DNA from: Nitrospirota bacterium
Lineage (GTDB): Bacteria > Nitrospirota > Nitrospiria > SBBL01 > JAADHI01
NCBI GenBank assembly: GCA_029261155.1
Contig: JAJDBW010000025.1
Coordinates: 1 to 64,000 of the forward strand
Length of the DNA stretch: 64,000 nt
Direction of reading: 5' to 3'
Positions 1 to 64,000 of this stretch are shown one piece after another; the first letter of the stretch is position 1; every line of letters begins with the position of its first letter. The notes below the pieces were generated by a model. That model was not told where the DNA came from. It saw only the letters and a list, made by a program, of their open reading frames with translations, and searched no databases. The position numbers and the translations under genes were made by a program.

Positions 1-17
1 TCCATTCTGCGTTACCG

Positions 18-76
18 ATTTCAGACAAATAACCTACATCTTTTGAAGTTATTGCTCTATCACAATTTCAGACAAA
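18..76. repeat. Pair of 12-bp direct repeats
   Basis: The 12-mer ATTTCAGACAAA occurs at 18-29 and again at 65-76, 47 bp apart (start to start), in non-coding sequence at the window edge. A partial inverted copy (TCTGAAA) lies just beyond. This could be a regulator-binding pair for a gene to the left of the window or a chance repeat. Confidence 0.3.
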
Positions 77-177
77 GCTCACCAATTCCATCTGAAACCT
101 GCTACGGATTAGCAATTTAGTTTGTTATCAAATACGGGAAGGATTTGAGATCTTCAAACCTTGCCCACCCCAATCCT

Positions 178-894
178 TCACTCCCCTCCAACCTCCCCCA
201 TCACCTTCTTCGTCACCTCGATCCCCCGCTTCGCCGCAGCATTGCCGGCATCCATCTCCAAGACCTTCTCAAAATCTGCAAGCGCCCCCTCGTAATCCTC
301 CAGGCGCGCCTTGATCACCGCGCGGTTATTGCGGGATGCAATGTCCTCAGGGCTCAAAGACAAAACCCGATCCAGATCCGAAAGCGCCCCCGCAAAATCC
401 CCCTTACTGTTTAAGAGCTGCGCCCGATTGCGGAAAACCATCACCAGATTCGGATCCATCTCCAGAGCCTTGTCGTAATCCGACTGCGCGCCTGCCAGTT
501 CTCCTTTCGAAAACTTCGCAAAGCCCCGATTCACCCAGGCCGGCACGTTCGAGGGCTGAAGGAGAAGGACCGCATCAAAATCCGCAATCGCCTCACTGTA
601 TTCTTGGAGTTGAGACCGCGCATTGCCCCGGAATAAAAGGGCCTGCGAATAAGTCGGCGCCATCTCGATGGCCTTGTTAAACGCCGCCTCCGCCCCCCGA
701 AGCCGATTCTCGTTATAGGCCTCCATCCCTTTAATGAAATGCGCCTCCGCTTCATCGGGTATGTCATCACTCTGCTTGAAGGTGACCGATCCGTCTTGGG
801 TGTAGTTGTTATTGTCTTTAAAGAATTTTTGGTAGGTGAGGTAGGAGGCAAAGGCGATTAAAGTAGTAACGAGGAGTTTTGAAGGTGCTTTCAT
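178..894 (-). CDS. Membrane-anchored TPR protein
   Basis: The 238-residue product begins with a short basic stretch and one hydrophobic segment (about residues 7-22), which reads as an uncleaved N-terminal anchor or signal peptide. From about residue 46 to the end it consists of tandem 34-residue tetratricopeptide repeats, with TPR-type spacing of W/F/A/G/P positions such as AWVNRGFAKFSKGELAGAQ and RNNRAVIKARLEDYEGALAD; I count about five repeats. TPR arrays are protein-binding scaffolds, so a periplasmic or membrane-surface adaptor role is likely, but the partner is unknown. It is divergently arranged to the XRE regulator. No enzyme domain is visible. Confidence 0.8.
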   Translation of the reverse strand: MKAPSKLLVTTLIAFASYLTYQKFFKDNNNYTQDGSVTFKQSDDIPDEAEAHFIKGMEAYNENRLRGAEAAFNKAIEMAPTYSQALLFRGNARSQLQEYSEAIADFDAVLLLQPSNVPAWVNRGFAKFSKGELAGAQSDYDKALEMDPNLVMVFRNRAQLLNSKGDFAGALSDLDRVLSLSPEDIASRNNRAVIKARLEDYEGALADFEKVLEMDAGNAAAKRGIEVTKKVMGEVGGE

Positions 895-1197
895 CAGGAA
901 GAATCTGAGCCAGAAAAGGGATGGATGTCCTCTCCCCTACCCACCTTTGATATAGGTTAAATTATTTCCATCTTTAGGAATTTAAAACCGCTCGCCCGAG
1001 TCTAGCGTTTTGGGGGGTGAAGATCAATAAGGAGAACTGGAAAAACGGCGCTCAAATCACCTCAGGCCAAGAGGCTCTCCTTGCCTTTTCAGTACTTTAA
1101 AGTAAACTGTAATGACTTATACATAAAAGTGCTATTCCGAGACAATATAATATAAGAAGCGACGCAATCGACATAGACATAAGGAAAGGAACGCGTC
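895..1197. other. Divergent intergenic region between TPR gene and XRE gene
   Basis: About 300 bp without a convincing gene. It must hold the promoters of both divergent neighbours. The right half is AT-rich and contains the palindrome and -10-like element listed separately. Confidence 0.6.
1090..1151 (+). promoter_or_regulatory. Putative promoter and operator of the XRE gene
   Basis: A perfect 12-bp palindrome, TACTTTAAAGTA, lies at 1093-1104 and is flanked by CAGT (1090-1093) and ACTG (1106-1109), giving an imperfect 20-bp inverted repeat. A consensus -10 hexamer TATAAT sits at 1146-1151, about 46 bp before the ATG. No good -35 hexamer is present at 16-18 bp spacing, so activator dependence or a different start is possible. 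XRE regulators often bind palindromes next to their own promoter, which is why the repeat is noted; binding itself is inference. Confidence 0.35.
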
Positions 1198-1548
1198 ATG
1201 AATAAAGTATCTCCAGTGGAAGTCGGTCATAGAATTCGGGCCATTCGCGGCAAGCAGACCCAAGTCGAATTTGCAGCGGTATTGGGGGTCAAAAAACAAA
1301 ACTACATCAGCCGCTATGAGAGGGGGCGCATCCCTTCCCCCGACCTCCTGGTCCGCATCGCGGAAATAGGCCAGGTCACCACGGACTGGTTATTGACCGG
1401 GAAACGAGGTGGCGCAAGAGGTGCCGCCCTTTCCAAACAAGGCAAGCCGCTCAAAAAAACAAAGCCGGCGGTACGGAAGCCCGCAGTCAAGAAAGCGGCC
1501 AAACCGAAACAAGCCCGAAGCAAAAGCCGAAGAAAAAAGGCGAAGTAA
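1198..1548 (+). CDS. XRE-family HTH regulator with H1-like basic tail
   Basis: The 116-residue product has a helix-turn-helix of the XRE/Cro-CI type at about residues 8-62 (VGHRIRAIRGKQTQVEFAAV, then a recognition-helix region with YISRYERGRIPSPDLLVRIA). Residues 72-116 form a low-complexity tail of Lys, Arg, Ala and Pro (PAVKKAAKPKQARSKSRRKK) resembling bacterial histone-H1-like tails such as that of AlgP. The HTH gives sequence-specific binding; the tail should bind DNA non-specifically or compact it. The AAGGAAAGGAACGCGTC leader supplies a Shine-Dalgarno sequence and fixes the ATG. It lies close to a tRNA scar, so it may be a leftover regulator of an integrated element, but no phage gene is seen. 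Confidence 0.85.
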   Translation: MNKVSPVEVGHRIRAIRGKQTQVEFAAVLGVKKQNYISRYERGRIPSPDLLVRIAEIGQVTTDWLLTGKRGGARGAALSKQGKPLKKTKPAVRKPAVKKAAKPKQARSKSRRKKAK

Positions 1549-1722
1549 AGGCGGAACCCCCAACCTCCCAACTTGTCCCTATCTTGTCTCTATATCGTAT
1601 CTCTCACCAGCCTGAAGCCCTCTGCATAATCCGAGAGTAGGAATTATTTTTGCCGAAGAGCATATAAATTGGTATAGACTAAAAACTCTTGCCATGCGCT
1701 ATTTTTTTACCACCCTTCAGTC

Positions 1723-1741
1723 TTCGATATAATATATCGAA
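1723..1741. repeat. Perfect 19-bp palindrome
   Basis: TTCGATATAATATATCGAA has two perfect 9-base arms around a single central A. It lies about 175 bp downstream of the XRE gene and 155 bp upstream of the tRNA fragment. There is no adjacent T-run, so it is not a typical terminator. A dimeric-regulator operator or a recombination-site core are possible roles. Confidence 0.45.
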
Positions 1742-1895
1742 ACGGGATTGTGATAGATTTGTGATAAAAATGGTCGAAATCTATAAAAATAGTCAAAATA
1801 AAGATAATCAATGTAATATGTACAACTGTCTGATTTTATAATAAAAACAAGGAAACCAATCTAAAATCAAGCCCTTCTTAAATATATAGGATTCC

Positions 1896-1942
1896 CCTTC
1901 ACACGGAAGAGGTCGCTGGTTCGATCCCAGCATCGCCTACCA
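1896..1942 (+). pseudogene. tRNA-Val(CAC) 3'-half fragment, probable att scar
   Basis: The sequence reads as the 3' portion of a tRNA: loop TTCACAC (anticodon CAC at 1900-1902), 3' strand of the anticodon stem GGAAG, variable loop AGGTC, complete T arm GCTGG-TTCGATC-CCAGC (1915-1931), acceptor strand ATCGCCT, discriminator A and encoded CCA (1940-1942). The anticodon-stem 5' strand is only partly preserved, and no D arm or 5' acceptor strand (expected near AGGCGAT) lies upstream. Integrases commonly recombine within tRNA 3' halves and leave exactly such fragments, so this is best read as an attachment-site remnant rather than a working tRNA. Confidence 0.75.
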
Positions 1943-2177
1943 AATAAACCCAGATTTTATTGGATCTTTACAGATACATCCTTTTTTACAAATATCCCTA
2001 CTATTAAATAAGTCCAATTCGCCACATCGGCCCCCAACCTTTGGTATAGTTTCGTATCCCCAATAGAGACATAAGCTCGAAGGGCACACCCCATGCCCAT
2101 TGCCCTTGTTTAGGGCTTCGATAAAGATTCCTTTGTCTCTATATTAATAGACATCCTAGTTAATATTTTCCGATTGT

Positions 2178-3122
2178 ATGGAGAAACCCATGACAGAATC
2201 GCTCAAGCTCGTTCCCTTCTCTGCCCTCCGCCCTTTGATAGACTGCATTATTCCTCAAAAAATTAAGCCAGGCTGTAGATTAGAATTCGGAATCAGCCTC
2301 CGGGACGCCGGCCTTGAATTCAATTCCTTGTCTCATTTTGTAAGATTGATCGATCGATGCTACGGCCATTTGTCTCCCGGTGGAATAGATCGATATTTAA
2401 GCGACCAAGAAGAAAAACTACGAATCACCTATATCAAACAAGGTACCGGAGAATGGGTTATCTCGAAGGAACTTTCCGACGCCTCCCAGGCCCAAGCCCT
2501 TATCATGCTATTCCTGATGTTGAAGTGCTTGCCCGAGCTCAAAGGATTCTCCAAAAGATACACCAATACGTCGGGTGAAGCCCTCCCCAACGAGAAAAGG
2601 GATCTGCTCTTGGCAAAAACGCACATCCGTGTTCAAAGAAAAATTACGGGAGAGGCTGCACTGAAAGGACTCTCGGATGAATGCCGAACCGAAATTTCTC
2701 ATCTCTTGAGCGATCTTTATCTTCGGGAATATCGTCTTTTAAATTCCGCCATTCGATTCTCGAAAACCTGTGTTCGAGACGTCGCGATTAAAGTACATCT
2801 CCCTATGGAAAAAAAAACCGATGTAAAGGGGCGCGTTTATTTAGATCGTCCGATCATGGCAACCTTGGTACAGGATGGGCGAAGCTATGCCAGTCAGATG
2901 ATCGAGTATTCATCCAACGGCGCGGGCTTAAGTTTATTGATCTTGGATATTACACAAGACAAGAAAGAAAAAATCGTGCACAATACGCAAGACATCTCTA
3001 TTCGTTTTGGCAGTAAAAAATGCACAGGATCGATCATCCATCAGACAGAAAGAGGCATTGGCCTATTTTTAGGGATTCAACTCAGGTATCCCGTTCAGAA
3101 TTGGGCCACGATTCTCAACTAA
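2178..3122 (+). CDS. Unrecognised protein with possible C-terminal PilZ-like domain
   Basis: The product has 314 residues (310 if the second ATG at 2190 is used; neither start has a strong ribosome site, although GAG precedes the second). The first two thirds match no family I recognise and are predicted soluble, alternating beta-rich and helical segments. From about residue 220 the pattern YLDRPIMATLVQDGRSYASQ followed by EYSSNGAGLSLL resembles a PilZ beta-barrel (R-x-x, then D/N-x-S-x-x-G), but the canonical RxxxR is not clear. If PilZ-like, it could respond to cyclic di-GMP; an EAL protein is encoded at 11.8 kb. The link is weak. Confidence 0.6.
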   Translation: MEKPMTESLKLVPFSALRPLIDCIIPQKIKPGCRLEFGISLRDAGLEFNSLSHFVRLIDRCYGHLSPGGIDRYLSDQEEKLRITYIKQGTGEWVISKELSDASQAQALIMLFLMLKCLPELKGFSKRYTNTSGEALPNEKRDLLLAKTHIRVQRKITGEAALKGLSDECRTEISHLLSDLYLREYRLLNSAIRFSKTCVRDVAIKVHLPMEKKTDVKGRVYLDRPIMATLVQDGRSYASQMIEYSSNGAGLSLLILDITQDKKEKIVHNTQDISIRFGSKKCTGSIIHQTERGIGLFLGIQLRYPVQNWATILN

Positions 3123-3141
3123 ACCCCATCTTCCCGTCTCT

Positions 3142-5304
3142 GTGAAGGCGGCGAAAAAAAGACCCTACGACGCTCGAGTCCCCCTTTCAATTTGGATCGT
3201 CCTCGCCGTATTATTGGCGAGGACGCCGCAAAGCCTCGCCCAAGAAGCGACGAAACCCACACTGGAGGCCCGCTCCGCCCAAGAAAAATCGCTTACAATC
3301 GATGGCCGCTTGTCGGAGTCTTTCTGGACAGAAATCAAGGGAACGGCGGCTTTTATTCAACAAGAACCCGCGCTCGGAAAAACAGCCCTCGCAGAAACCA
3401 TCGTTTTCGTTGCCTACGACGAAGCCAACCTCTATATTGCCGCCTTGCTCATGGACCCCAGCCCGGAAGAAGTTCGAGGAGACGAGCGACAACGTGATGC
3501 ACTATTAGAGCGAAGCGATGCTTTTGCTGTGCTGATCGACAGCTATCACGATCATCAAAATGCCTTCTTCTTTGAAACCAATCCCTTGTCTGCGCAATCC
3601 GATGCCCTGGTCAGTCAGGAAGGCAGCCAGATCAATCGCGATTGGAATGGTAATTGGGAGGTTGCGGCAGCGCGTCACGACACGGGTTGGTCACTCGAAA
3701 TGCGGATTCCCTTCGAGACCCTTCGCTTTCAGCCGGGTGATGCGCAAACTTGGGGCATGCAGTTTCGTCGCCGCGTCCCGCATCTCAAAGAACTTTCCTT
3801 TTGGAGCCCCCTCTCCGTCGAACAAAGCTTCTTCGAGGTTTCTTTAGCCGGTCACGTCTCTGGGATTGAAATCAAGGGAGGTCTCCATAATTTTTCCCTA
3901 AAACCCTATGCCAAAGGATCGCTCTTGCGGGATGGGCAAGAGAATGGCGACAAATATAAAACAGATTCGGATGCTGGAATCGATATCCGTTACCAAATCC
4001 AGCCCAACATGGCCCTGGACTTGACTTACAATACCGACTTCGCCGAAACCGAGGTTGACCGTTTTGAAGTCAACCTGACCCGCTTTCCGCTCTTTTTCCC
4101 CGAAAAGCGTGAATTTTTTCTGGAAGGGAAAAGTTATTACGACTTTGGTCTGCCCGGTCGCGTACAGCCTTTTTTTAGCCGCCGTATTGGGCTCGTGTCG
4201 CGCGAATCGGTACCGATTTATCTGGGAGGAAAACTCAGCGGAAAACAGGGGCCATACGGCATCGGCACACTCATCATGGAAACGGAAGCGCAAGGCAATA
4301 ACCCGGCAGAACATTTCGGGGTCCTTCGACTCTCCCGCGACATCGGCTTGCGTTCGAACCTTGGGCTAATTGGAACAGTACGGGAAGAGAACAATGGACC
4401 CGGAAATCAGACCTTGGGTTTCGATACGAAAATCGCAGCGCATCCCCATTTCACGGTCGACGCCTTCTGGATACGCTCAGACGATGAGCAAGAACACCTT
4501 CAAGGAAACGCCTACTTTGGAGAAATCGAATGGCGCGATCCCTTTTGGCGAATCTTACTGAATCGTCTTTTTATAGAAGAAACATTCTTACCGAAACTGG
4601 GATTTTCACCACAAACCGATTTGGAGGAAACAGTCGCTTATGTCGATATCCGCCCCCAAATGAAAAGCGGCCCCATTCGCGAACTTGGCCTTAAGACGGA
4701 AATGACTTACCAACGCGACACTCAGGGCAATTTCTTATATCAGAGCAACTACAACCGATTTCAAGCCGACTTTCACTCCGGCGATTTCGTTCTCATTAGC
4801 GTCGATCCGCAACGAGAACGGCTCCCGGATGATTTCGATATCCGTTCCGGCATTACCATTCCGGAGGGTACCTACAACTATACCCATGCCAATATTATCT
4901 TTCTCAGCGATCCCAGCCGTTTTCTCTCGGCAGAAGCCAGCATACTATGGGGCGGTTTTTACGACGGGCGGAAAACATCCTGGGAACTCAAGCTGACCAC
5001 CTCGCCCGCAGAAGGAATTAAACTCGGTGCCGGCATCGAACGCGACCAGGTCCACTTGCCGCAAGGCGATTTCACCGCCCAAATTCTAAGTGGAGAAATC
5101 GCCTGGTCTCTGACAAACCACTTGTTGATTCAAGGCCTGGCGCAATGGGATAAAGAAGAGAAATCGATCGCGGCAAACCTCCGCCTCTCCTGGGAATACC
5201 GGAAGGACAGCCGTCTTTTTTTCATCGTCAATCCCAGCCGCCAAGATAAAGACGATGCCCTACTCGTTCTGGCAAAAATCACTTGGTATTGGGACGAAAT
5301 GTAG
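3142..5304 (+). CDS. Outer-membrane protein, CBM9-like domain plus DUF5916 barrel
   Basis: The 720-residue product starts at GTG and has a signal peptide (hydrophobic core about residues 15-31, ending SLAQ). Residues about 45-240 resemble the carbohydrate-binding family 9-like domain (LTIDGRLSESFW, then FVAYDEANLYIAALLMDPSP and NWEVAAARHDTGWSLEMRIP). The remainder matches DUF5916, including the signature stretch LTRFPLFFPEKREFFLEGK, followed by alternating beta strands to the C-terminus, as expected of an outer-membrane barrel. DUF5916 proteins are thought to act at the cell surface, possibly in glycan or peptide uptake; no activity is established. It follows the preceding gene by 19 bp and may be co-transcribed with it. 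Confidence 0.85.
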   Translation: MKAAKKRPYDARVPLSIWIVLAVLLARTPQSLAQEATKPTLEARSAQEKSLTIDGRLSESFWTEIKGTAAFIQQEPALGKTALAETIVFVAYDEANLYIAALLMDPSPEEVRGDERQRDALLERSDAFAVLIDSYHDHQNAFFFETNPLSAQSDALVSQEGSQINRDWNGNWEVAAARHDTGWSLEMRIPFETLRFQPGDAQTWGMQFRRRVPHLKELSFWSPLSVEQSFFEVSLAGHVSGIEIKGGLHNFSLKPYAKGSLLRDGQENGDKYKTDSDAGIDIRYQIQPNMALDLTYNTDFAETEVDRFEVNLTRFPLFFPEKREFFLEGKSYYDFGLPGRVQPFFSRRIGLVSRESVPIYLGGKLSGKQGPYGIGTLIMETEAQGNNPAEHFGVLRLSRDIGLRSNLGLIGTVREENNGPGNQTLGFDTKIAAHPHFTVDAFWIRSDDEQEHLQGNAYFGEIEWRDPFWRILLNRLFIEETFLPKLGFSPQTDLEETVAYVDIRPQMKSGPIRELGLKTEMTYQRDTQGNFLYQSNYNRFQADFHSGDFVLISVDPQRERLPDDFDIRSGITIPEGTYNYTHANIIFLSDPSRFLSAEASILWGGFYDGRKTSWELKLTTSPAEGIKLGAGIERDQVHLPQGDFTAQILSGEIAWSLTNHLLIQGLAQWDKEEKSIAANLRLSWEYRKDSRLFFIVNPSRQDKDDALLVLAKITWYWDEM

Positions 5305-5351
5305 AGAGATGATCGGAGAGAAGTAAACCCTCAAAATTCTGCGAATACCTT

Positions 5352-6317
5352 TTACCCCAGTTTTTTGAGCAATTGATCCTTTTCTTCCGTGGACCGATGT
5401 TGAAGATTGAACTGTATTAATTTTTCCCCAAACAAACGCTCTAACTTCGGATAGTGTCCCCTTAAAATGCTCTTCTGTCGATTCAAAGAACACGCTTCGT
5501 CGACATCAATAGATCGATATCCTCGGATTAAAGTAAACCAACGCTTATGCAGGGCAAAAAGCGCTTGATTGAGCCATGATAAAAAACGATCGCTAAAAAG
5601 GAAGGTGAGTGTTTTTTCCAATCTGTGCCTTGGATTCGAGTCTAAATACCAATATTCGTTTTCCTTCTTTCCGAAAGCAATATTGGCTAAAAACTGCTCA
5701 ACCCACTTATTTTTTAAACATATTTTTTTATAAACCTCTTTGCCGAAGATGGGAGCCATAAAAGAGAGATCATGGGCCAACAGCAAGCTTTTTCCTTTCC
5801 CAAAATCGAGGTTTTTATTCGAAACAAAAATGTTCGGATTGAGACGTAATCCACGACAACACATTCGACATAGAATGATGCACATTGTCCGAGCTATCCA
5901 GAGACGATTAGATTCGGTCACAATAAAAAAATCAATGTCATCCTGTTCATCGGTATTTGCCATGGGGAACGAGCCGCTTAAGCCAACCATTCTTACAAAC
6001 GGAATCGCCGACAAGCATTTCGCAGCTTTTAAGGCTTCCGCCTTATGGCGGCGGAACACTGCTTCTCTTTTTATCCGTAGATCGACAATTTCACTTCTTC
6101 CTCGAAAAAAATAAAATCCATCACGGCAATCCAAATAAGTCTTTAAAACGGAGGAACAGTCTAAGGCATAGATGAGGTTCAATAAGGGTTCTGCGATAGG
6201 TGTGATCAACTGCTCATGTATTTCATCCTGCGTAAGAGGATAATCAAACATGTCCGAATAGAGCAGTGTTTTTAAAATGCGGTCTTCCAATACTTGTCGA
6301 GGGAATCGAGTTCTCAT
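5352..6317 (-). CDS. Nucleotidyltransferase-fold protein with N-terminal winged helix
   Basis: The 321-residue product begins with a winged-helix-like segment (residues about 10-75, ILKTLLYSDMFDYPLTQDEI). Around residues 110-132 it has the nucleotidyltransferase signature G-S followed by D-D-I-D (SGSFPMANTDEQDDIDFFIV), which in this superfamily binds metal and nucleotide. The C-terminal half is helical and basic. Such proteins transfer nucleotides to proteins or small molecules, but the substrate cannot be read here. The gene stands alone, convergent with the DUF5916 gene and divergent from the thiolase operon. Confidence 0.75.
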   Translation of the reverse strand: MRTRFPRQVLEDRILKTLLYSDMFDYPLTQDEIHEQLITPIAEPLLNLIYALDCSSVLKTYLDCRDGFYFFRGRSEIVDLRIKREAVFRRHKAEALKAAKCLSAIPFVRMVGLSGSFPMANTDEQDDIDFFIVTESNRLWIARTMCIILCRMCCRGLRLNPNIFVSNKNLDFGKGKSLLLAHDLSFMAPIFGKEVYKKICLKNKWVEQFLANIAFGKKENEYWYLDSNPRHRLEKTLTFLFSDRFLSWLNQALFALHKRWFTLIRGYRSIDVDEACSLNRQKSILRGHYPKLERLFGEKLIQFNLQHRSTEEKDQLLKKLG

Positions 6318-6745
6318 TGGGTAACACTTATTTTACCTTAAATCCTATTTTTTACCTAAAGGGTATTGGACTAAGACAACGACATTTCAACTATTATTGA
6401 TAACAACATCATTAACTGAACGATTATAATATACATACTAATAATATATTACGCTTTCGAAGGGTAAATGCTCATTTCAACACCTTAAGAGAAATCTTGC
6501 GATCGGCGGCACTTGAAATAGATATGGCGACACCTTCAGTACAGATTAGCAGCCTGAGAATTCATTCATGAAGATTAATAAACAGCTACCCTAAGATTGA
6601 ATTATATAGACTCATTTTCTAAAAAAGGTCATCTTTTAAGATATTATCCTAAAATCAAAACCCTGTTTTCTTTAATAGATCTCCGTGTTTATAAAATTTG
6701 GGTATGTTATAATTAGAAAATCAAAACCGATCTTGGGATGGGAAA
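6318..6745. other. Divergent AT-rich intergenic region
   Basis: About 430 bp separate the nucleotidyltransferase gene from the acyl-CoA operon. It is AT-rich with no supportable coding sequence. The thiolase promoter at its right end is listed separately; other TATAAT-like strings (for example near 6426-6431) lack a matching -35. Confidence 0.6.
6705..6713 (+). promoter_or_regulatory. Extended -10 promoter of the acyl-CoA operon
   Basis: TGTTATAAT combines a perfect TATAAT (6708-6713) with the TG dinucleotide of an extended -10 element. The -35 region at 17 bp spacing is poor, as is usual for extended -10 promoters. Transcription would begin about 25 bp before the thiolase ATG, and GGGATGGGAAA just upstream of the ATG serves as ribosome site. 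Confidence 0.5.
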
Positions 6746-7921
6746 ATGCCTCAAGTCTTCATAGCCAGCGCGGTCCGAACCCCTATCGGCCGGTTTCAAG
6801 GTGCGTTGAGCGCTCTATCCGCCACACAACTCGGAAGCATTGCCATTCGGGAAGCCGTTCGGCGAGCAGGCATTCCACCGGACCAAATCGGCGAAGTCCT
6901 AATGGGCAATGTCTTATCTGCCGGACTCGGACAGGCCCCCGCGCGGCAAGCGTCCATCGGCGCAGGTCTTCCCGACCGGATTCCTTGCACCACGCTCAAC
7001 AAAGTTTGTGGATCCGGCCTCAAAGCTGTGATGATCGGCGCACAATCCATTACTGCAGGCGACGCGGAGATTATCGTCGCGGGAGGCATGGAAAGCATGA
7101 GCCACGCCCCCTATCTTTTGGAACGCGACCGATCAGGGCATCGGGTTGGTCACGTCAAATTAACGGACAGCCTGATTAAAGACGGTCTTTGGGATGTGTA
7201 TAACGATTTCCACATGGGTGCCGCTGCGGAATTATGCGCCAAGAACTATCAACTCTCACGCGAAGACCTTGACGACTTTGCGATTGAAAGCTATCGACGC
7301 GCGCAAAGCGCGCAGCAGAACAGCGAATTTAAAAAAGAAATCGTCCCCGTTTCCACTCAGAAAAAAGGAATGCCTTTTTTCTTTTCGGATGACGAAGAGC
7401 CAAATAAGATCGATTTTGAAAAGATCCGAAAACTGAGACCCGCCTTCGATCCAAAAGGAAAAATTACTGCGGGAAATGCCTCCCCTTTAAGCGATGGGGC
7501 CGCCGCACTTGTACTCGTCTCAGAAACCGCATTGGAGAAGTGGGGTCTTATCCCGATCGCACTCATCGGCGGGCAAGCCATGACCGCGACCGAGCCCTCT
7601 CGCTTTACGACGGCACCCGCCGAAGCGGTGCAGTTTCTACTCAAAAAAATCGGACGCCAAATCGAAGAGATCGACGCCTTCGAGATCAACGAAGCCTTTG
7701 CGGCTTCCTCCCTTGCCGTAAACCGAGAATTGAACATCGACCCCAAGCGTGTCAATCGCCGTGGGGGCGCGGTCGCCCTGGGCCATCCCATCGGGGCCAG
7801 TGGTGCCCGTATCTTAACAACCCTTATTCATCTGCTGGAAGATCACAACCTTCAACACGGTATCGCCTCACTCTGCATCGGTGGCGGCGAAGCGGTTGCA
7901 CTACACATCGAACGGAAATAG
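6746..7921 (+). CDS. Acetyl-CoA C-acetyltransferase (thiolase)
   Basis: The 391-residue enzyme has the usual length and all thiolase signatures: catalytic Cys88 in LNKVCGSGLKAVMIG, the NEAFA motif, GHPIGASGAR with the catalytic His, and the second Cys in SLCIGGGEAVA. It condenses two acetyl-CoA to acetoacetyl-CoA or cleaves 3-ketoacyl-CoA in beta-oxidation; cytoplasmic. It is first in a run of four co-directional acyl-CoA genes and ends 8 bp before the dehydrogenase gene. The name atoB/phaA is plausible, but the chain-length preference cannot be told from sequence. Confidence 0.95.
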   Translation: MPQVFIASAVRTPIGRFQGALSALSATQLGSIAIREAVRRAGIPPDQIGEVLMGNVLSAGLGQAPARQASIGAGLPDRIPCTTLNKVCGSGLKAVMIGAQSITAGDAEIIVAGGMESMSHAPYLLERDRSGHRVGHVKLTDSLIKDGLWDVYNDFHMGAAAELCAKNYQLSREDLDDFAIESYRRAQSAQQNSEFKKEIVPVSTQKKGMPFFFSDDEEPNKIDFEKIRKLRPAFDPKGKITAGNASPLSDGAAALVLVSETALEKWGLIPIALIGGQAMTATEPSRFTTAPAEAVQFLLKKIGRQIEEIDAFEINEAFAASSLAVNRELNIDPKRVNRRGGAVALGHPIGASGARILTTLIHLLEDHNLQHGIASLCIGGGEAVALHIERK

Positions 7922-7929
7922 GAGACTGT

Positions 7930-8814
7930 ATGGGATTTAAAATTGTCGGGATTGTCGGCGCGGGTCAAATGGGAAGCGGTATCGCCCAGGTCGTTGCACA
8001 GATGGGAACAGATGTCATTCTTTTCGACCTGGAGCATCACATTTTAGAACATGCCCTCGCCCACATCACACAGCACCTCGATCAGGCTGTCGAAAAAGGG
8101 AAACTGACGGATTGGGTCCGAGAGAAAGCACTCAAGAATTTAAAGATCTCGACGCGCTTCGAAGAATTGGGGCAAGCCGACCTCATCATTGAGGCCGTAC
8201 CGGAAAAAGAAGAGATTAAGCTGGAAACCTTTGAGAGCCTAGACGACATCTGCAAAGAAGGCACCCTATACGCGACCAACACCTCTTGCCTCCCTGTAAC
8301 CCGCTTGGCCTCAGCCATACACCGGCCCGACCGCTTTATCGGCTTGCATTTTATGAACCCCGTGCCGCTCATGCCCTTGGTCGAAATCGTCCGGGCCTGG
8401 CAAACGTCCGACGAAACTTTCGAACAAGCAAAACAATTCGTGGAAAAGCTCGGGAAAACCGCAGTTGTTTCCAAGGACTACCCCGGCTTCATCGTTAATC
8501 GGATTTTAATGCCCATGATCAACGAAGCCGTCTACACCCTTACCGATGGGGTCGCATCGGCAGAAGAAATCGACATCGCCGTGAAGCTCGGTGGCAACCA
8601 CCCCATGGGCCCCTTGGCCTTGGCCGACATGATCGGACTCGATGTCTGCCTCGATGTTATGGAAATCCTATACGCCGAATTTAGCGACAGTAAGTACCGG
8701 CCCGCGCCCCTGCTCCGAAAATATGTCGAAGCCGACTGGCTGGGTCGAAAAACGGGAAAAGGCTTCTATTCATATCCCAAGGGAGAAAATAAATCCGAAA
8801 CGCCCGCCCCTTAA
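7930..8814 (+). CDS. hbd: 3-hydroxybutyryl-CoA dehydrogenase
   Basis: The ATG at 7930 gives a 294-residue protein with a GGAG ribosome site overlapping the thiolase stop. The N-terminus carries the NAD-binding Rossmann motif GIVGAGQMGSGIAQ; the middle has SCLPVTRLA and HFMNPVPLMPLVEIV with the catalytic His; the C-terminal helical domain includes GFIVNRILMPMINEA and NHPMGPLALADMIGLD. It oxidises 3-hydroxyacyl-CoA to 3-ketoacyl-CoA. The length and lack of a fused crotonase domain fit the short-chain bacterial Hbd/PaaH type. An enoyl-CoA hydratase, the expected partner, is not in the window. Confidence 0.93.
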   Translation: MGFKIVGIVGAGQMGSGIAQVVAQMGTDVILFDLEHHILEHALAHITQHLDQAVEKGKLTDWVREKALKNLKISTRFEELGQADLIIEAVPEKEEIKLETFESLDDICKEGTLYATNTSCLPVTRLASAIHRPDRFIGLHFMNPVPLMPLVEIVRAWQTSDETFEQAKQFVEKLGKTAVVSKDYPGFIVNRILMPMINEAVYTLTDGVASAEEIDIAVKLGGNHPMGPLALADMIGLDVCLDVMEILYAEFSDSKYRPAPLLRKYVEADWLGRKTGKGFYSYPKGENKSETPAP

Positions 8815-8840
8815 CGCGTTTTTTCGGAGTACCGTAATCC

Positions 8841-9986
8841 ATGAACTTTCATCCCACCGAAGAACAAGACATGGTGGTTCGGATGGTCCGGACATTTGTT
8901 GAAAAAGAAGTCACTCCCGTGGCCTCCGCTTTAGACCATGCGTGCACCTTTCCCGAAGCGCTCGTTAAACAACTCGGCGAAATGGGATTAATGGGTGCCT
9001 TCATTCCCAGCGAATTCGGCGGCTCCGGCATGGACCTCCTGAGCTATGTCTTCGCCATGGAAGAAATCTCAAAGGCCTGGGCCTCACTCGGCGTAATCAT
9101 GACAGTGAATAACTCCCTCGTCTGTGATCCCATCCACCGCTTTGGAAATGCCGATCAAAAAGAGCGCTTTCTTAAGCCGCTCGCACAAGGAAATAAACTG
9201 GGTTGTTATGCTTTAACCGAGGCCGGTGCGGGATCGGACGCGGGGGCGATTGCAACGCAGGCTATTTCAGATGGAGACGACTATATTCTCAAGGGGAGCA
9301 AGCGATTTATCACCAACGGCAAGCATGCCGACATCGCCCTTGTTTACGCCGTTACGGATGCGGCCCTCGGCAAAAAAGGCATCTCCGCCTTCATTGTGGA
9401 GACATCCAGGCCCGGCTTCATCGTTAGCAAAACGGAAGAAAAGATGGGGCTACACGGTTCCGATACGGCAGAACTTGTCTTTCAAGACTGCCGTGTACCG
9501 AAAGAAAATTTGCTGGGCACAAAAAACGCCGGATTTAAAATCGCCTTAGCGACTTTGGATGGCGGTCGAATTGGCATCGCCGCACAAGCCCTTGGCATCG
9601 CCCAAGCTTGCCTGGAAACCGCGGTCGCCTATGCCAAGGAGAGAGAACAGTTCGGAAAGGCCATAGCCGAATTTCAAATGATCCGCTGGATGATCGCCGA
9701 CATGCAGGTGGAAATCGACGCCGCACGCCTCTTGATCCATCGTGCCGCTTGGTTGCGTCAAACGGGCAAGCCCATGACCCTGCAGGCCGCACAAGCGAAA
9801 CTTTATGCTTCGGAAATGGCAAATCGTGTCGCCTATAAAGCGGTACAAATCTTCGGCGGATACGGATACATGAAAGAGTTCCCCGTCGAACGTTTTTATC
9901 GCGACGCTCGCATCACCACGCTTTATGAAGGCACCTCGGAAATTCAACGGATCGTCATCGCACGATCTTTGCTGCAAACAAACTGA
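8841..9986 (+). CDS. Short-chain acyl-CoA dehydrogenase (butyryl-CoA type)
   Basis: The 381-residue flavoprotein has the full acyl-CoA dehydrogenase pattern: CYALTEAGAGSDAGAIATQA (FAD and substrate binding), the middle beta domain, the RFITNGKHAD segment, YAKEREQFGKAIAEFQMI, the IFGGYGYMKEFPVERFYRDA motif, and the catalytic Glu in LYEGTSEIQRIVIARS. The position of that Glu fits short-chain (butyryl-CoA) dehydrogenases. It forms the 2,3-double bond and passes electrons to electron-transfer flavoprotein, whose genes are not nearby. It belongs to the four-gene operon and lies 26 bp after hbd. Confidence 0.93.
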   Translation: MNFHPTEEQDMVVRMVRTFVEKEVTPVASALDHACTFPEALVKQLGEMGLMGAFIPSEFGGSGMDLLSYVFAMEEISKAWASLGVIMTVNNSLVCDPIHRFGNADQKERFLKPLAQGNKLGCYALTEAGAGSDAGAIATQAISDGDDYILKGSKRFITNGKHADIALVYAVTDAALGKKGISAFIVETSRPGFIVSKTEEKMGLHGSDTAELVFQDCRVPKENLLGTKNAGFKIALATLDGGRIGIAAQALGIAQACLETAVAYAKEREQFGKAIAEFQMIRWMIADMQVEIDAARLLIHRAAWLRQTGKPMTLQAAQAKLYASEMANRVAYKAVQIFGGYGYMKEFPVERFYRDARITTLYEGTSEIQRIVIARSLLQTN

Positions 9987-9995
9987 GTTCTTTCG

Positions 9996-11585
9996 TTGAA
10001 AAAAAAACATAAAGAACGAAAAGCCCGCTTCACCAATCTCTCCGGCATTGAGATCGACCCGCTCTATCGCGAGCCCCAAAAAAAACCTCTCGCCAAGCCG
10101 GGGAAATACCCTTTTGTCCGAGGCATCTATCCGAGCATGTACCGGGGCCGGCTTTGGACCATGCGCCAATTCGCCGGCTTTGGCTCCGCCGCAGACACCA
10201 ACACGCGCTATCACTATCTCCTAAAACAGGGACAGAACGGCCTTTCCGTCGCCTTCGACATGCCCACCCTCATGGGCTACGATTCCGACGATCCCTTATC
10301 TTTGGGCGAAGTCGGAAAATGCGGTGTCGCAATTGACACTGTCGAAGACATGGCCCGGCTTTTTCATAAAATCCCGCTCGACCAGGTGAGTACGTCGATG
10401 ACCATCAACGGCCCCGCCATTGTGCTTTTTGCCATGTACCTCGTCGTCGCCGAGGAACAAGGGATCTCCTTCGATCAACTCCGAGGGACGCTGCAAAACG
10501 ATATCCTCAAGGAATACATCGCACAAAAAGAGTGGATTGCGCCGCCGAGACCTTCGCTTAAGCTCATCAACGACACCCTTCGCTTCTGTGTCGAGTCGGC
10601 GCCGCTTTTTCACCCCATCAGCATCAGTGGCTACCACATTCGCGAAGCGGGTTCGACCGCCGTTCAAGAACTGGCCTTCACTCTTTATGACGGCCTCACC
10701 TATGTCGAATCGGCAATCGCTGCCGGTTTAAAGGTGGACGATTTCGCACCCCGGCTTTCCTTCTTCTTTAATGCCCATAACGATTTTTTCGAGGAAATCG
10801 CCAAATACCGCGCAGCGCGCAGACTCTGGGCGACAGAAATGAAAAAGCGCTTTCAGACACGGGACCCCCGTTCGCTGGCCCTCCGCTTTCACACACAGAC
10901 GGCGGGCTGCACCCTCACAGCTCAACAACCACACAACAACATCGTTCGCGTCGCGCTCCAGGCCTTGGCCGCGGTTTTAGGCGGCACACAATCATTGCAC
11001 ACCAATTCCATGGATGAAACCCTGGCCCTCCCTTCAGAAGCGGCGGTAAAAATCGCCCTTCGAACCCAACAGCTTATTGCGCACGAATCGGGCGTCACGG
11101 ATACGGTGGATCCCCTTGGTGGCTCCTATTATCTTGAAGCCTTGACTGACCGAATGGAAAAAGAAGCCCGTGTTTATTTTAAAAAGCTCGACACGATGGG
11201 CGGAATGGTCGCGGCCATCGAGGCTGGTTATCCGCAAGCGGAAATCCATCGCGCGGCCGTCAACTATCAACGCGAAATCGATCATAAAGCGCGTTTGATT
11301 GTTGGCCTCAATGCCTTCGAAGAAAATGAGGAGACGTCCCTTCCGATTTTGAAAATTTCGCAGGCGACCGAAAAAAGCCAGATCTCTCGCTTAAAAAAGA
11401 TAAAGAACGGACGGGACGACAAAAAACTAAAAAGGAGCTTGAAGCGACTTTCCCGCGCCACCAAAGAAGACGCCGACCTCATGCCCTTTGTCCTTGACGC
11501 GGTCCGGGCCAGAGCCACCGTCGGCGAAATGACGACGATCTTTAAAAAGATCTACGGAAATTACCGGGAAAAAACGGTATTTTAA
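9996..11585 (+). CDS. B12-dependent acyl-CoA mutase large subunit, isobutyryl-CoA mutase-like
   Basis: The TTG start gives 529 residues, matching the TIM-barrel substrate domain of the methylmalonyl-CoA mutase family without the C-terminal cobalamin-binding domain, which must be a separate subunit. Family motifs include [54 protein letters not shown] and [20 protein letters not shown]. Two substrate-contact positions differ from methylmalonyl-CoA mutase: Phe59 replaces the carboxylate-contacting Tyr, and Gln177 ([10 protein letters not shown]) replaces the Arg. Phe and Gln at these sites are typical of isobutyryl-CoA mutase (IcmA/IcmF), so interconversion of butyryl-CoA and isobutyryl-CoA is predicted. 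The active-site His is His214. It follows the dehydrogenase by 9 bp. Confidence 0.88.
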
Positions 11586-11809
11586 GGTTTTTACTTTCAA
11601 TATAAAAATCGCCGCATTCCGCTCAACATGCACGCCAAACGCATCGCTTCCAAGGCAATCAAATTTAGAATAAATAATAACGGCAAGCTCAAGTTGCCCA
11701 AACATGGAAGCTGTGAGATTTCGATCTAAAAGATATTTTGACTTCTTTTTCAGCCTATGCCATATTGCCTCATCCGACAAAAATGTAAGGGGTCTTCGGG
11801 CTAAAAAAT

Positions 11810-12904
11810 ATGAAAGGCTGGTTCCTCACCGGACAAATCGATAACGAAACATCGACGCGAAAGTTACGTGTTTCGCCTCTGCCTTTTATCATCGGTCGAC
11901 AATCCGGACTCGATTTACATATCCATTCCAACAACGTCTCACGACATCATGCCGAAATTTTAGAGATGGACGGCCGCCTCATTCTGAGAGATTTAAACAG
12001 CACCAACGGCAGCTTTATCAATCACAACCCCGTCCATGGAGATGCCCAGCTTAAAGCTGGAGATATCCTCCACATTGCAGATGTCGAACTGCGCCTGAGC
12101 CACGAGACCCTATTAACAGGAAGCGGAACCGAGGACACGGAAAGAAACATTGAGGGCTTGGCCGATAATCTACCGGTGGGCTCGGTCGAACTCGAAGAAA
12201 TGATCGCAGCGAAGCGGATCTGCTCTTATTTTCAGACCATTTACAGCGCGAAAGAAGAGCGCCCCTTCGGCTATGAGATCCTGGGACGCGGCAAACACCC
12301 CAAACTCCCAAAAGCCCCGGCCAAGCTTTTTAAGGTCGCTGAGGGTGCAGGTCTGGAGATCGGCTTGGTCGAGCTCCTCCGTTTTGACGGGCTCGAACGC
12401 GCCGAGGCCTCCGGGTCGTCTTTACGTTTTTTTATCAACATCCACCCCGAAGAACTCAAAGATCCAGCCCGTCTTTTAAGATCGCTCCAAAAAGTACGTC
12501 AGGCCTTTCCCAATCCGCGACTCGTTTTAGAAATTCATGAGAAAGGGGTCACGGATTTGAATGTAATGAAAATGCTGCGTTTTCGTTTAAAGGCAATGGG
12601 AATCGGTTTGGCCTACGATGACTTTGGTGCCGGACAAGCCCGAATATTGGAGTTGGCCGAAGCACCGCCCGATTATTTAAAATTCGATATCGCGCTCATT
12701 AAAAATATACATCGATCAAGCGCACGCAAAGAAATGGTCGCCATGCTCCTGCAATTATCGAAAAACCTAAAAATTAAAACCCTGGCCGAAGGGGTAAGCA
12801 ATCGGCAAGAATCTGATACCTGTCGAGCCTTGGGTTTCGATTTTCTACAAGGCTATTATTATCACCGTCCCGCCGCAGTCCCCCAATTTCATCTTGAAAA
12901 ATAG
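11810..12904 (+). CDS. FHA-EAL fusion signalling protein
   Basis: The 364-residue cytoplasmic protein starts with a forkhead-associated phosphothreonine-binding domain (about residues 22-100: IIGRQ, SRHHAEI, LRDLNSTNGSF). It continues with an EAL domain (about 125-360), the c-di-GMP phosphodiesterase fold. The EAL motif itself reads Y-E-I-L, keeping the metal-binding Glu; INIHPEEL, VLEIHEK, YDDFGAG, LKFDIALI, KTLAEGVS and FLQGYYYHRP keep the other metal and catalytic positions. It is therefore probably active, although the A-to-I change in the motif leaves doubt. The FHA module would tie cyclic-di-GMP turnover to Ser/Thr kinase signalling. Confidence 0.88.
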   Translation: MKGWFLTGQIDNETSTRKLRVSPLPFIIGRQSGLDLHIHSNNVSRHHAEILEMDGRLILRDLNSTNGSFINHNPVHGDAQLKAGDILHIADVELRLSHETLLTGSGTEDTERNIEGLADNLPVGSVELEEMIAAKRICSYFQTIYSAKEERPFGYEILGRGKHPKLPKAPAKLFKVAEGAGLEIGLVELLRFDGLERAEASGSSLRFFINIHPEELKDPARLLRSLQKVRQAFPNPRLVLEIHEKGVTDLNVMKMLRFRLKAMGIGLAYDDFGAGQARILELAEAPPDYLKFDIALIKNIHRSSARKEMVAMLLQLSKNLKIKTLAEGVSNRQESDTCRALGFDFLQGYYYHRPAAVPQFHLEK

Positions 12905-12981
12905 GCAAATCAGTCCCTGATTATCTTTGTTGTCGCAAAGATGTTAATTGTTCATCCTTAGTTTTGAAACAACAATCTCTG

Positions 12982-13755
12982 CTAAAAATAATATTCTAGC
13001 CCCGTACTGTAGACAACATCTGTCTTCTGAACCGACTGGGGCGGCTTACTGTCGTGTACGATATCGAGTGAAAGCTTTAAGAGAAAACGTTCCGACATTT
13101 TTACAGCTAAAGTCGCTTCTTCAAGAATACGATAATCCGTACCTCGGTCAAATCGAGGTTGATAATAGGTTGTACTCAGAAAGTGCACCTGTTCGTTCAT
13201 CTGTAGTTTATAGCTCAAAGCCGTACTCAGCCGCCAAAATCGAGTCGTTCCATCATCCGTCACTCCGAACTGATCATCCAGTTTCTCAACCACATAAAAG
13301 GCCCCAAGATTGAAATAAACCGCATGACGCTTCGGTACTTCGCTCAATGTAAATCTTTGTCCAAGACCAATGAGGCCTCGAAAAGAAAGTCGAGAAAATT
13401 CATTCGTTTCGCCTTGAAGATAGTATTCATCGGCACGCCACGAGGTGCGTTGATGAATATGACGGGCGTGAAAAAAGGACGTATTGGTATCCCGCTTTCC
13501 CGCGCTTTCTCCATAGGCATAGCGTAAAATCGCGAAATTCGTAATGGCTTTTTTCACCCATTGCAGACGAGCGCCTGTTGTCCCGCTGGTTTTATCTGTA
13601 TTCCCCGAACTCCCTCCGAAGCTAAGTTCCGCTTGACCACTCCAGCCTTCAACCGGCTTTATTGTTCGCATATTTTCAATATTGACGATGGCCTGGGCTT
13701 CAAGAGCCCCCCATAAACATGAAAGGAGAATGAGTAGAAGGCTTATCTTTTTCAT
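12982..13755 (-). CDS. DUF481 outer-membrane beta-barrel protein
   Basis: The 257-residue product has a cleavable signal peptide (MKKISLLLILLSCLWGALEAQA) written here as residues 1-22, followed by repeated amphipathic strands. WSGQAELSFGGSSGNTDKTS is the classic DUF481/YdiY opening, and the last residue is an aromatic Phe preceded by Tyr-Tyr, as expected for barrel assembly by BAM. DUF481 proteins are outer-membrane proteins of uncertain function, some salt- or acid-inducible. A terminator-like hairpin lies directly before its ribosome site (see 13769-13807). Confidence 0.88.
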   Translation of the reverse strand: MKKISLLLILLSCLWGALEAQAIVNIENMRTIKPVEGWSGQAELSFGGSSGNTDKTSGTTGARLQWVKKAITNFAILRYAYGESAGKRDTNTSFFHARHIHQRTSWRADEYYLQGETNEFSRLSFRGLIGLGQRFTLSEVPKRHAVYFNLGAFYVVEKLDDQFGVTDDGTTRFWRLSTALSYKLQMNEQVHFLSTTYYQPRFDRGTDYRILEEATLAVKMSERFLLKLSLDIVHDSKPPQSVQKTDVVYSTGLEYYF

Positions 13756-13768
13756 TGATACTCCAAAT

Positions 13769-13807
13769 AAAAAAAGGAGGAAGCACTGCCCTACGCAATG
13801 GCCTCCT
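13769..13807 (-). terminator. Terminator or attenuator in the DUF481 leader
   Basis: Read on the minus strand, AGGAGG (13807-13802) pairs with CCTCCT (13780-13775), and ATTGC pairs with GCAGT inside it, using a G-U pair that works only in the minus-strand RNA; seven T residues follow (13775-13769). The GGAG ribosome site of DUF481 begins five bases later. There is no room for a promoter between this hairpin and the ATG, so DUF481 mRNA must read through it. Confidence 0.6.
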
Positions 13808-13954
13808 CAATCGATTCATTATCGAAAGGAACTAAATAAAAACGACGATGAATAAGGAAAAAACAGAATAACCGATGGTTGCCGCCTATTCAACGGCATA
13901 AGACCCTAATCGAAAAACCGGATCATGATAATCGCGATTTGAGTTGATCGTTTT

Positions 13955-14575
13955 TTAGGTATTTCGGGCCAGCGACTTAGCGGACTTCGCCTTTCCGGTT
14001 ACACCCGCTGTTAATGTAAACCGCATTGCTTCGTCCATGCTCATGTTTAAAGGCCGAACGGCCTGTTTCGGCAAGAGTACTGCGTAGCCCCCCACCATGT
14101 AACTCATCGGAAGATAGACCAAAACCTTCCCCTCTTCTCGTAGTTCTTCAGGCAGGCGCTCCGGTATCGCTTGCGTGACAAATCCGATCACTTGCATATC
14201 GGTATTCCCTATTGTCACCGCAACCACCTGTTTAAATTCTTTCTTGGATGTGGGAGAAAAATAATCGAAGAAGTCTCGAATGGCGCGATAGATCGATTTA
14301 ATCAAAGGCATGCGGTACAGAAGTTGTTCCCCGAAGGAAAAGAAACGTTGCACTACATAAGTCCGCATTAATAAACCGATTAAAAATATTACGGACAAGC
14401 CCGCGATCACACCCATGCCGGGACGATAAAAGGCATCCGGAAGGACCCACTGAATCATCCTGCCCAAAACCGCTTCCGCAGAAAAAGCCAACCAATAAAG
14501 GAGATACAGGGTTAACATGATCGGTAGGATGGTAACCAAGCCCACGAGCATATTTCTTCCAATGAATCTAAACAT
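13955..14575 (-). CDS. DUF502 family inner-membrane protein
   Basis: The 206-residue product has two long transmembrane segments (about residues 9-35 and 52-72), followed by a soluble C-terminal domain. The pattern GLVTILPIMLTLYLLYWL, then IPLI-like MPLIKSIYRAIRDFFDYFSP and a later GGYAVLLPKQAVRPLNMSMD, is the DUF502 signature. The family is widespread, with no established biochemical role; a LIKE COV-type plant homologue is linked to vascular development. GGAG nine bases upstream supports the ATG. It lies 200 bp before DUF481 on the same strand. Confidence 0.9.
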   Translation of the reverse strand: MFRFIGRNMLVGLVTILPIMLTLYLLYWLAFSAEAVLGRMIQWVLPDAFYRPGMGVIAGLSVIFLIGLLMRTYVVQRFFSFGEQLLYRMPLIKSIYRAIRDFFDYFSPTSKKEFKQVVAVTIGNTDMQVIGFVTQAIPERLPEELREEGKVLVYLPMSYMVGGYAVLLPKQAVRPLNMSMDEAMRFTLTAGVTGKAKSAKSLARNT

Positions 14576-14943
14576 CTACAAGTACTCCATTTCGATTGTG
14601 ACGCATCAGGGCAGCTTAAGCTCAGGAAACCTGTATAAAGCATTCTGGGCCGTTTCGCAATGCCTGTCTGCATAGAACGCATTTACAATAAGATCGCGTT
14701 AACGGAAGATTAGGGTCCATGACCCAATAAAAGCCTATTGCTTTAAGTCAGTCAAGCCCGACATTATTCAAGAGCTTTAGCACAAGAGGATCGGGGGATT
14801 ACGCCGCAAGGCAAGAAAAGTCAAACCAGGAACCGTTTGACAAGAGAAATGCGACTATGTTTTGTTAGTATCGTACACTTATTTAGAGGCTGTCACACTG
14901 TTGGGGCCATTGGCCGAGTTAACAATCAACGAGGAGAATCAAA
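14576..14943. other. Divergent intergenic region, DUF502 / small TPR gene
   Basis: About 370 bp with no supportable gene. It holds the ribosome site GAGGAG before 14944 and a TTGACA at 14837-14842 whose -10 partner at 16-18 bp is not recognisable. GGGTCCATGACCC near 14714 is a small inverted repeat without a T-run. Confidence 0.5.
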
Positions 14944-15315
14944 ATGAAACAGAGGATCGGTTTTAAGATCGTAGGTATCTTTGGTATGTTTTTACTTCTC
15001 TTGACAGCAAATATTGCGCAAGCTGGGGGAGCAAAACCCCTGGACGCACCTGCGGGAGCCGCCGGAGCCATGCACAACGCGGAAGGCATTAAACATTACA
15101 ACATGGGAAAATGGGACAAAGCAGAGATGCATTTCATGGAAGCCGCTAAGGAAAACGGCAAGCTTGCGGAAGCCCACTATAATCTTGCGCTTTCACTCGA
15201 CAAGCAAGGTCGACATCGCGACGCAACAAAACATTTTGGAGAGGCCAACAAGCTGGGCGCAGACAATCCGGCAATCGCCAATTCAGAAATTCTAAAGAAA
15301 CACCTCGGAATGTAA
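14944..15315 (+). CDS. Small secreted TPR protein
   Basis: The 123-residue product begins with a signal peptide (residues 1-28, ending NIAQAGG). After a low-complexity Ala/Gly linker it has about two tetratricopeptide repeats (residues 44-110: GIKHYNMGKWDKAEMHFMEA, then EAHYNLALSLDKQGRHRDAT). It should act as a small periplasmic adaptor; the partner is unknown. A strong GAGGAG ribosome site precedes the ATG, and a bidirectional terminator lies just downstream, so it is probably a single-gene unit. Confidence 0.85.
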   Translation: MKQRIGFKIVGIFGMFLLLLTANIAQAGGAKPLDAPAGAAGAMHNAEGIKHYNMGKWDKAEMHFMEAAKENGKLAEAHYNLALSLDKQGRHRDATKHFGEANKLGADNPAIANSEILKKHLGM

Positions 15316-15345
15316 ACACCCTGCCTTGAGTCAATCACTTTATAA

Positions 15346-15386
15346 AAAAAGCGACCCTTTCCAAACATCGGAAAGGGTCGCTTTTT
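15346..15386. terminator. Bidirectional intrinsic terminator
   Basis: A perfect 17-bp stem (15346-15362 with 15370-15386) encloses a 7-base loop. It starts with an A-run and ends with a T-run, so it works as an intrinsic terminator in both directions. It sits between the convergent small TPR gene and secF. Confidence 0.92.
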
Positions 15387-15429
15387 AATTTCTAGCTAAA
15401 AAATATCGGTATTCACAGGGACAAAAAGC

Positions 15430-16383
15430 TTATGCCGAGCGCTTTGCACCCTTGAGCATCTTCGTCGCTTTACCCTTAGTCGTGGCTTTTTTGCCTTGGT
15501 GCCAAGAGACCAACAGAGAACTGGCGATAAACCAGGAAGAATAGGTTCCGATAAGAACACCTATAATCATTGCGAGGGAAAAATCGTGCACCACCTCACC
15601 GCCAAAAAAATAAAGGGCTAAAAGGGCCAGGAAAGTCGTTAAACTGGTAATCAATGTTCTTGAAAGGTTGTCGTTAATCGAACGGTTAATTACGGATTCG
15701 AAAGACTCTTTCCTCCGTCCTTTTAGGTTTTCACGGATACGATCGAAAATAACGACGGTATCATTCAAAGAATAACCGGCGATGGTGAGAAGTGCAGTCA
15801 CAACCAAAAGCGTAATTTCTTTATTCATTAGAAAAAAAATGCCCAAAACAACAAAAACATCATGAAAGGTCGCAATCGCCGCGGCAATCCCAAATCGAAA
15901 TTCGAAACGAAAAGCGATGTACGCGATAATCAATACCAATGAAAAGAAAATGGCATTGATGGCATCGCCCTGAAGCTTTTTCCCGATGGTGGGCCCGATC
16001 TCCGTACTACTTTCTATGGTAAAGGTGTTGCCGGAGAAAGCGGAAGAAAAGATCTCCTTAATCTCCGTCCGTGTGTTCTTCTCGGTTATATCTCGCGCCT
16101 TCATGCGGATAATCAGTGTATTCTCCGACACCACTTCTTGAAGCTCGGCATCTTTAATTCCCCCTGACTCCAAAGCGCGCCGCGCGGCATCAATCTGAAT
16201 CGGCGAATCGAATTTTAACTGCACCGCAGCACCGCCAGCGAAATCGATTCCGAGGTTTCCGCCCCCGCGGGCGATCTGTATCAAAGCCAGCAGACCCAAG
16301 GCAACCAGAATCACAGAAAGAAGATAAAAAGACTTTCGTTTACCGACGAAATCAAATGTCGTTTCTTTAATAAATGTAATCAT
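15430..16383 (-). CDS. secF: Protein translocase subunit SecF
   Basis: The 317-residue membrane protein has the SecF layout: one N-terminal helix (about 17-37), a periplasmic domain beginning GGGNLGIDFAGGAAVQLKF, and five further helices with the RND-type signature NDTVVIFDRIRENLK followed by SINDNLSRTLITSLTTFLAL. With SecD and YajC it forms the proton-driven accessory complex that pulls exported proteins through SecYEG. It starts 33 bp after secD and ends at the bidirectional terminator, so it closes the operon. Confidence 0.97.
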   Translation of the reverse strand: MITFIKETTFDFVGKRKSFYLLSVILVALGLLALIQIARGGGNLGIDFAGGAAVQLKFDSPIQIDAARRALESGGIKDAELQEVVSENTLIIRMKARDITEKNTRTEIKEIFSSAFSGNTFTIESSTEIGPTIGKKLQGDAINAIFFSLVLIIAYIAFRFEFRFGIAAAIATFHDVFVVLGIFFLMNKEITLLVVTALLTIAGYSLNDTVVIFDRIRENLKGRRKESFESVINRSINDNLSRTLITSLTTFLALLALYFFGGEVVHDFSLAMIIGVLIGTYSSWFIASSLLVSWHQGKKATTKGKATKMLKGAKRSA

Positions 16384-16416
16384 TGCATCCTTTTCAAGCG
16401 TATCGGCATGAAGGCA

Positions 16417-18051
16417 TTATACACTTAAGCGCTCCATTCGTTTTCTGCCGTTTAGATAATCGTAAACCACTTTCGTTCCGATCAAGGCCGTAAAGAGGTT
16501 GATGGAAACGCCAAGCCCTAGGGTGGCTGCAAAACCTCGAATCGGGCCGGTCCCGAACATAAATAATGAAAATGCGGTAATCAAGGTGGTGACGTTAGAA
16601 TCGAAAATAGAACTGAAGGCTTTGTCGTAACCCGCGTCGATGGCAAGCCGCACGGGCCGACCCGCACGCAACTCATCCCGAATACGTTCAAGGATCAGGA
16701 CATTGGCATCCACCGCCATGCCGATCGAAAGGATAATGCCCGCGATACCCGGAAGCGTTAAAGTCGCATTCAAGGTCGCCAAACCACCGATCAGCAAGAT
16801 CACATTTAAGAGCATCGCAAAGACGGCCAGCAATCCCGAAAGACGATAATAAAATACCATAAAGGCGATGACCAAAAGCGTGCCTAAGAGGGCCGCCTGT
16901 ATGCCTTTTTGTATGGAATCGCTTCCCAAGGAAGGGCCGACGGTGACATTTTGAAGAATGGTCACCGGTGCGGGCAAGGCCCCCGCCCGAAGAATAAGCG
17001 AAAGATCGCTGGCTTCCTGATTCGTAAAGTCGCCGTTGATTTGCGCACGGCCTCCACTGATCTTCTCTTGGATTCGCGGTGCCGAATAAACCGTATTGTC
17101 CAGCACTATGGCGAGGCGTTTTTGGATATTGGCTTCACTGACCTTCTCAAACAAGCGGGCACCGGCTGCGTCAAAGGTAATCGAGACGTAGGGCACATTA
17201 AATTCATCGAAGGCAACACGCGCATCGGTGAGCAAGTCGCCCGTCAAGACTGCGGGCTCTCTAACCAGAAAAGGCCGCTTCGTGACTTCGCCCGAATCTT
17301 TGTTTTCGATCCGCTCGAAAAGAATCGCTTCGTTCTTTTCGAGTCGATCCTGAAAGCGCGCCAGAAATTCCGCTTCTTCCTCCGCAGGAATCTGATCCGG
17401 AAAGTCGGTTAAAATCGTAGACGACTCGTTGAGCAACTTAAATTCTAGCAAGGCCGTTTTACCGATCAAATCGATGGCGCGGTCGGCATCACTGATTCCT
17501 GGAAGCTGAATCAACAATTGATTGGCGCCTTGTTTTTGGATCAAGGGTTCCGATACGCCAAATTCGTCTACGCGATTCCGAATGGTTTCCAAGGCTTGAA
17601 GGGTCGCGTTTTCGAGGATGCGTTCCACCTCGGCGGTGCGCAAAGACAGAACCCGCCTTCCGGGCACGCTGCTTTCGGCGACCAGCATGGGGAAGTTATC
17701 CTCCACCAGTTCGCTAACCTTTTCGTCGCTCTCGGCAGAAAAAGACAGATGAAGTTCTCGCGCCTCTCTCGTCAAAACGAAGTCTGCGATCTTTTCTTCC
17801 TCCAATGCGGCGGACAGTGAAGCGCGCGTCCGTTCGACGACAATATCCACCGCCTTTTCAACCTCAACTTCCATCACGAGGTGCATGCCGCCGCGTAAAT
17901 CCAAGCCGAGCTTAACACCTTGATCCGGAAAAACCTTGCCCCACCAAGCGGGTAGCGACGAATAGATTGGCGTTGAAGGCAGAACGAAAAGAAGCGCAAT
18001 AAACACGGCTGCAAGTATCGTTAGTAAACGCCCTTTAATTCCTTTTTTCAC
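16417..18051 (-). CDS. secD: Protein translocase subunit SecD
   Basis: The 544-residue product has an N-terminal helix (about 9-26), the D1 motif GVKLGLDLRGGMHLVMEV, the large periplasmic P1 region, and a six-helix RND membrane half containing IILSIGMAVDANVLILERIR and FSSIFDSNVTTLITAF. The Asp in VDANV is the conserved residue linked to proton use. It partners SecF, encoded next, and both are of normal length. The gene lies 12 bp after yajC. Confidence 0.97.
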   Translation of the reverse strand: MKKGIKGRLLTILAAVFIALLFVLPSTPIYSSLPAWWGKVFPDQGVKLGLDLRGGMHLVMEVEVEKAVDIVVERTRASLSAALEEEKIADFVLTREARELHLSFSAESDEKVSELVEDNFPMLVAESSVPGRRVLSLRTAEVERILENATLQALETIRNRVDEFGVSEPLIQKQGANQLLIQLPGISDADRAIDLIGKTALLEFKLLNESSTILTDFPDQIPAEEEAEFLARFQDRLEKNEAILFERIENKDSGEVTKRPFLVREPAVLTGDLLTDARVAFDEFNVPYVSITFDAAGARLFEKVSEANIQKRLAIVLDNTVYSAPRIQEKISGGRAQINGDFTNQEASDLSLILRAGALPAPVTILQNVTVGPSLGSDSIQKGIQAALLGTLLVIAFMVFYYRLSGLLAVFAMLLNVILLIGGLATLNATLTLPGIAGIILSIGMAVDANVLILERIRDELRAGRPVRLAIDAGYDKAFSSIFDSNVTTLITAFSLFMFGTGPIRGFAATLGLGVSINLFTALIGTKVVYDYLNGRKRMERLSV

Positions 18052-18063
18052 AATGCCGATCTC

Positions 18064-18411
18064 CTACTTCTCTTTGTCGTCATCTTTGAGTTCCTCAATA
18101 TTTTTCCGTAAGACTTTCACGCGCACGCCTTCGGCCACCTGTATTGTAATAATCTTGTCTCCCAAGTTCGTCACCGTTCCAATTAAGCCGCCCATGGTAA
18201 TCACTCGGTCGCCCTTCTTTAAAGCTTGAATCATTTCTTGCCGTTGTTTGGCCTTCTTCTGCTGAGGCCGGATCAACATGAAGTAGAAAATAACAAAGAT
18301 CAGAATAAAAGGGGCAAAGGTCACGATCGGGTTGACCTGGGGCCCTCCGGATGCGGCCCCGCCTCCGGTCTGCGCGAAGGCCTCTGTAACTAAGCTTCCG
18401 AATAAAAACAC
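18064..18411 (-). CDS. yajC: Preprotein translocase subunit YajC
   Basis: The 115-residue protein has a GTG start with an excellent AAGGAGG ribosome site. It has one transmembrane helix (about 30-49, FAPFILIFVIFYFMLIRPQQ), followed by the conserved QQKKAKQRQEMIQALKKGDR and a small cytoplasmic beta domain (VITMGGLIGTV, VRVKVLRKNIEEL). YajC associates with SecDF. The order tgt-yajC-secD-secF is widely conserved. Confidence 0.96.
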   Translation of the reverse strand: MFLFGSLVTEAFAQTGGGAASGGPQVNPIVTFAPFILIFVIFYFMLIRPQQKKAKQRQEMIQALKKGDRVITMGGLIGTVTNLGDKIITIQVAEGVRVKVLRKNIEELKDDDKEK

Positions 18412-18432
18412 AATTTCCTCCTTTTAGACGCC

Positions 18433-19602
18433 TTAGGCAACAAGCGTCCGTTGCTGGTAGAAGCTTTTCCGAAAACGATTAAGTGCCCCTTGGGTAATCG
18501 CCTGCCGGAGATTGGACATAAGCGTGAGATAATAATACAAATTGTGCAATGTATTCAAGCGGATCGCCAAAAGCTCTTTGGCCATGAATAAATGCCGCAA
18601 ATACGCCCTCGAAAAATGGCGGCAGGTATAGCAGCCGCAGGTGCTGTCTAAGGGCGCATCCTCTTCAGTATAGCGCGCATTTTTAATATTGATTTCCCCA
18701 TGCGCCGTAAAAAGGGAGCCGGTGCGGGCATGGCGTGTTGGCAACACGCAATCGAAAAGGTCAATCCCACGACAAACGGCCTCGACCAAGTCTTCGGGCT
18801 TACCGACCCCCATGAGGTAACGCGGCTTCTCCTCTGGAATGAGGGGCACGGCACCTTCCAAGACCTTGAGCATCTCTTCCTGAGGCTCGCCGACGGAAAG
18901 TCCGCCGAGGGCCAGTCCATCGAAGCCGAGGTCCAGGAGGCCTTCCACACCTTTTTGCCGTAAATCCTCAAAAAAACCGCCTTGGATAATACCGTATAGA
19001 AACTGGCCTTCACGGTGATGGGCCCGCTTCGAACGCGCCGCCCAGCGAAGTGTCAGATCGAGCGAAGTGTCCGTTGTTTGATAATCCGATGGATAAGGGA
19101 GGCATTCGTCAAAGGCCATGATAATGTCCGCGCCCAGGGCCGATTGGATTTCGATCGAGCGTTCCGGGCTAATCATATGCCTCGATCCATCAATATGCGA
19201 TTGAAAGCGGACGCCTTCTTCGTTAATTTTCGTCAAGCCATTGAGGCTAAAAACCTGGTAGCCTCCGCTATCGGTTAAGATGGGACCCGTCCATCCCATA
19301 AAACCATGCAGGCCGCCCCGGCGTGCCACCATCTCGTGTCCCGGCCTCAAATAAAGATGGTAGGCGTTGCACAAAATCATCGCTGCGCCAAGCCCCTGGA
19401 GATCTTCCGGGCTCATGCCCTTCACGGACCCCGCCGTCCCGACTGGCATGAATGCAGGGGTGTCGATATTGCCATGCTGCGTTCGAATTCTGCCCAGTCT
19501 TGCTGGACCTTCATTTGAAGACAGCAGGACCTCAAAGTGCGGGCCCGATAAAGCCCCGGGTTTTAAAGTCTGCGTACTGGCTGTCGGTTCATCCTTATTC
19601 AT
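18433..19602 (-). CDS. tgt: tRNA-guanine transglycosylase
   Basis: The 389-residue enzyme exchanges the wobble guanine of GUN-anticodon tRNAs for the queuosine precursor preQ1. It shows the expected motifs: ILTDSGGYQVFSL, DIIMAFDECLPYP, GIIQGG, GGLSVGE, CVLPTRHARTG, and the zinc site CGCYTC with a downstream His. The length is close to the usual 370-385. It starts 33 bp after argS and precedes yajC by 21 bp, within the same minus-strand run. Confidence 0.97.
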   Translation of the reverse strand: MNKDEPTASTQTLKPGALSGPHFEVLLSSNEGPARLGRIRTQHGNIDTPAFMPVGTAGSVKGMSPEDLQGLGAAMILCNAYHLYLRPGHEMVARRGGLHGFMGWTGPILTDSGGYQVFSLNGLTKINEEGVRFQSHIDGSRHMISPERSIEIQSALGADIIMAFDECLPYPSDYQTTDTSLDLTLRWAARSKRAHHREGQFLYGIIQGGFFEDLRQKGVEGLLDLGFDGLALGGLSVGEPQEEMLKVLEGAVPLIPEEKPRYLMGVGKPEDLVEAVCRGIDLFDCVLPTRHARTGSLFTAHGEINIKNARYTEEDAPLDSTCGCYTCRHFSRAYLRHLFMAKELLAIRLNTLHNLYYYLTLMSNLRQAITQGALNRFRKSFYQQRTLVA

Positions 19603-19635
19603 ACGATTCCAACACGATTTTTGAACATCATCCGC

Positions 19636-21312
19636 TTACATCCGTTCCGGTGCTGTAATGCCCAAGAGATCGAGCCCATTTTTCAGGACAATACGCACGG
19701 CGGCGATCAAGACCAATCGCGCATGGGTTTGCGCACGGTCTTCCGTCACGACGCGGCATTTAAAGTAATAACTATGCAGCATCCCCGCCAGGGCCTGTAA
19801 ATAAAAAGTGATCCGATGCGGTTCCAGGGCTTCCGCCGCGCCACGGATCATTTCGGGATACTGCGCCAGCTGTTTGATCAAGGCCCGTTCTTCATCTAGA
19901 TTCAAGGACCTTAGATCTTCAAGCTTCGTCTCCTGAATGGTCTTGCTTAAATCCCACCCTTGTTCTTCCGCCACGCGGACAATGCTGCACAGACGGGCAT
20001 AGGCATATTGGACATAGTAAACGGGGTTTTCGTTCGAGGCCTTTTTCGCCAGTTCCAAATCGAAGTCGACAGCGGTGTCGGAACGCCGCATCAAAAAGAA
20101 AAAGCGGGTCGCGTCCACACCTACCTCGTCGATCACCTCTTGGAGCGGTACAAAATCGCCCGCCCGCTTCGACATTTTTACGGCAACGCCCTCTCGGAGG
20201 AGGTTCACCAACTGATGCGTGATCACCGTCAGCCGGTCGGGTGCATAGCCCATCGCCGCAACCACCGCCTTCAGCCTTCCAACATAGCCATGATGGTCTG
20301 CCCCGAGGATGTTGATCACACGGTCGTAGCCCCGTTCGAACTTATTTCGGTGATAGGCCACATCGGAGGCAAAGTAGGTTTTCCTGCCATCGCTTTTAAT
20401 CACGACGCGATCCTTGTCGTCGCCATATTTCGTGGTGGAGACCCAGGTTGCCCCTTCTTCCTGATAGAGCATGCCTTTCGATTTCAGTCGCGCCAGCGCG
20501 GCATCGACTTCTTTCTTCTCGTGGATCTCTCTTTCAGAAAACCAGGTATCGAAATCCACCCCAAATCGATCAAGCACTTCCCGGATCCAGCCGATAATTG
20601 TTTCATAACTGTAAGAGATGAAAACCGGAAGATGCTTAGTTTCTGTTCCCTGAAGATAAGCCTCACCATCCCGTTCCTTGAGTTTTTTCGCGATATCGAT
20701 AATATAGTCGCCTTGGTAGCTTTCTTCGGGAAGCGTGACTGTTTCGCCGAAAAGTTCGCGGTAACGTAGATAAGTCGAACGGCCCAGCAATGTCATCTGC
20801 ACGCCGATGTCGTTGAGGTAATATTCCCGCGACACCCGGTAGCCCACGGCGGTAAGGAGGTGGCCCAAGGCGTCGCCCAAGGCCGCTGAACGGCCGCTGG
20901 CCACATGGAGCGGCCCGGTTGGGTTGGCACTTACGAATTCGATATGCACTTTCTTATTTTCACCTAAATCGCAGTGGCCATAGTTGCTCCGCTCGCGATG
21001 CACGGTTAAAAGACTTTCCAGCCAAAACTGCTGAGTCATATAAAAATTAATGTATCCCGGTCCGGCGACCTCGATCTTTTGGACGGCATCCGAACGGCCT
21101 TCGAGGAGGGAAACCAGCTCCGCAGCCACTTCGCGCGGGGCCTTTTTTTGGGTCTTGGCTAAGGAAAGCGCCAGGGTCGTGGCAAAGTCCCCTTGGTCTT
21201 CACGCTTTGGCACTTCCAACACCAAGGGCGGACGCTCGGTATCTTTCAAAAACCCCTTTTCACGGGCTTCAGCAAGGGCATTCTCCAAGAGCGCTAATAA
21301 AACGGTTTTCAA
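19636..21312 (-). CDS. argS: Arginyl-tRNA synthetase
   Basis: The 558-residue class I synthetase starts at TTG with AAGGGA upstream. The N-terminal Add-1 domain ends with the VAGPGYINFYM motif. The HIGH-like signature reads PTGPLHVASGR, and the KMSKS-like signature is VAVKMSKRAGDF. The C-terminal helical domain follows, including NPVYYVQYAYARLCSI, and the product ends GITAPERM, typical of ArgS. It is the first visible gene of the argS-tgt-yajC-secDF run. Confidence 0.97.
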   Translation of the reverse strand: MKTVLLALLENALAEAREKGFLKDTERPPLVLEVPKREDQGDFATTLALSLAKTQKKAPREVAAELVSLLEGRSDAVQKIEVAGPGYINFYMTQQFWLESLLTVHRERSNYGHCDLGENKKVHIEFVSANPTGPLHVASGRSAALGDALGHLLTAVGYRVSREYYLNDIGVQMTLLGRSTYLRYRELFGETVTLPEESYQGDYIIDIAKKLKERDGEAYLQGTETKHLPVFISYSYETIIGWIREVLDRFGVDFDTWFSEREIHEKKEVDAALARLKSKGMLYQEEGATWVSTTKYGDDKDRVVIKSDGRKTYFASDVAYHRNKFERGYDRVINILGADHHGYVGRLKAVVAAMGYAPDRLTVITHQLVNLLREGVAVKMSKRAGDFVPLQEVIDEVGVDATRFFFLMRRSDTAVDFDLELAKKASNENPVYYVQYAYARLCSIVRVAEEQGWDLSKTIQETKLEDLRSLNLDEERALIKQLAQYPEMIRGAAEALEPHRITFYLQALAGMLHSYYFKCRVVTEDRAQTHARLVLIAAVRIVLKNGLDLLGITAPERM

Positions 21313-21538
21313 TCAGATCCCTTTATTCAAAAAAAGAACGGTTTTTTCAGGCCAAGAACGAGGCAAACGATGTAGTATAGGCTCACAAAAATAAATGTCA
21401 ACTTGAATTGCGACTTTCAAAAAAGTTTGCTATATCATAGCTATTCGACACAGGGTTCGGCATGAGAAAACAAATATACTGGTTTCATAAGGACTTATCC
21501 CTTAAAAACCAACAAATGACATCTGAGGAAATCGTGTA

Positions 21539-22132
21539 ATGCCAGGCAATAAGGATATCAGCCGCTGTCCCTGGGTCGACCTGTCTAAGCCCGACTACAT
21601 CGACTATCACGATAAGGAATGGGGCGTCCCGCTTCACGACGACCGTTTGCTCTTCGAATTTCTCACCCTCGAAGGGGCGCAAGCCGGATTAAGCTGGTAC
21701 ACCGTGCTTCGCAAACGCGAAAACTATCGCAGCGCCTTCGATCGTTTCGATCCTAAGAAGATAGCCCGTTACAAAGAGAAAAAAATTGCCGCTTTGATGG
21801 GCGATGCCGGGATCATCCGCAACCGGCTAAAAATACAGGCCACCGTAAATAATGCCGCACGATTTTTGGAGGTGCAGGCGGATTTCGGAAGTTTTGACCA
21901 TTATATCTGGCACTTCGTCGGCGGCAGGCCGATAGTAAATAGACTCAAAAAGATTGAAGATTATCCGGCAACAACAAAAGAATCCGACGCGTTGAGCAAA
22001 GACCTTCGACGGCGCGGCTTTAAATTTATCGGCTCGACCATTTGCTACGCCCATATGCAGGCGACAGGCATGGTCAATGATCATAGCCTTGATTGCTTCC
22101 GCAGAAAAGAGATCATCGCTTTATATCCCTGA
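21539..22132 (+). CDS. tag: DNA-3-methyladenine glycosylase I
   Basis: The 197-residue enzyme removes 3-methyladenine from alkylated DNA in base-excision repair. The Tag signatures are present: RCPWVD with the zinc Cys10, DYHDKEWGVPLHDD with His24, LEGAQAGLSWYTVL containing the catalytic-site Glu, and the C-terminal NDHSLDC carrying the remaining zinc His and Cys. The length is normal. It is divergent from argS and followed closely by the YdjM-like gene. Confidence 0.95.
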   Translation: MPGNKDISRCPWVDLSKPDYIDYHDKEWGVPLHDDRLLFEFLTLEGAQAGLSWYTVLRKRENYRSAFDRFDPKKIARYKEKKIAALMGDAGIIRNRLKIQATVNNAARFLEVQADFGSFDHYIWHFVGGRPIVNRLKKIEDYPATTKESDALSKDLRRRGFKFIGSTICYAHMQATGMVNDHSLDCFRRKEIIALYP

Positions 22133-22150
22133 AGGTCTTAAGGAGAATTC

Positions 22151-23068
22151 GTGCCGAATACCCTTGCTCATATCGGCCTCCACGGCCTTGCCACAAAAGC
22201 TGTTTTTCCTAAGGTTGACCTCAAATGGATCTACCTGGGCGCCATACTCCCCGATCTGCCTTGGATCTTGCAACGCATCGTCCGAATCCTCGCACCCGGA
22301 ATCGATCCCTTAGATCTTCGACTTTATGCCATCGTACAGGCCTCCCTCTTTTTTTGTCTCATTTTAAGCGCGGGGCTTGCCCTTTTTTCCACCTTTCCCC
22401 GTCAAAGCTTTATCGTCCTTGGGACAGGATCGGCCTTCCATCTCTTCCTCGACATCCTTCAGCACAAATGGGCGAATGGGGTTCATTTTTTCGCCCCCAT
22501 CTCTTGGCGGCTCAGCCACTTCGGCTTGGTCTGGCCGGAAAGCCTCCCCACCTACCTGGTGACCGCTTTCGGTCTTGGCTACTGCTTGTTTTATTGGAGC
22601 GCTTCCCTGCGAAGCCCCTTTCCACTGAGCTTCAAGAACAAGAAAAAAGTACTTGCCGGCCTGGCCTTGCTCCTGCTCTACCTCCTAGTCCCTTTCGCTC
22701 TGCTTGATGGACCTGAAGCGCAAGATAACCATTTTGTTAAAACGCTACGCGCTTATGAAGACCGGCCCGGTAAAATCATCGAAATGGATCGCGCCGATTA
22801 CGAACACCATCCAAAGGGCGGGACAATCCGCACCTTTAGCGGAGAGGGCTTCGCGGTCGAGGGTTTACAGCTTAACGACTCAAGCGCCGTTTCAATTCGC
22901 GGTGTCTTTACCGAAAAAAATCGGGTCCGCGTTCAGGACTATCACATTCACTCCCGCTTTCGCGACTGGGCTTCATATCTCGGATTAAGCCTCATTGCTT
23001 TCATTTGGCTCATCTCCCTGTATCGGGAATATCTAGAATTCATCGAAAAAAGAAAAAAGCCTCTTTAA
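22151..23068 (+). CDS. YdjM/DUF4184-like membrane protein, putative metal-dependent hydrolase
   Basis: A GTG start preceded by AAGGAG gives 305 residues. The N-terminus MPNTLAHIGLHG, the ILPDLPW motif and FHLFLDILQHKW provide His and Asp residues in the arrangement of the YdjM/LexA-binding membrane hydrolase family. About five transmembrane helices are visible (roughly 58-82, 90-105, 135-160, 172-192 and 277-293), with a soluble, probably periplasmic domain of about 80 residues before the last. A role in membrane or lipid metabolism is inferred only from the family. It is likely co-transcribed with tag. Confidence 0.75.
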   Translation: MPNTLAHIGLHGLATKAVFPKVDLKWIYLGAILPDLPWILQRIVRILAPGIDPLDLRLYAIVQASLFFCLILSAGLALFSTFPRQSFIVLGTGSAFHLFLDILQHKWANGVHFFAPISWRLSHFGLVWPESLPTYLVTAFGLGYCLFYWSASLRSPFPLSFKNKKKVLAGLALLLLYLLVPFALLDGPEAQDNHFVKTLRAYEDRPGKIIEMDRADYEHHPKGGTIRTFSGEGFAVEGLQLNDSSAVSIRGVFTEKNRVRVQDYHIHSRFRDWASYLGLSLIAFIWLISLYREYLEFIEKRKKPL

Positions 23069-23101
23069 ATTTAATTTTCAAATTGATAGAATGAGCAGGT
23101 T

Positions 23102-23200
23102 ATGAAGTTATCTCACTTGGGTATCTCCTTGCTCATTAAGATCGCTTTTCTTGCATTGGTTGTTTGGTTTGCTCAACGGATGGGTGTGTCTTTCTTTTAA
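23102..23200 (+). CDS. Possible 32-residue single-helix membrane peptide
   Basis: A small frame encodes 32 residues with a central hydrophobic run (LLIKIAFLALVVWFA) and charged ends, as in known small membrane proteins. GAGCAGG precedes the ATG but at short spacing. It fills most of the gap between the YdjM-like gene and pirin. Chance cannot be excluded at this length. Confidence 0.35.
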   Translation: MKLSHLGISLLIKIAFLALVVWFAQRMGVSFF

Positions 23201-23213
23201 TTTTTTAGGAGCC

Positions 23214-24062
23214 ATGGACAGTTTTCGTAAAATTAAAACCCTTTTAAAAAGCAAGCCCACCCTCGAAGGCGCGGGCGTGCGACTAAAAAGGGTTTTTGGA
23301 CACCCCGAGCTCCCCCTGCTCGATCCCTTTTTATTGATGGACGATTTTCACTCCGACAATCCCGACGATTACATGGCTGGATTTCCGATGCATCCGCATC
23401 GTGGTATCGAAACGATCACCTACGTCCTACAGGGTAAAGTGCAACACCGTGACAGCATGGGCAACAGCGGCACCATCGAAAGCGGCGATCTACAATGGAT
23501 GACGGCGGGTTCCGGAATCATTCATGAAGAAATGCCCCAAGAAACGGCTTCGCTTTGGGGTTTTCAACTCTGGGCCAACATCCCTTCGAAAAACAAAATG
23601 ATGGCGCCACGTTATCAGGAAATTAAGGCATCGGAGATCCCGACCGTTTCCCCGAAGGATCAGGTCCAAATCAAAGTCATTTGCGGCAATTTAAACGGCA
23701 TCCAAGGGCCGATTAAAGATATTGTCACCGATCCCGAATACCTCGATATTTCGCTTCAAGCCCATACGAGGTTCAAACACCCGGTTAAGGAAGGGCACAC
23801 TTGCTTTGCCTATGTGATGCAGGGTGAGGGCTATTTCGATGCGGAAAGGAGCCAAGCGATTTCGCCTGAACATTTGGTGCTCTTCGACACAGGAAATCGT
23901 ATTCAAGTTACGACGGAAGAATCGGCGCTGCGCTTCTTGCTGATTTCCGGAAAACCCATCCAGGAACCCATCGCCTGGGCCGGGCCCATCGTAATGAACA
24001 CACAGGAAGAATTAGACATCGCTTTTCAGGAATATCGCTCCGGCACCTTTATTAAAGCTTGA
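23214..24062 (+). CDS. Pirin family protein
   Basis: The ATG at 23214, preceded by TAGGAG, gives a 282-residue protein. It has the bicupin pirin fold with metal ligands in the N-terminal cupin (MHPHRGIETITYVLQGKVQH and IIHEEMP). VMQGEGYF and LLISGKPIQEPIAWAGPIVM mark the second cupin and the C-terminus. Some bacterial pirins are quercetin dioxygenases, and others modulate pyruvate dehydrogenase or redox regulators; which applies here cannot be told. A longer frame exists upstream, but its extra residues overlap the small ORF and are not pirin-like. Confidence 0.93.
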   Translation: MDSFRKIKTLLKSKPTLEGAGVRLKRVFGHPELPLLDPFLLMDDFHSDNPDDYMAGFPMHPHRGIETITYVLQGKVQHRDSMGNSGTIESGDLQWMTAGSGIIHEEMPQETASLWGFQLWANIPSKNKMMAPRYQEIKASEIPTVSPKDQVQIKVICGNLNGIQGPIKDIVTDPEYLDISLQAHTRFKHPVKEGHTCFAYVMQGEGYFDAERSQAISPEHLVLFDTGNRIQVTTEESALRFLLISGKPIQEPIAWAGPIVMNTQEELDIAFQEYRSGTFIKA

Positions 24063-24143
24063 GCGCCCGCTTATCGCCTCTGTCCTCTATTGGTCTTTCC
24101 ATACTTCATTTTTCGACCCGCCTTTACATACATCTCATATCAC

Positions 24144-24539
24144 TTACCGTCGCCTGGGGCCCAAAAGCACGGAAGCGCTCATCAAGAAAAATCCGGCGAT
24201 TACCCCCCAAGACCGGATGAGATCCCACTGAACTGCCCAGAAGTAACAGCCGACCATGAAGAAAAGTTTTAGGCCATAGAAAAAATGGGTCTTGTGTTTA
24301 GCGGAAGGGTCAAGCATCCGTTTCTGAAACATCCGGTGGAGACTCCTGAAATGCCCCATGCCCAAAAGTCCTCCGAGAAGCAAGGACAAACTGTATGGTC
24401 GGGAAAAAATGAGCATGGATAGGCTTCCAATGACGACGATGAGGGCGCTGCTTATTTCCATGCGCCGTAGGAGGGCATTGCTTTTCGTGAGAAATTGTTC
24501 ACGATCGATCGCGGGCGCGTTTTCGGGACGCGAGTTCAT
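24144..24539 (-). CDS. ATP synthase subunit I-like four-helix membrane protein
   Basis: The 131-residue product has four hydrophobic segments (about residues 31-47, 49-64, 84-103 and 107-126) after a charged N-terminus. The layout, with a G-rich second helix (LLLGGLLGMGHF), resembles the ATP-synt_I (AtpI/UncI) family that assists c-ring assembly. No atp genes are nearby. Its ATG follows the hemL stop directly (TAAATG), so translation is probably coupled. The assignment rests on topology rather than a strong motif. Confidence 0.6.
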   Translation of the reverse strand: MNSRPENAPAIDREQFLTKSNALLRRMEISSALIVVIGSLSMLIFSRPYSLSLLLGGLLGMGHFRSLHRMFQKRMLDPSAKHKTHFFYGLKLFFMVGCYFWAVQWDLIRSWGVIAGFFLMSASVLLGPRRR

Positions 24540-25823
24540 TTAGGCCTTTTTGAAGGCCTCGAATACGGCCTTGACCGTCGCATCGATGTCGGCGGGACTA
24601 TGGGCTGTTGAAAGAAAGAGGGCCTCGAATTGGGAAGGAGGAAAGTAGACGCCTCTTTCCAAAAGGGCGAGGAAAAACCGTCCAAAACGTTTGGTGTTGG
24701 AACGAAGGGCGCTTTGGTAATCCACCACCCTACTTCGGTTGAAAAATAGGGTCATTTGCGACCCCACCCTGTTAATCTGAATTTGAACCTTGGCCTTTTT
24801 TGCGGCCGCTTTAATACCATCTTCAAATGCTGCTGCTCGGACCTCCAATTTTTCGTAGAGACCAGGGGCGCCCAACAATTGAAGGGTTTGAATCCCGGCG
24901 GCCATGGCCAGTGGATTCCCAGACAGCGTCCCCGCTTGATAGACCGGACCGAGCGGGGCAACCTGCGCCATAATTTCCCGTTTTCCTCCGTAGGCCCCGA
25001 CAGGCAGCCCGCCGCCAATGATCTTACCTAAGCACGTCAGGTCAGGACGAACACCGTAGCGCTCCTGCGCCCCACCGGCGGAAGCCCGAAAGCCGCTCAT
25101 GACTTCATCGAAAATGAGGAGCGTTCCGAAGGGCTTAGTCAATTCCCGGAGACCGGGTAAATACCCGTCGTGGGGGACAATCGTGCCCATGTTACCGGGA
25201 ACCGGTTCGATGATGATACAAGCGACCTGATTCCCGATGGATTCAAGCGTCTTCCTGACGATGGCCAAGTCGTTATAGGGCAACGTGATCGTATCGCGGG
25301 CCAAGTCGGGTGGAATACCGGCGGAATCGGGAATGCCCAAGGTCATTGCGCCTGAACCGGCTTTCACGAGAAGGGAATCGACATGACCGTGGTAGCAGCC
25401 CTCGAACTTGATAATTTTGTTCCGATTTGTATAGCCACGGGCCAAGCGAATGGCACTCATCGTGGCCTCTGTTCCGGAATTGACAAAGCGCAGGCTTTCC
25501 ATTAAGGGAAAGCGTTTTTGCACCAGTTCGGCGAGCCGCAGTTCCAAGGCGGTTGGCGCGCCAAAACTCGTGCCCAATGCGGCTGTTTTTTGAATGGCGG
25601 AGACCACTTTTGTATTCGCATGGCCCAGGATCATCGGTCCCCAGGAAAGGACATAGTCGATGAAACGATTGCCGTCGACATCGACGACCTTACTCCCCTT
25701 GGCCTTTTTGATGAAAAGTGGGTTTCCGCCCACCGCTTTAAATGCCCGGACCGGGGAATTCACCCCGCCGGGGATTCTAAGCATGCTTTCTTCAAATAAT
25801 GCCGCCGATTTATCCCGTTTCAT
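24540..25823 (-). CDS. hemL: Glutamate-1-semialdehyde 2,1-aminomutase
   Basis: The 427-residue PLP enzyme converts glutamate-1-semialdehyde to 5-aminolevulinate in the C5 pathway of haem and other tetrapyrroles. Family motifs include [11 protein letters not shown] near the N-terminus, [48 protein letters not shown] and the PLP-binding Lys in [18 protein letters not shown]. The length is normal. It is coupled to the downstream AtpI-like gene and divergent from the lipoprotein cluster. Confidence 0.97.
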
Positions 25824-26090
25824 AGGCGGCCATTTTAGGGAAGGCCGTGGGACAAGTCAAGCCACTTGGGGCCGGACTTGAAGCTTCCGCCTGATCCTCT
25901 CCCTCAGATGCGGGTTTGGCGAAGGAAGCCCGCTTAAATCTCCTCAAAGAATCTTGACATTATATCGGCAATTGTTTAGGCTACGCCTAAGATCATCCGC
26001 CTAATGGACTTCTATTAAGGTTTAATTATTCTATCGGCCTTTCTCTAGACTAAAACAACTTTTATTAATCGAATTGGAGTATCATCGCTA

Positions 26091-26711
26091 ATGCTAAATA
26101 TGAGGCGCCAAGCCCTTCTATTTTTCAGTGTTTTTCTATTGTTGATCCAGCTCGTTTCGGTAAAACCCGTTTTTTCTGAAAACCGACCCAGCGTCATGTT
26201 CATGATTGCAGAACAAAATATCGGGCAAGAAATGATTATCTTTTGGTGGGGTTGGTTCAGTCGGGAAGTTGATTTTAAGACCCAAGAGGTTGACCTCAGC
26301 GTAGGTGAAACCATTCTCAAGGAGGCCTTTATCAATGAAGGCTTCGATGTGATCGATGTTTCGAACGTGTCTGAAAAAATCAAAGTATCTAAAGCCTATA
26401 AGATTGCCGACCTCACAAAAGATGCCGCAATTAATCTGGGTAAAGACGTGGGCGCCGATGTCGTTGTGAAAGGAAAAGTCATTGCCAAGCCCGGCCCTAA
26501 AAATGCCGGTAGTAATGTCGGAACCTATATCGCCGACATGACCGTCAGTGCTTTTCAGGTGAAAGACGGCCGGGTATTGGGCGCAGGCCGAGGACACGGC
26601 ACGGCACGGCATATCTCCGAAATTACCGGGGGATCGCAAGCCATTGAACGCGCGGCTCAAGCGACGGCGAAAAAGCTCATTGAACAGATCAACAAAAAAA
26701 TAACGAGATAA
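26091..26711 (+). CDS. Secreted protein of a CsgG/DUF799 envelope cluster
   Basis: The 206-residue product (203 if the second ATG is used) has a signal peptide ending around FSENRPS. The mature part shows an alpha/beta pattern with ILKEAFINEGFDVIDVS, LGKDVGADVVVKGKVI and a C-terminal helix SQAIERAAQATAKKLIEQIN. This pattern recalls CsgG/FlgT-type periplasmic domains that recognise partner lipoproteins, but no family name can be given safely. It is the first of three co-directional envelope genes and lies 64 bp before the DUF799-like gene. Confidence 0.75.
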   Translation: MLNMRRQALLFFSVFLLLIQLVSVKPVFSENRPSVMFMIAEQNIGQEMIIFWWGWFSREVDFKTQEVDLSVGETILKEAFINEGFDVIDVSNVSEKIKVSKAYKIADLTKDAAINLGKDVGADVVVKGKVIAKPGPKNAGSNVGTYIADMTVSAFQVKDGRVLGAGRGHGTARHISEITGGSQAIERAAQATAKKLIEQINKKITR

Positions 26712-26775
26712 GACTTCGCAGATTACCGAATTCCCTATTCTCCAAATAAGGATTTCAGTTAAGAGAAAGGTTCGC

Positions 26776-27537
26776 ATGATTCAAGTTCGCGCCCAGGCCC
26801 TTGTCGCGCTCGCGGTGATCGTTCTATTGCTCCCCGCTTGCGCGCCGAGAATGATTTCACGTCCGCCCAATCCCAGCAACCCCATTCGCCGCGTCGCTAT
26901 TCTGCCCATGCTAAATAATGCCGACGATGTTGAAGCGCCCGACAGAGTGAGAGCCGCCTTTTTCGATCGCATAAAAAATTTTCACTACGATGTCCAAGAC
27001 CTAAAGGAAACAAACCTAATCTTAAACGAACAAATGGGCATTACCTTGGGACGGCAACTTGATATGACGGCCCCGAAACAATTAGGCGATACACTGGGCG
27101 TCGACGGTGTTTTTTACGGCTTTCTCTTGGATTTCGACGAAACCACTTTGGGCGTCTCCAACACCTATAAGGTTCGCATCGGATGGAAACTCGTCAATAC
27201 AAAAACAGGTCAAATCGCCTGGGGAAAAGGCGTTGCGGTCATGCGCGCCGAATCCATCGGCGGCATTGCGGGCCTCGGTTCATTGGAGACCGAGAAGGTC
27301 AACGCACTGCCCGGCTCCGCAGAACCCATGGTGGAAATGCCCGGCCTCGACCGGTGGATTTTAATGGAAAACAAAAGCGTCGATGCAACTGAAGGTTTGG
27401 TCATTGGCTTAGGCGGAAAATTAATCGGCGGCCTCATGGGAAACAGCCTGAAAAAGGAGATGGACTTTGCCTATCGGCGTCTTTTTTCGACCATGCTCAC
27501 CGGACCAGGAGCGACGACTGTCGCCATAAGCGAATAA
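26776..27537 (+). CDS. DUF799/GNA1162-like lipoprotein
   Basis: The 253-residue product has a lipoprotein signal with lipobox LLPAC (Cys22). The mature region matches the DUF799 (neisserial GNA1162/NMB1126) pattern: RRVAILPMLNNADDVEAPDR, a helical stretch, then APKQLGDTLGVDGVFYGFLLDF. In other bacteria DUF799 proteins are encoded with CsgG-like and DUF4810 lipoproteins and are thought to form an outer-membrane assembly. The C-terminal glycine-rich segment (LVIGLGGKLIGGLMG) may associate with the membrane. Confidence 0.82.
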   Translation: MIQVRAQALVALAVIVLLLPACAPRMISRPPNPSNPIRRVAILPMLNNADDVEAPDRVRAAFFDRIKNFHYDVQDLKETNLILNEQMGITLGRQLDMTAPKQLGDTLGVDGVFYGFLLDFDETTLGVSNTYKVRIGWKLVNTKTGQIAWGKGVAVMRAESIGGIAGLGSLETEKVNALPGSAEPMVEMPGLDRWILMENKSVDATEGLVIGLGGKLIGGLMGNSLKKEMDFAYRRLFSTMLTGPGATTVAISE

Positions 27538-27618
27538 GGCCAAGACACGAAAGGTTATTTATTCAAGTTTTGAACAACACCATCTAAACAATCTATGAAA
27601 AAGGAGGCATGTTACAAA

Positions 27619-28572
27619 ATGAGACGTACACTATCGCGTCATTATTTATCATCGTTTTTTATTCTCTCCCTCATTTTTTCCGGCTGCACCTCCATGGGCG
27701 GCGCGGTTAAAAAAGACGTTTCGTTGACGGACCAAACCGAAAAACTGGAAACCGCCGGTGCAAACTACACGGGGCCCCAATATACCATCGGGGTAATCAC
27801 CCTATCGAATAAAACGCCGTCTAAAGTTTTAGGAATTGGCGAGGCAGCGACCGACATCTTAAGAACCTCCTTAAAACAAGCCGGACTCGAACCCATCATG
27901 CTCACATCCGACGAGTTGCAACAGCATGACAAAATGATTGAGCTGCAACAAAGCGGCATCGTGAAAACGGGCAAAAAGGATGCGGCAGAAGGCATGGATT
28001 CCATCGATTTTCGTGTCTCCGGCGCAATCACCTCCTATTCCGAACTCGATGAAGGGAGCAACCTCCTCCTCACCTCGACTAAAACGCAAATTGCCCGGGT
28101 CGGCGTGGATTATGCCCTGGTCGATATCGCCAGCGGCAAAACCCTGGTCGCCAAATCGGGCATGGGCGAATACCGAAAGAAGACACGGAAAGTTTTGGGT
28201 CTCGGCGACAAGTCCTCGGCCGACGTCAGCCTTCGGCAAGGTGCCCTACGCGACGCCATGAACAAAGCCGTCGAGGCAATGATTCTGGAATTAAGCAGCC
28301 GTCCCTTTCAAACCAACATCCTCTTGGTCGATGGCGACATCGTCATTTTCAAAGCCGGCACGAAATCGAAACTCGATTCGGGAACGCTTTTAGCGGTTTA
28401 CCGGCCGGGAAAAGAATTAATCGATCCGGAAACAGGGCGCTCCTTAGGCCAACGCGAATCGCGGGTGGGCGAAATTAAACTTTCAAACCACCAAAACGAT
28501 CGTGTCTCTGAAGGCAGCATCACAAAAGGCTCCGGATTTAAACGCGGAGATATCCTCAAGGTCGTCCAGTAA
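27619..28572 (+). CDS. CsgG/HfaB-like outer-membrane lipoprotein
   Basis: The ATG at 27619 is chosen over the in-frame ATG at 27595, because AAGGAGG lies between them and the former starts a clean lipoprotein signal (RRTLSRHYLSSFFILSLIF, lipobox FSGC). The 317-residue product shows the CsgG pattern: IGVITLSNKTPSKVLGIGEA, FRVSGAITSYSELDEG, VGVDYALVDIASGKTLVAKS and a C-terminal domain with GDIVIFKAGTKSKLDSGTLL. CsgG and HfaB form oligomeric secretion pores or holdfast anchors in the outer membrane. No curlin or CsgE/F gene is adjacent, so the cargo is unknown. Confidence 0.82.
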   Translation: MRRTLSRHYLSSFFILSLIFSGCTSMGGAVKKDVSLTDQTEKLETAGANYTGPQYTIGVITLSNKTPSKVLGIGEAATDILRTSLKQAGLEPIMLTSDELQQHDKMIELQQSGIVKTGKKDAAEGMDSIDFRVSGAITSYSELDEGSNLLLTSTKTQIARVGVDYALVDIASGKTLVAKSGMGEYRKKTRKVLGLGDKSSADVSLRQGALRDAMNKAVEAMILELSSRPFQTNILLVDGDIVIFKAGTKSKLDSGTLLAVYRPGKELIDPETGRSLGQRESRVGEIKLSNHQNDRVSEGSITKGSGFKRGDILKVVQ

Positions 28573-28580
28573 GCCAGCGA

Positions 28581-28668
28581 TTCACTGGAATCTAACCCGA
28601 CCCAGCGGGATTCGTTTTGCTGGGTCGGGAACATTCCCGGCCTTCGGGTTCTGAGGCCTTCCAGTGGA
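28581..28668. repeat. Three-way-junction structured intergenic element
   Basis: The outer arms TTCACTGGAA (28581-28590) and TTCCAGTGGA (28659-28668) pair with one G-U. Inside, a perfect 11-bp helix joins CCCGACCCAGC (28596-28606) and GCTGGGTCGGG (28619-28629), and a second helix pairs GGCCT (28639-28643) with AGGCC (28654-28658). No T-run follows. It fills most of the gap between the CsgG-like gene and the HAD gene. A dispersed palindromic repeat (REP/MITE-like), processing site or small structured RNA are all possible. Confidence 0.6.
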
Positions 28669-28721
28669 GATCGATCATTTTTCTTTTCGTTCTTCTCCCA
28701 TTCGAATAAAGGAAACCACTC

Positions 28722-29411
28722 TTGCTCAAAGCAATTATTTTTGACTGTGATGGCGTCATTGTCGATAGCGAAGCGCATCACCTTAAAGCCTTTCAGATTG
28801 TGCTAGAAGAAGAAGGCATCGCGCTTAGTCAGTCGGATTATTTTAAAACCTACCTGGCGCTCGACGACAAAGGACTTTTCGAAAAAATACTAAAAGAGAA
28901 CCATCGACCGGTCGATAATAAAATTCTAAAACGTCTGATCCTTCGTAAAATGCCTTTGTACAAAAAACTATCGGAAGAAACACTTTTCATATATCCGGGT
29001 GTGGTCGAGTTTGTCAAAAAAGCGGCAAGAAAGTATCGTTTAGCCATAGCCTCCGGGGCCTTTCGCGGAGAGATTAAAGCCGCGCTCGACAAAGGCGGCA
29101 TTCGATCCGACTTTCCGATTATCGTCAGCGCCCAGGACGTTCGGAAAGGCAAGCCCGATCCTGAGGCCTACTTGACTGCACTTCAAAAGTTGAATACAAT
29201 CCCCTCCGCTAAAGAAAAGATTCATCCAAGTGAATGCGTCGTAATCGAGGATTCTGTGCATGGTGTCGATGCCGCCCGTTCGGCCGGAATGAAATGTCTT
29301 GCAGTCACCAATTCCTATCCCTACGACCAACTTGAAAAAATCGCAGATCACGTCATCGACAGTTTGGCCGATATCGAGCCGAGCGATTTGGAATCCCTGA
29401 TTAATCAATAA
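28722..29411 (+). CDS. HAD superfamily hydrolase, beta-phosphoglucomutase-like
   Basis: A TTG start with AAAGGAAA upstream gives a 229-residue protein. Motif I is FDCDGVIVDSE (nucleophile Asp8 and acid Asp10), motif II is AIASGAFRGEI, motif III is the Lys in GKPDPEAYL, and motif IV is VIEDSVHGVDAARSAGM. The helical cap between motifs I and II marks subfamily IA, which includes phosphoglycolate phosphatase and beta-phosphoglucomutase. The substrate cannot be fixed. A phosphoglycolate role would suit an autotroph carrying the carbonic anhydrase next door, but this is speculation. Confidence 0.88.
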   Translation: MLKAIIFDCDGVIVDSEAHHLKAFQIVLEEEGIALSQSDYFKTYLALDDKGLFEKILKENHRPVDNKILKRLILRKMPLYKKLSEETLFIYPGVVEFVKKAARKYRLAIASGAFRGEIKAALDKGGIRSDFPIIVSAQDVRKGKPDPEAYLTALQKLNTIPSAKEKIHPSECVVIEDSVHGVDAARSAGMKCLAVTNSYPYDQLEKIADHVIDSLADIEPSDLESLINQ

Positions 29412-29445
29412 ATCATTTAAAATATCGAATAATGGAGGTTCATCG

Positions 29446-30306
29446 ATGAGAAAAAATGTTCTTCTCTTGCTTGTCGCGTCTGTGCTACTACAAGCAGGGA
29501 TCAGCCTAGGAAGTGAAGGTCACGATAGTCACGGACCGGTCTCTGATCAAGTGATCCTTAAACAGCGTGACGCGCTTGCAAACAACACGAAAGGCAAAGG
29601 CTTCGGGCCTCAATCACCACGTGATATCGATTTAGACATCGGTAATAACGGTCGTCAATTCAACGATGCACCCGCGCATACAGAAATGAATCTCTGTAAT
29701 ATTCATTTTCACAAGAACGCTGAACACAAGGGTGGCGAGTTTAACCAGCATGCGGGTAATGGTGATGGTCAGGGATACCAGAGTGGCTATAAGTATTCGG
29801 GTAAACTCAGCGAAGCAGAGCTGGCGCCGTTTAAGATCCCAGGCAAACATGGGGGTCTTTCCTCGGGAGACACCATTGAAGTGCACTACGTTCACTCCAC
29901 GGCACAGATCAAGCCAGGCCCAACCTTGGGTTCTTGTCTCAGTGAAGCAATCGGGAATCCTCAGTTGCGTGTTGAGACCCAGGTCTATGTTTTAGTCAAT
30001 GACAAAAATGCGCTCGACTTTCGCGAATTGGCTAAACACGATCTGAAAAATGGCCTGCACCAGGCATTGAACATCCCAAAAAATACGGGCACTCCCGTTC
30101 AGTACGATGGATCCACGACAGGTCCGAGTTACAATGAAAAAGGGTCTCCCTTTCAAGTGACATGGAGTGTTCGTCCTAAAGTCGCTAAGGTGAATATTGA
30201 AACGGTTGCTGAGTGGTTAAAGGGCAATGTCTTCAATGAAGATCATGCACACGGCGTGAGAAACCTTGTGACCAATCCGGATCTTCTTTCAAAATTAGGG
30301 CAATAA
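29446..30306 (+). CDS. Secreted delta-class carbonic anhydrase
   Basis: The 286-residue product has a signal peptide (residues 1-22) and a His-rich mature N-terminus. It carries the delta-class signatures known from diatom TWCA1-type enzymes: MNLCNIHFHKNAEHKGGEF (Cys84, His87, His89, His94), GDTIEVHYVHS (His147, His150), VETQVYVLVND and YDGSTTGPSYNE followed by FQVTWSV. The His residues in the first two motifs are the likely zinc ligands. The enzyme interconverts CO2 and bicarbonate, here in the periplasm or outside the cell. AATGGAGG upstream is a good ribosome site and a terminator follows, so it is probably monocistronic. Confidence 0.85.
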   Translation: MRKNVLLLLVASVLLQAGISLGSEGHDSHGPVSDQVILKQRDALANNTKGKGFGPQSPRDIDLDIGNNGRQFNDAPAHTEMNLCNIHFHKNAEHKGGEFNQHAGNGDGQGYQSGYKYSGKLSEAELAPFKIPGKHGGLSSGDTIEVHYVHSTAQIKPGPTLGSCLSEAIGNPQLRVETQVYVLVNDKNALDFRELAKHDLKNGLHQALNIPKNTGTPVQYDGSTTGPSYNEKGSPFQVTWSVRPKVAKVNIETVAEWLKGNVFNEDHAHGVRNLVTNPDLLSKLGQ

Positions 30307-30372
30307 ATTAGATGAACCGAAAAACAAAACAGCCCCTATCGTAACAGAACAAATATGTTTTAGACATGACTA

Positions 30373-30408
30373 CGCGCTTCGGTTTTAAAAGATCGAAGCG
30401 CGTTTTTT
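30373..30408. terminator. Intrinsic terminator after the carbonic anhydrase gene
   Basis: A perfect 9-bp GC-rich stem, CGCGCTTCG (30373-30381) with CGAAGCGCG (30394-30402), is followed by six T residues on the plus strand. It separates the carbonic anhydrase gene from the convergent lipoprotein gene. The minus-strand gene's stop (30407-30409) overlaps the T-run. Confidence 0.9.
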
Positions 30409-31060
30409 ACTTTAAAACCCTCGAAATAGAACTGTTGTAGAGCAAGCCCACCTCCCTTTGATCGAAGATTCCGTAGGCGAAAAGTTCATACAAAAAAGCG
30501 GCCTGAAAGGCATACGCACCGGCATCGTCTGCATCGCAAGCCGCTTCCCCTTGCAAGTCAATGTCAGGCTGTGCAGCGGAAACAAAATGAAATCCCTTTG
30601 GACATTTCACATGTTCATATCCATCGTCATCCGAGTGTCGTGCTTCGTGGATAAGGATATAGAGACGCTCCAAGTCCGAAAGATCCTCAAAAAATTGATC
30701 CCCGATAAATAGCGTCCCCCTATTTTGGTTCACGGCAACGGTCCATGTATTTTGATAGGAAATTTCAGGGAGCCGATTCAACACCCATACACTTAAACCT
30801 TGGCCATCAAATGGGAATCCAAAAAGCCTTTCGAAGCGACTGAGACGGCGATAGATCCCTCTCTTTATCTTCAAAGAACCCGCCTTGAGCGATTTAAGTT
30901 TTTCGATTGTCGAAAGGATTTGCGCTTCTTGCTTGATGGAGAAACCGGAAAGATGAATCGTTTGTTCAGCAAAGTGAATGGGTTTGGATGGCTTTAATGG
31001 GACGCAAGAAAACAACAAAAAAGAACATATATATACGAGAAGATGAATTCGCGATTTCAT
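30407..31060 (-). CDS. Lipoprotein with HExxH-type putative metallopeptidase motif
   Basis: The 217-residue product has a lipoprotein signal (lipobox LFSC, Cys19). H138-E-A-R-H142 forms an HExxH zinc motif, followed by acidic SDDDGYEH. A second acidic/Cys region (QGEAACDADDAGAYAFQAAF) contains a Glu that could be the third metal ligand. It is therefore a candidate periplasmic, membrane-tethered zinc peptidase, although no named family is recognised. It starts 16 bp after the DUF4105 gene and is the last gene of the minus-strand envelope run. Confidence 0.75.
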   Translation of the reverse strand: MKSRIHLLVYICSFLLFSCVPLKPSKPIHFAEQTIHLSGFSIKQEAQILSTIEKLKSLKAGSLKIKRGIYRRLSRFERLFGFPFDGQGLSVWVLNRLPEISYQNTWTVAVNQNRGTLFIGDQFFEDLSDLERLYILIHEARHSDDDGYEHVKCPKGFHFVSAAQPDIDLQGEAACDADDAGAYAFQAAFLYELFAYGIFDQREVGLLYNSSISRVLK

Positions 31061-31076
31061 AGTCTAAACAAGGTGC

Positions 31077-33032
31077 TTAAAAATAGACATTCAATGAGAA
31101 CAACCACGATTCCTTTTTTTCGATTTGATTGAGTTCAACCCTCACGTCGATATTTTGAGAAAGGGCATAACGTTGATTGAGCGCAAGTTCATAATAGTCC
31201 GAATCATGTCCCAAAGGATAATCGATAACCTTTCCGAGTAATTGGATCCGCCAGTCTTCCATGGGGTCGAAAAAAGCACCCACACGGCCTCCCCCACCTA
31301 AGCGGTAATCGCTTTTTAATCGGCTCGATATCTGGAGTTCCGCATCGACCATGGCATAAAGGGTGAGGGGAGAGGTGTAATCCGCTTTATAAGTCAATCC
31401 AAACCCATAGGCCGTTCTAAACGCATTGCAAAAATTGCAATTAAGATCCTTAATGGTATCAACACCAATTCCGAAACGCCATGACTTCTTTTTAAACAAA
31501 GGGTCGTAAGGGCTCAAGGAAACAATATCAATGAGATCAAGCCGTTCGAGTTTTGTTTCGTTTATATCGTTATAATGGCGTGCGATCACATCTAGAAATA
31601 AAATCTGAGCCCCCTGACCGAAGCCGACATCTTTTGCCAGCAGATCATGATAAGCCGGGCGATAGGCGATTTCTTCGAATGTCTCTTTCTCGAATGCGCC
31701 GAAGCCCATTTTTAGGCGATCACTCCCGTGGCCGAGTTCAGGACGTGTTGAAAATTCGGTATGTTTCTCATCATTAAATTTAAACCTGAGTTTACTTCGT
31801 TCTAAGAGCACCTCCCTATTTTTCACTAAAATGCGATCATCCTCTTCTTTCTTGCTTCTCATGTTTTGGTATTGCGCATAATCGAGGAAAGCATCGAGCA
31901 CCAGGGCCTTCTCTGAATCCCTTCTCTTTTGAAAATCATCCTCCTTAACGCGACTTGGATCTTCGATAAGCCTTTGCAGCAGACGATTCTGCTCACCGGT
32001 CATCCGTACTTTTTTATTCGACATTTGACTCAGAAGGGAGGGTCGATAGACGACATTTGAGATGAGACCCGCCTGTTGAGCAAGCACCTTGACCGTATCC
32101 GAGGGAATGACATGAAAGAAAAATTGATCGGTTAAATGTAAATCCGGATTGGCCACTTCTAACAATGAGAGTATGTGGTAGGAGCAGTTTTCCTGAAAAT
32201 AATAGTAGTCGAAATAATTCCCGCCCAACTCCCATAAATGAAGCAGGAAGGTATTCATCTGATCTTCGGTAAAATTTAATTCGTACTCCCACAAATCGCG
32301 GCTTTCCATATTACTGTAGGTTTGGACTTTGATGTAATATGGAAATAGTGTGAATTCCCCTTTAAAAAGACCCACTAGCCCTTTCATTGTATACATAAGT
32401 GCGTTATTTGTATCAATCGTCGCAGCATAATTAACGCCGTAATTAAGAAGTTTTTGTGCTGAACCTTCGCGCTTTGTGTCGATACGCAATAAAGTGTGGC
32501 CAAACATCGACGCGGGGTTGTTCATATAGAAGGATGAGAAGACGAGCGTAATCTTTTCTGGATTAAGGTTGCTCATCCAACCCTCAAGTCGTGGACAAGC
32601 TTGCTCGGGAAGTTGATTTGAATCAAAACCGAGTTCACGCTTCAGCCATTTGTATCGGGCAGGAAAGACACATTGTGGATGTTCTTCGTCTTTTTTGAGT
32701 TCTGATGGAGATTTAAAAAAGTTTCGAAGGGTGGCCGAGAGTTCGGCTTGAGTATTGGTCTTTCCCAGTGGGCTATTATAAAAAGAAAGGCCATCTTCTT
32801 GTCCTTCAACATTGCCTAAAAAACTTGTTCGATAATGAAGGAGTAGGTGCCATTGACGGGCTTGGTGGAGTTGCTTTTGAATCGCCTGCTTGACAAACGA
32901 CTCGATGTCTTTTTCTTGAAGCATCTCCGCATAGCCATTTATTCTTCCGTAAAAAAAGAAGACCGAAAAAAATAAAACAATGGACGTACACTTGATATAA
33001 CAACAGAGCTTCAGTCGTTCTTGAATTCGCAT
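31077..33032 (-). CDS. DUF4105 (Lnb-type) envelope protein with C-terminal strand-rich region
   Basis: The 651-residue product starts with a signal or anchor (hydrophobic residues about 14-29). Residues about 155-330 match DUF4105, the Lnb N-terminal periplasmic domain: LVFSSFYMNNPASMFGHTLL, a conserved aromatic region and ENCSYHILSLLE. Its conserved Cys and His suggest a thiol hydrolase-like fold. The last 250 residues have alternating strands and end in Phe (NVYF), suggesting a barrel or a surface-exposed sheet. DUF4105 proteins are often paired with small lipoproteins in predatory and other Gram-negative bacteria. Substrate and reaction are unknown. Confidence 0.82.
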   Translation of the reverse strand: MRIQERLKLCCYIKCTSIVLFFSVFFFYGRINGYAEMLQEKDIESFVKQAIQKQLHQARQWHLLLHYRTSFLGNVEGQEDGLSFYNSPLGKTNTQAELSATLRNFFKSPSELKKDEEHPQCVFPARYKWLKRELGFDSNQLPEQACPRLEGWMSNLNPEKITLVFSSFYMNNPASMFGHTLLRIDTKREGSAQKLLNYGVNYAATIDTNNALMYTMKGLVGLFKGEFTLFPYYIKVQTYSNMESRDLWEYELNFTEDQMNTFLLHLWELGGNYFDYYYFQENCSYHILSLLEVANPDLHLTDQFFFHVIPSDTVKVLAQQAGLISNVVYRPSLLSQMSNKKVRMTGEQNRLLQRLIEDPSRVKEDDFQKRRDSEKALVLDAFLDYAQYQNMRSKKEEDDRILVKNREVLLERSKLRFKFNDEKHTEFSTRPELGHGSDRLKMGFGAFEKETFEEIAYRPAYHDLLAKDVGFGQGAQILFLDVIARHYNDINETKLERLDLIDIVSLSPYDPLFKKKSWRFGIGVDTIKDLNCNFCNAFRTAYGFGLTYKADYTSPLTLYAMVDAELQISSRLKSDYRLGGGGRVGAFFDPMEDWRIQLLGKVIDYPLGHDSDYYELALNQRYALSQNIDVRVELNQIEKKESWLFSLNVYF

Positions 33033-33076
33033 AGGCCTTGTGGACCCAATTTCCTTAAGACACCGCCTAATGGTTA

Positions 33077-33136
33077 AAAAATAAAAAAGGGAAGCGGATC
33101 GGCGCTAGGATCACTAGCGGAATCGATCCGATTCCC
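33077..33136 (-). terminator. Intrinsic terminator before the DUF4105 gene
   Basis: On the minus strand, a 13-bp stem with one mismatch (33136-33124 with 33101-33089) surrounds an inner CGCTAG/CTAGCG stem, followed by TTTTTTATTTTTT (33088-33077 region). It should end transcription coming from the DUF3015 genes, so DUF4105 and the HExxH lipoprotein probably form a separate unit. Confidence 0.88.
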
Positions 33137-33160
33137 TTCTTAGTTGCCGGTCAGATTATT

Positions 33161-33648
33161 TTAGTGGATGCAAACCGCCGCAAGTTCCGGGTTTTTCGCC
33201 ATTCCTATTTTTACGGCATTCAACATTTCATTCGCCGTGGTGCCCTCGCTTGCAAAGATGGCCCGATAATTTTCTTGCGCGTAAGAGGCAAATTGAGGTC
33301 CCTTCACTGCTGGGCAACCCAGAAGACCCGCGAGGGTATCGAGGTGCTCGCCTTCTCCTACAGCCATTTCTTTTTCAAGACTGGCAAAATTTTGGGAACG
33401 AAAAGGTCCCCTTCTTTCTCTGCAAGGATAATCCCATCTGTTGCGTCACAGTTAGAAGTCCCTGATGAAATGCCAAAAGATTGCATCCCCGTCCCATTGG
33501 TTGTAACTGCGAGGATTTGACTACCTTTGCCGGGAGAATTCCCAAATAACATAGAACCTAAACCACACCCTGCATCGCCATAACCGGCGGCAAAAGCATT
33601 TGATGAAACAAAGAACAAACCTAATAGCACTAAGAGAATTTTCTTCAT
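33161..33648 (-). pseudogene. Frameshifted DUF3015 family gene
   Basis: Two overlapping frames together encode one DUF3015 protein. The first 85 or so residues (signal peptide ending NAFAAGYGDAGCG, then a conserved Cys region) read in one frame to FVPK. The rest (EKEMAVGEGEHLDTLAGLLGC to the stop) reads in another. Adding one base in the AAAATTTT run at 33386-33393 restores FVPKNFASLEKEMAVG, which aligns with FVERNFDNLTKEMAAG of the intact neighbour. The repaired protein would have 162 residues against 168. A recent mutation, a sequencing error in a homopolymer run, or slippage could each explain it. Confidence 0.85.
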
Positions 33649-33727
33649 GTTATTTCCCTCCCTTGCCCAAGATGGTATATGTCGGAATAACGGTTGGCAA
33701 AATCAAACTTTTTTTTGCAGACCAAAA

Positions 33728-34234
33728 CTAGATGGTTTTACATGATGTTAATAAGATTGGATCAGATGAAAGCCCATTTTTTAAGGCAACAAGCATATCG
33801 GAATACGTTGTGTTTTCACTTTCAAGAAGAACGTCATAATTGCTTTGTGTAAATGCAGCAAATTCTGAGTCCTTCCCTTCACAACCAAATAGAGAGGATA
33901 AAATCGAAAGGCTTTCTCCTTTGCCTGCCGCCATTTCCTTAGTTAGATTATCAAAGTTCCTTTCAACAAACTGCTCGTCTTCTTTGCTGGAAAGAACGAG
34001 TTTGCTGGACCCGCAATTAGAAACATCTGAGCTAATAGCAGAGGTTTGAACACTCGGTACGAACTGACTAACAATAAAATTGGTCAGCCATGACATCATC
34101 TGTTCAGTTCTTGTGTTTTTTTTGAAAAAAATTGAACCTGGTCCGCACCCTGCCGCACCGTATCCTGCCGCAAAACTGTTTGAAGCAAACACCAGTGTCA
34201 GCCCAAAAATACTCAGCATAAACAATTTTTTCAT
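33728..34234 (-). CDS. DUF3015 family secreted protein
   Basis: The 168-residue product has a signal peptide ending NSFAAG, followed by the DUF3015 opening AAGCGPGSIFF and two further conserved Cys regions (SDVSNCGSSKLVL and LSSLFGCEGKDSEFAAF). It ends LLTSCKTI. DUF3015 proteins are small periplasmic or outer-membrane-associated proteins of unknown role. A paralogue, now frameshifted, lies 79 bp downstream. It follows the large FG-GAP lipoprotein gene by 229 bp on the same strand. Confidence 0.88.
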   Translation of the reverse strand: MKKLFMLSIFGLTLVFASNSFAAGYGAAGCGPGSIFFKKNTRTEQMMSWLTNFIVSQFVPSVQTSAISSDVSNCGSSKLVLSSKEDEQFVERNFDNLTKEMAAGKGESLSILSSLFGCEGKDSEFAAFTQSNYDVLLESENTTYSDMLVALKNGLSSDPILLTSCKTI

Positions 34235-34463
34235 GGGTTCTCTCCTTTAATATGTTTTCTGGATTTTTTGCCTTGTAGAGATCAAGTTCATGGAGTTTGG
34301 AAAGGAATTGATCGTTTTTATTTGTAACTTCAAAAATATAGGGGATCGCCATATTTTTGTCAAGACGAAATCTTGGCATGCCCAAGGGGGATAGATTTGA
34401 ATGGAATGGAGACGGGTCCCCTTTGATGGTGGGAGCGATGAGTTTAGGAAATAAGCGAGGAGC

Positions 34464-37400
34464 TTATGGACTATCAAACAACAGTTTTAAAACAAATTCG
34501 CTGTTGGCATCGAAGGTGAAGGCGTAGGCGCCATCGCCATTGGTGGTTACACTTTGGCCCATGCCCAGAACTTCGACATTGACGTTGCCCACCGGCACGC
34601 CTGGGGCCGGGCCAACAGGGTCGAAGGTTTTTCCTTCGACGGAAACGGCAAAAGGCGCTACCGTGATGGTTTTGATCTTGGTATAGGAAACGCCATCGAC
34701 AAAAGAACTAATCAGGCTATTTCCGGCACCGCCGCTTGTGACGCGAACAAGGGTTAAATCTTCCGGGACATTAAAAATGACAAAGCTTCCATCGGTCGAG
34801 GTACTTGTGGTCGCACTATTGGGATACACGATGGTGCCTCCGATATTTCCGGCCAAATCGCGCGCTTCAATCGAAATGCCACTCACCGCTTTTTCTGTGC
34901 CAAGTAGGGTTTCAATATCGGAACCGACCACAATGAGGTCGTGCAGACCATCTAGATTATTATCGACGACGATAATGTCATCCGGTGCGGTAATGGTCAG
35001 CGTCTCGATCGATCTTTTGCTAAAGCGGCCGTCTCCATCTCCAAACAAGATATCGACATCATTTCCTACAGCGTTGGCGACGGCCAAATCGATCCGATTA
35101 TCTCCGTTAAAATCGCCCCAGGTAATAGCCGAAGGACTCGATCCCACCGGGATATTTGGAATAACGACGTCATCACTGTCTGTCAGTGGCGTAAATGTTC
35201 CACTCACATCGCTCGTGAGAATGGAAAGGGTCTCTGCGATTCGGTTGACCACCACAAGGTCCAATTGCCCATCTGCATTGACATCAATAACCAAGATCCC
35301 CTCGGGACCATCTCCGACCGGAGGGGTGTTAAAATCCGGAAAACCGCCCTCGGTATTCCCAAGTAAAACGCTTACAGTGTCTCCGTCCCGATTGGTTACG
35401 GCCAGATCGAGTCGATTGTCTGCATTAAAATCTGCGGCAGCCATATCCGTCGGCCTTGATCCCACGGCATGGGCATCGATTGCGCCATTTGCATTTAGCT
35501 TCGGAATAAACGTGCCATCCCCCAAGCCACTATAGACGATGACTTTGTTCTCCACAGAATCCGTTACGACAAAGTCTGGAATCGTATCGGAATCGAACAA
35601 GCCGATCACAACGGCACTTGGATCTTTATAAATATTCCCGGCATTCGGCTTATTCCCGTTACTATCGGTTAATGGAATTGCGGGGCTGACCGGAGAAAAC
35701 CCGCCCTTTTTATCGCCTAATAAAATAGAAAAAGAAGTGAAATCCCCGTCTCCATCGACGATGCCTTCGTGAACCACCAGCAAGTCGGCGATGCCGTTAC
35801 CATCGAAATCTCCAGCCGCAATATCACTTGGATTTGTACCGACGGCATAGCTTAAATTGGCAACAAATGTCCCATTTCCAGAACTATGCCCAAAAAACAC
35901 GGTCACGCTCGTCGTGGAAGTACAATTGACGATGGCAATGTCCAAAATTGCATCCTGGTCAAAGAAACCCAATGCCGATTTATAGGGACCGCCTCCAGTG
36001 CATCCTGCACCAGACAGTGTACCGGTAAATCGATTCTCAATTGTTGTTCCGGCAACGATGCCTTTAGTATTGTCGATGGTCACCCCTGCATTGGCAGCCA
36101 AGGTACTCATTTGCGCACGCGAGATGGCATAGAGATCCGCAGGAGCGAGCGAATCGACAAGGCCTGCCCGGGGGAAAAAGTTGTAGGTGTCATGGAAGCC
36201 ACTCTTTGCCGATTTAACGACGAAGCGACCATTCGATTCAAGCTCTCCGGTATAGTTTCCGGATCCGTCTACTGTCAGTGGTGCCGCATTGCCGGGTAGT
36301 CGGCCTAGCACACTCATTTCCGCCTGCGGGACCACAGAGTTATCCAGATCCCTTAAAACTCCAGAGACACTAACCGAAGATGGAACAACTTTCGACATGA
36401 CGAATTCGACAAAGGAGACGCCGTTGGGATAAATCCGCGCGATCATATTGCCCGAATCTTCCCCAGAAACAATTGAAAGATTGACGAGGCCGGGTGCCAG
36501 ATCAATGGTCTGAAAAATGCCATTGGTCGACGTGATTTGCTGCAGTAAATTACCGGACAGATCGGTAATCACGAGACGTACATCACTGGCGAGACGACCC
36601 GTATTTTGGTTGATTAAGTTTCCGTAAATCTTTCCTTGTCCTGTAGCCGGAATAACCGAAACCGCACTCAATAGATCGAACTTCGTCGCGGCATTACCAA
36701 TGCGAAGGGTTTGATAGGTGTCGGGCACGCCGGATTTGGATGTTTTAATTCGATAAAACATCCCCCCAACTAAGGGATATGCATCTGTGTCCACCAAATT
36801 CTTCTTTATAAGATAATCTCCCGATCCATCACTTTGGGTCTGAGACGAAAGAAGGATATCGACATTGGGCGGGTTGCCGGGTTCACAATCTTGAATGCAA
36901 TAAAGCCGATCAACGAGACCTAAAATCGTAAAGTCAGTCAGTGGGGCCGGGCTGCCATCTTCTATCGTGACCGATCCGGAAAGCGCTTGCGATTCGCCGC
37001 TACCTGAATTGAATAAGGACTGGACAAAAACAACACCAGGAAAGGAAGTCGCGATCAACCCGCCGGTTGAGATATTCTCGTTACCCGGTGTCCCGGTCGA
37101 AACTTCAGAACGGTAGTTTAAAAACACCTCGCCGGAAGGCAGATTGTAGATAAAGTAAAAACCGTCTGTACCTGTTTGTGCCGGATCGCTGGGTGTTTTA
37201 CAGGCTGCGCGTATGCTGTCGATTCCATTACCATCGGGTTGTGGCGGACGATAGACCGCAACAGCCCCAGGTATGACCGTCCCAGCCGCATCGGTCACCG
37301 TAAATTTCGCACAATGCTGAGTGGTGCCATCGCCAAACTGCACCCGTCCCGTAATAATACCCAGATTCGAATTGACGGCAACGCCCGCTTGTGCGGCAAG

Positions 37401-38366
37401 TTCGTTGATATAACTGTTTCCGTAAAGCGTCAGATTGCGGGTTAAGCCAGGCACCTCAATCGTCGTTTGAACGGGAATGGTACTCAGAGTGTGATAGCTT
37501 GACCAATATCCACTTTTTTCAACCTTCATCAAAAATGTTCCGCTCGTCCCGACTGGCGTTATCGAATACTGGCCGATCGAATTGCTCGTCGTTGTCAGCA
37601 GGTTATCCAAGGCACCCAGGACGGTGATGCCCGCCTCCGGGATTAAGGTATTTTCGGTTTTTGCCTCGAGTATAACTCCCTCCACCAAAACAGTGGAGAT
37701 CGGGATTGGAAAAACTTGAACCTTACCCACGGAAATTTTCCCGTCGAAAACCTTAATGCGCGCACTGCCTCGGCCGCCTCGGAAAGTCCATAGATACACA
37801 TCGCCCGGAGGAAGGTTAAAAATAGTGAAGGTCCCGGTTTCGGAGGTGCCTCGGTTATTGGAAAAATCGGGAACACCGCCCAAACCATTGTAAAAAAGAT
37901 CGCCCTTGATACAAATATTATCGATTACATTCACTGTGGGATCGTTCACCGGGCAAAGCGATCCGTCTGGTAGAACAAGATCATTTCCAATTTTGCGGCC
38001 TTCGGCGCGAATGGAAAGCAGGTTACCACTCACGTCGGTCACTTTTAATGCGACATCTTTCACGGGCACGCCGTTAGATATGGCCGTGCCGGTCACCACA
38101 CCCGTTCCGGGCACAATTTCTTCCTGGGCCGAAGAAAGTAAAGTTAAGAGCACCGCTTGTGAAATCACATTTACATTGCCATCCGGATTGGCTTTTGTAA
38201 TGGGTCCAGACCCGGTTTTGAAATTAAATAAAAAGGTTTCGAGGAAAGGCACGGAGCGTGTTGGGTCATCGATGTCTTGCGTACAACAACCCGGAAAGCC
38301 TTGTTCGCGACAAGCCGAAAGCAGAACGACAAAGAATAATAATATATTTAAGATTGTCTTTTTCAT
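34464..38366 (-). CDS. Giant lipoprotein of carboxypeptidase-regulatory-like and FG-GAP repeats
   Basis: The start at 38366 is preferred over one 36 bp upstream that would overlap the DUF1302 gene; it gives 1300 residues with lipobox LLSAC. The first 800 residues hold at least three beta-sandwich modules of carboxypeptidase-regulatory-like type, each ending in a K-S-G-x-x-x-x-Y segment (VEKSGYWSSYHTL, TSKSGVPDTYQTL, SAKSGFHDTYNFF). A run of about seven FG-GAP/VCBS repeats follows, with calcium-type loops (DFDGNGIADLLVV, DFNADNRLDLAVT, DVNADGQLDLVVV, DFNGDNRIDLAVA). A fourth sandwich module at the C-terminus stops before its KSG segment. It is probably a surface or periplasmic adhesion or matrix protein. 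It lies 11 bp after the DUF1302 gene. Confidence 0.85.
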   Translation of the reverse strand: MKKTILNILLFFVVLLSACREQGFPGCCTQDIDDPTRSVPFLETFLFNFKTGSGPITKANPDGNVNVISQAVLLTLLSSAQEEIVPGTGVVTGTAISNGVPVKDVALKVTDVSGNLLSIRAEGRKIGNDLVLPDGSLCPVNDPTVNVIDNICIKGDLFYNGLGGVPDFSNNRGTSETGTFTIFNLPPGDVYLWTFRGGRGSARIKVFDGKISVGKVQVFPIPISTVLVEGVILEAKTENTLIPEAGITVLGALDNLLTTTSNSIGQYSITPVGTSGTFLMKVEKSGYWSSYHTLSTIPVQTTIEVPGLTRNLTLYGNSYINELAAQAGVAVNSNLGIITGRVQFGDGTTQHCAKFTVTDAAGTVIPGAVAVYRPPQPDGNGIDSIRAACKTPSDPAQTGTDGFYFIYNLPSGEVFLNYRSEVSTGTPGNENISTGGLIATSFPGVVFVQSLFNSGSGESQALSGSVTIEDGSPAPLTDFTILGLVDRLYCIQDCEPGNPPNVDILLSSQTQSDGSGDYLIKKNLVDTDAYPLVGGMFYRIKTSKSGVPDTYQTLRIGNAATKFDLLSAVSVIPATGQGKIYGNLINQNTGRLASDVRLVITDLSGNLLQQITSTNGIFQTIDLAPGLVNLSIVSGEDSGNMIARIYPNGVSFVEFVMSKVVPSSVSVSGVLRDLDNSVVPQAEMSVLGRLPGNAAPLTVDGSGNYTGELESNGRFVVKSAKSGFHDTYNFFPRAGLVDSLAPADLYAISRAQMSTLAANAGVTIDNTKGIVAGTTIENRFTGTLSGAGCTGGGPYKSALGFFDQDAILDIAIVNCTSTTSVTVFFGHSSGNGTFVANLSYAVGTNPSDIAAGDFDGNGIADLLVVHEGIVDGDGDFTSFSILLGDKKGGFSPVSPAIPLTDSNGNKPNAGNIYKDPSAVVIGLFDSDTIPDFVVTDSVENKVIVYSGLGDGTFIPKLNANGAIDAHAVGSRPTDMAAADFNADNRLDLAVTNRDGDTVSVLLGNTEGGFPDFNTPPVGDGPEGILVIDVNADGQLDLVVVNRIAETLSILTSDVSGTFTPLTDSDDVVIPNIPVGSSPSAITWGDFNGDNRIDLAVANAVGNDVDILFGDGDGRFSKRSIETLTITAPDDIIVVDNNLDGLHDLIVVGSDIETLLGTEKAVSGISIEARDLAGNIGGTIVYPNSATTSTSTDGSFVIFNVPEDLTLVRVTSGGAGNSLISSFVDGVSYTKIKTITVAPFAVSVEGKTFDPVGPAPGVPVGNVNVEVLGMGQSVTTNGDGAYAFTFDANSEFVLKLLFDSP

Positions 38367-38377
38367 CACTTTTATCT

Positions 38378-40006
38378 CTAGAAACTGTATGTAATGTCCC
38401 AAAATATACGATCATTGTTATCGAAAAAACCGATGAAGTTAAACTCCCCCGGAAGGCCGGTTCCAATCTTTCCCTCAAAAAAATCCACGCCAAAAGAAAA
38501 TTGCACACGATCGGTAAAATTATATTTAGAACGCGGCCTGATCAACCAATCCTCATCGTTCACAAAATAAAGAACGAGCAGATTGACCGACCAGATATTG
38601 TGAATAAGTTCCTTTTGAATAAAGATAGCACCCACGGTATCAAACTCCTCCACGAGGATGAGGTCGCTATAGTCCAGAATGTACTGCTGAATCACCGCAG
38701 GAGAAATGTCCATGTCAAAGAGATATAAATCAAGACCGACAGCATATTTTAGATAATCGCTCTGGACCTCTCCCTCCTCCGCATTCAGACCGTCTCCAAA
38801 CCGCGCCCCAAAATTTTTCCCCGCGACATAAGTCGCTTCCATATTTAAAACAAATCGAGAAAAAGTTTTTGCCGCTGAAAGACCATAGATCGATAATCTA
38901 TTGTATTTCGGTTTAAAATTCACAACGGGCTCGGCACCGAAAACCCCTAAGCTGTCAATGGTTCGAAATGACGATGGAAAGTCGTCCCAGGTATAAAAAT
39001 AACTGCCCGAGAGTTCGAACCCGGTAAACACTCGCGTATAACGAAAGGCATATTCTGAATTTTCGATATGGTCAGGAAAGCCCTCCCATCCATGTTCAGG
39101 CTTTTCTAAACCGGGTAAAAAACGGAACTGTTCCCACTGTGTTCCCCTGGGTGCTGGACGATGCCCTCGCACCTCGGGAATGAGTATAAATTCGAACGTA
39201 TTCGATCCGAGATAGAGATCGGTCTTTATCATAAAGAGTGGAATATAACGGTCATCGATATCTCTTAGAATCAGTTCTCCGAAATCGAGGGGGTTAATCT
39301 CGTCCATCACGCGAGCACCTTCAACCACACCCCATCGAACAATCTGCTTTCCAAAACGAATGTCCACGTTTTGATAGTTCGCATCGAGAAAGAGCTCCTT
39401 CATTTCACAGCGATCTTGGACAACTTCGACACCCCGCACATTCGCGGCATCAAGACGATCTACGGCCGAACCGGTTATATTGTCTTCCAGGATTTGGTCC
39501 GGACCTTTTCGGGGATGAATCACATCGATACTTTCGACATCGTAGACGGCATCATAGAAACATTGCCCGCGGCCCGATACAGAAAAACGCCGGGAGAGTT
39601 GCGACTTTCCTTCCAATTGCGCAATGTTTAGAATTTTGGTCAAGGCACTTGGACGAACGATACGAAACGCCGATTCATTCCTTAAATATCCTCCCCATGC
39701 AATGTTTTGGTTCAGTCGATTCAGGAAACGATTTAATAAGGGTGTAAGCGCCGGCACATCGGCGGAATCATTGGCCGTGTTTTCCACCGGCGAATCTTGC
39801 GCCTTATTCTCTTCGAGAGATTCCTTTGTGGGCTCAGTTTCTTTTGCATTCAGCGTGGGAAAGACTTCAGAAACATCGACCTCTTCAGCACTTGCCAAAC
39901 CGCTTGAACCCAAAAAAAACATCGCCATGAATCCCAGCAAAAGAATACTGCATGTCAGAGACATAAGCTTCGAGGGATACCCTAATTTATGGAGTCGGAT
40001 CAACAT
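38378..40006 (-). CDS. DUF1302 outer-membrane protein
   Basis: The ATG at 40006 shares its A with the upstream stop (TAATG), giving 542 residues; the ATG at codon 15 would also leave a normal signal peptide ending LASAEE. After an acidic linker the protein shows the DUF1302 hallmark VDIRFGKQIVRWGVVEGARV followed by MDEINPLDFGELI, then strands through to an aromatic C-terminus (DITYSF). DUF1302 proteins are outer-membrane barrels often found with DUF1329 and RND transporters; neither is here. The close coupling to the TPR-barrel protein suggests that the two work together. Confidence 0.87.
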   Translation of the reverse strand: MLIRLHKLGYPSKLMSLTCSILLLGFMAMFFLGSSGLASAEEVDVSEVFPTLNAKETEPTKESLEENKAQDSPVENTANDSADVPALTPLLNRFLNRLNQNIAWGGYLRNESAFRIVRPSALTKILNIAQLEGKSQLSRRFSVSGRGQCFYDAVYDVESIDVIHPRKGPDQILEDNITGSAVDRLDAANVRGVEVVQDRCEMKELFLDANYQNVDIRFGKQIVRWGVVEGARVMDEINPLDFGELILRDIDDRYIPLFMIKTDLYLGSNTFEFILIPEVRGHRPAPRGTQWEQFRFLPGLEKPEHGWEGFPDHIENSEYAFRYTRVFTGFELSGSYFYTWDDFPSSFRTIDSLGVFGAEPVVNFKPKYNRLSIYGLSAAKTFSRFVLNMEATYVAGKNFGARFGDGLNAEEGEVQSDYLKYAVGLDLYLFDMDISPAVIQQYILDYSDLILVEEFDTVGAIFIQKELIHNIWSVNLLVLYFVNDEDWLIRPRSKYNFTDRVQFSFGVDFFEGKIGTGLPGEFNFIGFFDNNDRIFWDITYSF

Positions 40007-43000
40007 TAAAATGACCAATTGATATTCATACGAATCAGTCTTTGGCTATAGTCGCCTAAAGAGGCCGATTGTCCAGAAAGTTGTTGTTCAATTGTGACTG
40101 CGCCGGCCGACAAGTTTGAACTGTTCCGTTGTTCCGTATAACTTGCCTGCAGAATCACACCTTCTTGAAGGAGATAAGTTGCATCCAATGTCGCACTATG
40201 AAAAATATTTTCTCGCTTTTTAAACCCTTGAGAATCGTCATTAATAAAATTCACGCGATTAATATCGTAGGAAAAGCTAGCGTTAAAATCATTCATAATG
40301 AACCACGCAAACGTAAAGCCTAGGCCATGCGTTTGCGAGGCTTGATCATTCAGTTTGGCGTCGTTGTCTATAAATTGGTAGCGTACCGAGGCCCGCTTTT
40401 TGCTTAATCCCTTGTCATAGGTCAATCGGATCGTTTGACGCTTCGCATCAAAATCTGTATTCGCTGCCGAAATAAACGCATCGAAGAGATAGGCAAATCG
40501 AAGAGCCGAGTTTCGTTTCGTAAACCGAGACAGGTTGAACACCCCAATATGATCGGAGCCTGTTGATCCGCCACGGGCCAAACCATACTGGAAGTTATAA
40601 CCAATAGAATAAATAAAGGGCGCCGAAGTTCGAATTGCCGAAATCCTGAAAACTTCTTGACTGAAAATGGTGTTCGATTCAAAAAAGAAGGTGTTGTCTG
40701 TCGAAATTCCGATTGGAATCTGAAGACCCCTGTCTTTTTTTAATAGATAGGTCAACCTTAGTCCAATGCTCGAACGGATATCTGGATCGGGATTTTCTGA
40801 ACGGGCTGGATTACTGTCGTAGCTGAGCAAGACTTGGTTGATGTCAACAAAAAACCGTTTCTCTAAAGGTTTGAGTCTTTTTCTCGCCAAGTCTGTATCC
40901 GTGTTCTCTTCTCCATTCCAGAGATCGATATGATGTCTGTAAGAGCGAATGGCATCTTCGATGTTTCCTTCGGATTCATGAATGAAGCCGAGACGCTGGT
41001 GCGATAAACGATGCGATGGATTAACATCGAGGGCTTTAAGATAATACTTTCGGGCATTCTGATAATCGGATAGGCGTTCATAGGACCAAGCGGTCCAGTA
41101 CAGGCTCCAGTCATGATCGGGAAATAGGCCCAGTGCCGTCTCAAAACTTGCGATTGCACTGCGGTGGTCTTCTTCTAGCTGATAACGCCGTGCGCGCTTA
41201 TAGAATCGCGCCGCCATGGACAAGCCTTCTACCTTTTGTGTTGTGCGCTTGTGACCCACCTTCGCCTTATTCCGAAGCGCGGGTGTCATATTTTCGGATT
41301 TTAGCGCCTTGTCGTATTGCGCTTTGGCATCATGCCATTGATTGCCCGTTTCGTATAATTCACCTAAATAGTAGTTTGCTTTGCCATCGGAAGATTCGAA
41401 AAATCCCGCGGCATTCAATGCCTCAAACGCTTCTTTTTTCATCGAAACCTGGGTGTACAGCCGCCCCAATGCAATCCGAATTCGCGGATCGTCCGGCGCC
41501 AAAGCTTGTGCCTTCACAAGGAGTTCGATGGCCGCTTTTGTTTGACCTGCATCGACTTTCTCGAACGCTTCTTTCATCGAGGGGGCTGTGGCTGTGTCGA
41601 GTTCCTCAACTTTATTTTTTAAGCGTTCCATCACCTCTTGGCTATCGCCATACTTTTGCCATCTTTTTAATGCCTGATAAAAAAAGCCCCCCTTCTCATC
41701 AAGACCCGCTAACTGGCGTTGTGCCGCGGCAAATTCCGGTTTCGAAGTCACAATGAGTCTCAAGCTTAGGTTGGCAAGATCGCGCTGACCGTTTTGTTCG
41801 TAGAGTTGTGCTAATCGGTATCGTGTTTCCAAGTCTTCGGGATTAAAAAACGCGGCGCGCTGATATAGTTCAATCGCCTGCTCTAAACCCCCTGAAGCCA
41901 ACAATGTCTTTGCTTCTTCGAGGGTTTGTTTGACCGCTCGAAGCGCTTGACTTTTAACCGCTTCATTCCGTTCCATGGATAGGACTAAAATTTCTTTCAT
42001 CGGAGGGATTTTCCCATTTTGCGTCGCCAAGCCGATTTCATATTGTTCGCGCGCGAGTTTAAAAAGACGAGACACTTCGTAGACCTGTCCCAATCTTTGA
42101 TGCGCCTCTGTATAGTCGGGATTGATCTCAATTGCTTTCTTAAGGAATGTTTCCGCAAGGTCAAACTTTTCTTTCTGGGCCAAGAGATTTCCCAAATTTA
42201 AATATGCAGTAATCTGCTCTGGATCGAGTTTAATAATTTCTTGAAGTGTCGCTATCGCCGCGTTAATTTGTTTTTTAGAATCTTGCTCAATCCACAACGC
42301 CGTTAAGCGCTTCATTTCGATCCGGTCTTCTAAAGTCGTCAGCAGCGCTTCAAGCGATACGGCTTCTTGTCCCTCTTTATCGTCTATAAAAAGAATTGCT
42401 TTTTCCAATTCTGTTCGGGCGACATCGAGTTCATCTTTTGCAATATATATATCAATCAACATCTTCCTCGATTCGTTTAAATCGGGTTTTAGATCGAGCG
42501 AGGTGTTGATATGTTCGATCGCCTCATCAAGTCGGCCCTGCTTGCCTGAAACCACTGCCATGAGACGATGAATTTCGGGGTTTTTCGGCTGAAGAACAAG
42601 AACTTCCCTGAAGCGTTTTTCGGCTTCAGTCGTTTTTCCAGAGCGAAACAAAATGGCCCCTTCTCGCGTTTTAACCTGAATTGTAAGTCTCACGCGAAGT
42701 TCTTTTATTAGATTAGAAAGGGTCTCAATCAGAGGATCTGCTTTATCCTCGATCTTCGAGGACCCTGCTTCCAGGTATTCAATCGCCTTCTCGAAATTGC
42801 CTTTCCGCTCTTGCACTTCTGACAATCGAAGATAGGCCGGGACCATCGTCACATCGATTTCAACCGCCCGATTCAAATGACTTTCGGCATGATTAAGGTG
42901 ACCTTGGAAAAGAAAGAGGGTTCCGAGATTAAAGTGGGCCAATGCATGGTCAGGCTCCCCCTTCAGAACCGCCTTGAAAGCAACTTCCGCCGAACTCATA

Positions 43001-43143
43001 TCTCCATCACGAAATAAAGAAACGCCTCGCTCGAAGATGCCATTTAAATCTTCCTCCGGGTAGGCTTTTTCTTGGAGAAAAGTGATTAAAAGGATAGGAA
43101 TCACGAAACCCAAAAAAAGAAGATGACAATCTGAAGGTCTCAT
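40006..43143 (-). CDS. TPR array with C-terminal outer-membrane barrel
   Basis: The ATG at 43143 is preferred because a signal peptide follows (CHLLFLGFVIPILLITFLQE); a frame open 138 bp further upstream adds a basic, non-secretory leader. The protein has 1045 residues. Residues about 35-690 are tandem tetratricopeptide repeats (for example ALAHFNLGTLFLFQGHLNHA and EITAYLNLG-type units). From about 735 it has amphipathic strands beginning FFVDINQVLLSYDSNPARSE and ending RLIRMNINWSF, an outer-membrane barrel. TPR-plus-barrel proteins export glycans (PgaA/BcsC-like) or surface lipoproteins (Slam). Which applies is unknown. It heads an apparent operon with DUF1302 and the FG-GAP lipoprotein. Confidence 0.85.
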   Translation of the reverse strand: MRPSDCHLLFLGFVIPILLITFLQEKAYPEEDLNGIFERGVSLFRDGDMSSAEVAFKAVLKGEPDHALAHFNLGTLFLFQGHLNHAESHLNRAVEIDVTMVPAYLRLSEVQERKGNFEKAIEYLEAGSSKIEDKADPLIETLSNLIKELRVRLTIQVKTREGAILFRSGKTTEAEKRFREVLVLQPKNPEIHRLMAVVSGKQGRLDEAIEHINTSLDLKPDLNESRKMLIDIYIAKDELDVARTELEKAILFIDDKEGQEAVSLEALLTTLEDRIEMKRLTALWIEQDSKKQINAAIATLQEIIKLDPEQITAYLNLGNLLAQKEKFDLAETFLKKAIEINPDYTEAHQRLGQVYEVSRLFKLAREQYEIGLATQNGKIPPMKEILVLSMERNEAVKSQALRAVKQTLEEAKTLLASGGLEQAIELYQRAAFFNPEDLETRYRLAQLYEQNGQRDLANLSLRLIVTSKPEFAAAQRQLAGLDEKGGFFYQALKRWQKYGDSQEVMERLKNKVEELDTATAPSMKEAFEKVDAGQTKAAIELLVKAQALAPDDPRIRIALGRLYTQVSMKKEAFEALNAAGFFESSDGKANYYLGELYETGNQWHDAKAQYDKALKSENMTPALRNKAKVGHKRTTQKVEGLSMAARFYKRARRYQLEEDHRSAIASFETALGLFPDHDWSLYWTAWSYERLSDYQNARKYYLKALDVNPSHRLSHQRLGFIHESEGNIEDAIRSYRHHIDLWNGEENTDTDLARKRLKPLEKRFFVDINQVLLSYDSNPARSENPDPDIRSSIGLRLTYLLKKDRGLQIPIGISTDNTFFFESNTIFSQEVFRISAIRTSAPFIYSIGYNFQYGLARGGSTGSDHIGVFNLSRFTKRNSALRFAYLFDAFISAANTDFDAKRQTIRLTYDKGLSKKRASVRYQFIDNDAKLNDQASQTHGLGFTFAWFIMNDFNASFSYDINRVNFINDDSQGFKKRENIFHSATLDATYLLQEGVILQASYTEQRNSSNLSAGAVTIEQQLSGQSASLGDYSQRLIRMNINWSF

Positions 43144-43445
43144 TCGACGAGGGAACGGACCCTCCCAGGCCCTTCTAAACGTACAGAATAGAGAACTGAA
43201 ATCCGACACCAATTTCTTCCTTAACTTTTTATAGGATGTGCGCCGAAATCTTTTCACCTCGCCTAGGAGGCAAAAGAGCATAGAGGTATGTTTTTAAAGA
43301 GCTTTTTACTCTTCTGTATGACATATCTCCAGCAAGTTAGATGCAAAATGCTTCACATTGAGGTTATCATAGGGACGAAGATTGTCAATAAAGAGCAGGG
43401 ATCGTTAAGACTATTGATCGGATATCCAGCTATTCAGGGAACAGC
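43144..43445. other. Intergenic region upstream of the envelope operon
   Basis: About 300 bp between tsaD and the TPR-barrel gene, both on the minus strand. If the longer TPR start (43281) is used, half of it is coding. A minus-strand TTGACA exists near 43385, but no -10 lies at proper spacing. No terminator is obvious. Confidence 0.45.
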
Positions 43446-44465
43446 TTAAATAGTATGGAATTTTGGTAGGTCCAGATTTGGATCTGGATTGAGGTCAAGC
43501 AGAGCGTTTTTATCCCAGGAGGAAGCGGAAGATCCGGCCATGGCGATCATGGCTCCATTATCGGTGCAAAATTGCACGGAAGGGATAAACGCGGAGATTT
43601 CGCGAGATGCCGCCTCCTCTTCGATTCGTTTTCTCAAGAGGCTATTCGCAGCAACACCGCCACACACGATAAGATATTTGACTTTCTCCTTCTTAATCGC
43701 CAAGAACGTCTTTTCGATCAAACTCTCAACTATCGCATTTTGATAGCCTGCTGCGATATCGGCTAAATCAGAGGGGTTTTCAAGCGATTCAAATTTTTCA
43801 AGGCAACGCTTAAGCGCAGTTTTCAAACCACTAAAACTAAAATCGCAATGGGTCTTGGATTGGTAAGGTCTTGTAAAAGGCATTCTGTTTGGATCACCTT
43901 TTTTTGCCAGGCGATCGATAACCGGCCCTCCAGGATAACCGAAACCCAGCATCCTCGCCCCTTTGTCAAGTGCCTCACCGGCCGCATCATCAATGGTACG
44001 TCCCAGTGGACGATATTGCCCATGCCCAGACATATAATAGAGGTTGGTATGCCCACCGGAAACCACGAGGGCGACAAGCGGAAATCGTATTTCGCGATGT
44101 TCGATAAAAGCCGCTTCAATATGCCCTTCTAGATGGTGAACCGGGACAAGAGGAATCCCTAAGGCATAGGCAAGTGCTTTAGCAAAACTCACCCCCACAA
44201 GCAAGGCCCCGACAAGGCCCGGCCCCACGGTTACGGCAATCCGATCGATCTGATTGAGAGACACCCCTGCGCTCTGAAGCCCCTCTGCGAGCAAGGGACC
44301 GATCGTTTCAATATGGCGACGGCAGGCGAGTTCTGGAACAACACCGCCATATTTTTTATGCAAGTCGATTTGTGAAGACATCAAGTCCGATAAAATAATC
44401 CTGCCATCCTTCAAAATCGCAATGGCAGTTTCGTCACAAGATGTTTCGATACCCAAAGTAATCAA
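43446..44465 (-). CDS. tsaD: tRNA N6-threonylcarbamoyladenosine transferase TsaD
   Basis: The TTG at 44465 is chosen over the TTG at 44480, because GAGG lies nine bases before it and it gives the usual N-terminus ITLGIETSCDETAIAIL. The 339-residue ASKHA-fold enzyme transfers the threonylcarbamoyl group to A37 of ANN-decoding tRNAs. Motifs include the metal-binding His pair in PELACRRHIETI, AVTVGPGLVGALLVG, VVSGGHTNLYY, GEALDKGARMLGFGYPGGP and VCGGVAANSLLR. Other members of the t6A pathway are not nearby. Confidence 0.96.
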   Translation of the reverse strand: MITLGIETSCDETAIAILKDGRIILSDLMSSQIDLHKKYGGVVPELACRRHIETIGPLLAEGLQSAGVSLNQIDRIAVTVGPGLVGALLVGVSFAKALAYALGIPLVPVHHLEGHIEAAFIEHREIRFPLVALVVSGGHTNLYYMSGHGQYRPLGRTIDDAAGEALDKGARMLGFGYPGGPVIDRLAKKGDPNRMPFTRPYQSKTHCDFSFSGLKTALKRCLEKFESLENPSDLADIAAGYQNAIVESLIEKTFLAIKKEKVKYLIVCGGVAANSLLRKRIEEEAASREISAFIPSVQFCTDNGAMIAMAGSSASSWDKNALLDLNPDPNLDLPKFHTI

Positions 44466-44824
44466 AATGAATAACCTCAACGCCTTTCAGTGCGCATTAT
44501 GACATTTAAACCTGAAAACACTGCGATGGGCCGACCTTGTTAACCCATGCAATCAGGAAGGCGAGTCTAACAAACAGGAGATTCCATGTAAATAAGGCGT
44601 GATTTTTAACAGCCTTTTAATTCGCGGACCCGGCAGTCCAAATGCGCTTAAGCGGATTTGATCTTTTTCGGATATCTAGTATGAAATGGTGCACTCAGAA
44701 TCCCTTAAATTTTGAAGAAAATTATAGCCTTAATAGCGCTATCTCCCTAATTTAATAAAAGGTCATCCGATTGACAGAACATAAAGAATAACGGTAAAAT
44801 CCCTTATCCAAACTGGGGAAACGA
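44466..44824. other. Divergent intergenic region, tsaD / DUF2007 gene
   Basis: About 360 bp without a supportable gene. It includes the promoter of the DUF2007 gene near its right end; the tsaD promoter on the opposite strand is not recognisable. Confidence 0.5.
44771..44800 (+). promoter_or_regulatory. Sigma-70-type promoter of the DUF2007 gene
   Basis: A perfect -35 TTGACA (44771-44776) and a -10 TAAAAT (44795-44800) are separated by 18 bp. Transcription would start about 18 bp before the ATG at 44825, leaving room for the GGGGAA ribosome site. This is the best housekeeping promoter seen in the window. Confidence 0.65.
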
Positions 44825-45349
44825 ATGGCAACAAAGCGTAGACAGATTTTGATGGTAAATCGAAACGGGATTGTCCTTTTAAACGATTTAATCCCTAAAG
44901 ATGTGACCATGTTTGAATACGAGTGCAACGAAGACGGTCGCATCGTGCTTACCCCTTTTCCTGGGGCGCAAAGCCCAGAACCTGTCCAAATAGAAGCTGA
45001 AGAACGAGAGAATAAAAAAGTAAACCGTGGCCAGCTGATCGATTTTCGCCTAGGACAGGCTCGACGTGCAAAACAAGGGCGAAAGGGCGGGACCAAAGTG
45101 AGGACTAAGACATCTAATCTCCCTTCCGAACAGGATGAACAGTTTGTCCGTCTTCATTCATTTCCGTCTCGAATGGAAGCAGAAATGGTTGGAGAAATCC
45201 TCAATCAAGCCGAAATCCCCTTTCTTATTCAATCCGACGACATCGGTATCTTCGGCCCTAGTGCTGCTCCCGCCCCCGGTGGCGCACGATTGGTGGTTCG
45301 ACAAGCCGATCTTGATGCTGCCAAAGGCCTACTCTCCGGCTTAATTTAG
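44825..45349 (+). CDS. DUF2007 domain protein with AbrB-like N-terminus
   Basis: The 174-residue protein has a C-terminal DUF2007 domain (about residues 108-174: FVRLHSFPSRMEAEMVGEIL, then IPFLIQSDDIG and GARLVVRQADLDAAKGLL), a ferredoxin-like module proposed to act in signalling. Residues about 1-45 (RQILMVNRNGIVLLNDLIPK followed by EYECNEDGRIVLTPF) look like a short beta-hairpin DNA-binding or AbrB-like module. A basic linker connects the two. It is soluble. Function is unknown. Confidence 0.75.
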   Translation: MATKRRQILMVNRNGIVLLNDLIPKDVTMFEYECNEDGRIVLTPFPGAQSPEPVQIEAEERENKKVNRGQLIDFRLGQARRAKQGRKGGTKVRTKTSNLPSEQDEQFVRLHSFPSRMEAEMVGEILNQAEIPFLIQSDDIGIFGPSAAPAPGGARLVVRQADLDAAKGLLSGLI

Positions 45350-45555
45350 GGCGAAGCATTAAACCTATCCCGATTCCCATTGACTTAAGCTTTGCAAGGC
45401 CTCGCTTCATAAAGATACAAATTTAAAAGTCTATATATTGCGCTTTATGGACCAGAGCACTACCACCCCTAGTTTTTTATCTTGCATCTCCTAAAGCGAC
45501 CTGCTATATAAACGCCTAAGAACCCTTTCATTGTTCGACCTATTTCGGATTGCCT

Positions 45556-46287
45556 ATGGCCACTGAAACATCCTATGAAATCAAATTGGAAGAGTTTGAA
45601 GGACCGCTGGAACTTCTGCTCCATTTGATTAAAAAAAATGAGATCAATGTCTACGATATTCCCATCGCGCTTATCACCGAGCAATACCTCCATACGCTGG
45701 GCTTGATGCAATCATTAAATCTGGCGATCGCGGGCGAGTTCTTGGTTATGGCCGCCACTTTGATTCTCATTAAATCGAAGTTGCTCCTTCCCGTCCCTGA
45801 TTTGGACGATGAGGAAGATGATCCCCGAAGCGACCTTGTCTCCCGACTCTTGGAGTATCAGCAATTTAAAGACGCGGCCGAAGCACTTGAAGAAAGAGAA
45901 ACCCTCTGGCGAAATATATACGGTCGAGGCCCGGTTCCAGGACCTGAGCTTGAACCGGAGGAAATCCCCATCGCAGATCTCGGATTGTATGACCTCCTTG
46001 ATGCCTTGAATCGTCTCTTAGAACGGCGACCCGACCCAATTGTGATGCAAATGACCACCGAGGTCCTCACGGTAAAAGAAAAAATGCAACTCATCCTTGA
46101 ACAGATTGATCCGGTCGATAGTCTCCTCTTTGAAGAGTTGTTTGCAGAGATCTACACCCGCCACGCGATTGTGGTCACTTTTTTGGCCCTCCTCGAAGTC
46201 ATCCGCTTGGGACTTATCCGTGTGATGCAAGGCGAAAGCTGCGGACCACTTCGACTCATAAAAACGGAAAACATTGGAAGATCATGA
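45556..46287 (+). CDS. scpA: Segregation and condensation protein A
   Basis: The ATG at 45556 gives 243 residues starting MATETSYEIKLEEFEGPLEL. ScpA is the kleisin that bridges the Smc ATPase heads in chromosome condensation. Motifs are EGPLELLLHLIKKNEINVYDI, split here as EGPLELLLHL and EINVYDIPIA, plus AGEFLVMAATLILIKSKLLL in the N-terminal helical domain. The C-terminal winged helix (VVTFLALLEVIRLGLIRVMQ) binds Smc. Its end overlaps scpB by 14 bp, the usual scpAB arrangement. smc is not in the window. Confidence 0.95.
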   Translation: MATETSYEIKLEEFEGPLELLLHLIKKNEINVYDIPIALITEQYLHTLGLMQSLNLAIAGEFLVMAATLILIKSKLLLPVPDLDDEEDDPRSDLVSRLLEYQQFKDAAEALEERETLWRNIYGRGPVPGPELEPEEIPIADLGLYDLLDALNRLLERRPDPIVMQMTTEVLTVKEKMQLILEQIDPVDSLLFEELFAEIYTRHAIVVTFLALLEVIRLGLIRVMQGESCGPLRLIKTENIGRS

Positions 46288-46960
46288 ACTAAAACCCATT
46301 ATCGAGTCCCTCCTCTTTGTCTCATCCGATCCGATTTCTATTGATCGCATCTTGGGCGTTCTCGGCGATGTCGAAAAATCTCGTGTAAAAAAACTACTTC
46401 TTCAATTGGAGGAGGAATTCATGCTCTCCAACCGAGGCTTCCAACTGGTGGAAGTGGCCGGCGGATACCAATTCGTCACGCGGAGTGACCTCGCGCCTTG
46501 GATTAAAGAAATGGAGCGCGTCAAGGCCACCTCCCGCCTTTCGCGGCCCGGGCTCGAAACGCTTGCGATTATCGCCTATAAACAACCGGTGACACGCGGA
46601 GAAGTGGAAATAATTCGCGGCGTCGACGCCGCTGGGGTCTTAAAAACACTCTTGGACCGTAAACTCGTCAAAATTGTCGGCAGAAAAGAAGTCGCTGGCC
46701 GACCCATGCTCTACGGCACGACCTCAACCTTTTTAAAGTACCTTGGCCTGGCCAATTTATCGGCACTACCCACCTTAAAAGAATTTTCGGAAATCGCCGA
46801 AACAGTAGGCGAAGGAGAAAATTCCTCGGAGACTGCCGAGTTCGAACCTGCAGAAGAAGACATGGATCAAGACAGGCACCTCAAAGAATCCGAGAACCAT
46901 AAATCAGAGCCTATAGAAGAAAATTCCAGTGCGGAGAAGCTTCAAGAAGAAACACTTTGA
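46274..46960 (+). CDS. scpB: Segregation and condensation protein B
   Basis: A TTG start inside the scpA end gives 228 residues. The two winged-helix domains of ScpB are visible, with IIESLLFVSSDPISIDRIL at the start and the signature SRPGLETLAIIAYKQPVTRG followed by IRGVDAAGVLKTLLDRKLV and GRPMLYGTTSTFLKYLGL. A Glu-rich, probably disordered tail follows from about residue 170. ScpB dimers stabilise the ScpA-Smc complex. Confidence 0.95.
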   Translation: MEDHELKPIIESLLFVSSDPISIDRILGVLGDVEKSRVKKLLLQLEEEFMLSNRGFQLVEVAGGYQFVTRSDLAPWIKEMERVKATSRLSRPGLETLAIIAYKQPVTRGEVEIIRGVDAAGVLKTLLDRKLVKIVGRKEVAGRPMLYGTTSTFLKYLGLANLSALPTLKEFSEIAETVGEGENSSETAEFEPAEEDMDQDRHLKESENHKSEPIEENSSAEKLQEETL

Positions 46961-47180
46961 TCCCTCCTTTTAATCTTTCCATATCCCCTCTTCTTAATAT
47001 ACATAAAAATCTGTAGGAGATAGGGGCCGCGCTTTAGTGAGTCCACTTGAGCACTTTGAAAAGGGTGGTACAATACAAATACCCTTTGATTAAAACGACT
47101 CAAATTATAAAGAGGGACCACCTCAAGGTATTCCGCCCGCACATAGATATAAACCAAGAGAACATCGTTCTGTTCATCTC

Positions 47181-48005
47181 ATGAACCACGACCCAAAGAC
47201 GTCCAAAGAGGCAAGCCCAAAATCATTTTCTCGAATTTCTTTTAAAACAATTCGTATTATTATTCTTTTCACAATTCTTATTTTTATCGGGCTCGACCAA
47301 TGGCTGGAGAAAAAGCGAATAACAGATTGGGAGGATACATTATGGGTTGTCGTCTACCCGGTCAATGGCGATGGAAGCAGCCAATCCGAAAGCTATATTC
47401 GATCACTACAAACAGAAACATTTAATTCACTTGAGCGATTCATGGAAAAAGAAGCGACGCGATATCATCTCGAACTCCAACACCCTATCCGAATCGAATT
47501 GGCACCCGAAATAAGCACCCGACCCCCGACCCTCCCTACTGAACGCAGTGTGCCGAACATAATATGGTGGAGTTTAAAAATGCGGTTTTGGGCGAGTCGG
47601 TCCGACACATACAATGGACCGACACCCGACATTCGTATCTTTGCCATCTATTTCGACCCTCAAACACACAAGGTACTCAATCATTCCTTTGGTCTAGAGA
47701 AAGGGCGAATTGGCATTGCAAATATTTTTGCCGATGCGCGTCAAGCCGAACAAAACAATCTGGTCATTGTCCATGAAATGCTGCACACTCTCGGCGCAAG
47801 TGATAAATATGATTTAAATACGCTACAGCCGAGCTATCCGGAAGGTTATGCCGAACCCAACATAACGCCCCGCTATCCGCAAAAGAAAGCTGAAATCATG
47901 GGCGGAAGAATCCCAAGGTCTCGCCTTGAATCAGAGCTGCCGAACGACCTCAGCGATGCGCTAATAGGGGAACAAACCGGCATCGAAATTCATTGGGTTT
48001 CATAA
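47181..48005 (+). CDS. Membrane-anchored putative zinc metallopeptidase
   Basis: The 274-residue product has one transmembrane helix (about residues 26-43), followed by a domain probably outside the cytoplasm. The zinc-type motif HEMLHTLGASDKYD at about residue 197 matches HExxHxxGxxD/H, with the Asp possibly a third ligand as in some metzincin-related enzymes. Upstream, residues 55-170 hold a mixed alpha/beta region with WVVVYPVNGDGS. It is unrelated to the HExxH lipoprotein at 30.4 kb. Substrate is unknown. It lies 220 bp after scpB and may be separately transcribed. Confidence 0.78.
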   Translation: MNHDPKTSKEASPKSFSRISFKTIRIIILFTILIFIGLDQWLEKKRITDWEDTLWVVVYPVNGDGSSQSESYIRSLQTETFNSLERFMEKEATRYHLELQHPIRIELAPEISTRPPTLPTERSVPNIIWWSLKMRFWASRSDTYNGPTPDIRIFAIYFDPQTHKVLNHSFGLEKGRIGIANIFADARQAEQNNLVIVHEMLHTLGASDKYDLNTLQPSYPEGYAEPNITPRYPQKKAEIMGGRIPRSRLESELPNDLSDALIGEQTGIEIHWVS

Positions 48006-48123
48006 TTAAAAGGTTCAAGTCCTTGTGCACCATCTTCACATAAAAAAAGGCCACCTAAAACGAAAGACCCATGACACGGTACACTGGTGATATAATAAGG
48101 ACCTACTGGGAATTCGAAGAAGG

Positions 48124-49479
48124 ATGAGTGAATTAGACGAGCTTTTGCAGGATGCGATCGCGGCTGCCCAAGCAGGGAAAAAACAAAAAGCCAAGGCACT
48201 TTTACAAGCGCTGCTGAAAGCACGGCCAAGCGATATCGCAGCATGGAAATGCCTAAGTACGCTTGTCGAAAGTGATCAGGAAAAAGATATCTGTTTGGAC
48301 AAAATACGCCGAATCCATGCCGCGAAGGTTAAGCCCCCGACTGAAACCGATGAATCCCAAACAACACCTTTATCTGAGCCAAGCAGAGAACGCACTAATC
48401 AAATCTCGCTGAGAAAAATCGGTACGCAAACATTGGGATCCAGACCTCGCAGACGGCGGAGAAAAAAACGGCATTCAAAACGTTATATTAGAAAAAAGAA
48501 AATAACCCGCTGGGCTTCGCTCCTCACCATTGTAGGGGCAATCGCCCTTATCTTTCTCGTGCTCGCCGATGCCCTTCTATCTTCAAAATCGGAAAATAGC
48601 GCCTCCCTGCCGATTTCGGAAGACAGGGATGAAAATGAAGACTATGTCACCGGCCGTTTAGGCCTTGTCCCCATGCGCATCGCCCTATCCCCTGCGAACT
48701 TAGGGTGGCAAACCGTCACCATTACCTTGGCCTACGAGAATAGATCAAATAGTTTCGAAAAACTTAGCTATTCGACAAAAAATGCCACCCTTTTTACGAA
48801 AGAAGGCTACACCTATCCGGCACAGCTCAGTTATGTGAATGAAGCTTCGGCCAGTACCGTCAGCCTCAGCCAAGAACCGCTATGGTTGCCCCCAGGTTTC
48901 CGCTTTTGGAGTACCTATACGCATAACGAATTAACCGATGTCCGCTCGTTTTACAAAATCCAAGCGCGCATTGCTCAAAATACAACGCCGAGCCTTGTCT
49001 CCATCGCCGGTTATGGCGATCTCGATCTACAAAATATCAGTCACGCAGCGCTCGAATTTCCGATTGCAAAAGAAATTGCGCAGATCGAAACCATAGGACA
49101 CAGCATGACTCTTCCGAGAAAACAAGCAAAACTGACTGTAACAGGAATAAAAAAGAAACCCTTCTATTTCGATCGTACTGGACCCAGGAGCGATCTTTTT
49201 ATTGTGACGGTTCTCCAAGAAAATCTGGATGCCGGATACGATACGAAGGTGCCTTTTTTTACCATTGGGATTAATGGGGAAGGCATTGTCGGGAGTCTGC
49301 CATTGACGACACAAAACACTTTAAAAGAATGCAGCCTATTTCCGACGCTTGGTCCCAGCCAGAGTGCCACGGTCACCGGATGTACCGTTTTACCGGAAGA
49401 CTCGAAAGACGTACGCATCGTCCTCGCCATCAAAACGAACATCGCCTACGAATTTATTGTTCTCGATTCCGGATACTAA
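48124..49479 (+). CDS. Unrecognised single-pass protein with N-terminal TPR-like segment
   Basis: The 451-residue product starts with a short helical-repeat segment (residues 1-45, AQAGKKQKAKALLQALLKAR) resembling one TPR. A long, strongly basic linker (about 100-130, SRPRRRRRKKRHSKRYIRKK) leads into one transmembrane helix (about 134-155). The remaining 290 residues are probably periplasmic and beta-rich. No family is recognised. The basic stretch next to the membrane suggests contact with nucleic acid or anionic lipid, or simply topology control. The purine-rich sequence abuts the ATG closely, so the start is less certain. Confidence 0.7.
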   Translation: MSELDELLQDAIAAAQAGKKQKAKALLQALLKARPSDIAAWKCLSTLVESDQEKDICLDKIRRIHAAKVKPPTETDESQTTPLSEPSRERTNQISLRKIGTQTLGSRPRRRRRKKRHSKRYIRKKKITRWASLLTIVGAIALIFLVLADALLSSKSENSASLPISEDRDENEDYVTGRLGLVPMRIALSPANLGWQTVTITLAYENRSNSFEKLSYSTKNATLFTKEGYTYPAQLSYVNEASASTVSLSQEPLWLPPGFRFWSTYTHNELTDVRSFYKIQARIAQNTTPSLVSIAGYGDLDLQNISHAALEFPIAKEIAQIETIGHSMTLPRKQAKLTVTGIKKKPFYFDRTGPRSDLFIVTVLQENLDAGYDTKVPFFTIGINGEGIVGSLPLTTQNTLKECSLFPTLGPSQSATVTGCTVLPEDSKDVRIVLAIKTNIAYEFIVLDSGY

Positions 49480-49561
49480 GGGTCTGAGTATTTTTGTGTA
49501 GAGAAAAGGGCTTCGGCTTCCATCTCAAACCGAGCGGTTTAAGATTCGCAATGAACTTCCT

Positions 49562-49705
49562 TCAAAAACCATAATCACCGTGATCAATCCAAATCACTTC
49601 ACCGTTTTTAAACGCAACAAAATATAAGAAATCGCTTGATCCAAAATTGTAGGTCCATTCTTCTTTTTGGCTATAGACTCCATCGGGACGAGTTCCAAAT
49701 TGGGG
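49562..49705 (-). pseudogene. DUF2845 C-terminal remnant
   Basis: One minus-strand frame encodes about 47 residues from CRPQFGTRPDGVYS through EEWTYNFGSSDFLYFVAF to GEVIWIDHGDYGF and a stop. W-x-Y-N-F-G, then F/L-x-F-x-N-G and a terminal G-x-Y-G are typical of the end of DUF2845 proteins. The N-terminal half and signal peptide are absent, and sequence upstream is the selO 3' end. It is best read as a decayed gene fragment. Confidence 0.5.
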
Positions 49706-49721
49706 CCTGCATGCTCGAACA

Positions 49722-51344
49722 TTAAGAACTACAAGACAACATCGAACATCCTGCCCGCGTCCGCGCCCAGTCGGGACGTTTTTTTGCGTATTCTTCTTTG
49801 TCGATCTGCTCGTCATAGGGATGACGAAGACATTCCAACAAACTTTGAATCATAGAAGGATCGCCCGCTTCCGCCTTATCGATGGCGAGTTGAGCCAGAT
49901 AATTTCTGAATACATATTTGGGGTTCACGGCGTTCATTCGGGTACGTCGGCTCTCATTGTCCGAGCCCTCATCGCAAAGCCGGCTTTGGTATTGACGCAG
50001 CCAATTGGCAATTTGTGTGGTCTTTTCCTCTGTAAGCTGTTCTGGCATATAGTAGGCATCCCGAAGCGGGTCAAGAAGGCGATCATCCGGAATGTCATTC
50101 AAGTTGCCTGGCTGTACATCCATCTTCGCAAGCCCGCGATAAAAAATCGCCATGTCGGTTTCAACGAGTTGCAAGGTCGTGAGCAGATCAGCCATTAAGG
50201 TCTCGTCGGTTTTAGGATCAAACCCTTTCAACCCGAGCTTTTTGGCGATCATGGCATGCCAGCCCTTTTGATAAAAATCGGCATAGGCGTGTAAGGCTTC
50301 TTCTAATGGATCTGTATTTTCAAAGATCGGATGGATCGCGTTCGCCAATTGGAAGAGGTTCCATTGTGCGATCTGAGGCTGATGGCTGAACCGATAACGG
50401 CGACTGCCCGAATCCGTCGTATTCGGGGTCCAATCCGGATCGTAATCTTCCAGCCAACCGTAAGGACCGTAATCGATCGTCAACCCCAGGATAGACATAT
50501 TATCTGTATTCATGACACCATGGACAAATCCCACACGCATCCAATGGACGATCATTTCTGCGGTTTTTTGACAAACTTCATTGAACCACTTGATATACAC
50601 TTTTTTCGAAGGCTCGCCCAAATGCGGAAAATCAGTTTGAATCGTATAGTCGATCAATTGCTTTAGCACCTCTTTTTCGCCCCGCGCGGACAAAATCTGA
50701 AAATTCCCAAAGCGCGTAAACGATGGCGCGACACGACAGACAATGGCACCCGGCTCATTTTTCGGATGACCGTCGTAAAACATATCCCGTACAACCGATT
50801 CACCCGTCGTGATCAAACTCAAGGCACGGGTCGTCGGCACGCCCAAATGATACATCGCCTCGCTGCACAAAAACTCCCGAACAGACGACCGCAAAACCGC
50901 CAAGCCATCGGCCGTTCTCGAATAGGGCGTCGGTCCCGCCCCCTTCAATTGCAGGGCCCAACGATCCCCTTTCTTATTGACGATTTCCCCCAAATTGATC
51001 GCACGGCCATCTCCAAGTTGGCCTGCCCAATTGCCAAACTGATGTCCACCATAACAGGTGGCATAGGGGTCCATTCCAAGCGCCAAACGGTTTCCCGAAA
51101 AAACGGCCCTAAAATCCTCGGATTCGCATAAGCTTTTCGAGAGGCCTAACTCGCTTGCAAGTTCGGGGGAATAGGCCAACAAACGCGGCTGTGAAACCGG
51201 CTTTGGCAACACGCGCGAGTAACACGCTTTACTCACCTGGCGGCGAAAATTTTTAGTTTCGGGATCCGGGGGAAGGGACTGAACGAAGCGATTATCGAAG
51301 GACAGTTCATCCAAGGTCGTGATCGTGGCTCTAGAAGCTCTCAT
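49722..51344 (-). CDS. selO: Protein adenylyltransferase SelO
   Basis: The 540-residue pseudokinase-fold enzyme transfers AMP from ATP to Ser, Thr or Tyr hydroxyls, in other organisms on proteins of redox and carbon metabolism. Motifs include CYGGHQFGNWAGQLGDGRAI, LQLKGAGPTPYSRTADGLAV, LRSSVREFLCSEAM, GVMNTDNMSILGLTIDYGPY and the C-terminal SCSS, the redox-active Cys position that is selenocysteine in some animal homologues. The protein is complete. GGAGACC upstream fixes the ATG. It is convergent with the 48.1 kb gene. Confidence 0.95.
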   Translation of the reverse strand: MRASRATITTLDELSFDNRFVQSLPPDPETKNFRRQVSKACYSRVLPKPVSQPRLLAYSPELASELGLSKSLCESEDFRAVFSGNRLALGMDPYATCYGGHQFGNWAGQLGDGRAINLGEIVNKKGDRWALQLKGAGPTPYSRTADGLAVLRSSVREFLCSEAMYHLGVPTTRALSLITTGESVVRDMFYDGHPKNEPGAIVCRVAPSFTRFGNFQILSARGEKEVLKQLIDYTIQTDFPHLGEPSKKVYIKWFNEVCQKTAEMIVHWMRVGFVHGVMNTDNMSILGLTIDYGPYGWLEDYDPDWTPNTTDSGSRRYRFSHQPQIAQWNLFQLANAIHPIFENTDPLEEALHAYADFYQKGWHAMIAKKLGLKGFDPKTDETLMADLLTTLQLVETDMAIFYRGLAKMDVQPGNLNDIPDDRLLDPLRDAYYMPEQLTEEKTTQIANWLRQYQSRLCDEGSDNESRRTRMNAVNPKYVFRNYLAQLAIDKAEAGDPSMIQSLLECLRHPYDEQIDKEEYAKKRPDWARTRAGCSMLSCSS

Positions 51345-51660
51345 CTGGAATATGGTCTCCTAACGCTTTAAAGATGGTCTTTTGTCAGGGAAAGGCTTTT
51401 CTCTTATTGAATAATATCATCAAGCGAAAGCCACATAGGTCCATTATAAAACATCAGAGGAATCCACGTCCGTTCTTTTTTCACAATTTTGGCTTGAATG
51501 CGAATTATCGCACTAAAGCATTGATTTTTATAAATTTAACTAGAGAACAAAGGGGATGACCAAAGGAAGACAGGATGGGCGTGCAAATATTCTTTGCAGA
51601 TATGTGGCGGTACAGATTTTCTAAATTGATCTTCCGGGCCTTTCTCATTACTATACTTAC

Positions 51661-52854
51661 ATGTTTTCTAATCGTGTAAATAGACTTCAAGAATCGACGA
51701 ATCCACTTTACATCGAACGAAATGACCGTCTTGCGCGTGGTGCGCCCACCATCGATCTTATTTCGGCCAATGTCACGGCACAAGGTCTGGCCTTTCCTAA
51801 ACCCATTTTAAAAAAGGTACTGTCTGGGGCGATCAGTGCGGCAAGCGTGTATCGACCCAATCCGAGAGGTCAACAAGTGGCTCGGGAAGCGCTGCAGGCC
51901 TATTATCTAGAATCCGGTCTGTCCATCCCCCCAGAACAATTCATACTTACGCCTGGCAGCAGTCTCGCTTATGCCTATGTGTTCAAACTGCTTTCGAACC
52001 CCGGTGGCGAGATCTTGTGTCCCCGGCCCAGCTATCCTCTATTCGAGACCCTGGCGACGTTTTGTGATGTCGCACTCAAATACTACCCATTAAGACCGGA
52101 GCCCGCTGAAAATTCGAAAATCGCGCGCCGCTGGGCCATCGACTTAGAAGCCATGGCCGCGCTCATCACGCCAAAAACCCGAGCCATCATTCTCGTTTCC
52201 CCTCACAATCCCACGGGTGCAGTCGCTTCCAAAACGGAAATCGAGGCCTTGGGCCGCCTTGCTGCATCTTATCGTTTGCCCATTATTTCGGACGAGGTCT
52301 TCAGTTCCTTTCTCTATAACAAAACAGACTTGCCCCGTGTCGCCAATTCCGAAGCACCTTTGGTTTTTACGCTTAATGGCATTTCAAAAATGTTCGCCCT
52401 CCCCGGATACAAGCTCGGGTGGATATCCGTCACAGGGGACCCGCGCTTGGTTCAGCGTGCGCTTAACGCACTCGAATTCTTTTCCGATACGTTCCTCCCC
52501 GTCCATGAAGCCATTCAACTCGCGCTGCCTCAACTTTTTGATCAAGGCCATTCTTTTTTGAATAGGTATAAACACGAAATAGGCCAGCGCCGCCAAATCG
52601 CATTGGACCTATTGTCTAAAGCGCCGGGTTTGACTTTCATTAGGCCTGAAGGCGGGTTTTATCTTGCCCTGAAAATTGAAGCGCTCAATTCGAATGATGA
52701 AGCAATCGCCTTGGACCTCCTGCGTAAAAAAGGACTTCTGCTTCATCCAGGTTATCTCTACGATTTTGAAAGTGCCCACCTCGTCTTGAGCTTCACATCA
52801 AAACCGGAGTTCCTGAAAGAACACCTCCCTAAAATTGTCCAATATTTCCAGTAA
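51661..52854 (+). CDS. PLP-dependent class I/II aminotransferase
   Basis: The 397-residue fold-type I enzyme shows the aminotransferase signatures: SYPLFETLATF, VSPHNPTGAVAS, the Asp of PIISDEVFSSF, the PLP-binding Lys in NGISKMFALPGYKLGW (SKxxxLPGxKxGW) and the substrate-carboxylate Arg near the C-terminus. It exchanges an amino group between an amino acid and a keto acid. The specificity (aspartate, alanine or aromatic) cannot be read. It is convergent with the nuo run. Confidence 0.92.
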   Translation: MFSNRVNRLQESTNPLYIERNDRLARGAPTIDLISANVTAQGLAFPKPILKKVLSGAISAASVYRPNPRGQQVAREALQAYYLESGLSIPPEQFILTPGSSLAYAYVFKLLSNPGGEILCPRPSYPLFETLATFCDVALKYYPLRPEPAENSKIARRWAIDLEAMAALITPKTRAIILVSPHNPTGAVASKTEIEALGRLAASYRLPIISDEVFSSFLYNKTDLPRVANSEAPLVFTLNGISKMFALPGYKLGWISVTGDPRLVQRALNALEFFSDTFLPVHEAIQLALPQLFDQGHSFLNRYKHEIGQRRQIALDLLSKAPGLTFIRPEGGFYLALKIEALNSNDEAIALDLLRKKGLLLHPGYLYDFESAHLVLSFTSKPEFLKEHLPKIVQYFQ

Positions 52855-52880
52855 TAGAAAAGGGAATCGTTAAGGAGAGG

Positions 52881-52906
52881 AAAAACGAAAGACGTGTCTG
52901 TTTCGT
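52881..52906 (-). terminator. Weak terminator after nuoN
   Basis: On the minus strand, ACGAAA (52906-52901) pairs with TTTCGT (52890-52885), with an alternative AGACG/CGTCT pairing inside, followed by a short T-run. It lies about 20-45 bp after the nuoN stop, so it is a reasonable but short intrinsic terminator for the nuo operon. Confidence 0.4.
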
Positions 52907-52926
52907 CTGGGGCTTGCTTCCTTAAC

Positions 52927-54393
52927 CTACTTTAATACCAGGTCGCTGAAGACGGCGGTTGCGGCGACCGATGCGTTGATGAAGGGTTTCGGCCAGATGC
53001 CAAGAAGGAGAACGCCCGCGATACTGACATACAGGGCGATCTTAAGTGGAAGTGAAATGGGGATCGGCGTGCTGTCTTTCGGTTCGACGGAATAGATTTT
53101 TTTAACAACGATCAAATAATAGTAAAAAGAGATCACCATATTAATCAGGCCCACTGCAACCAGTAAAATCAAATCCTGATGGACCGCCGCCGCGATCACA
53201 TAGACTTTTCCGATAAAGCCGGCAAGTGGCGGCACACCTGCTAATGAAAGTAAGAAAACCAACATCGCAAAGGCCATCAAAGGGGACCGCCTGTTCAAAC
53301 CTGCGAAGTCTTCAATATCGTCTTTTTGAGTTAGGTTCGAAAAAATGATCACCACGATAAAGGCACCCATATTCGCAAAAAGATAGGTCAGAATATAAAA
53401 AAGGATGGATTCGCTCCCCATTTTTGACCCGGCCGCCATGCCGATGAGGAGGGTTCCGATTTGTGCAATACCAGAGTATGCCAAAAGCCGTTTCATATTC
53501 TTTTGCGCGATGGCCGTGATGTTGCCATAAGTCATCGACAAAATCGAAATCCAAACCAACATCCACTGCCAGTCGGCTTTTAAGCCGATAAAGGTTCCAA
53601 AGGCCACCCTCAAAAAAAGGCCGAAGGTCGCAGCTTTGGGAACGATTGAAAGATAGGCCGTCACCGTAGTCGGCGCACCTTGATAGACATCGGGGACCCA
53701 AGTGTGAAAGGGTGCCGCACCGAGTTTATATCCGATGCCAATAAAAATAAACAAGAGGCCCATTAACAAACCAATCGAGGTTTCCGGGTGTTTTTGAGCG
53801 ATCTCTTCAAATAGAACCGTTCCGGTGGAACCGTAGATCAAACTCACGCCGTAAGTAATCAGACCTGCGGAGAGTGCGCCGAGGATGAAGAATTTTATCG
53901 CGGCCTCGTTCGATTTTAAATCGTCTCTCAAATAGGCCACCAATATATAGAAACCGAAGGTCGAAAATTCCAGCGTAATAAAGAGGGAAAGGAAATCGTT
54001 GGCGGAGACCATAAACATCATCCCCAATGCCGAGAAAATCAGGAGGAAATAATATTCACCCCGGAAATACGATGCCTTCTCAAGGTAATCGATCGAGGCC
54101 AAGGTCATTAATATCGTCGAGAGCAGAATAAAGATTTTAAAAAAGATTGCCAGCGGATCAAGAATGAACATGCTCCCAAAAGAGATTCCGCCGGTACCAT
54201 TCATCGCGTAGCTCCCTAAGAGCAGGGTAATGAGCGCCATGCCGACCATGGAGGCATATGCAATTTGTGGTTTAGGAATTTTAGGGAAAGCAAAGTCAAC
54301 AACCAACACGGTACAAGCCAGCAGGGTCATCCAAAGCTCTGGCGCGATGAGCGTGAGATTCAGGTCGGCTAAGCTGAGGACTGCAGGCGTCAT
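52927..54393 (-). CDS. nuoN: NADH-quinone oxidoreductase subunit N
   Basis: The ATG at 54393, preceded by GGAGGGGAT, gives 488 residues. This is one of the antiporter-like proton-pumping subunits of complex I, with about 14 transmembrane helices. Conserved charged regions include LEFSTFGFYILVAYL (Glu in TM5) and GYKLGAAPFHTWVPDVYQGA, followed by FG-type KRLLAYSGIAQIGTLLIGMA with the pumping Lys. It is the last gene of the operon, starting one base after the nuoM2 stop. Confidence 0.95.
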   Translation of the reverse strand: MTPAVLSLADLNLTLIAPELWMTLLACTVLVVDFAFPKIPKPQIAYASMVGMALITLLLGSYAMNGTGGISFGSMFILDPLAIFFKIFILLSTILMTLASIDYLEKASYFRGEYYFLLIFSALGMMFMVSANDFLSLFITLEFSTFGFYILVAYLRDDLKSNEAAIKFFILGALSAGLITYGVSLIYGSTGTVLFEEIAQKHPETSIGLLMGLLFIFIGIGYKLGAAPFHTWVPDVYQGAPTTVTAYLSIVPKAATFGLFLRVAFGTFIGLKADWQWMLVWISILSMTYGNITAIAQKNMKRLLAYSGIAQIGTLLIGMAAGSKMGSESILFYILTYLFANMGAFIVVIIFSNLTQKDDIEDFAGLNRRSPLMAFAMLVFLLSLAGVPPLAGFIGKVYVIAAAVHQDLILLVAVGLINMVISFYYYLIVVKKIYSVEPKDSTPIPISLPLKIALYVSIAGVLLLGIWPKPFINASVAATAVFSDLVLK

Positions 54394-54394
54394 T

Positions 54395-56023
54395 TTAAGA
54401 ATCCCCTCCGGCCTTGGCTTTGAGACCCGGTTGTTTTGCGACTGCGGTAGCGGATATTCCTGTTTCAATTCGCATAAGGATTGGCGATATCCCTTTTTCG
54501 ATCACCGTAATAAATTTCCCCGGAAAGATTCCAAAAAAGAGAATAAAAAACATCAGGAGCACGAAGGGAAGTCGATCAATCATTCCCCGCGCATCTTTTA
54601 AGTGAGCCATTGCGGGGTTCAAATCTCCAAAAAACATGGCCCGCGTCATTCGAAAATAATACGCCCAGGTAATTGTGACGCCAAGGGCTGCTAAGATGGT
54701 TTGAATCGGATATACCTCCCAAGCCCCCATAAAAACCATGATCTCTCCAACAAAGTTCATCCCACCCGGCAAACCGAAAGAGGCTGCGGCACCGACAACA
54801 AAACAAAAGGTCACGAAAGGCATACGATGAACTAATCCACCCAGAGAGGGGATATCCATCGTTTTACTTTGGTTATAAATATAACCAGCAAGCGCAAAAA
54901 GGAGGCCCATCGCCATGGCGTCGGCGAAGAGAAAAAAGACTGCCCCGGTCAGACTAATCATGTTCAAGGAAGCCAGGCCGAGAAAGATATAGCCCATATG
55001 CCCGACGCTGGAATAGCCAATAACGAATTTCGTATCTTTTTGAAGAAAGGCCACCAATCCGCCATAGAGGATATTAATAATGCAAAGGACGGCCACCCAG
55101 GGCATCCAGACCACTGTGGCTTCTGGAAAGAGATAGAAACAAATTCGAATGATGGTAAAGTGGCCCAGCTTTTTCAGCACACCGGCATGCATCATGCTGG
55201 CTGCAGGAGGTGCCGCGGCATAACCGACCGGCGACCAAGAATGAAAGGGGAAAATGGCCGCAATCGGAGCAAAGCCGATAAAAATAAGGAGAAATGCAGC
55301 CTCCTTCATGCCGAGTGTTAGAGCGCCCTGCTCCGCAATTGCGATAATATTAAAGGTATTCAAACCCGAATTCACATAAACCAACAAAATACCGAGAAGC
55401 GCAATAACCGCACCCAAGGAGAGGTAGAGTGTCAGCTTCATCGCCGCATATTCCTTGCTATTTTTATTGAAGTTGAGGATGAAGGCTGGCGAATCACGTT
55501 TCGAATCTCCGCCCATCGTTACATAGCCCGACATGTCCTTGTAGCCCTTGGTATGCCGTCCCCAAATGGCGATGAAGAGGTACATCGGTATAACGGAAAG
55601 CTCGTAAAAGAAAAAGAGGAAAAAGAGATCAAGGGACATGTAGACGCCCATCGTTGCCGAGCCGAGCACAAGCAGGTTGATGTAAAACTCTTTTTGGCGG
55701 TCGGCGATGTGCCAGGACACGAACACCCCGCAAAACATCAAGAGTGCAGAGGCCAGAACCATCGGTGTTCCGATACCGTCTACACCTAAGATAAAAGAAA
55801 TTCCAAGCGCTTCTGACCAGACGCGTTCCTGAACAAACTGAAAGCCGCCCTTTGCCGTATCGAAATGATAGAGCAAGTAGATCGAAAAAAGCAGGGAGAT
55901 GGCACTGAAGGCAACGGTAATTCCCTTCACAAGATCCCGCTGTTGGTTCGAGACGAAAAAGAGCAAGGTCGCACCAACAAAGGGCGCAAAGAGGATAATC
56001 GATAAGAGATAATCGTCGATCAT
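54395..56023 (-). CDS. nuoM: Second NuoM-type antiporter-like subunit (NuoM2)
   Basis: The ATG at 56023 overlaps the nuoM1 stop by 4 bp (ATGA), giving 542 residues. The protein is NuoM-like: FFYELSVIPMYLFIAIWG has the TM5 Glu, and DTKFVIGYSSVGHMGYIFLG corresponds to the DIKKLIAYSSISH region. The HTWLPDAHVEAPTAGS motif of NuoM1 reads HSWSPVGYAAAPPAASMMHA here, losing the Asp and His, so the copy is divergent around its channel. Having two NuoM proteins is the defining trait of the 2M type of complex I. Confidence 0.9.
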   Translation of the reverse strand: MIDDYLLSIILFAPFVGATLLFFVSNQQRDLVKGITVAFSAISLLFSIYLLYHFDTAKGGFQFVQERVWSEALGISFILGVDGIGTPMVLASALLMFCGVFVSWHIADRQKEFYINLLVLGSATMGVYMSLDLFFLFFFYELSVIPMYLFIAIWGRHTKGYKDMSGYVTMGGDSKRDSPAFILNFNKNSKEYAAMKLTLYLSLGAVIALLGILLVYVNSGLNTFNIIAIAEQGALTLGMKEAAFLLIFIGFAPIAAIFPFHSWSPVGYAAAPPAASMMHAGVLKKLGHFTIIRICFYLFPEATVVWMPWVAVLCIINILYGGLVAFLQKDTKFVIGYSSVGHMGYIFLGLASLNMISLTGAVFFLFADAMAMGLLFALAGYIYNQSKTMDIPSLGGLVHRMPFVTFCFVVGAAASFGLPGGMNFVGEIMVFMGAWEVYPIQTILAALGVTITWAYYFRMTRAMFFGDLNPAMAHLKDARGMIDRLPFVLLMFFILFFGIFPGKFITVIEKGISPILMRIETGISATAVAKQPGLKAKAGGDS

Positions 56024-57684
56024 TCGCCCTCGCCTTCCAAGAAGGTCACAAATTGGGTGTGCTCTTTTCGCGACGGAGATTTTAGTTCGACGTCCTGAAG
56101 CGGTGTCAATGCAACGGGGTTTAAGGTGGAACCTCCCTCTCCCGCGACTTTGCCGGGTTCGAAGCGAGTGGTGACATATTGAATCGAACCCTCCATCATC
56201 TTTAAAAAGGGTGCGGGGTAAATCCCTACCCAGAGAATCATGACCGTGAGCGCCGCGCAAATACCGAATTCTCGCGAGTCTAAATCGACCAGTGATGCAT
56301 TTTTTGGATTCGATAATTCACCCAGCATGGTTCGCTGAAAAAGCCACAAAAGATACGCGGCACCCAAGAGAATGCCGATAACCACGGGAATCACATACAT
56401 GGGATTTCGCTGCCAAGCCCCAAGTGCGATCATAAATTCGCCAACAAATCCATTGGTTCCCGGCATCCCCATCGAAGAAAGACTGATGACCAGGAAAAAG
56501 GTCGCCAAAACCGGGACCTGCTTACCCAGGCCGCCGAATTCGGAGATGGCCCGGGTATGGCGCCTTTCGTAGAGAAAACCAACGATCAAAAAAAGACCGC
56601 CTGTTGAAACCCCATGGTTCACCATTTGAATCAGTCCACCGGCAATACCACTTTCATTAAGCGTAAAAATGCCGATGATCACAAAACCCAAATGACTGAT
56701 CGACGAATAGGCGATTAATTTTTTAATGTCGTCCTGGGCCAAGGCCAGCCAGGCGCCATAAACAATACCGATTCCGCCTAGAAGCACCATCATCGGCATA
56801 AAATTCTCCGAGGCCTGCGGAAGGAGTGGGAGCGAAAAGCGGACGAACCCATAGGTCCCCATCTTCAATAGTACCCCTGCCAACAACACGCTGCCTGCAG
56901 TAGGTGCTTCGACATGGGCATCGGGCAACCAGGTATGGAAAGGGAACATCGGGACTTTGAAGGCGAACCCGAAAAAAAGGAAAATAAAAACCCAATTCTG
57001 TTTTTGTGCCGAAAGCGGTGCTCTGAGCAAATCGAGAAAGTCGAAGGAATATTTTTTTGGGAGTTGATTTGCCAGCGCATAATCGTGGTAATTGAGATAC
57101 AAAACAACAAAACCAACAAGCATCAAAACACTACCCAGTAAGGTGTAGAGTACAAACTTCAAGGATGCGTAATCTCGATTCGGACCGCCCCAAGTTTTAA
57201 TGAGGAAGTACATCGGTATGAGCATGATTTCCCATAAGAGAAAAAAGAGGAAGAGGTCGAGCGCGGCAAAAACTCCCACGATTGTTGTCTCGAGGACCAA
57301 CAGACAGATCATATACTGCTTTAGGTAAACGCCGACCCCTTTCCAAGAAAAGACGAAAATCAAAAATAAGAGAAAGGTCGTGAGCACTATCAGCAGGATA
57401 TTGATCCCATCAACGCCGACGTGATAGGACACACCCAAGGGAGTAATCCATGAAAGTTGTTCCACAAACTGCATGTCGGACTTTCCGCGTTCGAAGAAAG
57501 CGGGAAGGAGCAGAGAAAACAAAAAGGTCAGGAAACTTCCCCCCACAGCCATCATGCGAATCTGCTGTTCATCATTCACAAAGATAAGCACAATGGCGAC
57601 CAAAGCCGGCAAAAAAATAAGTAGGCTTAAAATTGGAAAACCGAGCTGTTGGGATGCGAAGGTTTGTTCCAGGGAATTCAGCAT
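56020..57684 (-). CDS. nuoM: NADH-quinone oxidoreductase subunit M (NuoM1)
   Basis: The ATG at 57684 gives 554 residues. The protein is a canonical NuoM: LLWEIMLIPMYFLI with the TM5 Glu, FHTWLPDAHVEAPTAGSVLL, LLKMGTYGFVRF with the TM8-region Lys, DIKKLIAYSSISHLGFVIIG and MVNHGVSTGGLFL. It forms an antiporter-like proton channel in the complex I membrane arm. A longer upstream frame is an artefact overlapping nuoL. It begins 8 bp after the nuoL stop. Confidence 0.95.
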   Translation of the reverse strand: MLNSLEQTFASQQLGFPILSLLIFLPALVAIVLIFVNDEQQIRMMAVGGSFLTFLFSLLLPAFFERGKSDMQFVEQLSWITPLGVSYHVGVDGINILLIVLTTFLLFLIFVFSWKGVGVYLKQYMICLLVLETTIVGVFAALDLFLFFLLWEIMLIPMYFLIKTWGGPNRDYASLKFVLYTLLGSVLMLVGFVVLYLNYHDYALANQLPKKYSFDFLDLLRAPLSAQKQNWVFIFLFFGFAFKVPMFPFHTWLPDAHVEAPTAGSVLLAGVLLKMGTYGFVRFSLPLLPQASENFMPMMVLLGGIGIVYGAWLALAQDDIKKLIAYSSISHLGFVIIGIFTLNESGIAGGLIQMVNHGVSTGGLFLIVGFLYERRHTRAISEFGGLGKQVPVLATFFLVISLSSMGMPGTNGFVGEFMIALGAWQRNPMYVIPVVIGILLGAAYLLWLFQRTMLGELSNPKNASLVDLDSREFGICAALTVMILWVGIYPAPFLKMMEGSIQYVTTRFEPGKVAGEGGSTLNPVALTPLQDVELKSPSRKEHTQFVTFLEGEGE

Positions 57685-57692
57685 AACAAGAC

Positions 57693-59645
57693 CTATCCGA
57701 GCCCCCATTTCCATACAATGAGATTGCTCGGAAGCTGATCTCGAAACAAGATATAGATGTTGGCTAAAATAAAGGCCCCAACGATGATGATCATGGCATA
57801 ATTGTGAACCGATCCCGTCTGGAGACGCTTGAATATACGGGCACCGACATGATTCATGTACCCGACAACATTGATGAGACCATAGACGATGTATTTCTCG
57901 AATATGTTGGAGAACCATCCTCCGCCAAAGACGCCTCTACCAACCGCATTGACCATTCCATCAATGACACGTACATCAAATTTCCGACAATAAGAAACCC
58001 AGAAAAGATGCACAGCGGCGGTGGCATTGACCAGTGGATCGATAATCAATAGGTCAAGGTATTCACTGAATTTTGAAACCCAAACCCCCGGTGCGATAAT
58101 TCCCTTTTTATAAAAACCTGTCACGCGCTCCTCATAAGCCGCGATGGGCTTATTGACAAGCCACATAAAACCCGGCACCGCCTTCCGGTAAAACCAATCG
58201 GTATCGACACTGATCGTGGGCTCGGGATCAAGTTTTTTGAGTAACATAAAAAAGCCGAGCGCCGTGAACAGCAACATCAAGAGCGCCCCGACCACATGGT
58301 CGCCTGTATAAGGATGATAGTCTGCCGCAAAGGGAAGGCTCTTATAAAGAAATTCGGGCCATACCCCAATGAAGACACACATAAACGCAGCCAGGGCCAT
58401 GCCGGCAATCATATTCGGAGGAGGATCCTTAGCGACGATACCGGCGTCTTTTGCAAAAAAAACATAGTAAGGCAGCTTGAGTCCGGTATGCAGAAAAGTT
58501 CCGGCTGAGGCAAGCGTCAGCAAGAGCGAAACCGCCGGACGGTGGATTTCAATCGCCGCAGAGATAACCATCGACTTCGTCACAAAACCCGAAAAAAGCG
58601 GGAAAGCGGAAATCGCAAAACCGCCGATCATGTAAAGCGAAAAAGTGATCGGCATGGTCTTGTATAAGCCACCCAGTTCCGTCAGTTTTTTCCGACCCGT
58701 CATAAAGACCACTGAGCTCATACCCATCATCAAAAGGCCTTTATAGAGAATATGGGCATAGGCATGCGAGACCGCACCGTTGAGTGCTAAGTCAGTACCC
58801 ATGCCCACCGCGGCGACCATGTAACCGACCTGGCTAATGATGTGATAGGCCAACAACCTCCGAATATCATTTTCAAGCACCGCATACACCACCCCATAGA
58901 GGGCCATGGTCACCCCCAATGGAACAAGGATCTCCGTTCCGGGAAATCCCCGCACTAATACATAGACTGCTGTTTTTGTGGTAAAGGCCGCCATAAAAAC
59001 GATACCGGGAATCGTCGATTCGGGATAAGCATCCGGTAGCCAGGCATGAAAAGGGGGAACGGCGGCGTTAATGAGAAAACCGATGAGGATTAAAGTCGGA
59101 CCCAAGCCGGTATGAGGCAGGGCATCAAAAGCGATCCCGCCGCCATTGGCGACGTAAATTGCAATTCCACCCAACAAGGCCACACCGCCAAAAGTGTGGA
59201 CCATCAGGTAGCGAATCCCCACCGCGGCCGATTCCGAGCCCCTGAACCAAACCAGAAAAACGGAAGTGAAGGCCATAATTTCCCAAAAAATAAAGAGGGT
59301 GAATAAGTCACCTGCAAAGACCGCCCCCAAAGAACTCCCGGCGTAGAGCAGCGCAGCCATGTGTTCTCCGTCTCGCTCGACGTGGAGCGAATACACCAAT
59401 CCAATGAGGGCGGCAATCGTAAAAACATAGCCAAAGACAAGACTGAGCTTATCGACCCGTCCTAAAATAAATTCCTGTCCCATAGAGGAAAGCACACCAT
59501 GGGTCCCTTCTATACTCATCAATAAGCCAAAAAAGGCCAACAGAGGGGCACCCAGAAGCACTATTTTTCTCGTCGTTCCCTTAAGGAAAGGTAGAAGCGC
59601 TGCGGCAATAAAGAAAAAGAGAGTTGGATGAATAAACTCAATCAT
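57693..59645 (-). CDS. nuoL: NADH-quinone oxidoreductase subunit L with extended lateral-helix region
   Basis: The 650-residue protein is longer than the usual NuoL of about 610. The antiporter core is clear: FIFWEIMAFTSVFLVWF, PPFHAWLPDAYPESTIPG, NDIRRLLAYHIISQVGY and HILYKGLLMMG. The C-terminal lateral helix and last helix end in the standard RLQTGSVHNYA. Before that, IIDPLVNA, VIDGMVNAVG and IVYGLINVVG recur at exact 26-residue steps (Asn540, 566, 592), one more than the two such units I expect in ordinary NuoL. The resemblance to MrpD/HyfB-type antiporters in the core is normal for the superfamily. It overlaps the preceding small gene by 8 bp. Confidence 0.93.
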   Translation of the reverse strand: MIEFIHPTLFFFIAAALLPFLKGTTRKIVLLGAPLLAFFGLLMSIEGTHGVLSSMGQEFILGRVDKLSLVFGYVFTIAALIGLVYSLHVERDGEHMAALLYAGSSLGAVFAGDLFTLFIFWEIMAFTSVFLVWFRGSESAAVGIRYLMVHTFGGVALLGGIAIYVANGGGIAFDALPHTGLGPTLILIGFLINAAVPPFHAWLPDAYPESTIPGIVFMAAFTTKTAVYVLVRGFPGTEILVPLGVTMALYGVVYAVLENDIRRLLAYHIISQVGYMVAAVGMGTDLALNGAVSHAYAHILYKGLLMMGMSSVVFMTGRKKLTELGGLYKTMPITFSLYMIGGFAISAFPLFSGFVTKSMVISAAIEIHRPAVSLLLTLASAGTFLHTGLKLPYYVFFAKDAGIVAKDPPPNMIAGMALAAFMCVFIGVWPEFLYKSLPFAADYHPYTGDHVVGALLMLLFTALGFFMLLKKLDPEPTISVDTDWFYRKAVPGFMWLVNKPIAAYEERVTGFYKKGIIAPGVWVSKFSEYLDLLIIDPLVNATAAVHLFWVSYCRKFDVRVIDGMVNAVGRGVFGGGWFSNIFEKYIVYGLINVVGYMNHVGARIFKRLQTGSVHNYAMIIIVGAFILANIYILFRDQLPSNLIVWKWGLG

Positions 59646-59952
59646 AATAATCTTCTTTTTTCATCAACAAAGCATGTCCGATATATTTCGATATCACGAT
59701 AATTAAGATCGTCGATATAAGCCCATAGGCTCCCATAAATGCAGGAATGTGGTCCCAGAAAAAAACGGCATGATGCCGATGAACAAAGATATCCCCCACG
59801 GATAAAACACCCAAGGTGATATAAAAACCCTTCTTCACCTTACGCAGGGTCTCCGGGTTTTCGAAGATCCCCTCGTAAAATTTTCCGAGTGGCGTCGTCG
59901 CCTTGGACTTCTGGCCTGCCACACTTTCTGTGTAAGGCACTTCTTCTTTCAT
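59638..59952 (-). CDS. Two-helix membrane protein between nuoK and nuoL
   Basis: The ATG at 59952, with AGGTGAT before it, gives 104 residues; a GTG 15 bp upstream would overlap nuoK. A hydrophilic N-terminus (1-40) is followed by two transmembrane helices (about 42-57 and 69-92). The loop between them contains HRHHAVFFWDHIP, and the C-terminus is EDYYD. It resembles no standard Nuo subunit. Overlap with both neighbours (8 bp with nuoL) indicates translation in step with the complex, so it may be an accessory subunit or assembly factor. Confidence 0.8.
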   Translation of the reverse strand: MKEEVPYTESVAGQKSKATTPLGKFYEGIFENPETLRKVKKGFYITLGVLSVGDIFVHRHHAVFFWDHIPAFMGAYGLISTILIIVISKYIGHALLMKKEDYYD

Positions 59953-59960
59953 CTCATCAC

Positions 59961-60263
59961 CTACCACTTCATCAAATTCAACTCGTCCACATTCGTCGTT
60001 GCTTTTCTTCGGAAGAGCATGACGATAATGGCCAGACCCACTGCCGCTTCCGCCGCGGCAATGGTAATGATAAAAAGCGAAATCACCTGCCCGTCCACTT
60101 CTCCGAAGTGATACGAAAAGGCCACTAAGTTGATATTGGCCGCATTGAGCATCAGCTCAATTGAAAACAAAATAATGAGGAAATTTTTTCGTATCAGGAT
60201 GCCGACCAAGCCAATCACAAACATCAGGGTCGATACGGTAATGTAGTAGGATATGGGAATCAT
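59961..60263 (-). CDS. nuoK: NADH-quinone oxidoreductase subunit K
   Basis: The 100-residue protein has three transmembrane helices. Conserved features are the Glu in NFLIILFSIELMLNAANINLV and the second Glu in TIAAAEAAVGLAIIV, both part of the proton path in the complex I membrane arm. The length and order after nuoJ are standard. Confidence 0.96.
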   Translation of the reverse strand: MIPISYYITVSTLMFVIGLVGILIRKNFLIILFSIELMLNAANINLVAFSYHFGEVDGQVISLFIITIAAAEAAVGLAIIVMLFRRKATTNVDELNLMKW

Positions 60264-60291
60264 GGACGACGCCTTCTGGTGGAAAAAACCC

Positions 60292-60822
60292 TCATGTGAT
60301 GGGTTTCTCTTCGGGCTTCGATGTGGGGATCTTTTTTGCCAGCACCATCGCGCCGATCACGGCGCCCAATAAGATAATGCCCACCACCTCGAAGGGCAGG
60401 AGGTATTTATTAAACAAGGCCAGACCGACTTCTTCCGTATTACCCATGGGAGAAAGGGTCTTCCCTGCCTCAATCTTTCCCATAGAAAATAAAGTCGAAC
60501 GAAAAAGTCCCATGAGAATTTCGACCAAAAGAACGAGGCCAAAGAACAGGGCAATCCATATTTGCTTATGGAAAAAATGCTCCGTGGCCTTGAGATTCAA
60601 CAGCATTAAGACGAACAAATAGAGAACGAGGACCGCTCCCACATAAATGACGATCTGAATCGCAGCGATAAATTCGGCCTGAAGCAAAACGAACAGTCCG
60701 GCAACGTGGAGAAAAGTAGAGAGCAATGCGAGGGTACAATAGACTGGGCTACGAAGGCCGATGGTGAAAATGGAAGAAACAATAACGGCAAAAGCGAAAT
60801 AGAAAAAAAATATAGTCTGCAA
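60292..60822 (-). CDS. nuoJ: NADH-quinone oxidoreductase subunit J
   Basis: A TTG start with AGGAT upstream gives 176 residues and five transmembrane helices. The conserved segment LLQAEFIAAIQIVIYVGAVL followed by LYLFVLMLL is the TM3 region whose pi-bulge couples quinone chemistry to pumping. The C-terminal tail is soluble. It starts 9 bp after nuoI and 28 bp before nuoK. Confidence 0.96.
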   Translation of the reverse strand: MQTIFFFYFAFAVIVSSIFTIGLRSPVYCTLALLSTFLHVAGLFVLLQAEFIAAIQIVIYVGAVLVLYLFVLMLLNLKATEHFFHKQIWIALFFGLVLLVEILMGLFRSTLFSMGKIEAGKTLSPMGNTEEVGLALFNKYLLPFEVVGIILLGAVIGAMVLAKKIPTSKPEEKPIT

Positions 60823-60831
60823 AAGTGGATC

Positions 60832-61422
60832 CTATTCCGTATTTTGCTCCGGTTCCACCTTTGCGACGGGTTCCGGAATTTCGCCGTGTAAGGACGGAAA
60901 GCGGTATCGGTACTCGCTGGCTATTTCGTCCTCGCCCTCTTGATGGTGTGCAACGAGGTAACGCTTCGCCTCCTGGTAGGCCAGGTCTCCAATTTCGTAA
61001 AGCTTGGGTTTATCAAATATCAGGTCACGCTTGTTGTTGGTTGAATATTCGTAGATCTTTGTCATGCCCAAGGCATTTACGGGGCAGGCTTCAACACAAA
61101 AACCACAAAAGACGCACTTGGTGATGTCGATATCAAACTCAGTCGCATAACGAACGACTTCATTCTCCTCCTCTTCGACCGCACTCACAACACGAATACA
61201 ATGCGAAGGACAAGCGGCTTCGCAGAGATCGCATCCGACGCATCGTTCTTTTCCATCTTCATACTTCAAGAGACACAAGGCACCCCGATGCGTATCCGGA
61301 AGCGGGACTTTCGCGTGCGGATACTGAACCGTCACCTCTTTCACAAAATAGTGCGAAAAGGTGGTCTTTAAGCCCTTTACAATCTCCTTAAATAAGACAT
61401 TGTGGAGTAGCTTTTTAACCAT
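60832..61422 (-). CDS. nuoI: NADH-quinone oxidoreductase subunit I
   Basis: The ATG at 61422 gives 196 residues and overlaps the nuoG stop by 8 bp. Two [4Fe-4S] motifs are present, CVGCDLCEAACPSHCI and CVFCGFCVEACPVNAL, which carry clusters N6a and N6b to the quinone site. The N-terminal amphipathic segment and RGALCLLKYEDGKERC lead-in are standard. It normally follows nuoH, which is missing between nuoG and nuoI here. Confidence 0.96.
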   Translation of the reverse strand: MVKKLLHNVLFKEIVKGLKTTFSHYFVKEVTVQYPHAKVPLPDTHRGALCLLKYEDGKERCVGCDLCEAACPSHCIRVVSAVEEEENEVVRYATEFDIDITKCVFCGFCVEACPVNALGMTKIYEYSTNNKRDLIFDKPKLYEIGDLAYQEAKRYLVAHHQEGEDEIASEYRYRFPSLHGEIPEPVAKVEPEQNTE

Positions 61423-64000
61423 CACTCGACCCCGCTTCTTCCGTAGGGCTTTCTTCGATCGTATCCGATGCTGCCGTGGTTGTCTCCGTTTTGGATGGAA
61501 CGACATCGAGCATAATCGGCTTAGTCGATTCGATTGCAACCGGTCCAGTGTTTCGATAAATCACATGGGTCTTTGGATCGATTTGTGCCACGAGGAAATC
61601 TTTAAGCGGTGGTTCGGCAAAATGAACGGGGAATTGCACCAGCCCTGCTGGAAGGGCCGCATTGACTTCAACGGATATTTCCATCGTACCTTGCGCTGAA
61701 GACAGCTTCACACCGTCGCCGGTTTCGAGACCCATTGCGCTCGCATCGGCTTCTCCAATTTGAAGATTTCGATTATTGTAAATGCCCATCAAGTTTTCGT
61801 CGCGCGTCGACAGCTTTCCGCTATGGTAGAGCACTTGCTCCAAGGAAAGCTGGAACGCCGTTTCCGTCTGTGGCCTGCCTTTTTCCTGGGCATAGCGTTC
61901 CGTAACTTCGGAGACAAAATCGTTTTGGAGATACGAATCGGCCTGCACCGGCGGCCGCTCGCTTCGGTAATACCCCGGCACACACTGCGAAATTTCGTTT
62001 TTAATTTCTTCCGAACTTCGATAAAGAAGCGGATGGGCCAAATGTTTCGACAAATCGGAAAAAACCTTCCAGTCCGGCCGAACCTCGCCTCGAGGATCGA
62101 AGGCTTCGGAAACCCCTTGGGTTTGTCCAGCCATATTGGTAAAACTACCTTCTTTTTCGGCAAATGTCGCAACGGGGAGCACAAAGTCCGCCATCTCACC
62201 CAGTGCATTCATGAAAGGGTCTTGAACGACAATAAGATCAATCTTCTCTAAGGCTTCCCGAACGCGCATCGAAGTGGGTAGGCTTTCGAGCGGATTTTCA
62301 CCCACCACATACAAGGCCTTAATCTCTCCGCGATGCGCCGCTTCGATCATTTCGGGGAGGCTTAATCCGTTTCCTTTTTCCCCTGCATCGGGCAGGCTTG
62401 AATGCCAGTCCGATGCGAAACGCTGCCGCGCATCATCGGACGCATAAGCGTGCTGACCGGGCAGAAATTCTGAAACGCCGCCCATGTCGACCGCCCCTTG
62501 CTCATTATTCTCTTCGCAGACCGGCAGAATACCTGCGCCTTCTTTTTCGAAGAGACCGGATACCAAGGCCAGATCGATCAAGCGGAGGACATTGTCATAG
62601 GCGCCGACTTCCGAGACGATGGATTCGCCCCAAATGAGCGTGCCGCGTTTCGATTGCGCCAAGAGGCTCGCTGCTTCAACGATTTGCTCCCAGGAGAGTC
62701 CGCAGGCATCCACAATGGCTTCTTTCGAAAGTGAAGCGAGCGCCCCTTGGAGCGCCTTGAAGGCCTCAGGGTGTTTTTGCGAGAAAGCACTGTGGCACAA
62801 GCCTTCTTCAACAACAGCCTTAACCAGGCCCTGAATAAACATCGATTCGGAATTGAGTTTAATTTGTAAGGGATGGGTCGCCAATGCCATCAACTTGGTC
62901 TTCCAGGTTTCAGTCACGATCAATTTACCGCCGAATTCGGCCATGGCCTTTTTGACACGGAGCGCCAAGATGGGGTTGGTCTCCGTCAAGTTTGAGCCCA
63001 CCATCAAAATGACATCCGAAAGGGCCACCTGCTCATAAGAACTGGTCGCCGAACCAATGCCCAAGGCGTGCTGCATCGCCAGGACGGAATTCATATGACC
63101 ATAGCGCGCGGCGCTGTCGATATTGTTCGAACCCAAAACAGAACGCATGAGACGTTGAAAAAGGTATACCGCTTCGTTTGTGCAACGTCCGCTGATTAAG
63201 CCTGCAATCGCGCGTCCGCCATGTTGCTCTTTAATTTGCTTCAGTCGTTTTCCAATTTGAGCCAAGGCTTGGAACCAGGGAATTTCGATATGCTCCCCTT
63301 CAACCTTGGTTAAAGGTTTGGTCAATCGTTTGTCACTCTGCACATATTCGAAACCAAAGCGTCCACGCACGCAAATACCGCCATGACTGTCACCCGGCCC
63401 AACTTCGTAACCCAACTTGTTCGTATAAGACAACTCGGAGGTCACAACCACAATCGAACGCTCATTGGTTTCGAGGATGATCTGGCACCCATCGGAACAA
63501 AAGCTACAGGTGGTTTCCGTTTTTTTAAGTTGCCAAGGCTTGAAGGTATATTTCGAGAACTTGCTGACAATGGCGCCGACCGGACAGACCGCCAGGCAGT
63601 CGCCGCAGAATTCGCAGAAAAGGGCCTCGCCGCCATGTGCACCAACATGGGTTTTTTTGTCTTTTTTATAGAAGCACAAGGCATCGACCAACTGGACTTC
63701 TTTGCAGACATTAATACATTGCCCGCAGAGAATACAGCGCTCCATATTAAAATCGAGGCCGATGCTTCTGGTGTCTTCGGGGATGACTTTTCTTTTCCCC
63801 TTTTTAATATCGTAAACTTCAAGGTCGTAGGCCATGTCTTGGAGTTCGCATTGACCATCTTTATCGCAAACGGGACAGTCCAGTGGATGAGTTACCAAAT
63901 GTTTTTCGACGGCCTTTTTCCGAGCCTCTTCCATTTTTTCGGTATCGGTATGGATCACCATGCCATCTTCTGCACGGGCGGTGCAGGAACGCACATTGTT
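61415..64000 (-). CDS. nuoG: NADH-quinone oxidoreductase subunit G, 5' end beyond the window
   Basis: The frame is open to the window edge, giving at least 861 residues; only the very N-terminus of the [2Fe-2S] domain is missing (CTARAEDGMV is its end). The His-Cys3 motif THPLDCPVCDKDGQCE and two [4Fe-4S] motifs (CILCGQCINVC, CEFCGDCLAVCP) follow. CSFCSDGCQ with a later Cys in GGICVRGRF forms the extra N7 cluster site found in many bacterial NuoG. The rest is the molybdopterin-oxidoreductase-like domain without visible cofactor-specific features. It is the first visible nuo gene. Confidence 0.95.
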   Translation of the reverse strand, partial: NNVRSCTARAEDGMVIHTDTEKMEEARKKAVEKHLVTHPLDCPVCDKDGQCELQDMAYDLEVYDIKKGKRKVIPEDTRSIGLDFNMERCILCGQCINVCKEVQLVDALCFYKKDKKTHVGAHGGEALFCEFCGDCLAVCPVGAIVSKFSKYTFKPWQLKKTETTCSFCSDGCQIILETNERSIVVVTSELSYTNKLGYEVGPGDSHGGICVRGRFGFEYVQSDKRLTKPLTKVEGEHIEIPWFQALAQIGKRLKQIKEQHGGRAIAGLISGRCTNEAVYLFQRLMRSVLGSNNIDSAARYGHMNSVLAMQHALGIGSATSSYEQVALSDVILMVGSNLTETNPILALRVKKAMAEFGGKLIVTETWKTKLMALATHPLQIKLNSESMFIQGLVKAVVEEGLCHSAFSQKHPEAFKALQGALASLSKEAIVDACGLSWEQIVEAASLLAQSKRGTLIWGESIVSEVGAYDNVLRLIDLALVSGLFEKEGAGILPVCEENNEQGAVDMGGVSEFLPGQHAYASDDARQRFASDWHSSLPDAGEKGNGLSLPEMIEAAHRGEIKALYVVGENPLESLPTSMRVREALEKIDLIVVQDPFMNALGEMADFVLPVATFAEKEGSFTNMAGQTQGVSEAFDPRGEVRPDWKVFSDLSKHLAHPLLYRSSEEIKNEISQCVPGYYRSERPPVQADSYLQNDFVSEVTERYAQEKGRPQTETAFQLSLEQVLYHSGKLSTRDENLMGIYNNRNLQIGEADASAMGLETGDGVKLSSAQGTMEISVEVNAALPAGLVQFPVHFAEPPLKDFLVAQIDPKTHVIYRNTGPVAIESTKPIMLDVVPSKTETTTAASDTIEESPTEEAGSSDG

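Follow-up and report, generated by a model that had tools for sequence, protein, structure and literature searches.

A 2M-type complex-I homologue of a Nitrospirota bacterium with a probable mosaic MrpD-type subunit in the place of NuoL

Introduction

Whether a second NuoM subunit provides complex I with an additional proton pump is the question raised by an operon on contig C18 (173,947 bp) of a draft Nitrospirota genome (3.56 Mb in 90 contigs, 95.6% complete). The first 64,000 nucleotides of the contig, hereafter the window, had received a first-pass annotation in which nuoL is followed by two nuoM genes and then nuoN, a 2M-type complex I; both NuoM proteins were said to keep the TM5 Glu, so that both could pump, and extra protons were predicted to be moved. 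The 2M complex I of Nitrospira (clade 3) has been described in PMC6606698 and PMC12342949 and is attributed to Chadwick et al. 2018. The hallmarks of the clade in Nitrospira are the absence of nuoE, nuoF and nuoH, a large nuoG, and nuoC and nuoD as separate genes (PMC6606698).

Results

Organisation of the operon

The genes lie on the minus strand in the order nuoA-B-C-D-G-I-J-K, a small ORF, mrpD2, nuoM1, nuoM2 and nuoN, with nuoD, nuoC, nuoB and nuoA upstream of nuoG, beyond the end of the window. The features considered here, including those of the lateral helix (HL), are the following:

52927..54393, minus strand: nuoN, 488 aa (TIGR01770, 429 bits; TM7 Lys present, in GIGYKLG)
54395..56023, minus strand: nuoM2, 542 aa (TIGR01972, 400.7 bits)
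55262..55264, minus strand: codon of Ile254 in NuoM2, aligned to E. coli NuoM Lys234
56020..57684, minus strand: nuoM1, 554 aa, ATG at 57684 (TIGR01972, 592.6 bits)
57693..59645, minus strand: mrpD2, 650 aa, in the place of nuoL (NF009310, 708 bits; trees; residues)
57822..58214, minus strand: HL segment of MrpD2, from ISVD to QTG, 131 residues
58002..58079, minus strand: extra 26-residue HL module of MrpD2, approximate position (from the mosaic breakpoint and the register shift)
59067..59069, minus strand: codon of Asn193 in MrpD2, aligned to E. coli NuoL Lys229
59638..59952, minus strand: small membrane ORF, 104 aa from ATG or 109 aa from GTG
59961..60263, minus strand: nuoK, 100 aa
60292..60822, minus strand: nuoJ, 176 aa
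60832..61422, minus strand: nuoI, 196 aa, directly after nuoG with no nuoH in between
61415..64000 in the window, minus strand: nuoG, 936 aa, enlarged, continuing to contig position 64225

The two adjacent NuoM genes and their 4-bp ATGA overlap were confirmed exactly (56020-56023; '...GGCGAATGATCGACG'), and both products score above the cut-off of TIGR01972, the NuoM family (263.8 bits). The 2M label is also correct, and the type has already been published for Nitrospira and for manganese-oxidising bacteria; the two NuoM genes stand between the HL-bearing subunit and NuoN. The pair is not due to chance, because it is conserved: matches to NuoM2 are present in 50/58 related genomes, the order of the source organism comprising 18 genomes. 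Among 148 genomes sampled from the phylum, NuoM2 was found in 39 genomes within the class Nitrospiria and in none outside it; the class would also include families resembling Nitrospira and Leptospirillum. The NuoM phylogeny that the first-pass annotation had proposed as a check placed NuoM2 in a NuoM2 clade with 100/100 support, apart from stand-alone antiporters and hydrogenase-type subunits. In a 41-sequence tree this clade lies within NuoM, where it joins the NuoM2 of other families and adjoins the single NuoM of Manganitrophus Complex_I_1; the named relatives are Nitrospirota MAGs, among them Candidatus Manganitrophaceae and Ca. Manganitrophus. A loop of about 30 additional aa follows TM5 in NuoM2.

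As for the remaining subunits, the peripheral B, C, D and I and the large G are retained, and the NADH-binding module is not encoded alongside. The operon is without nuoE, nuoF and nuoH, as known for clade 3, nuoC and nuoD are separate genes, and nuoI directly follows nuoG, as it does in every 2M operon examined in which both are present. NuoK shares 82-93% identity with the 2M NuoK proteins of the family and about 50% with the NuoK of the family's green complex I, a type of complex also known from rhizobia. The complex belongs to the Nitrospiria type (clade 3) of 2M complex-I homologues, its architecture matching those published for Nitrospira and Ca. Manganitrophaceae. Two NuoF-like genes were found elsewhere in the genome, outside any nuo operon; a separate nuoF is likewise present in N. 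moscoviensis (PMC6606698).

NuoH (PF00146) had no match anywhere in this 95.6% complete draft; it is encoded in 57/58 of the genomes compared, and in the other genomes it belongs to a second complex I. No green operon was found here, although all other family members checked have one. In relatives it is flanked by MoeA and, beside nuoN, by a 399-aa protein. Since both of these flanks were assembled here without nuo neighbours, the second complex I has probably been lost, although the draft is incomplete.

An MrpD-type subunit in the place of NuoL

The gene annotated as nuoL (57693-59645) turned out not to encode NuoL. Its product scores 708 bits against NF009310, the model of the MrpD-type Na+/H+ antiporter subunit D, versus 118.6 bits against NDH_I_L, and falls in the MrpD2 clade (100/100), apart from NuoL; its C-terminus is NuoL-like, but the family scores and the trees rule out a NuoL identity. 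The order of the membrane-arm genes is nuoK-MrpD1-MrpD2-M1-M2-N in relatives of the same family and in the f2 relatives, nuoK-MrpD1-small ORF-MrpD2-M1-M2-N in the Manganitrophus-type genomes, nuoK-NuoL-M1-M2-N in the Nitrospira and Leptospirillum types, and nuoK-MrpD1-84-aa ORF-MrpD2-M-N in the green complex I of S. meliloti. Here MrpD1 is absent between nuoK and the small ORF, although the ORF itself is retained. The latter, which had no family match in Pfam or NCBIfam, is a homologue of the ORF that separates MrpD1 from MrpD2 in the Manganitrophus-type clusters and in green complex I. The operon thus encodes four antiporter-like subunits, compared with five in close relatives that also carry MrpD1; a 2M operon from another family (G009) similarly has no MrpD1.

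The TM5 Glu and its TM7 partner

When aligned to E. coli NuoM, NuoM1 retains E144, K234, K265, H322, H348 and E407, while NuoM2 retains E144, K265, H322 and E407 and has Ile at K234; in its own numbering, Glu141 (TM5), Lys285 (TM8) and Glu427 (TM12) are kept and the TM7 Lys is replaced by Ile254. The TM5 Glu is therefore present in both proteins, as claimed, but the step from this residue to pumping by both left the partner TM7 Lys out of account. E144 and K234 of NuoM are held to form an ion pair whose opening accompanies pumping (PMC9271201), and the Glu and Lys positions of this pair are conserved across MrpA, MrpD, NuoL, NuoM and NuoN (PMC13073174). Among the 53 distinct NuoM2-type sequences from all the loci read, the TM7 position is Ile in 51 and Leu in one, the NuoM of Manganitrophus Complex_I_1; the remaining sequence (L105) has a disrupted frame and its aligned TM7 residue is unreliable. 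No mention of this class-wide change was found in the searched literature, which excluded the founding paper of Chadwick et al. 2018.

In MrpD2, an Asn stands at the position of E. coli NuoL K229, both in this operon and in every relative examined, and likewise in the Mrp operon that this genome encodes and in two rhizobia; MrpD1 retains the Lys. In this operon, the TM7 Lys is found only in NuoM1 and NuoN (2/4 antiporter-like subunits); 3/5 subunits carry it in Complex_I_3 of Ca. Manganitrophaceae and 3/4 in the Nitrospira 2M complex, three being the number of an ordinary complex I. The prediction of extra protons is doubtful, because only two subunits keep the residue here, and it finds no backing in Nitrospiria NuoM2 or in MrpD2, both of which lack the TM7 Lys. 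As judged from its residues, the pattern of NuoM2 argues against a canonical proton channel. On the other hand, the need for the TM7 Lys in NuoM2 is extrapolated from E. coli, and the protein, which keeps TM5 Glu, TM8 Lys and TM12 Glu, may do without this residue if other groups take over its role.

Length of the lateral helix

The HL segment was counted from the ISxD motif to QTG. For MrpD2 it measures 79 residues in rhizobia, 105 in all the other Nitrospirota sequences examined, whether of green or of 2M complexes, and 131 here, so that the lengths rise in exact steps of 26 residues, the present one being 26 longer than in 2M relatives and 52 longer than in rhizobial green complexes. The same gain, 26 columns, separates the HL of the Nitrospira 2M NuoL from that of canonical NuoL. 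An insertion of 31 residues was excluded, since counting between the fixed motifs gives exactly 26. The self-similarity of the HL of this MrpD2 is maximal at an offset of 26. A recent tandem duplication of the module was rejected: nucleotide identity at the 78-bp offset is only 36.5%, compared with 22-27% at neighbouring offsets, and therefore the repeat is old.

A helix rises by 1.5 Å per residue; 26 residues would thus span about 39 Å, near the spacing expected for antiporter-like subunits. The length of the HL does not track the number of subunits encoded, since the green complexes of the family, with one NuoM, also have 105 residues, and the MrpD2 described here has the longest HL yet no MrpD1, being one module longer than relatives with one more subunit. 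AlphaFold2 models computed from 8-9 sequences were set aside because they were poor (mean pLDDT 55.7 for MrpD2 and 46.6 for NuoM2, about 33 in the HL).

A mosaic MrpD2

The two parts of MrpD2 point to different origins. The antiporter domain clusters with the MrpD2 of the green complex of the same family (97/96 in a 24-row tree, 93/89 in a 32-row tree). A single clade of all 2M MrpD2 antiporter domains was rejected by the AU test (p = 8e-8), as was, weakly, a grouping of this domain with the family's 2M MrpD2 (p = 0.035); common descent with the latter was discarded on these grounds. Over the distal HL (residues 573-612), identity to the 2M MrpD2 sequences of the order amounts to 58-80% (52% for G010), and to green MrpD2 to 18-28%. 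For the HL alone, an affinity to green MrpD2 is compatible with the AU test (p = 0.31). The best two-template alignment follows a green sequence up to HL residue 70 and a 2M sequence beyond it, with a shift of 26 (score up to 420); any 2M relative with one 26-residue gap reaches at most 354, and two different 2M-type templates up to 398, obtained when G009 provides the left part. Because of this last score, the antiporter domain can be assigned a green origin with more certainty than the proximal HL. The extra module is located approximately where the green-type part meets the 2M-type part, with the breakpoint near HL residue 70.

From these alignments, MrpD2 appears to combine, as a mosaic, the antiporter domain of a green complex with a distal helix of the 2M type, the two being joined one 26-residue module out of register, and recombination between the mrpD2 genes of two complexes, displaced by one module, is the simplest account. 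Exchange of HL and antiporter domains among mrpD2 genes seems to be recurrent, because the Manganitrophus-type genomes share their HL but differ in their antiporter domains.

Discussion

The reading that we favour, with reasonable though not full confidence, is that of a clade-3 2M complex-I homologue with an MrpD-type subunit for NuoL, in which MrpD1 has been lost, MrpD2 is a mosaic, and the enzyme runs in reverse with NuoM2 and MrpD2 as non-canonical subunits. The enzyme would be driven backwards by the proton-motive force, from quinol to ferredoxin, with electrons passing via NuoG, since the FMN subunits are not in the operon. The reduced ferredoxin would feed ferredoxin-dependent carboxylases encoded in the genome, which includes a 2-oxoacid:ferredoxin oxidoreductase, an enzyme that requires low-potential ferredoxin. 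Canonical coupling would be carried by NuoM1 and NuoN, whereas NuoM2 and MrpD2 may be spacers or proton pathways of a modified mechanism, and the lateral helix may act as a modular clamp whose length steps with that of the arm. Reverse electron transport by 2M complexes is a published hypothesis (PMC6606698, PMC9040806) and is plausible here, the direction of flow being what we infer. A wider proposal is that this is the sole complex I of the lineage, without NuoH, with two canonical Lys/Glu channels (NuoM1 and NuoN) and the other subunits as spacers or altered conduits, and that its arm is measured by an HL whose evolution proceeds by modules of 26 residues, through recombination of coexisting complexes out of register; taken as a whole, we regard it as unlikely.

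The published view of 2M complexes, in which every antiporter-like subunit including NuoM2 pumps and more protons are moved per electron pair (PMC9040806, PMC6606698), would fit the class-wide conservation of NuoM2, its intact TM5 Glu, TM8 Lys and TM12 Glu, and an HL lengthened to accommodate the extra subunit. We find it improbable for this operon, since the TM7 Lys is lacking in MrpD2 and in all readable Nitrospiria NuoM2 sequences, whereas the NuoM1 of the same operons keeps it. The additional HL module could instead be explained by a fifth subunit, an MrpD1 supplied in trans and placed between MrpD2 and NuoM1, for example the 503-aa protein of the Mrp operon on contig C89, which is 65% identical to green MrpD1; an HL of 131 residues is one quantum above the 105 of 2M and five-subunit relatives, and the extra module looks green-type, as if from a subunit that works with MrpD1. 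However, no MrpD1 gene adjoins this operon, the candidate on C89 belongs to a complete Mrp operon of its own, as in G003, and the rhizobial green complexes have the shortest HL (79) in spite of containing MrpD1, which together make such an arm quite unlikely.

An error of assembly or binning that joined green and 2M sequences would produce a false hybrid MrpD2 and the apparent loss of both MrpD1 and the green complex, and a draft in 90 contigs, 95.6% complete, that is alone among the family members checked in having no green operon invites this suspicion. Yet two false joins would be needed, one after nuoK and one inside the HL, each in frame and with tight gene overlaps; moreover, the downstream genes are of the 2M type, the two loci that flank the green operon in relatives were assembled here without it, and MrpD1 is likewise missing from the 2M operon of G009, a member of another family. 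We consider an artefact very unlikely, slightly more so than a fifth subunit in trans, and retain the mosaic, MrpD1-less 2M complex as the preferred reading.

Among the known systems, the Nitrospira 2M complex I shares with the present one a second NuoM of the same clade between NuoM1 and NuoN, the absence of nuoE/F/H, the enlarged nuoG, the separate nuoC and nuoD and an HL lengthened in 26-residue units; it differs in having NuoL where MrpD2 is found here, and one extra HL module instead of two. Complex_I_3 of Ca. Manganitrophaceae (PMC9040806) also has a long-HL MrpD2 for NuoL, two NuoM and one NuoN, with the small ORF adjoining MrpD2 (L086, L087), but it contains MrpD1, and therefore five antiporter-like subunits rather than four, and an HL of 105 residues rather than 131; the green type of the MrpD2 antiporter domain is a further difference of the operon described here. 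The 26-residue HL insertion of its MrpD2 relative to rhizobia is present and exceeded in our sequence (52 residues longer). The rhizobial green complex I (S. meliloti pSymA, L124; PMC9040806) resembles it in an MrpD2 homologue that has Asn in the place of the TM7 Lys and in the small ORF preceding MrpD2, and differs by the presence of MrpD1 and NuoE/F/H, by having only one NuoM and by its short HL of 79 residues. Finally, the Mrp Na+/H+ antiporter on contig C89 of the same genome (L010) shows the small ORF and an MrpD2-like domain, with a tandem MrpD1, but no electron-transfer subunits, and its MrpD2-like domain is fused to an MrpA-type C-terminus, without an HL of this kind.

The 2M type was thus known, and what is new is a variant that has no MrpD1 and whose MrpD2 is hybrid and over-long. 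Complexes of the 2M type are described as pumping protons at raised stoichiometry and so enabling ferredoxin reduction from poor donors. If the class-wide loss of the Lys in NuoM2 disables its channel, the complete channels would be three in Nitrospira and two here; since they would not exceed those of an ordinary complex I, the energetic argument for 2M complexes needs a direct test. The 26-residue quantisation of the HL, seen in two unrelated subunit types, would offer a readable ruler for the length of the arm, and the mosaic MrpD2 may represent one route by which such arms get rebuilt.

Antiporter-like proteins and candidate partners in the same genome

Further genes were noted in the draft genome to which the window belongs, one of them in the window itself:

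window, 49722-51344, minus strand: SelO (protein adenylyltransferase) gene
C32, 8890-10188 (L114), and C25, 9676-11082 (L115): two stand-alone NuoF-like proteins
C89, 7831-15185 (L010): Mrp antiporter operon
C58, 5295-11574 (L011): DabA inorganic-carbon transporter subunit
C15, 7061-13053 (L012): bd-like oxidase bearing a cytochrome c domain

The NuoF-like proteins, which have FMN and 4Fe-4S domains and no adjoining nuoE, are possible partners of the 2M complex. In the Mrp operon an extra MrpD1 comes first, followed by a small ORF and by a 748-aa fusion of MrpD2 to MrpA; the trio MrpD1/small ORF/MrpD2 is common to this start and to the green complex I, in which MrpD1 and MrpD2 replace NuoL. 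DabA adjoins two antiporter-like proteins, with a 2-oxoacid:ferredoxin oxidoreductase nearby. The bd-like oxidase is adjoined by two MrpD-like proteins and by c-type and b-type cytochromes, and it resembles the terminal oxidase TO_2, reported only from Ca. Manganitrophaceae (PMC9040806).

NuoM variants in the relatives

The following NuoM genes were read in relatives:

L118, 9268-12822: MrpD2 and NuoM1 of the reduced relative G010
L091, 12045-13622; L093, 5346-6944; L094, 5384-7135: NuoM1 with a two-residue TM8 deletion

G010 retains MrpD2 and NuoM1, but neither NuoM2 nor NuoN adjoins them. The deletion, directly ahead of the conserved Lys, belongs to NuoM1 of the Nitrospira/Leptospirillum-type 2M operons, whereas the window NuoM1 lacks it. 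In a Manganitrophus-type, NuoH-containing complex I (L117, 4643-6244), the only NuoM is NuoM2-like and has Leu in place of the TM7 Lys, which is likewise absent from NuoM2; thus, a complex I with such a protein as its sole NuoM exists.
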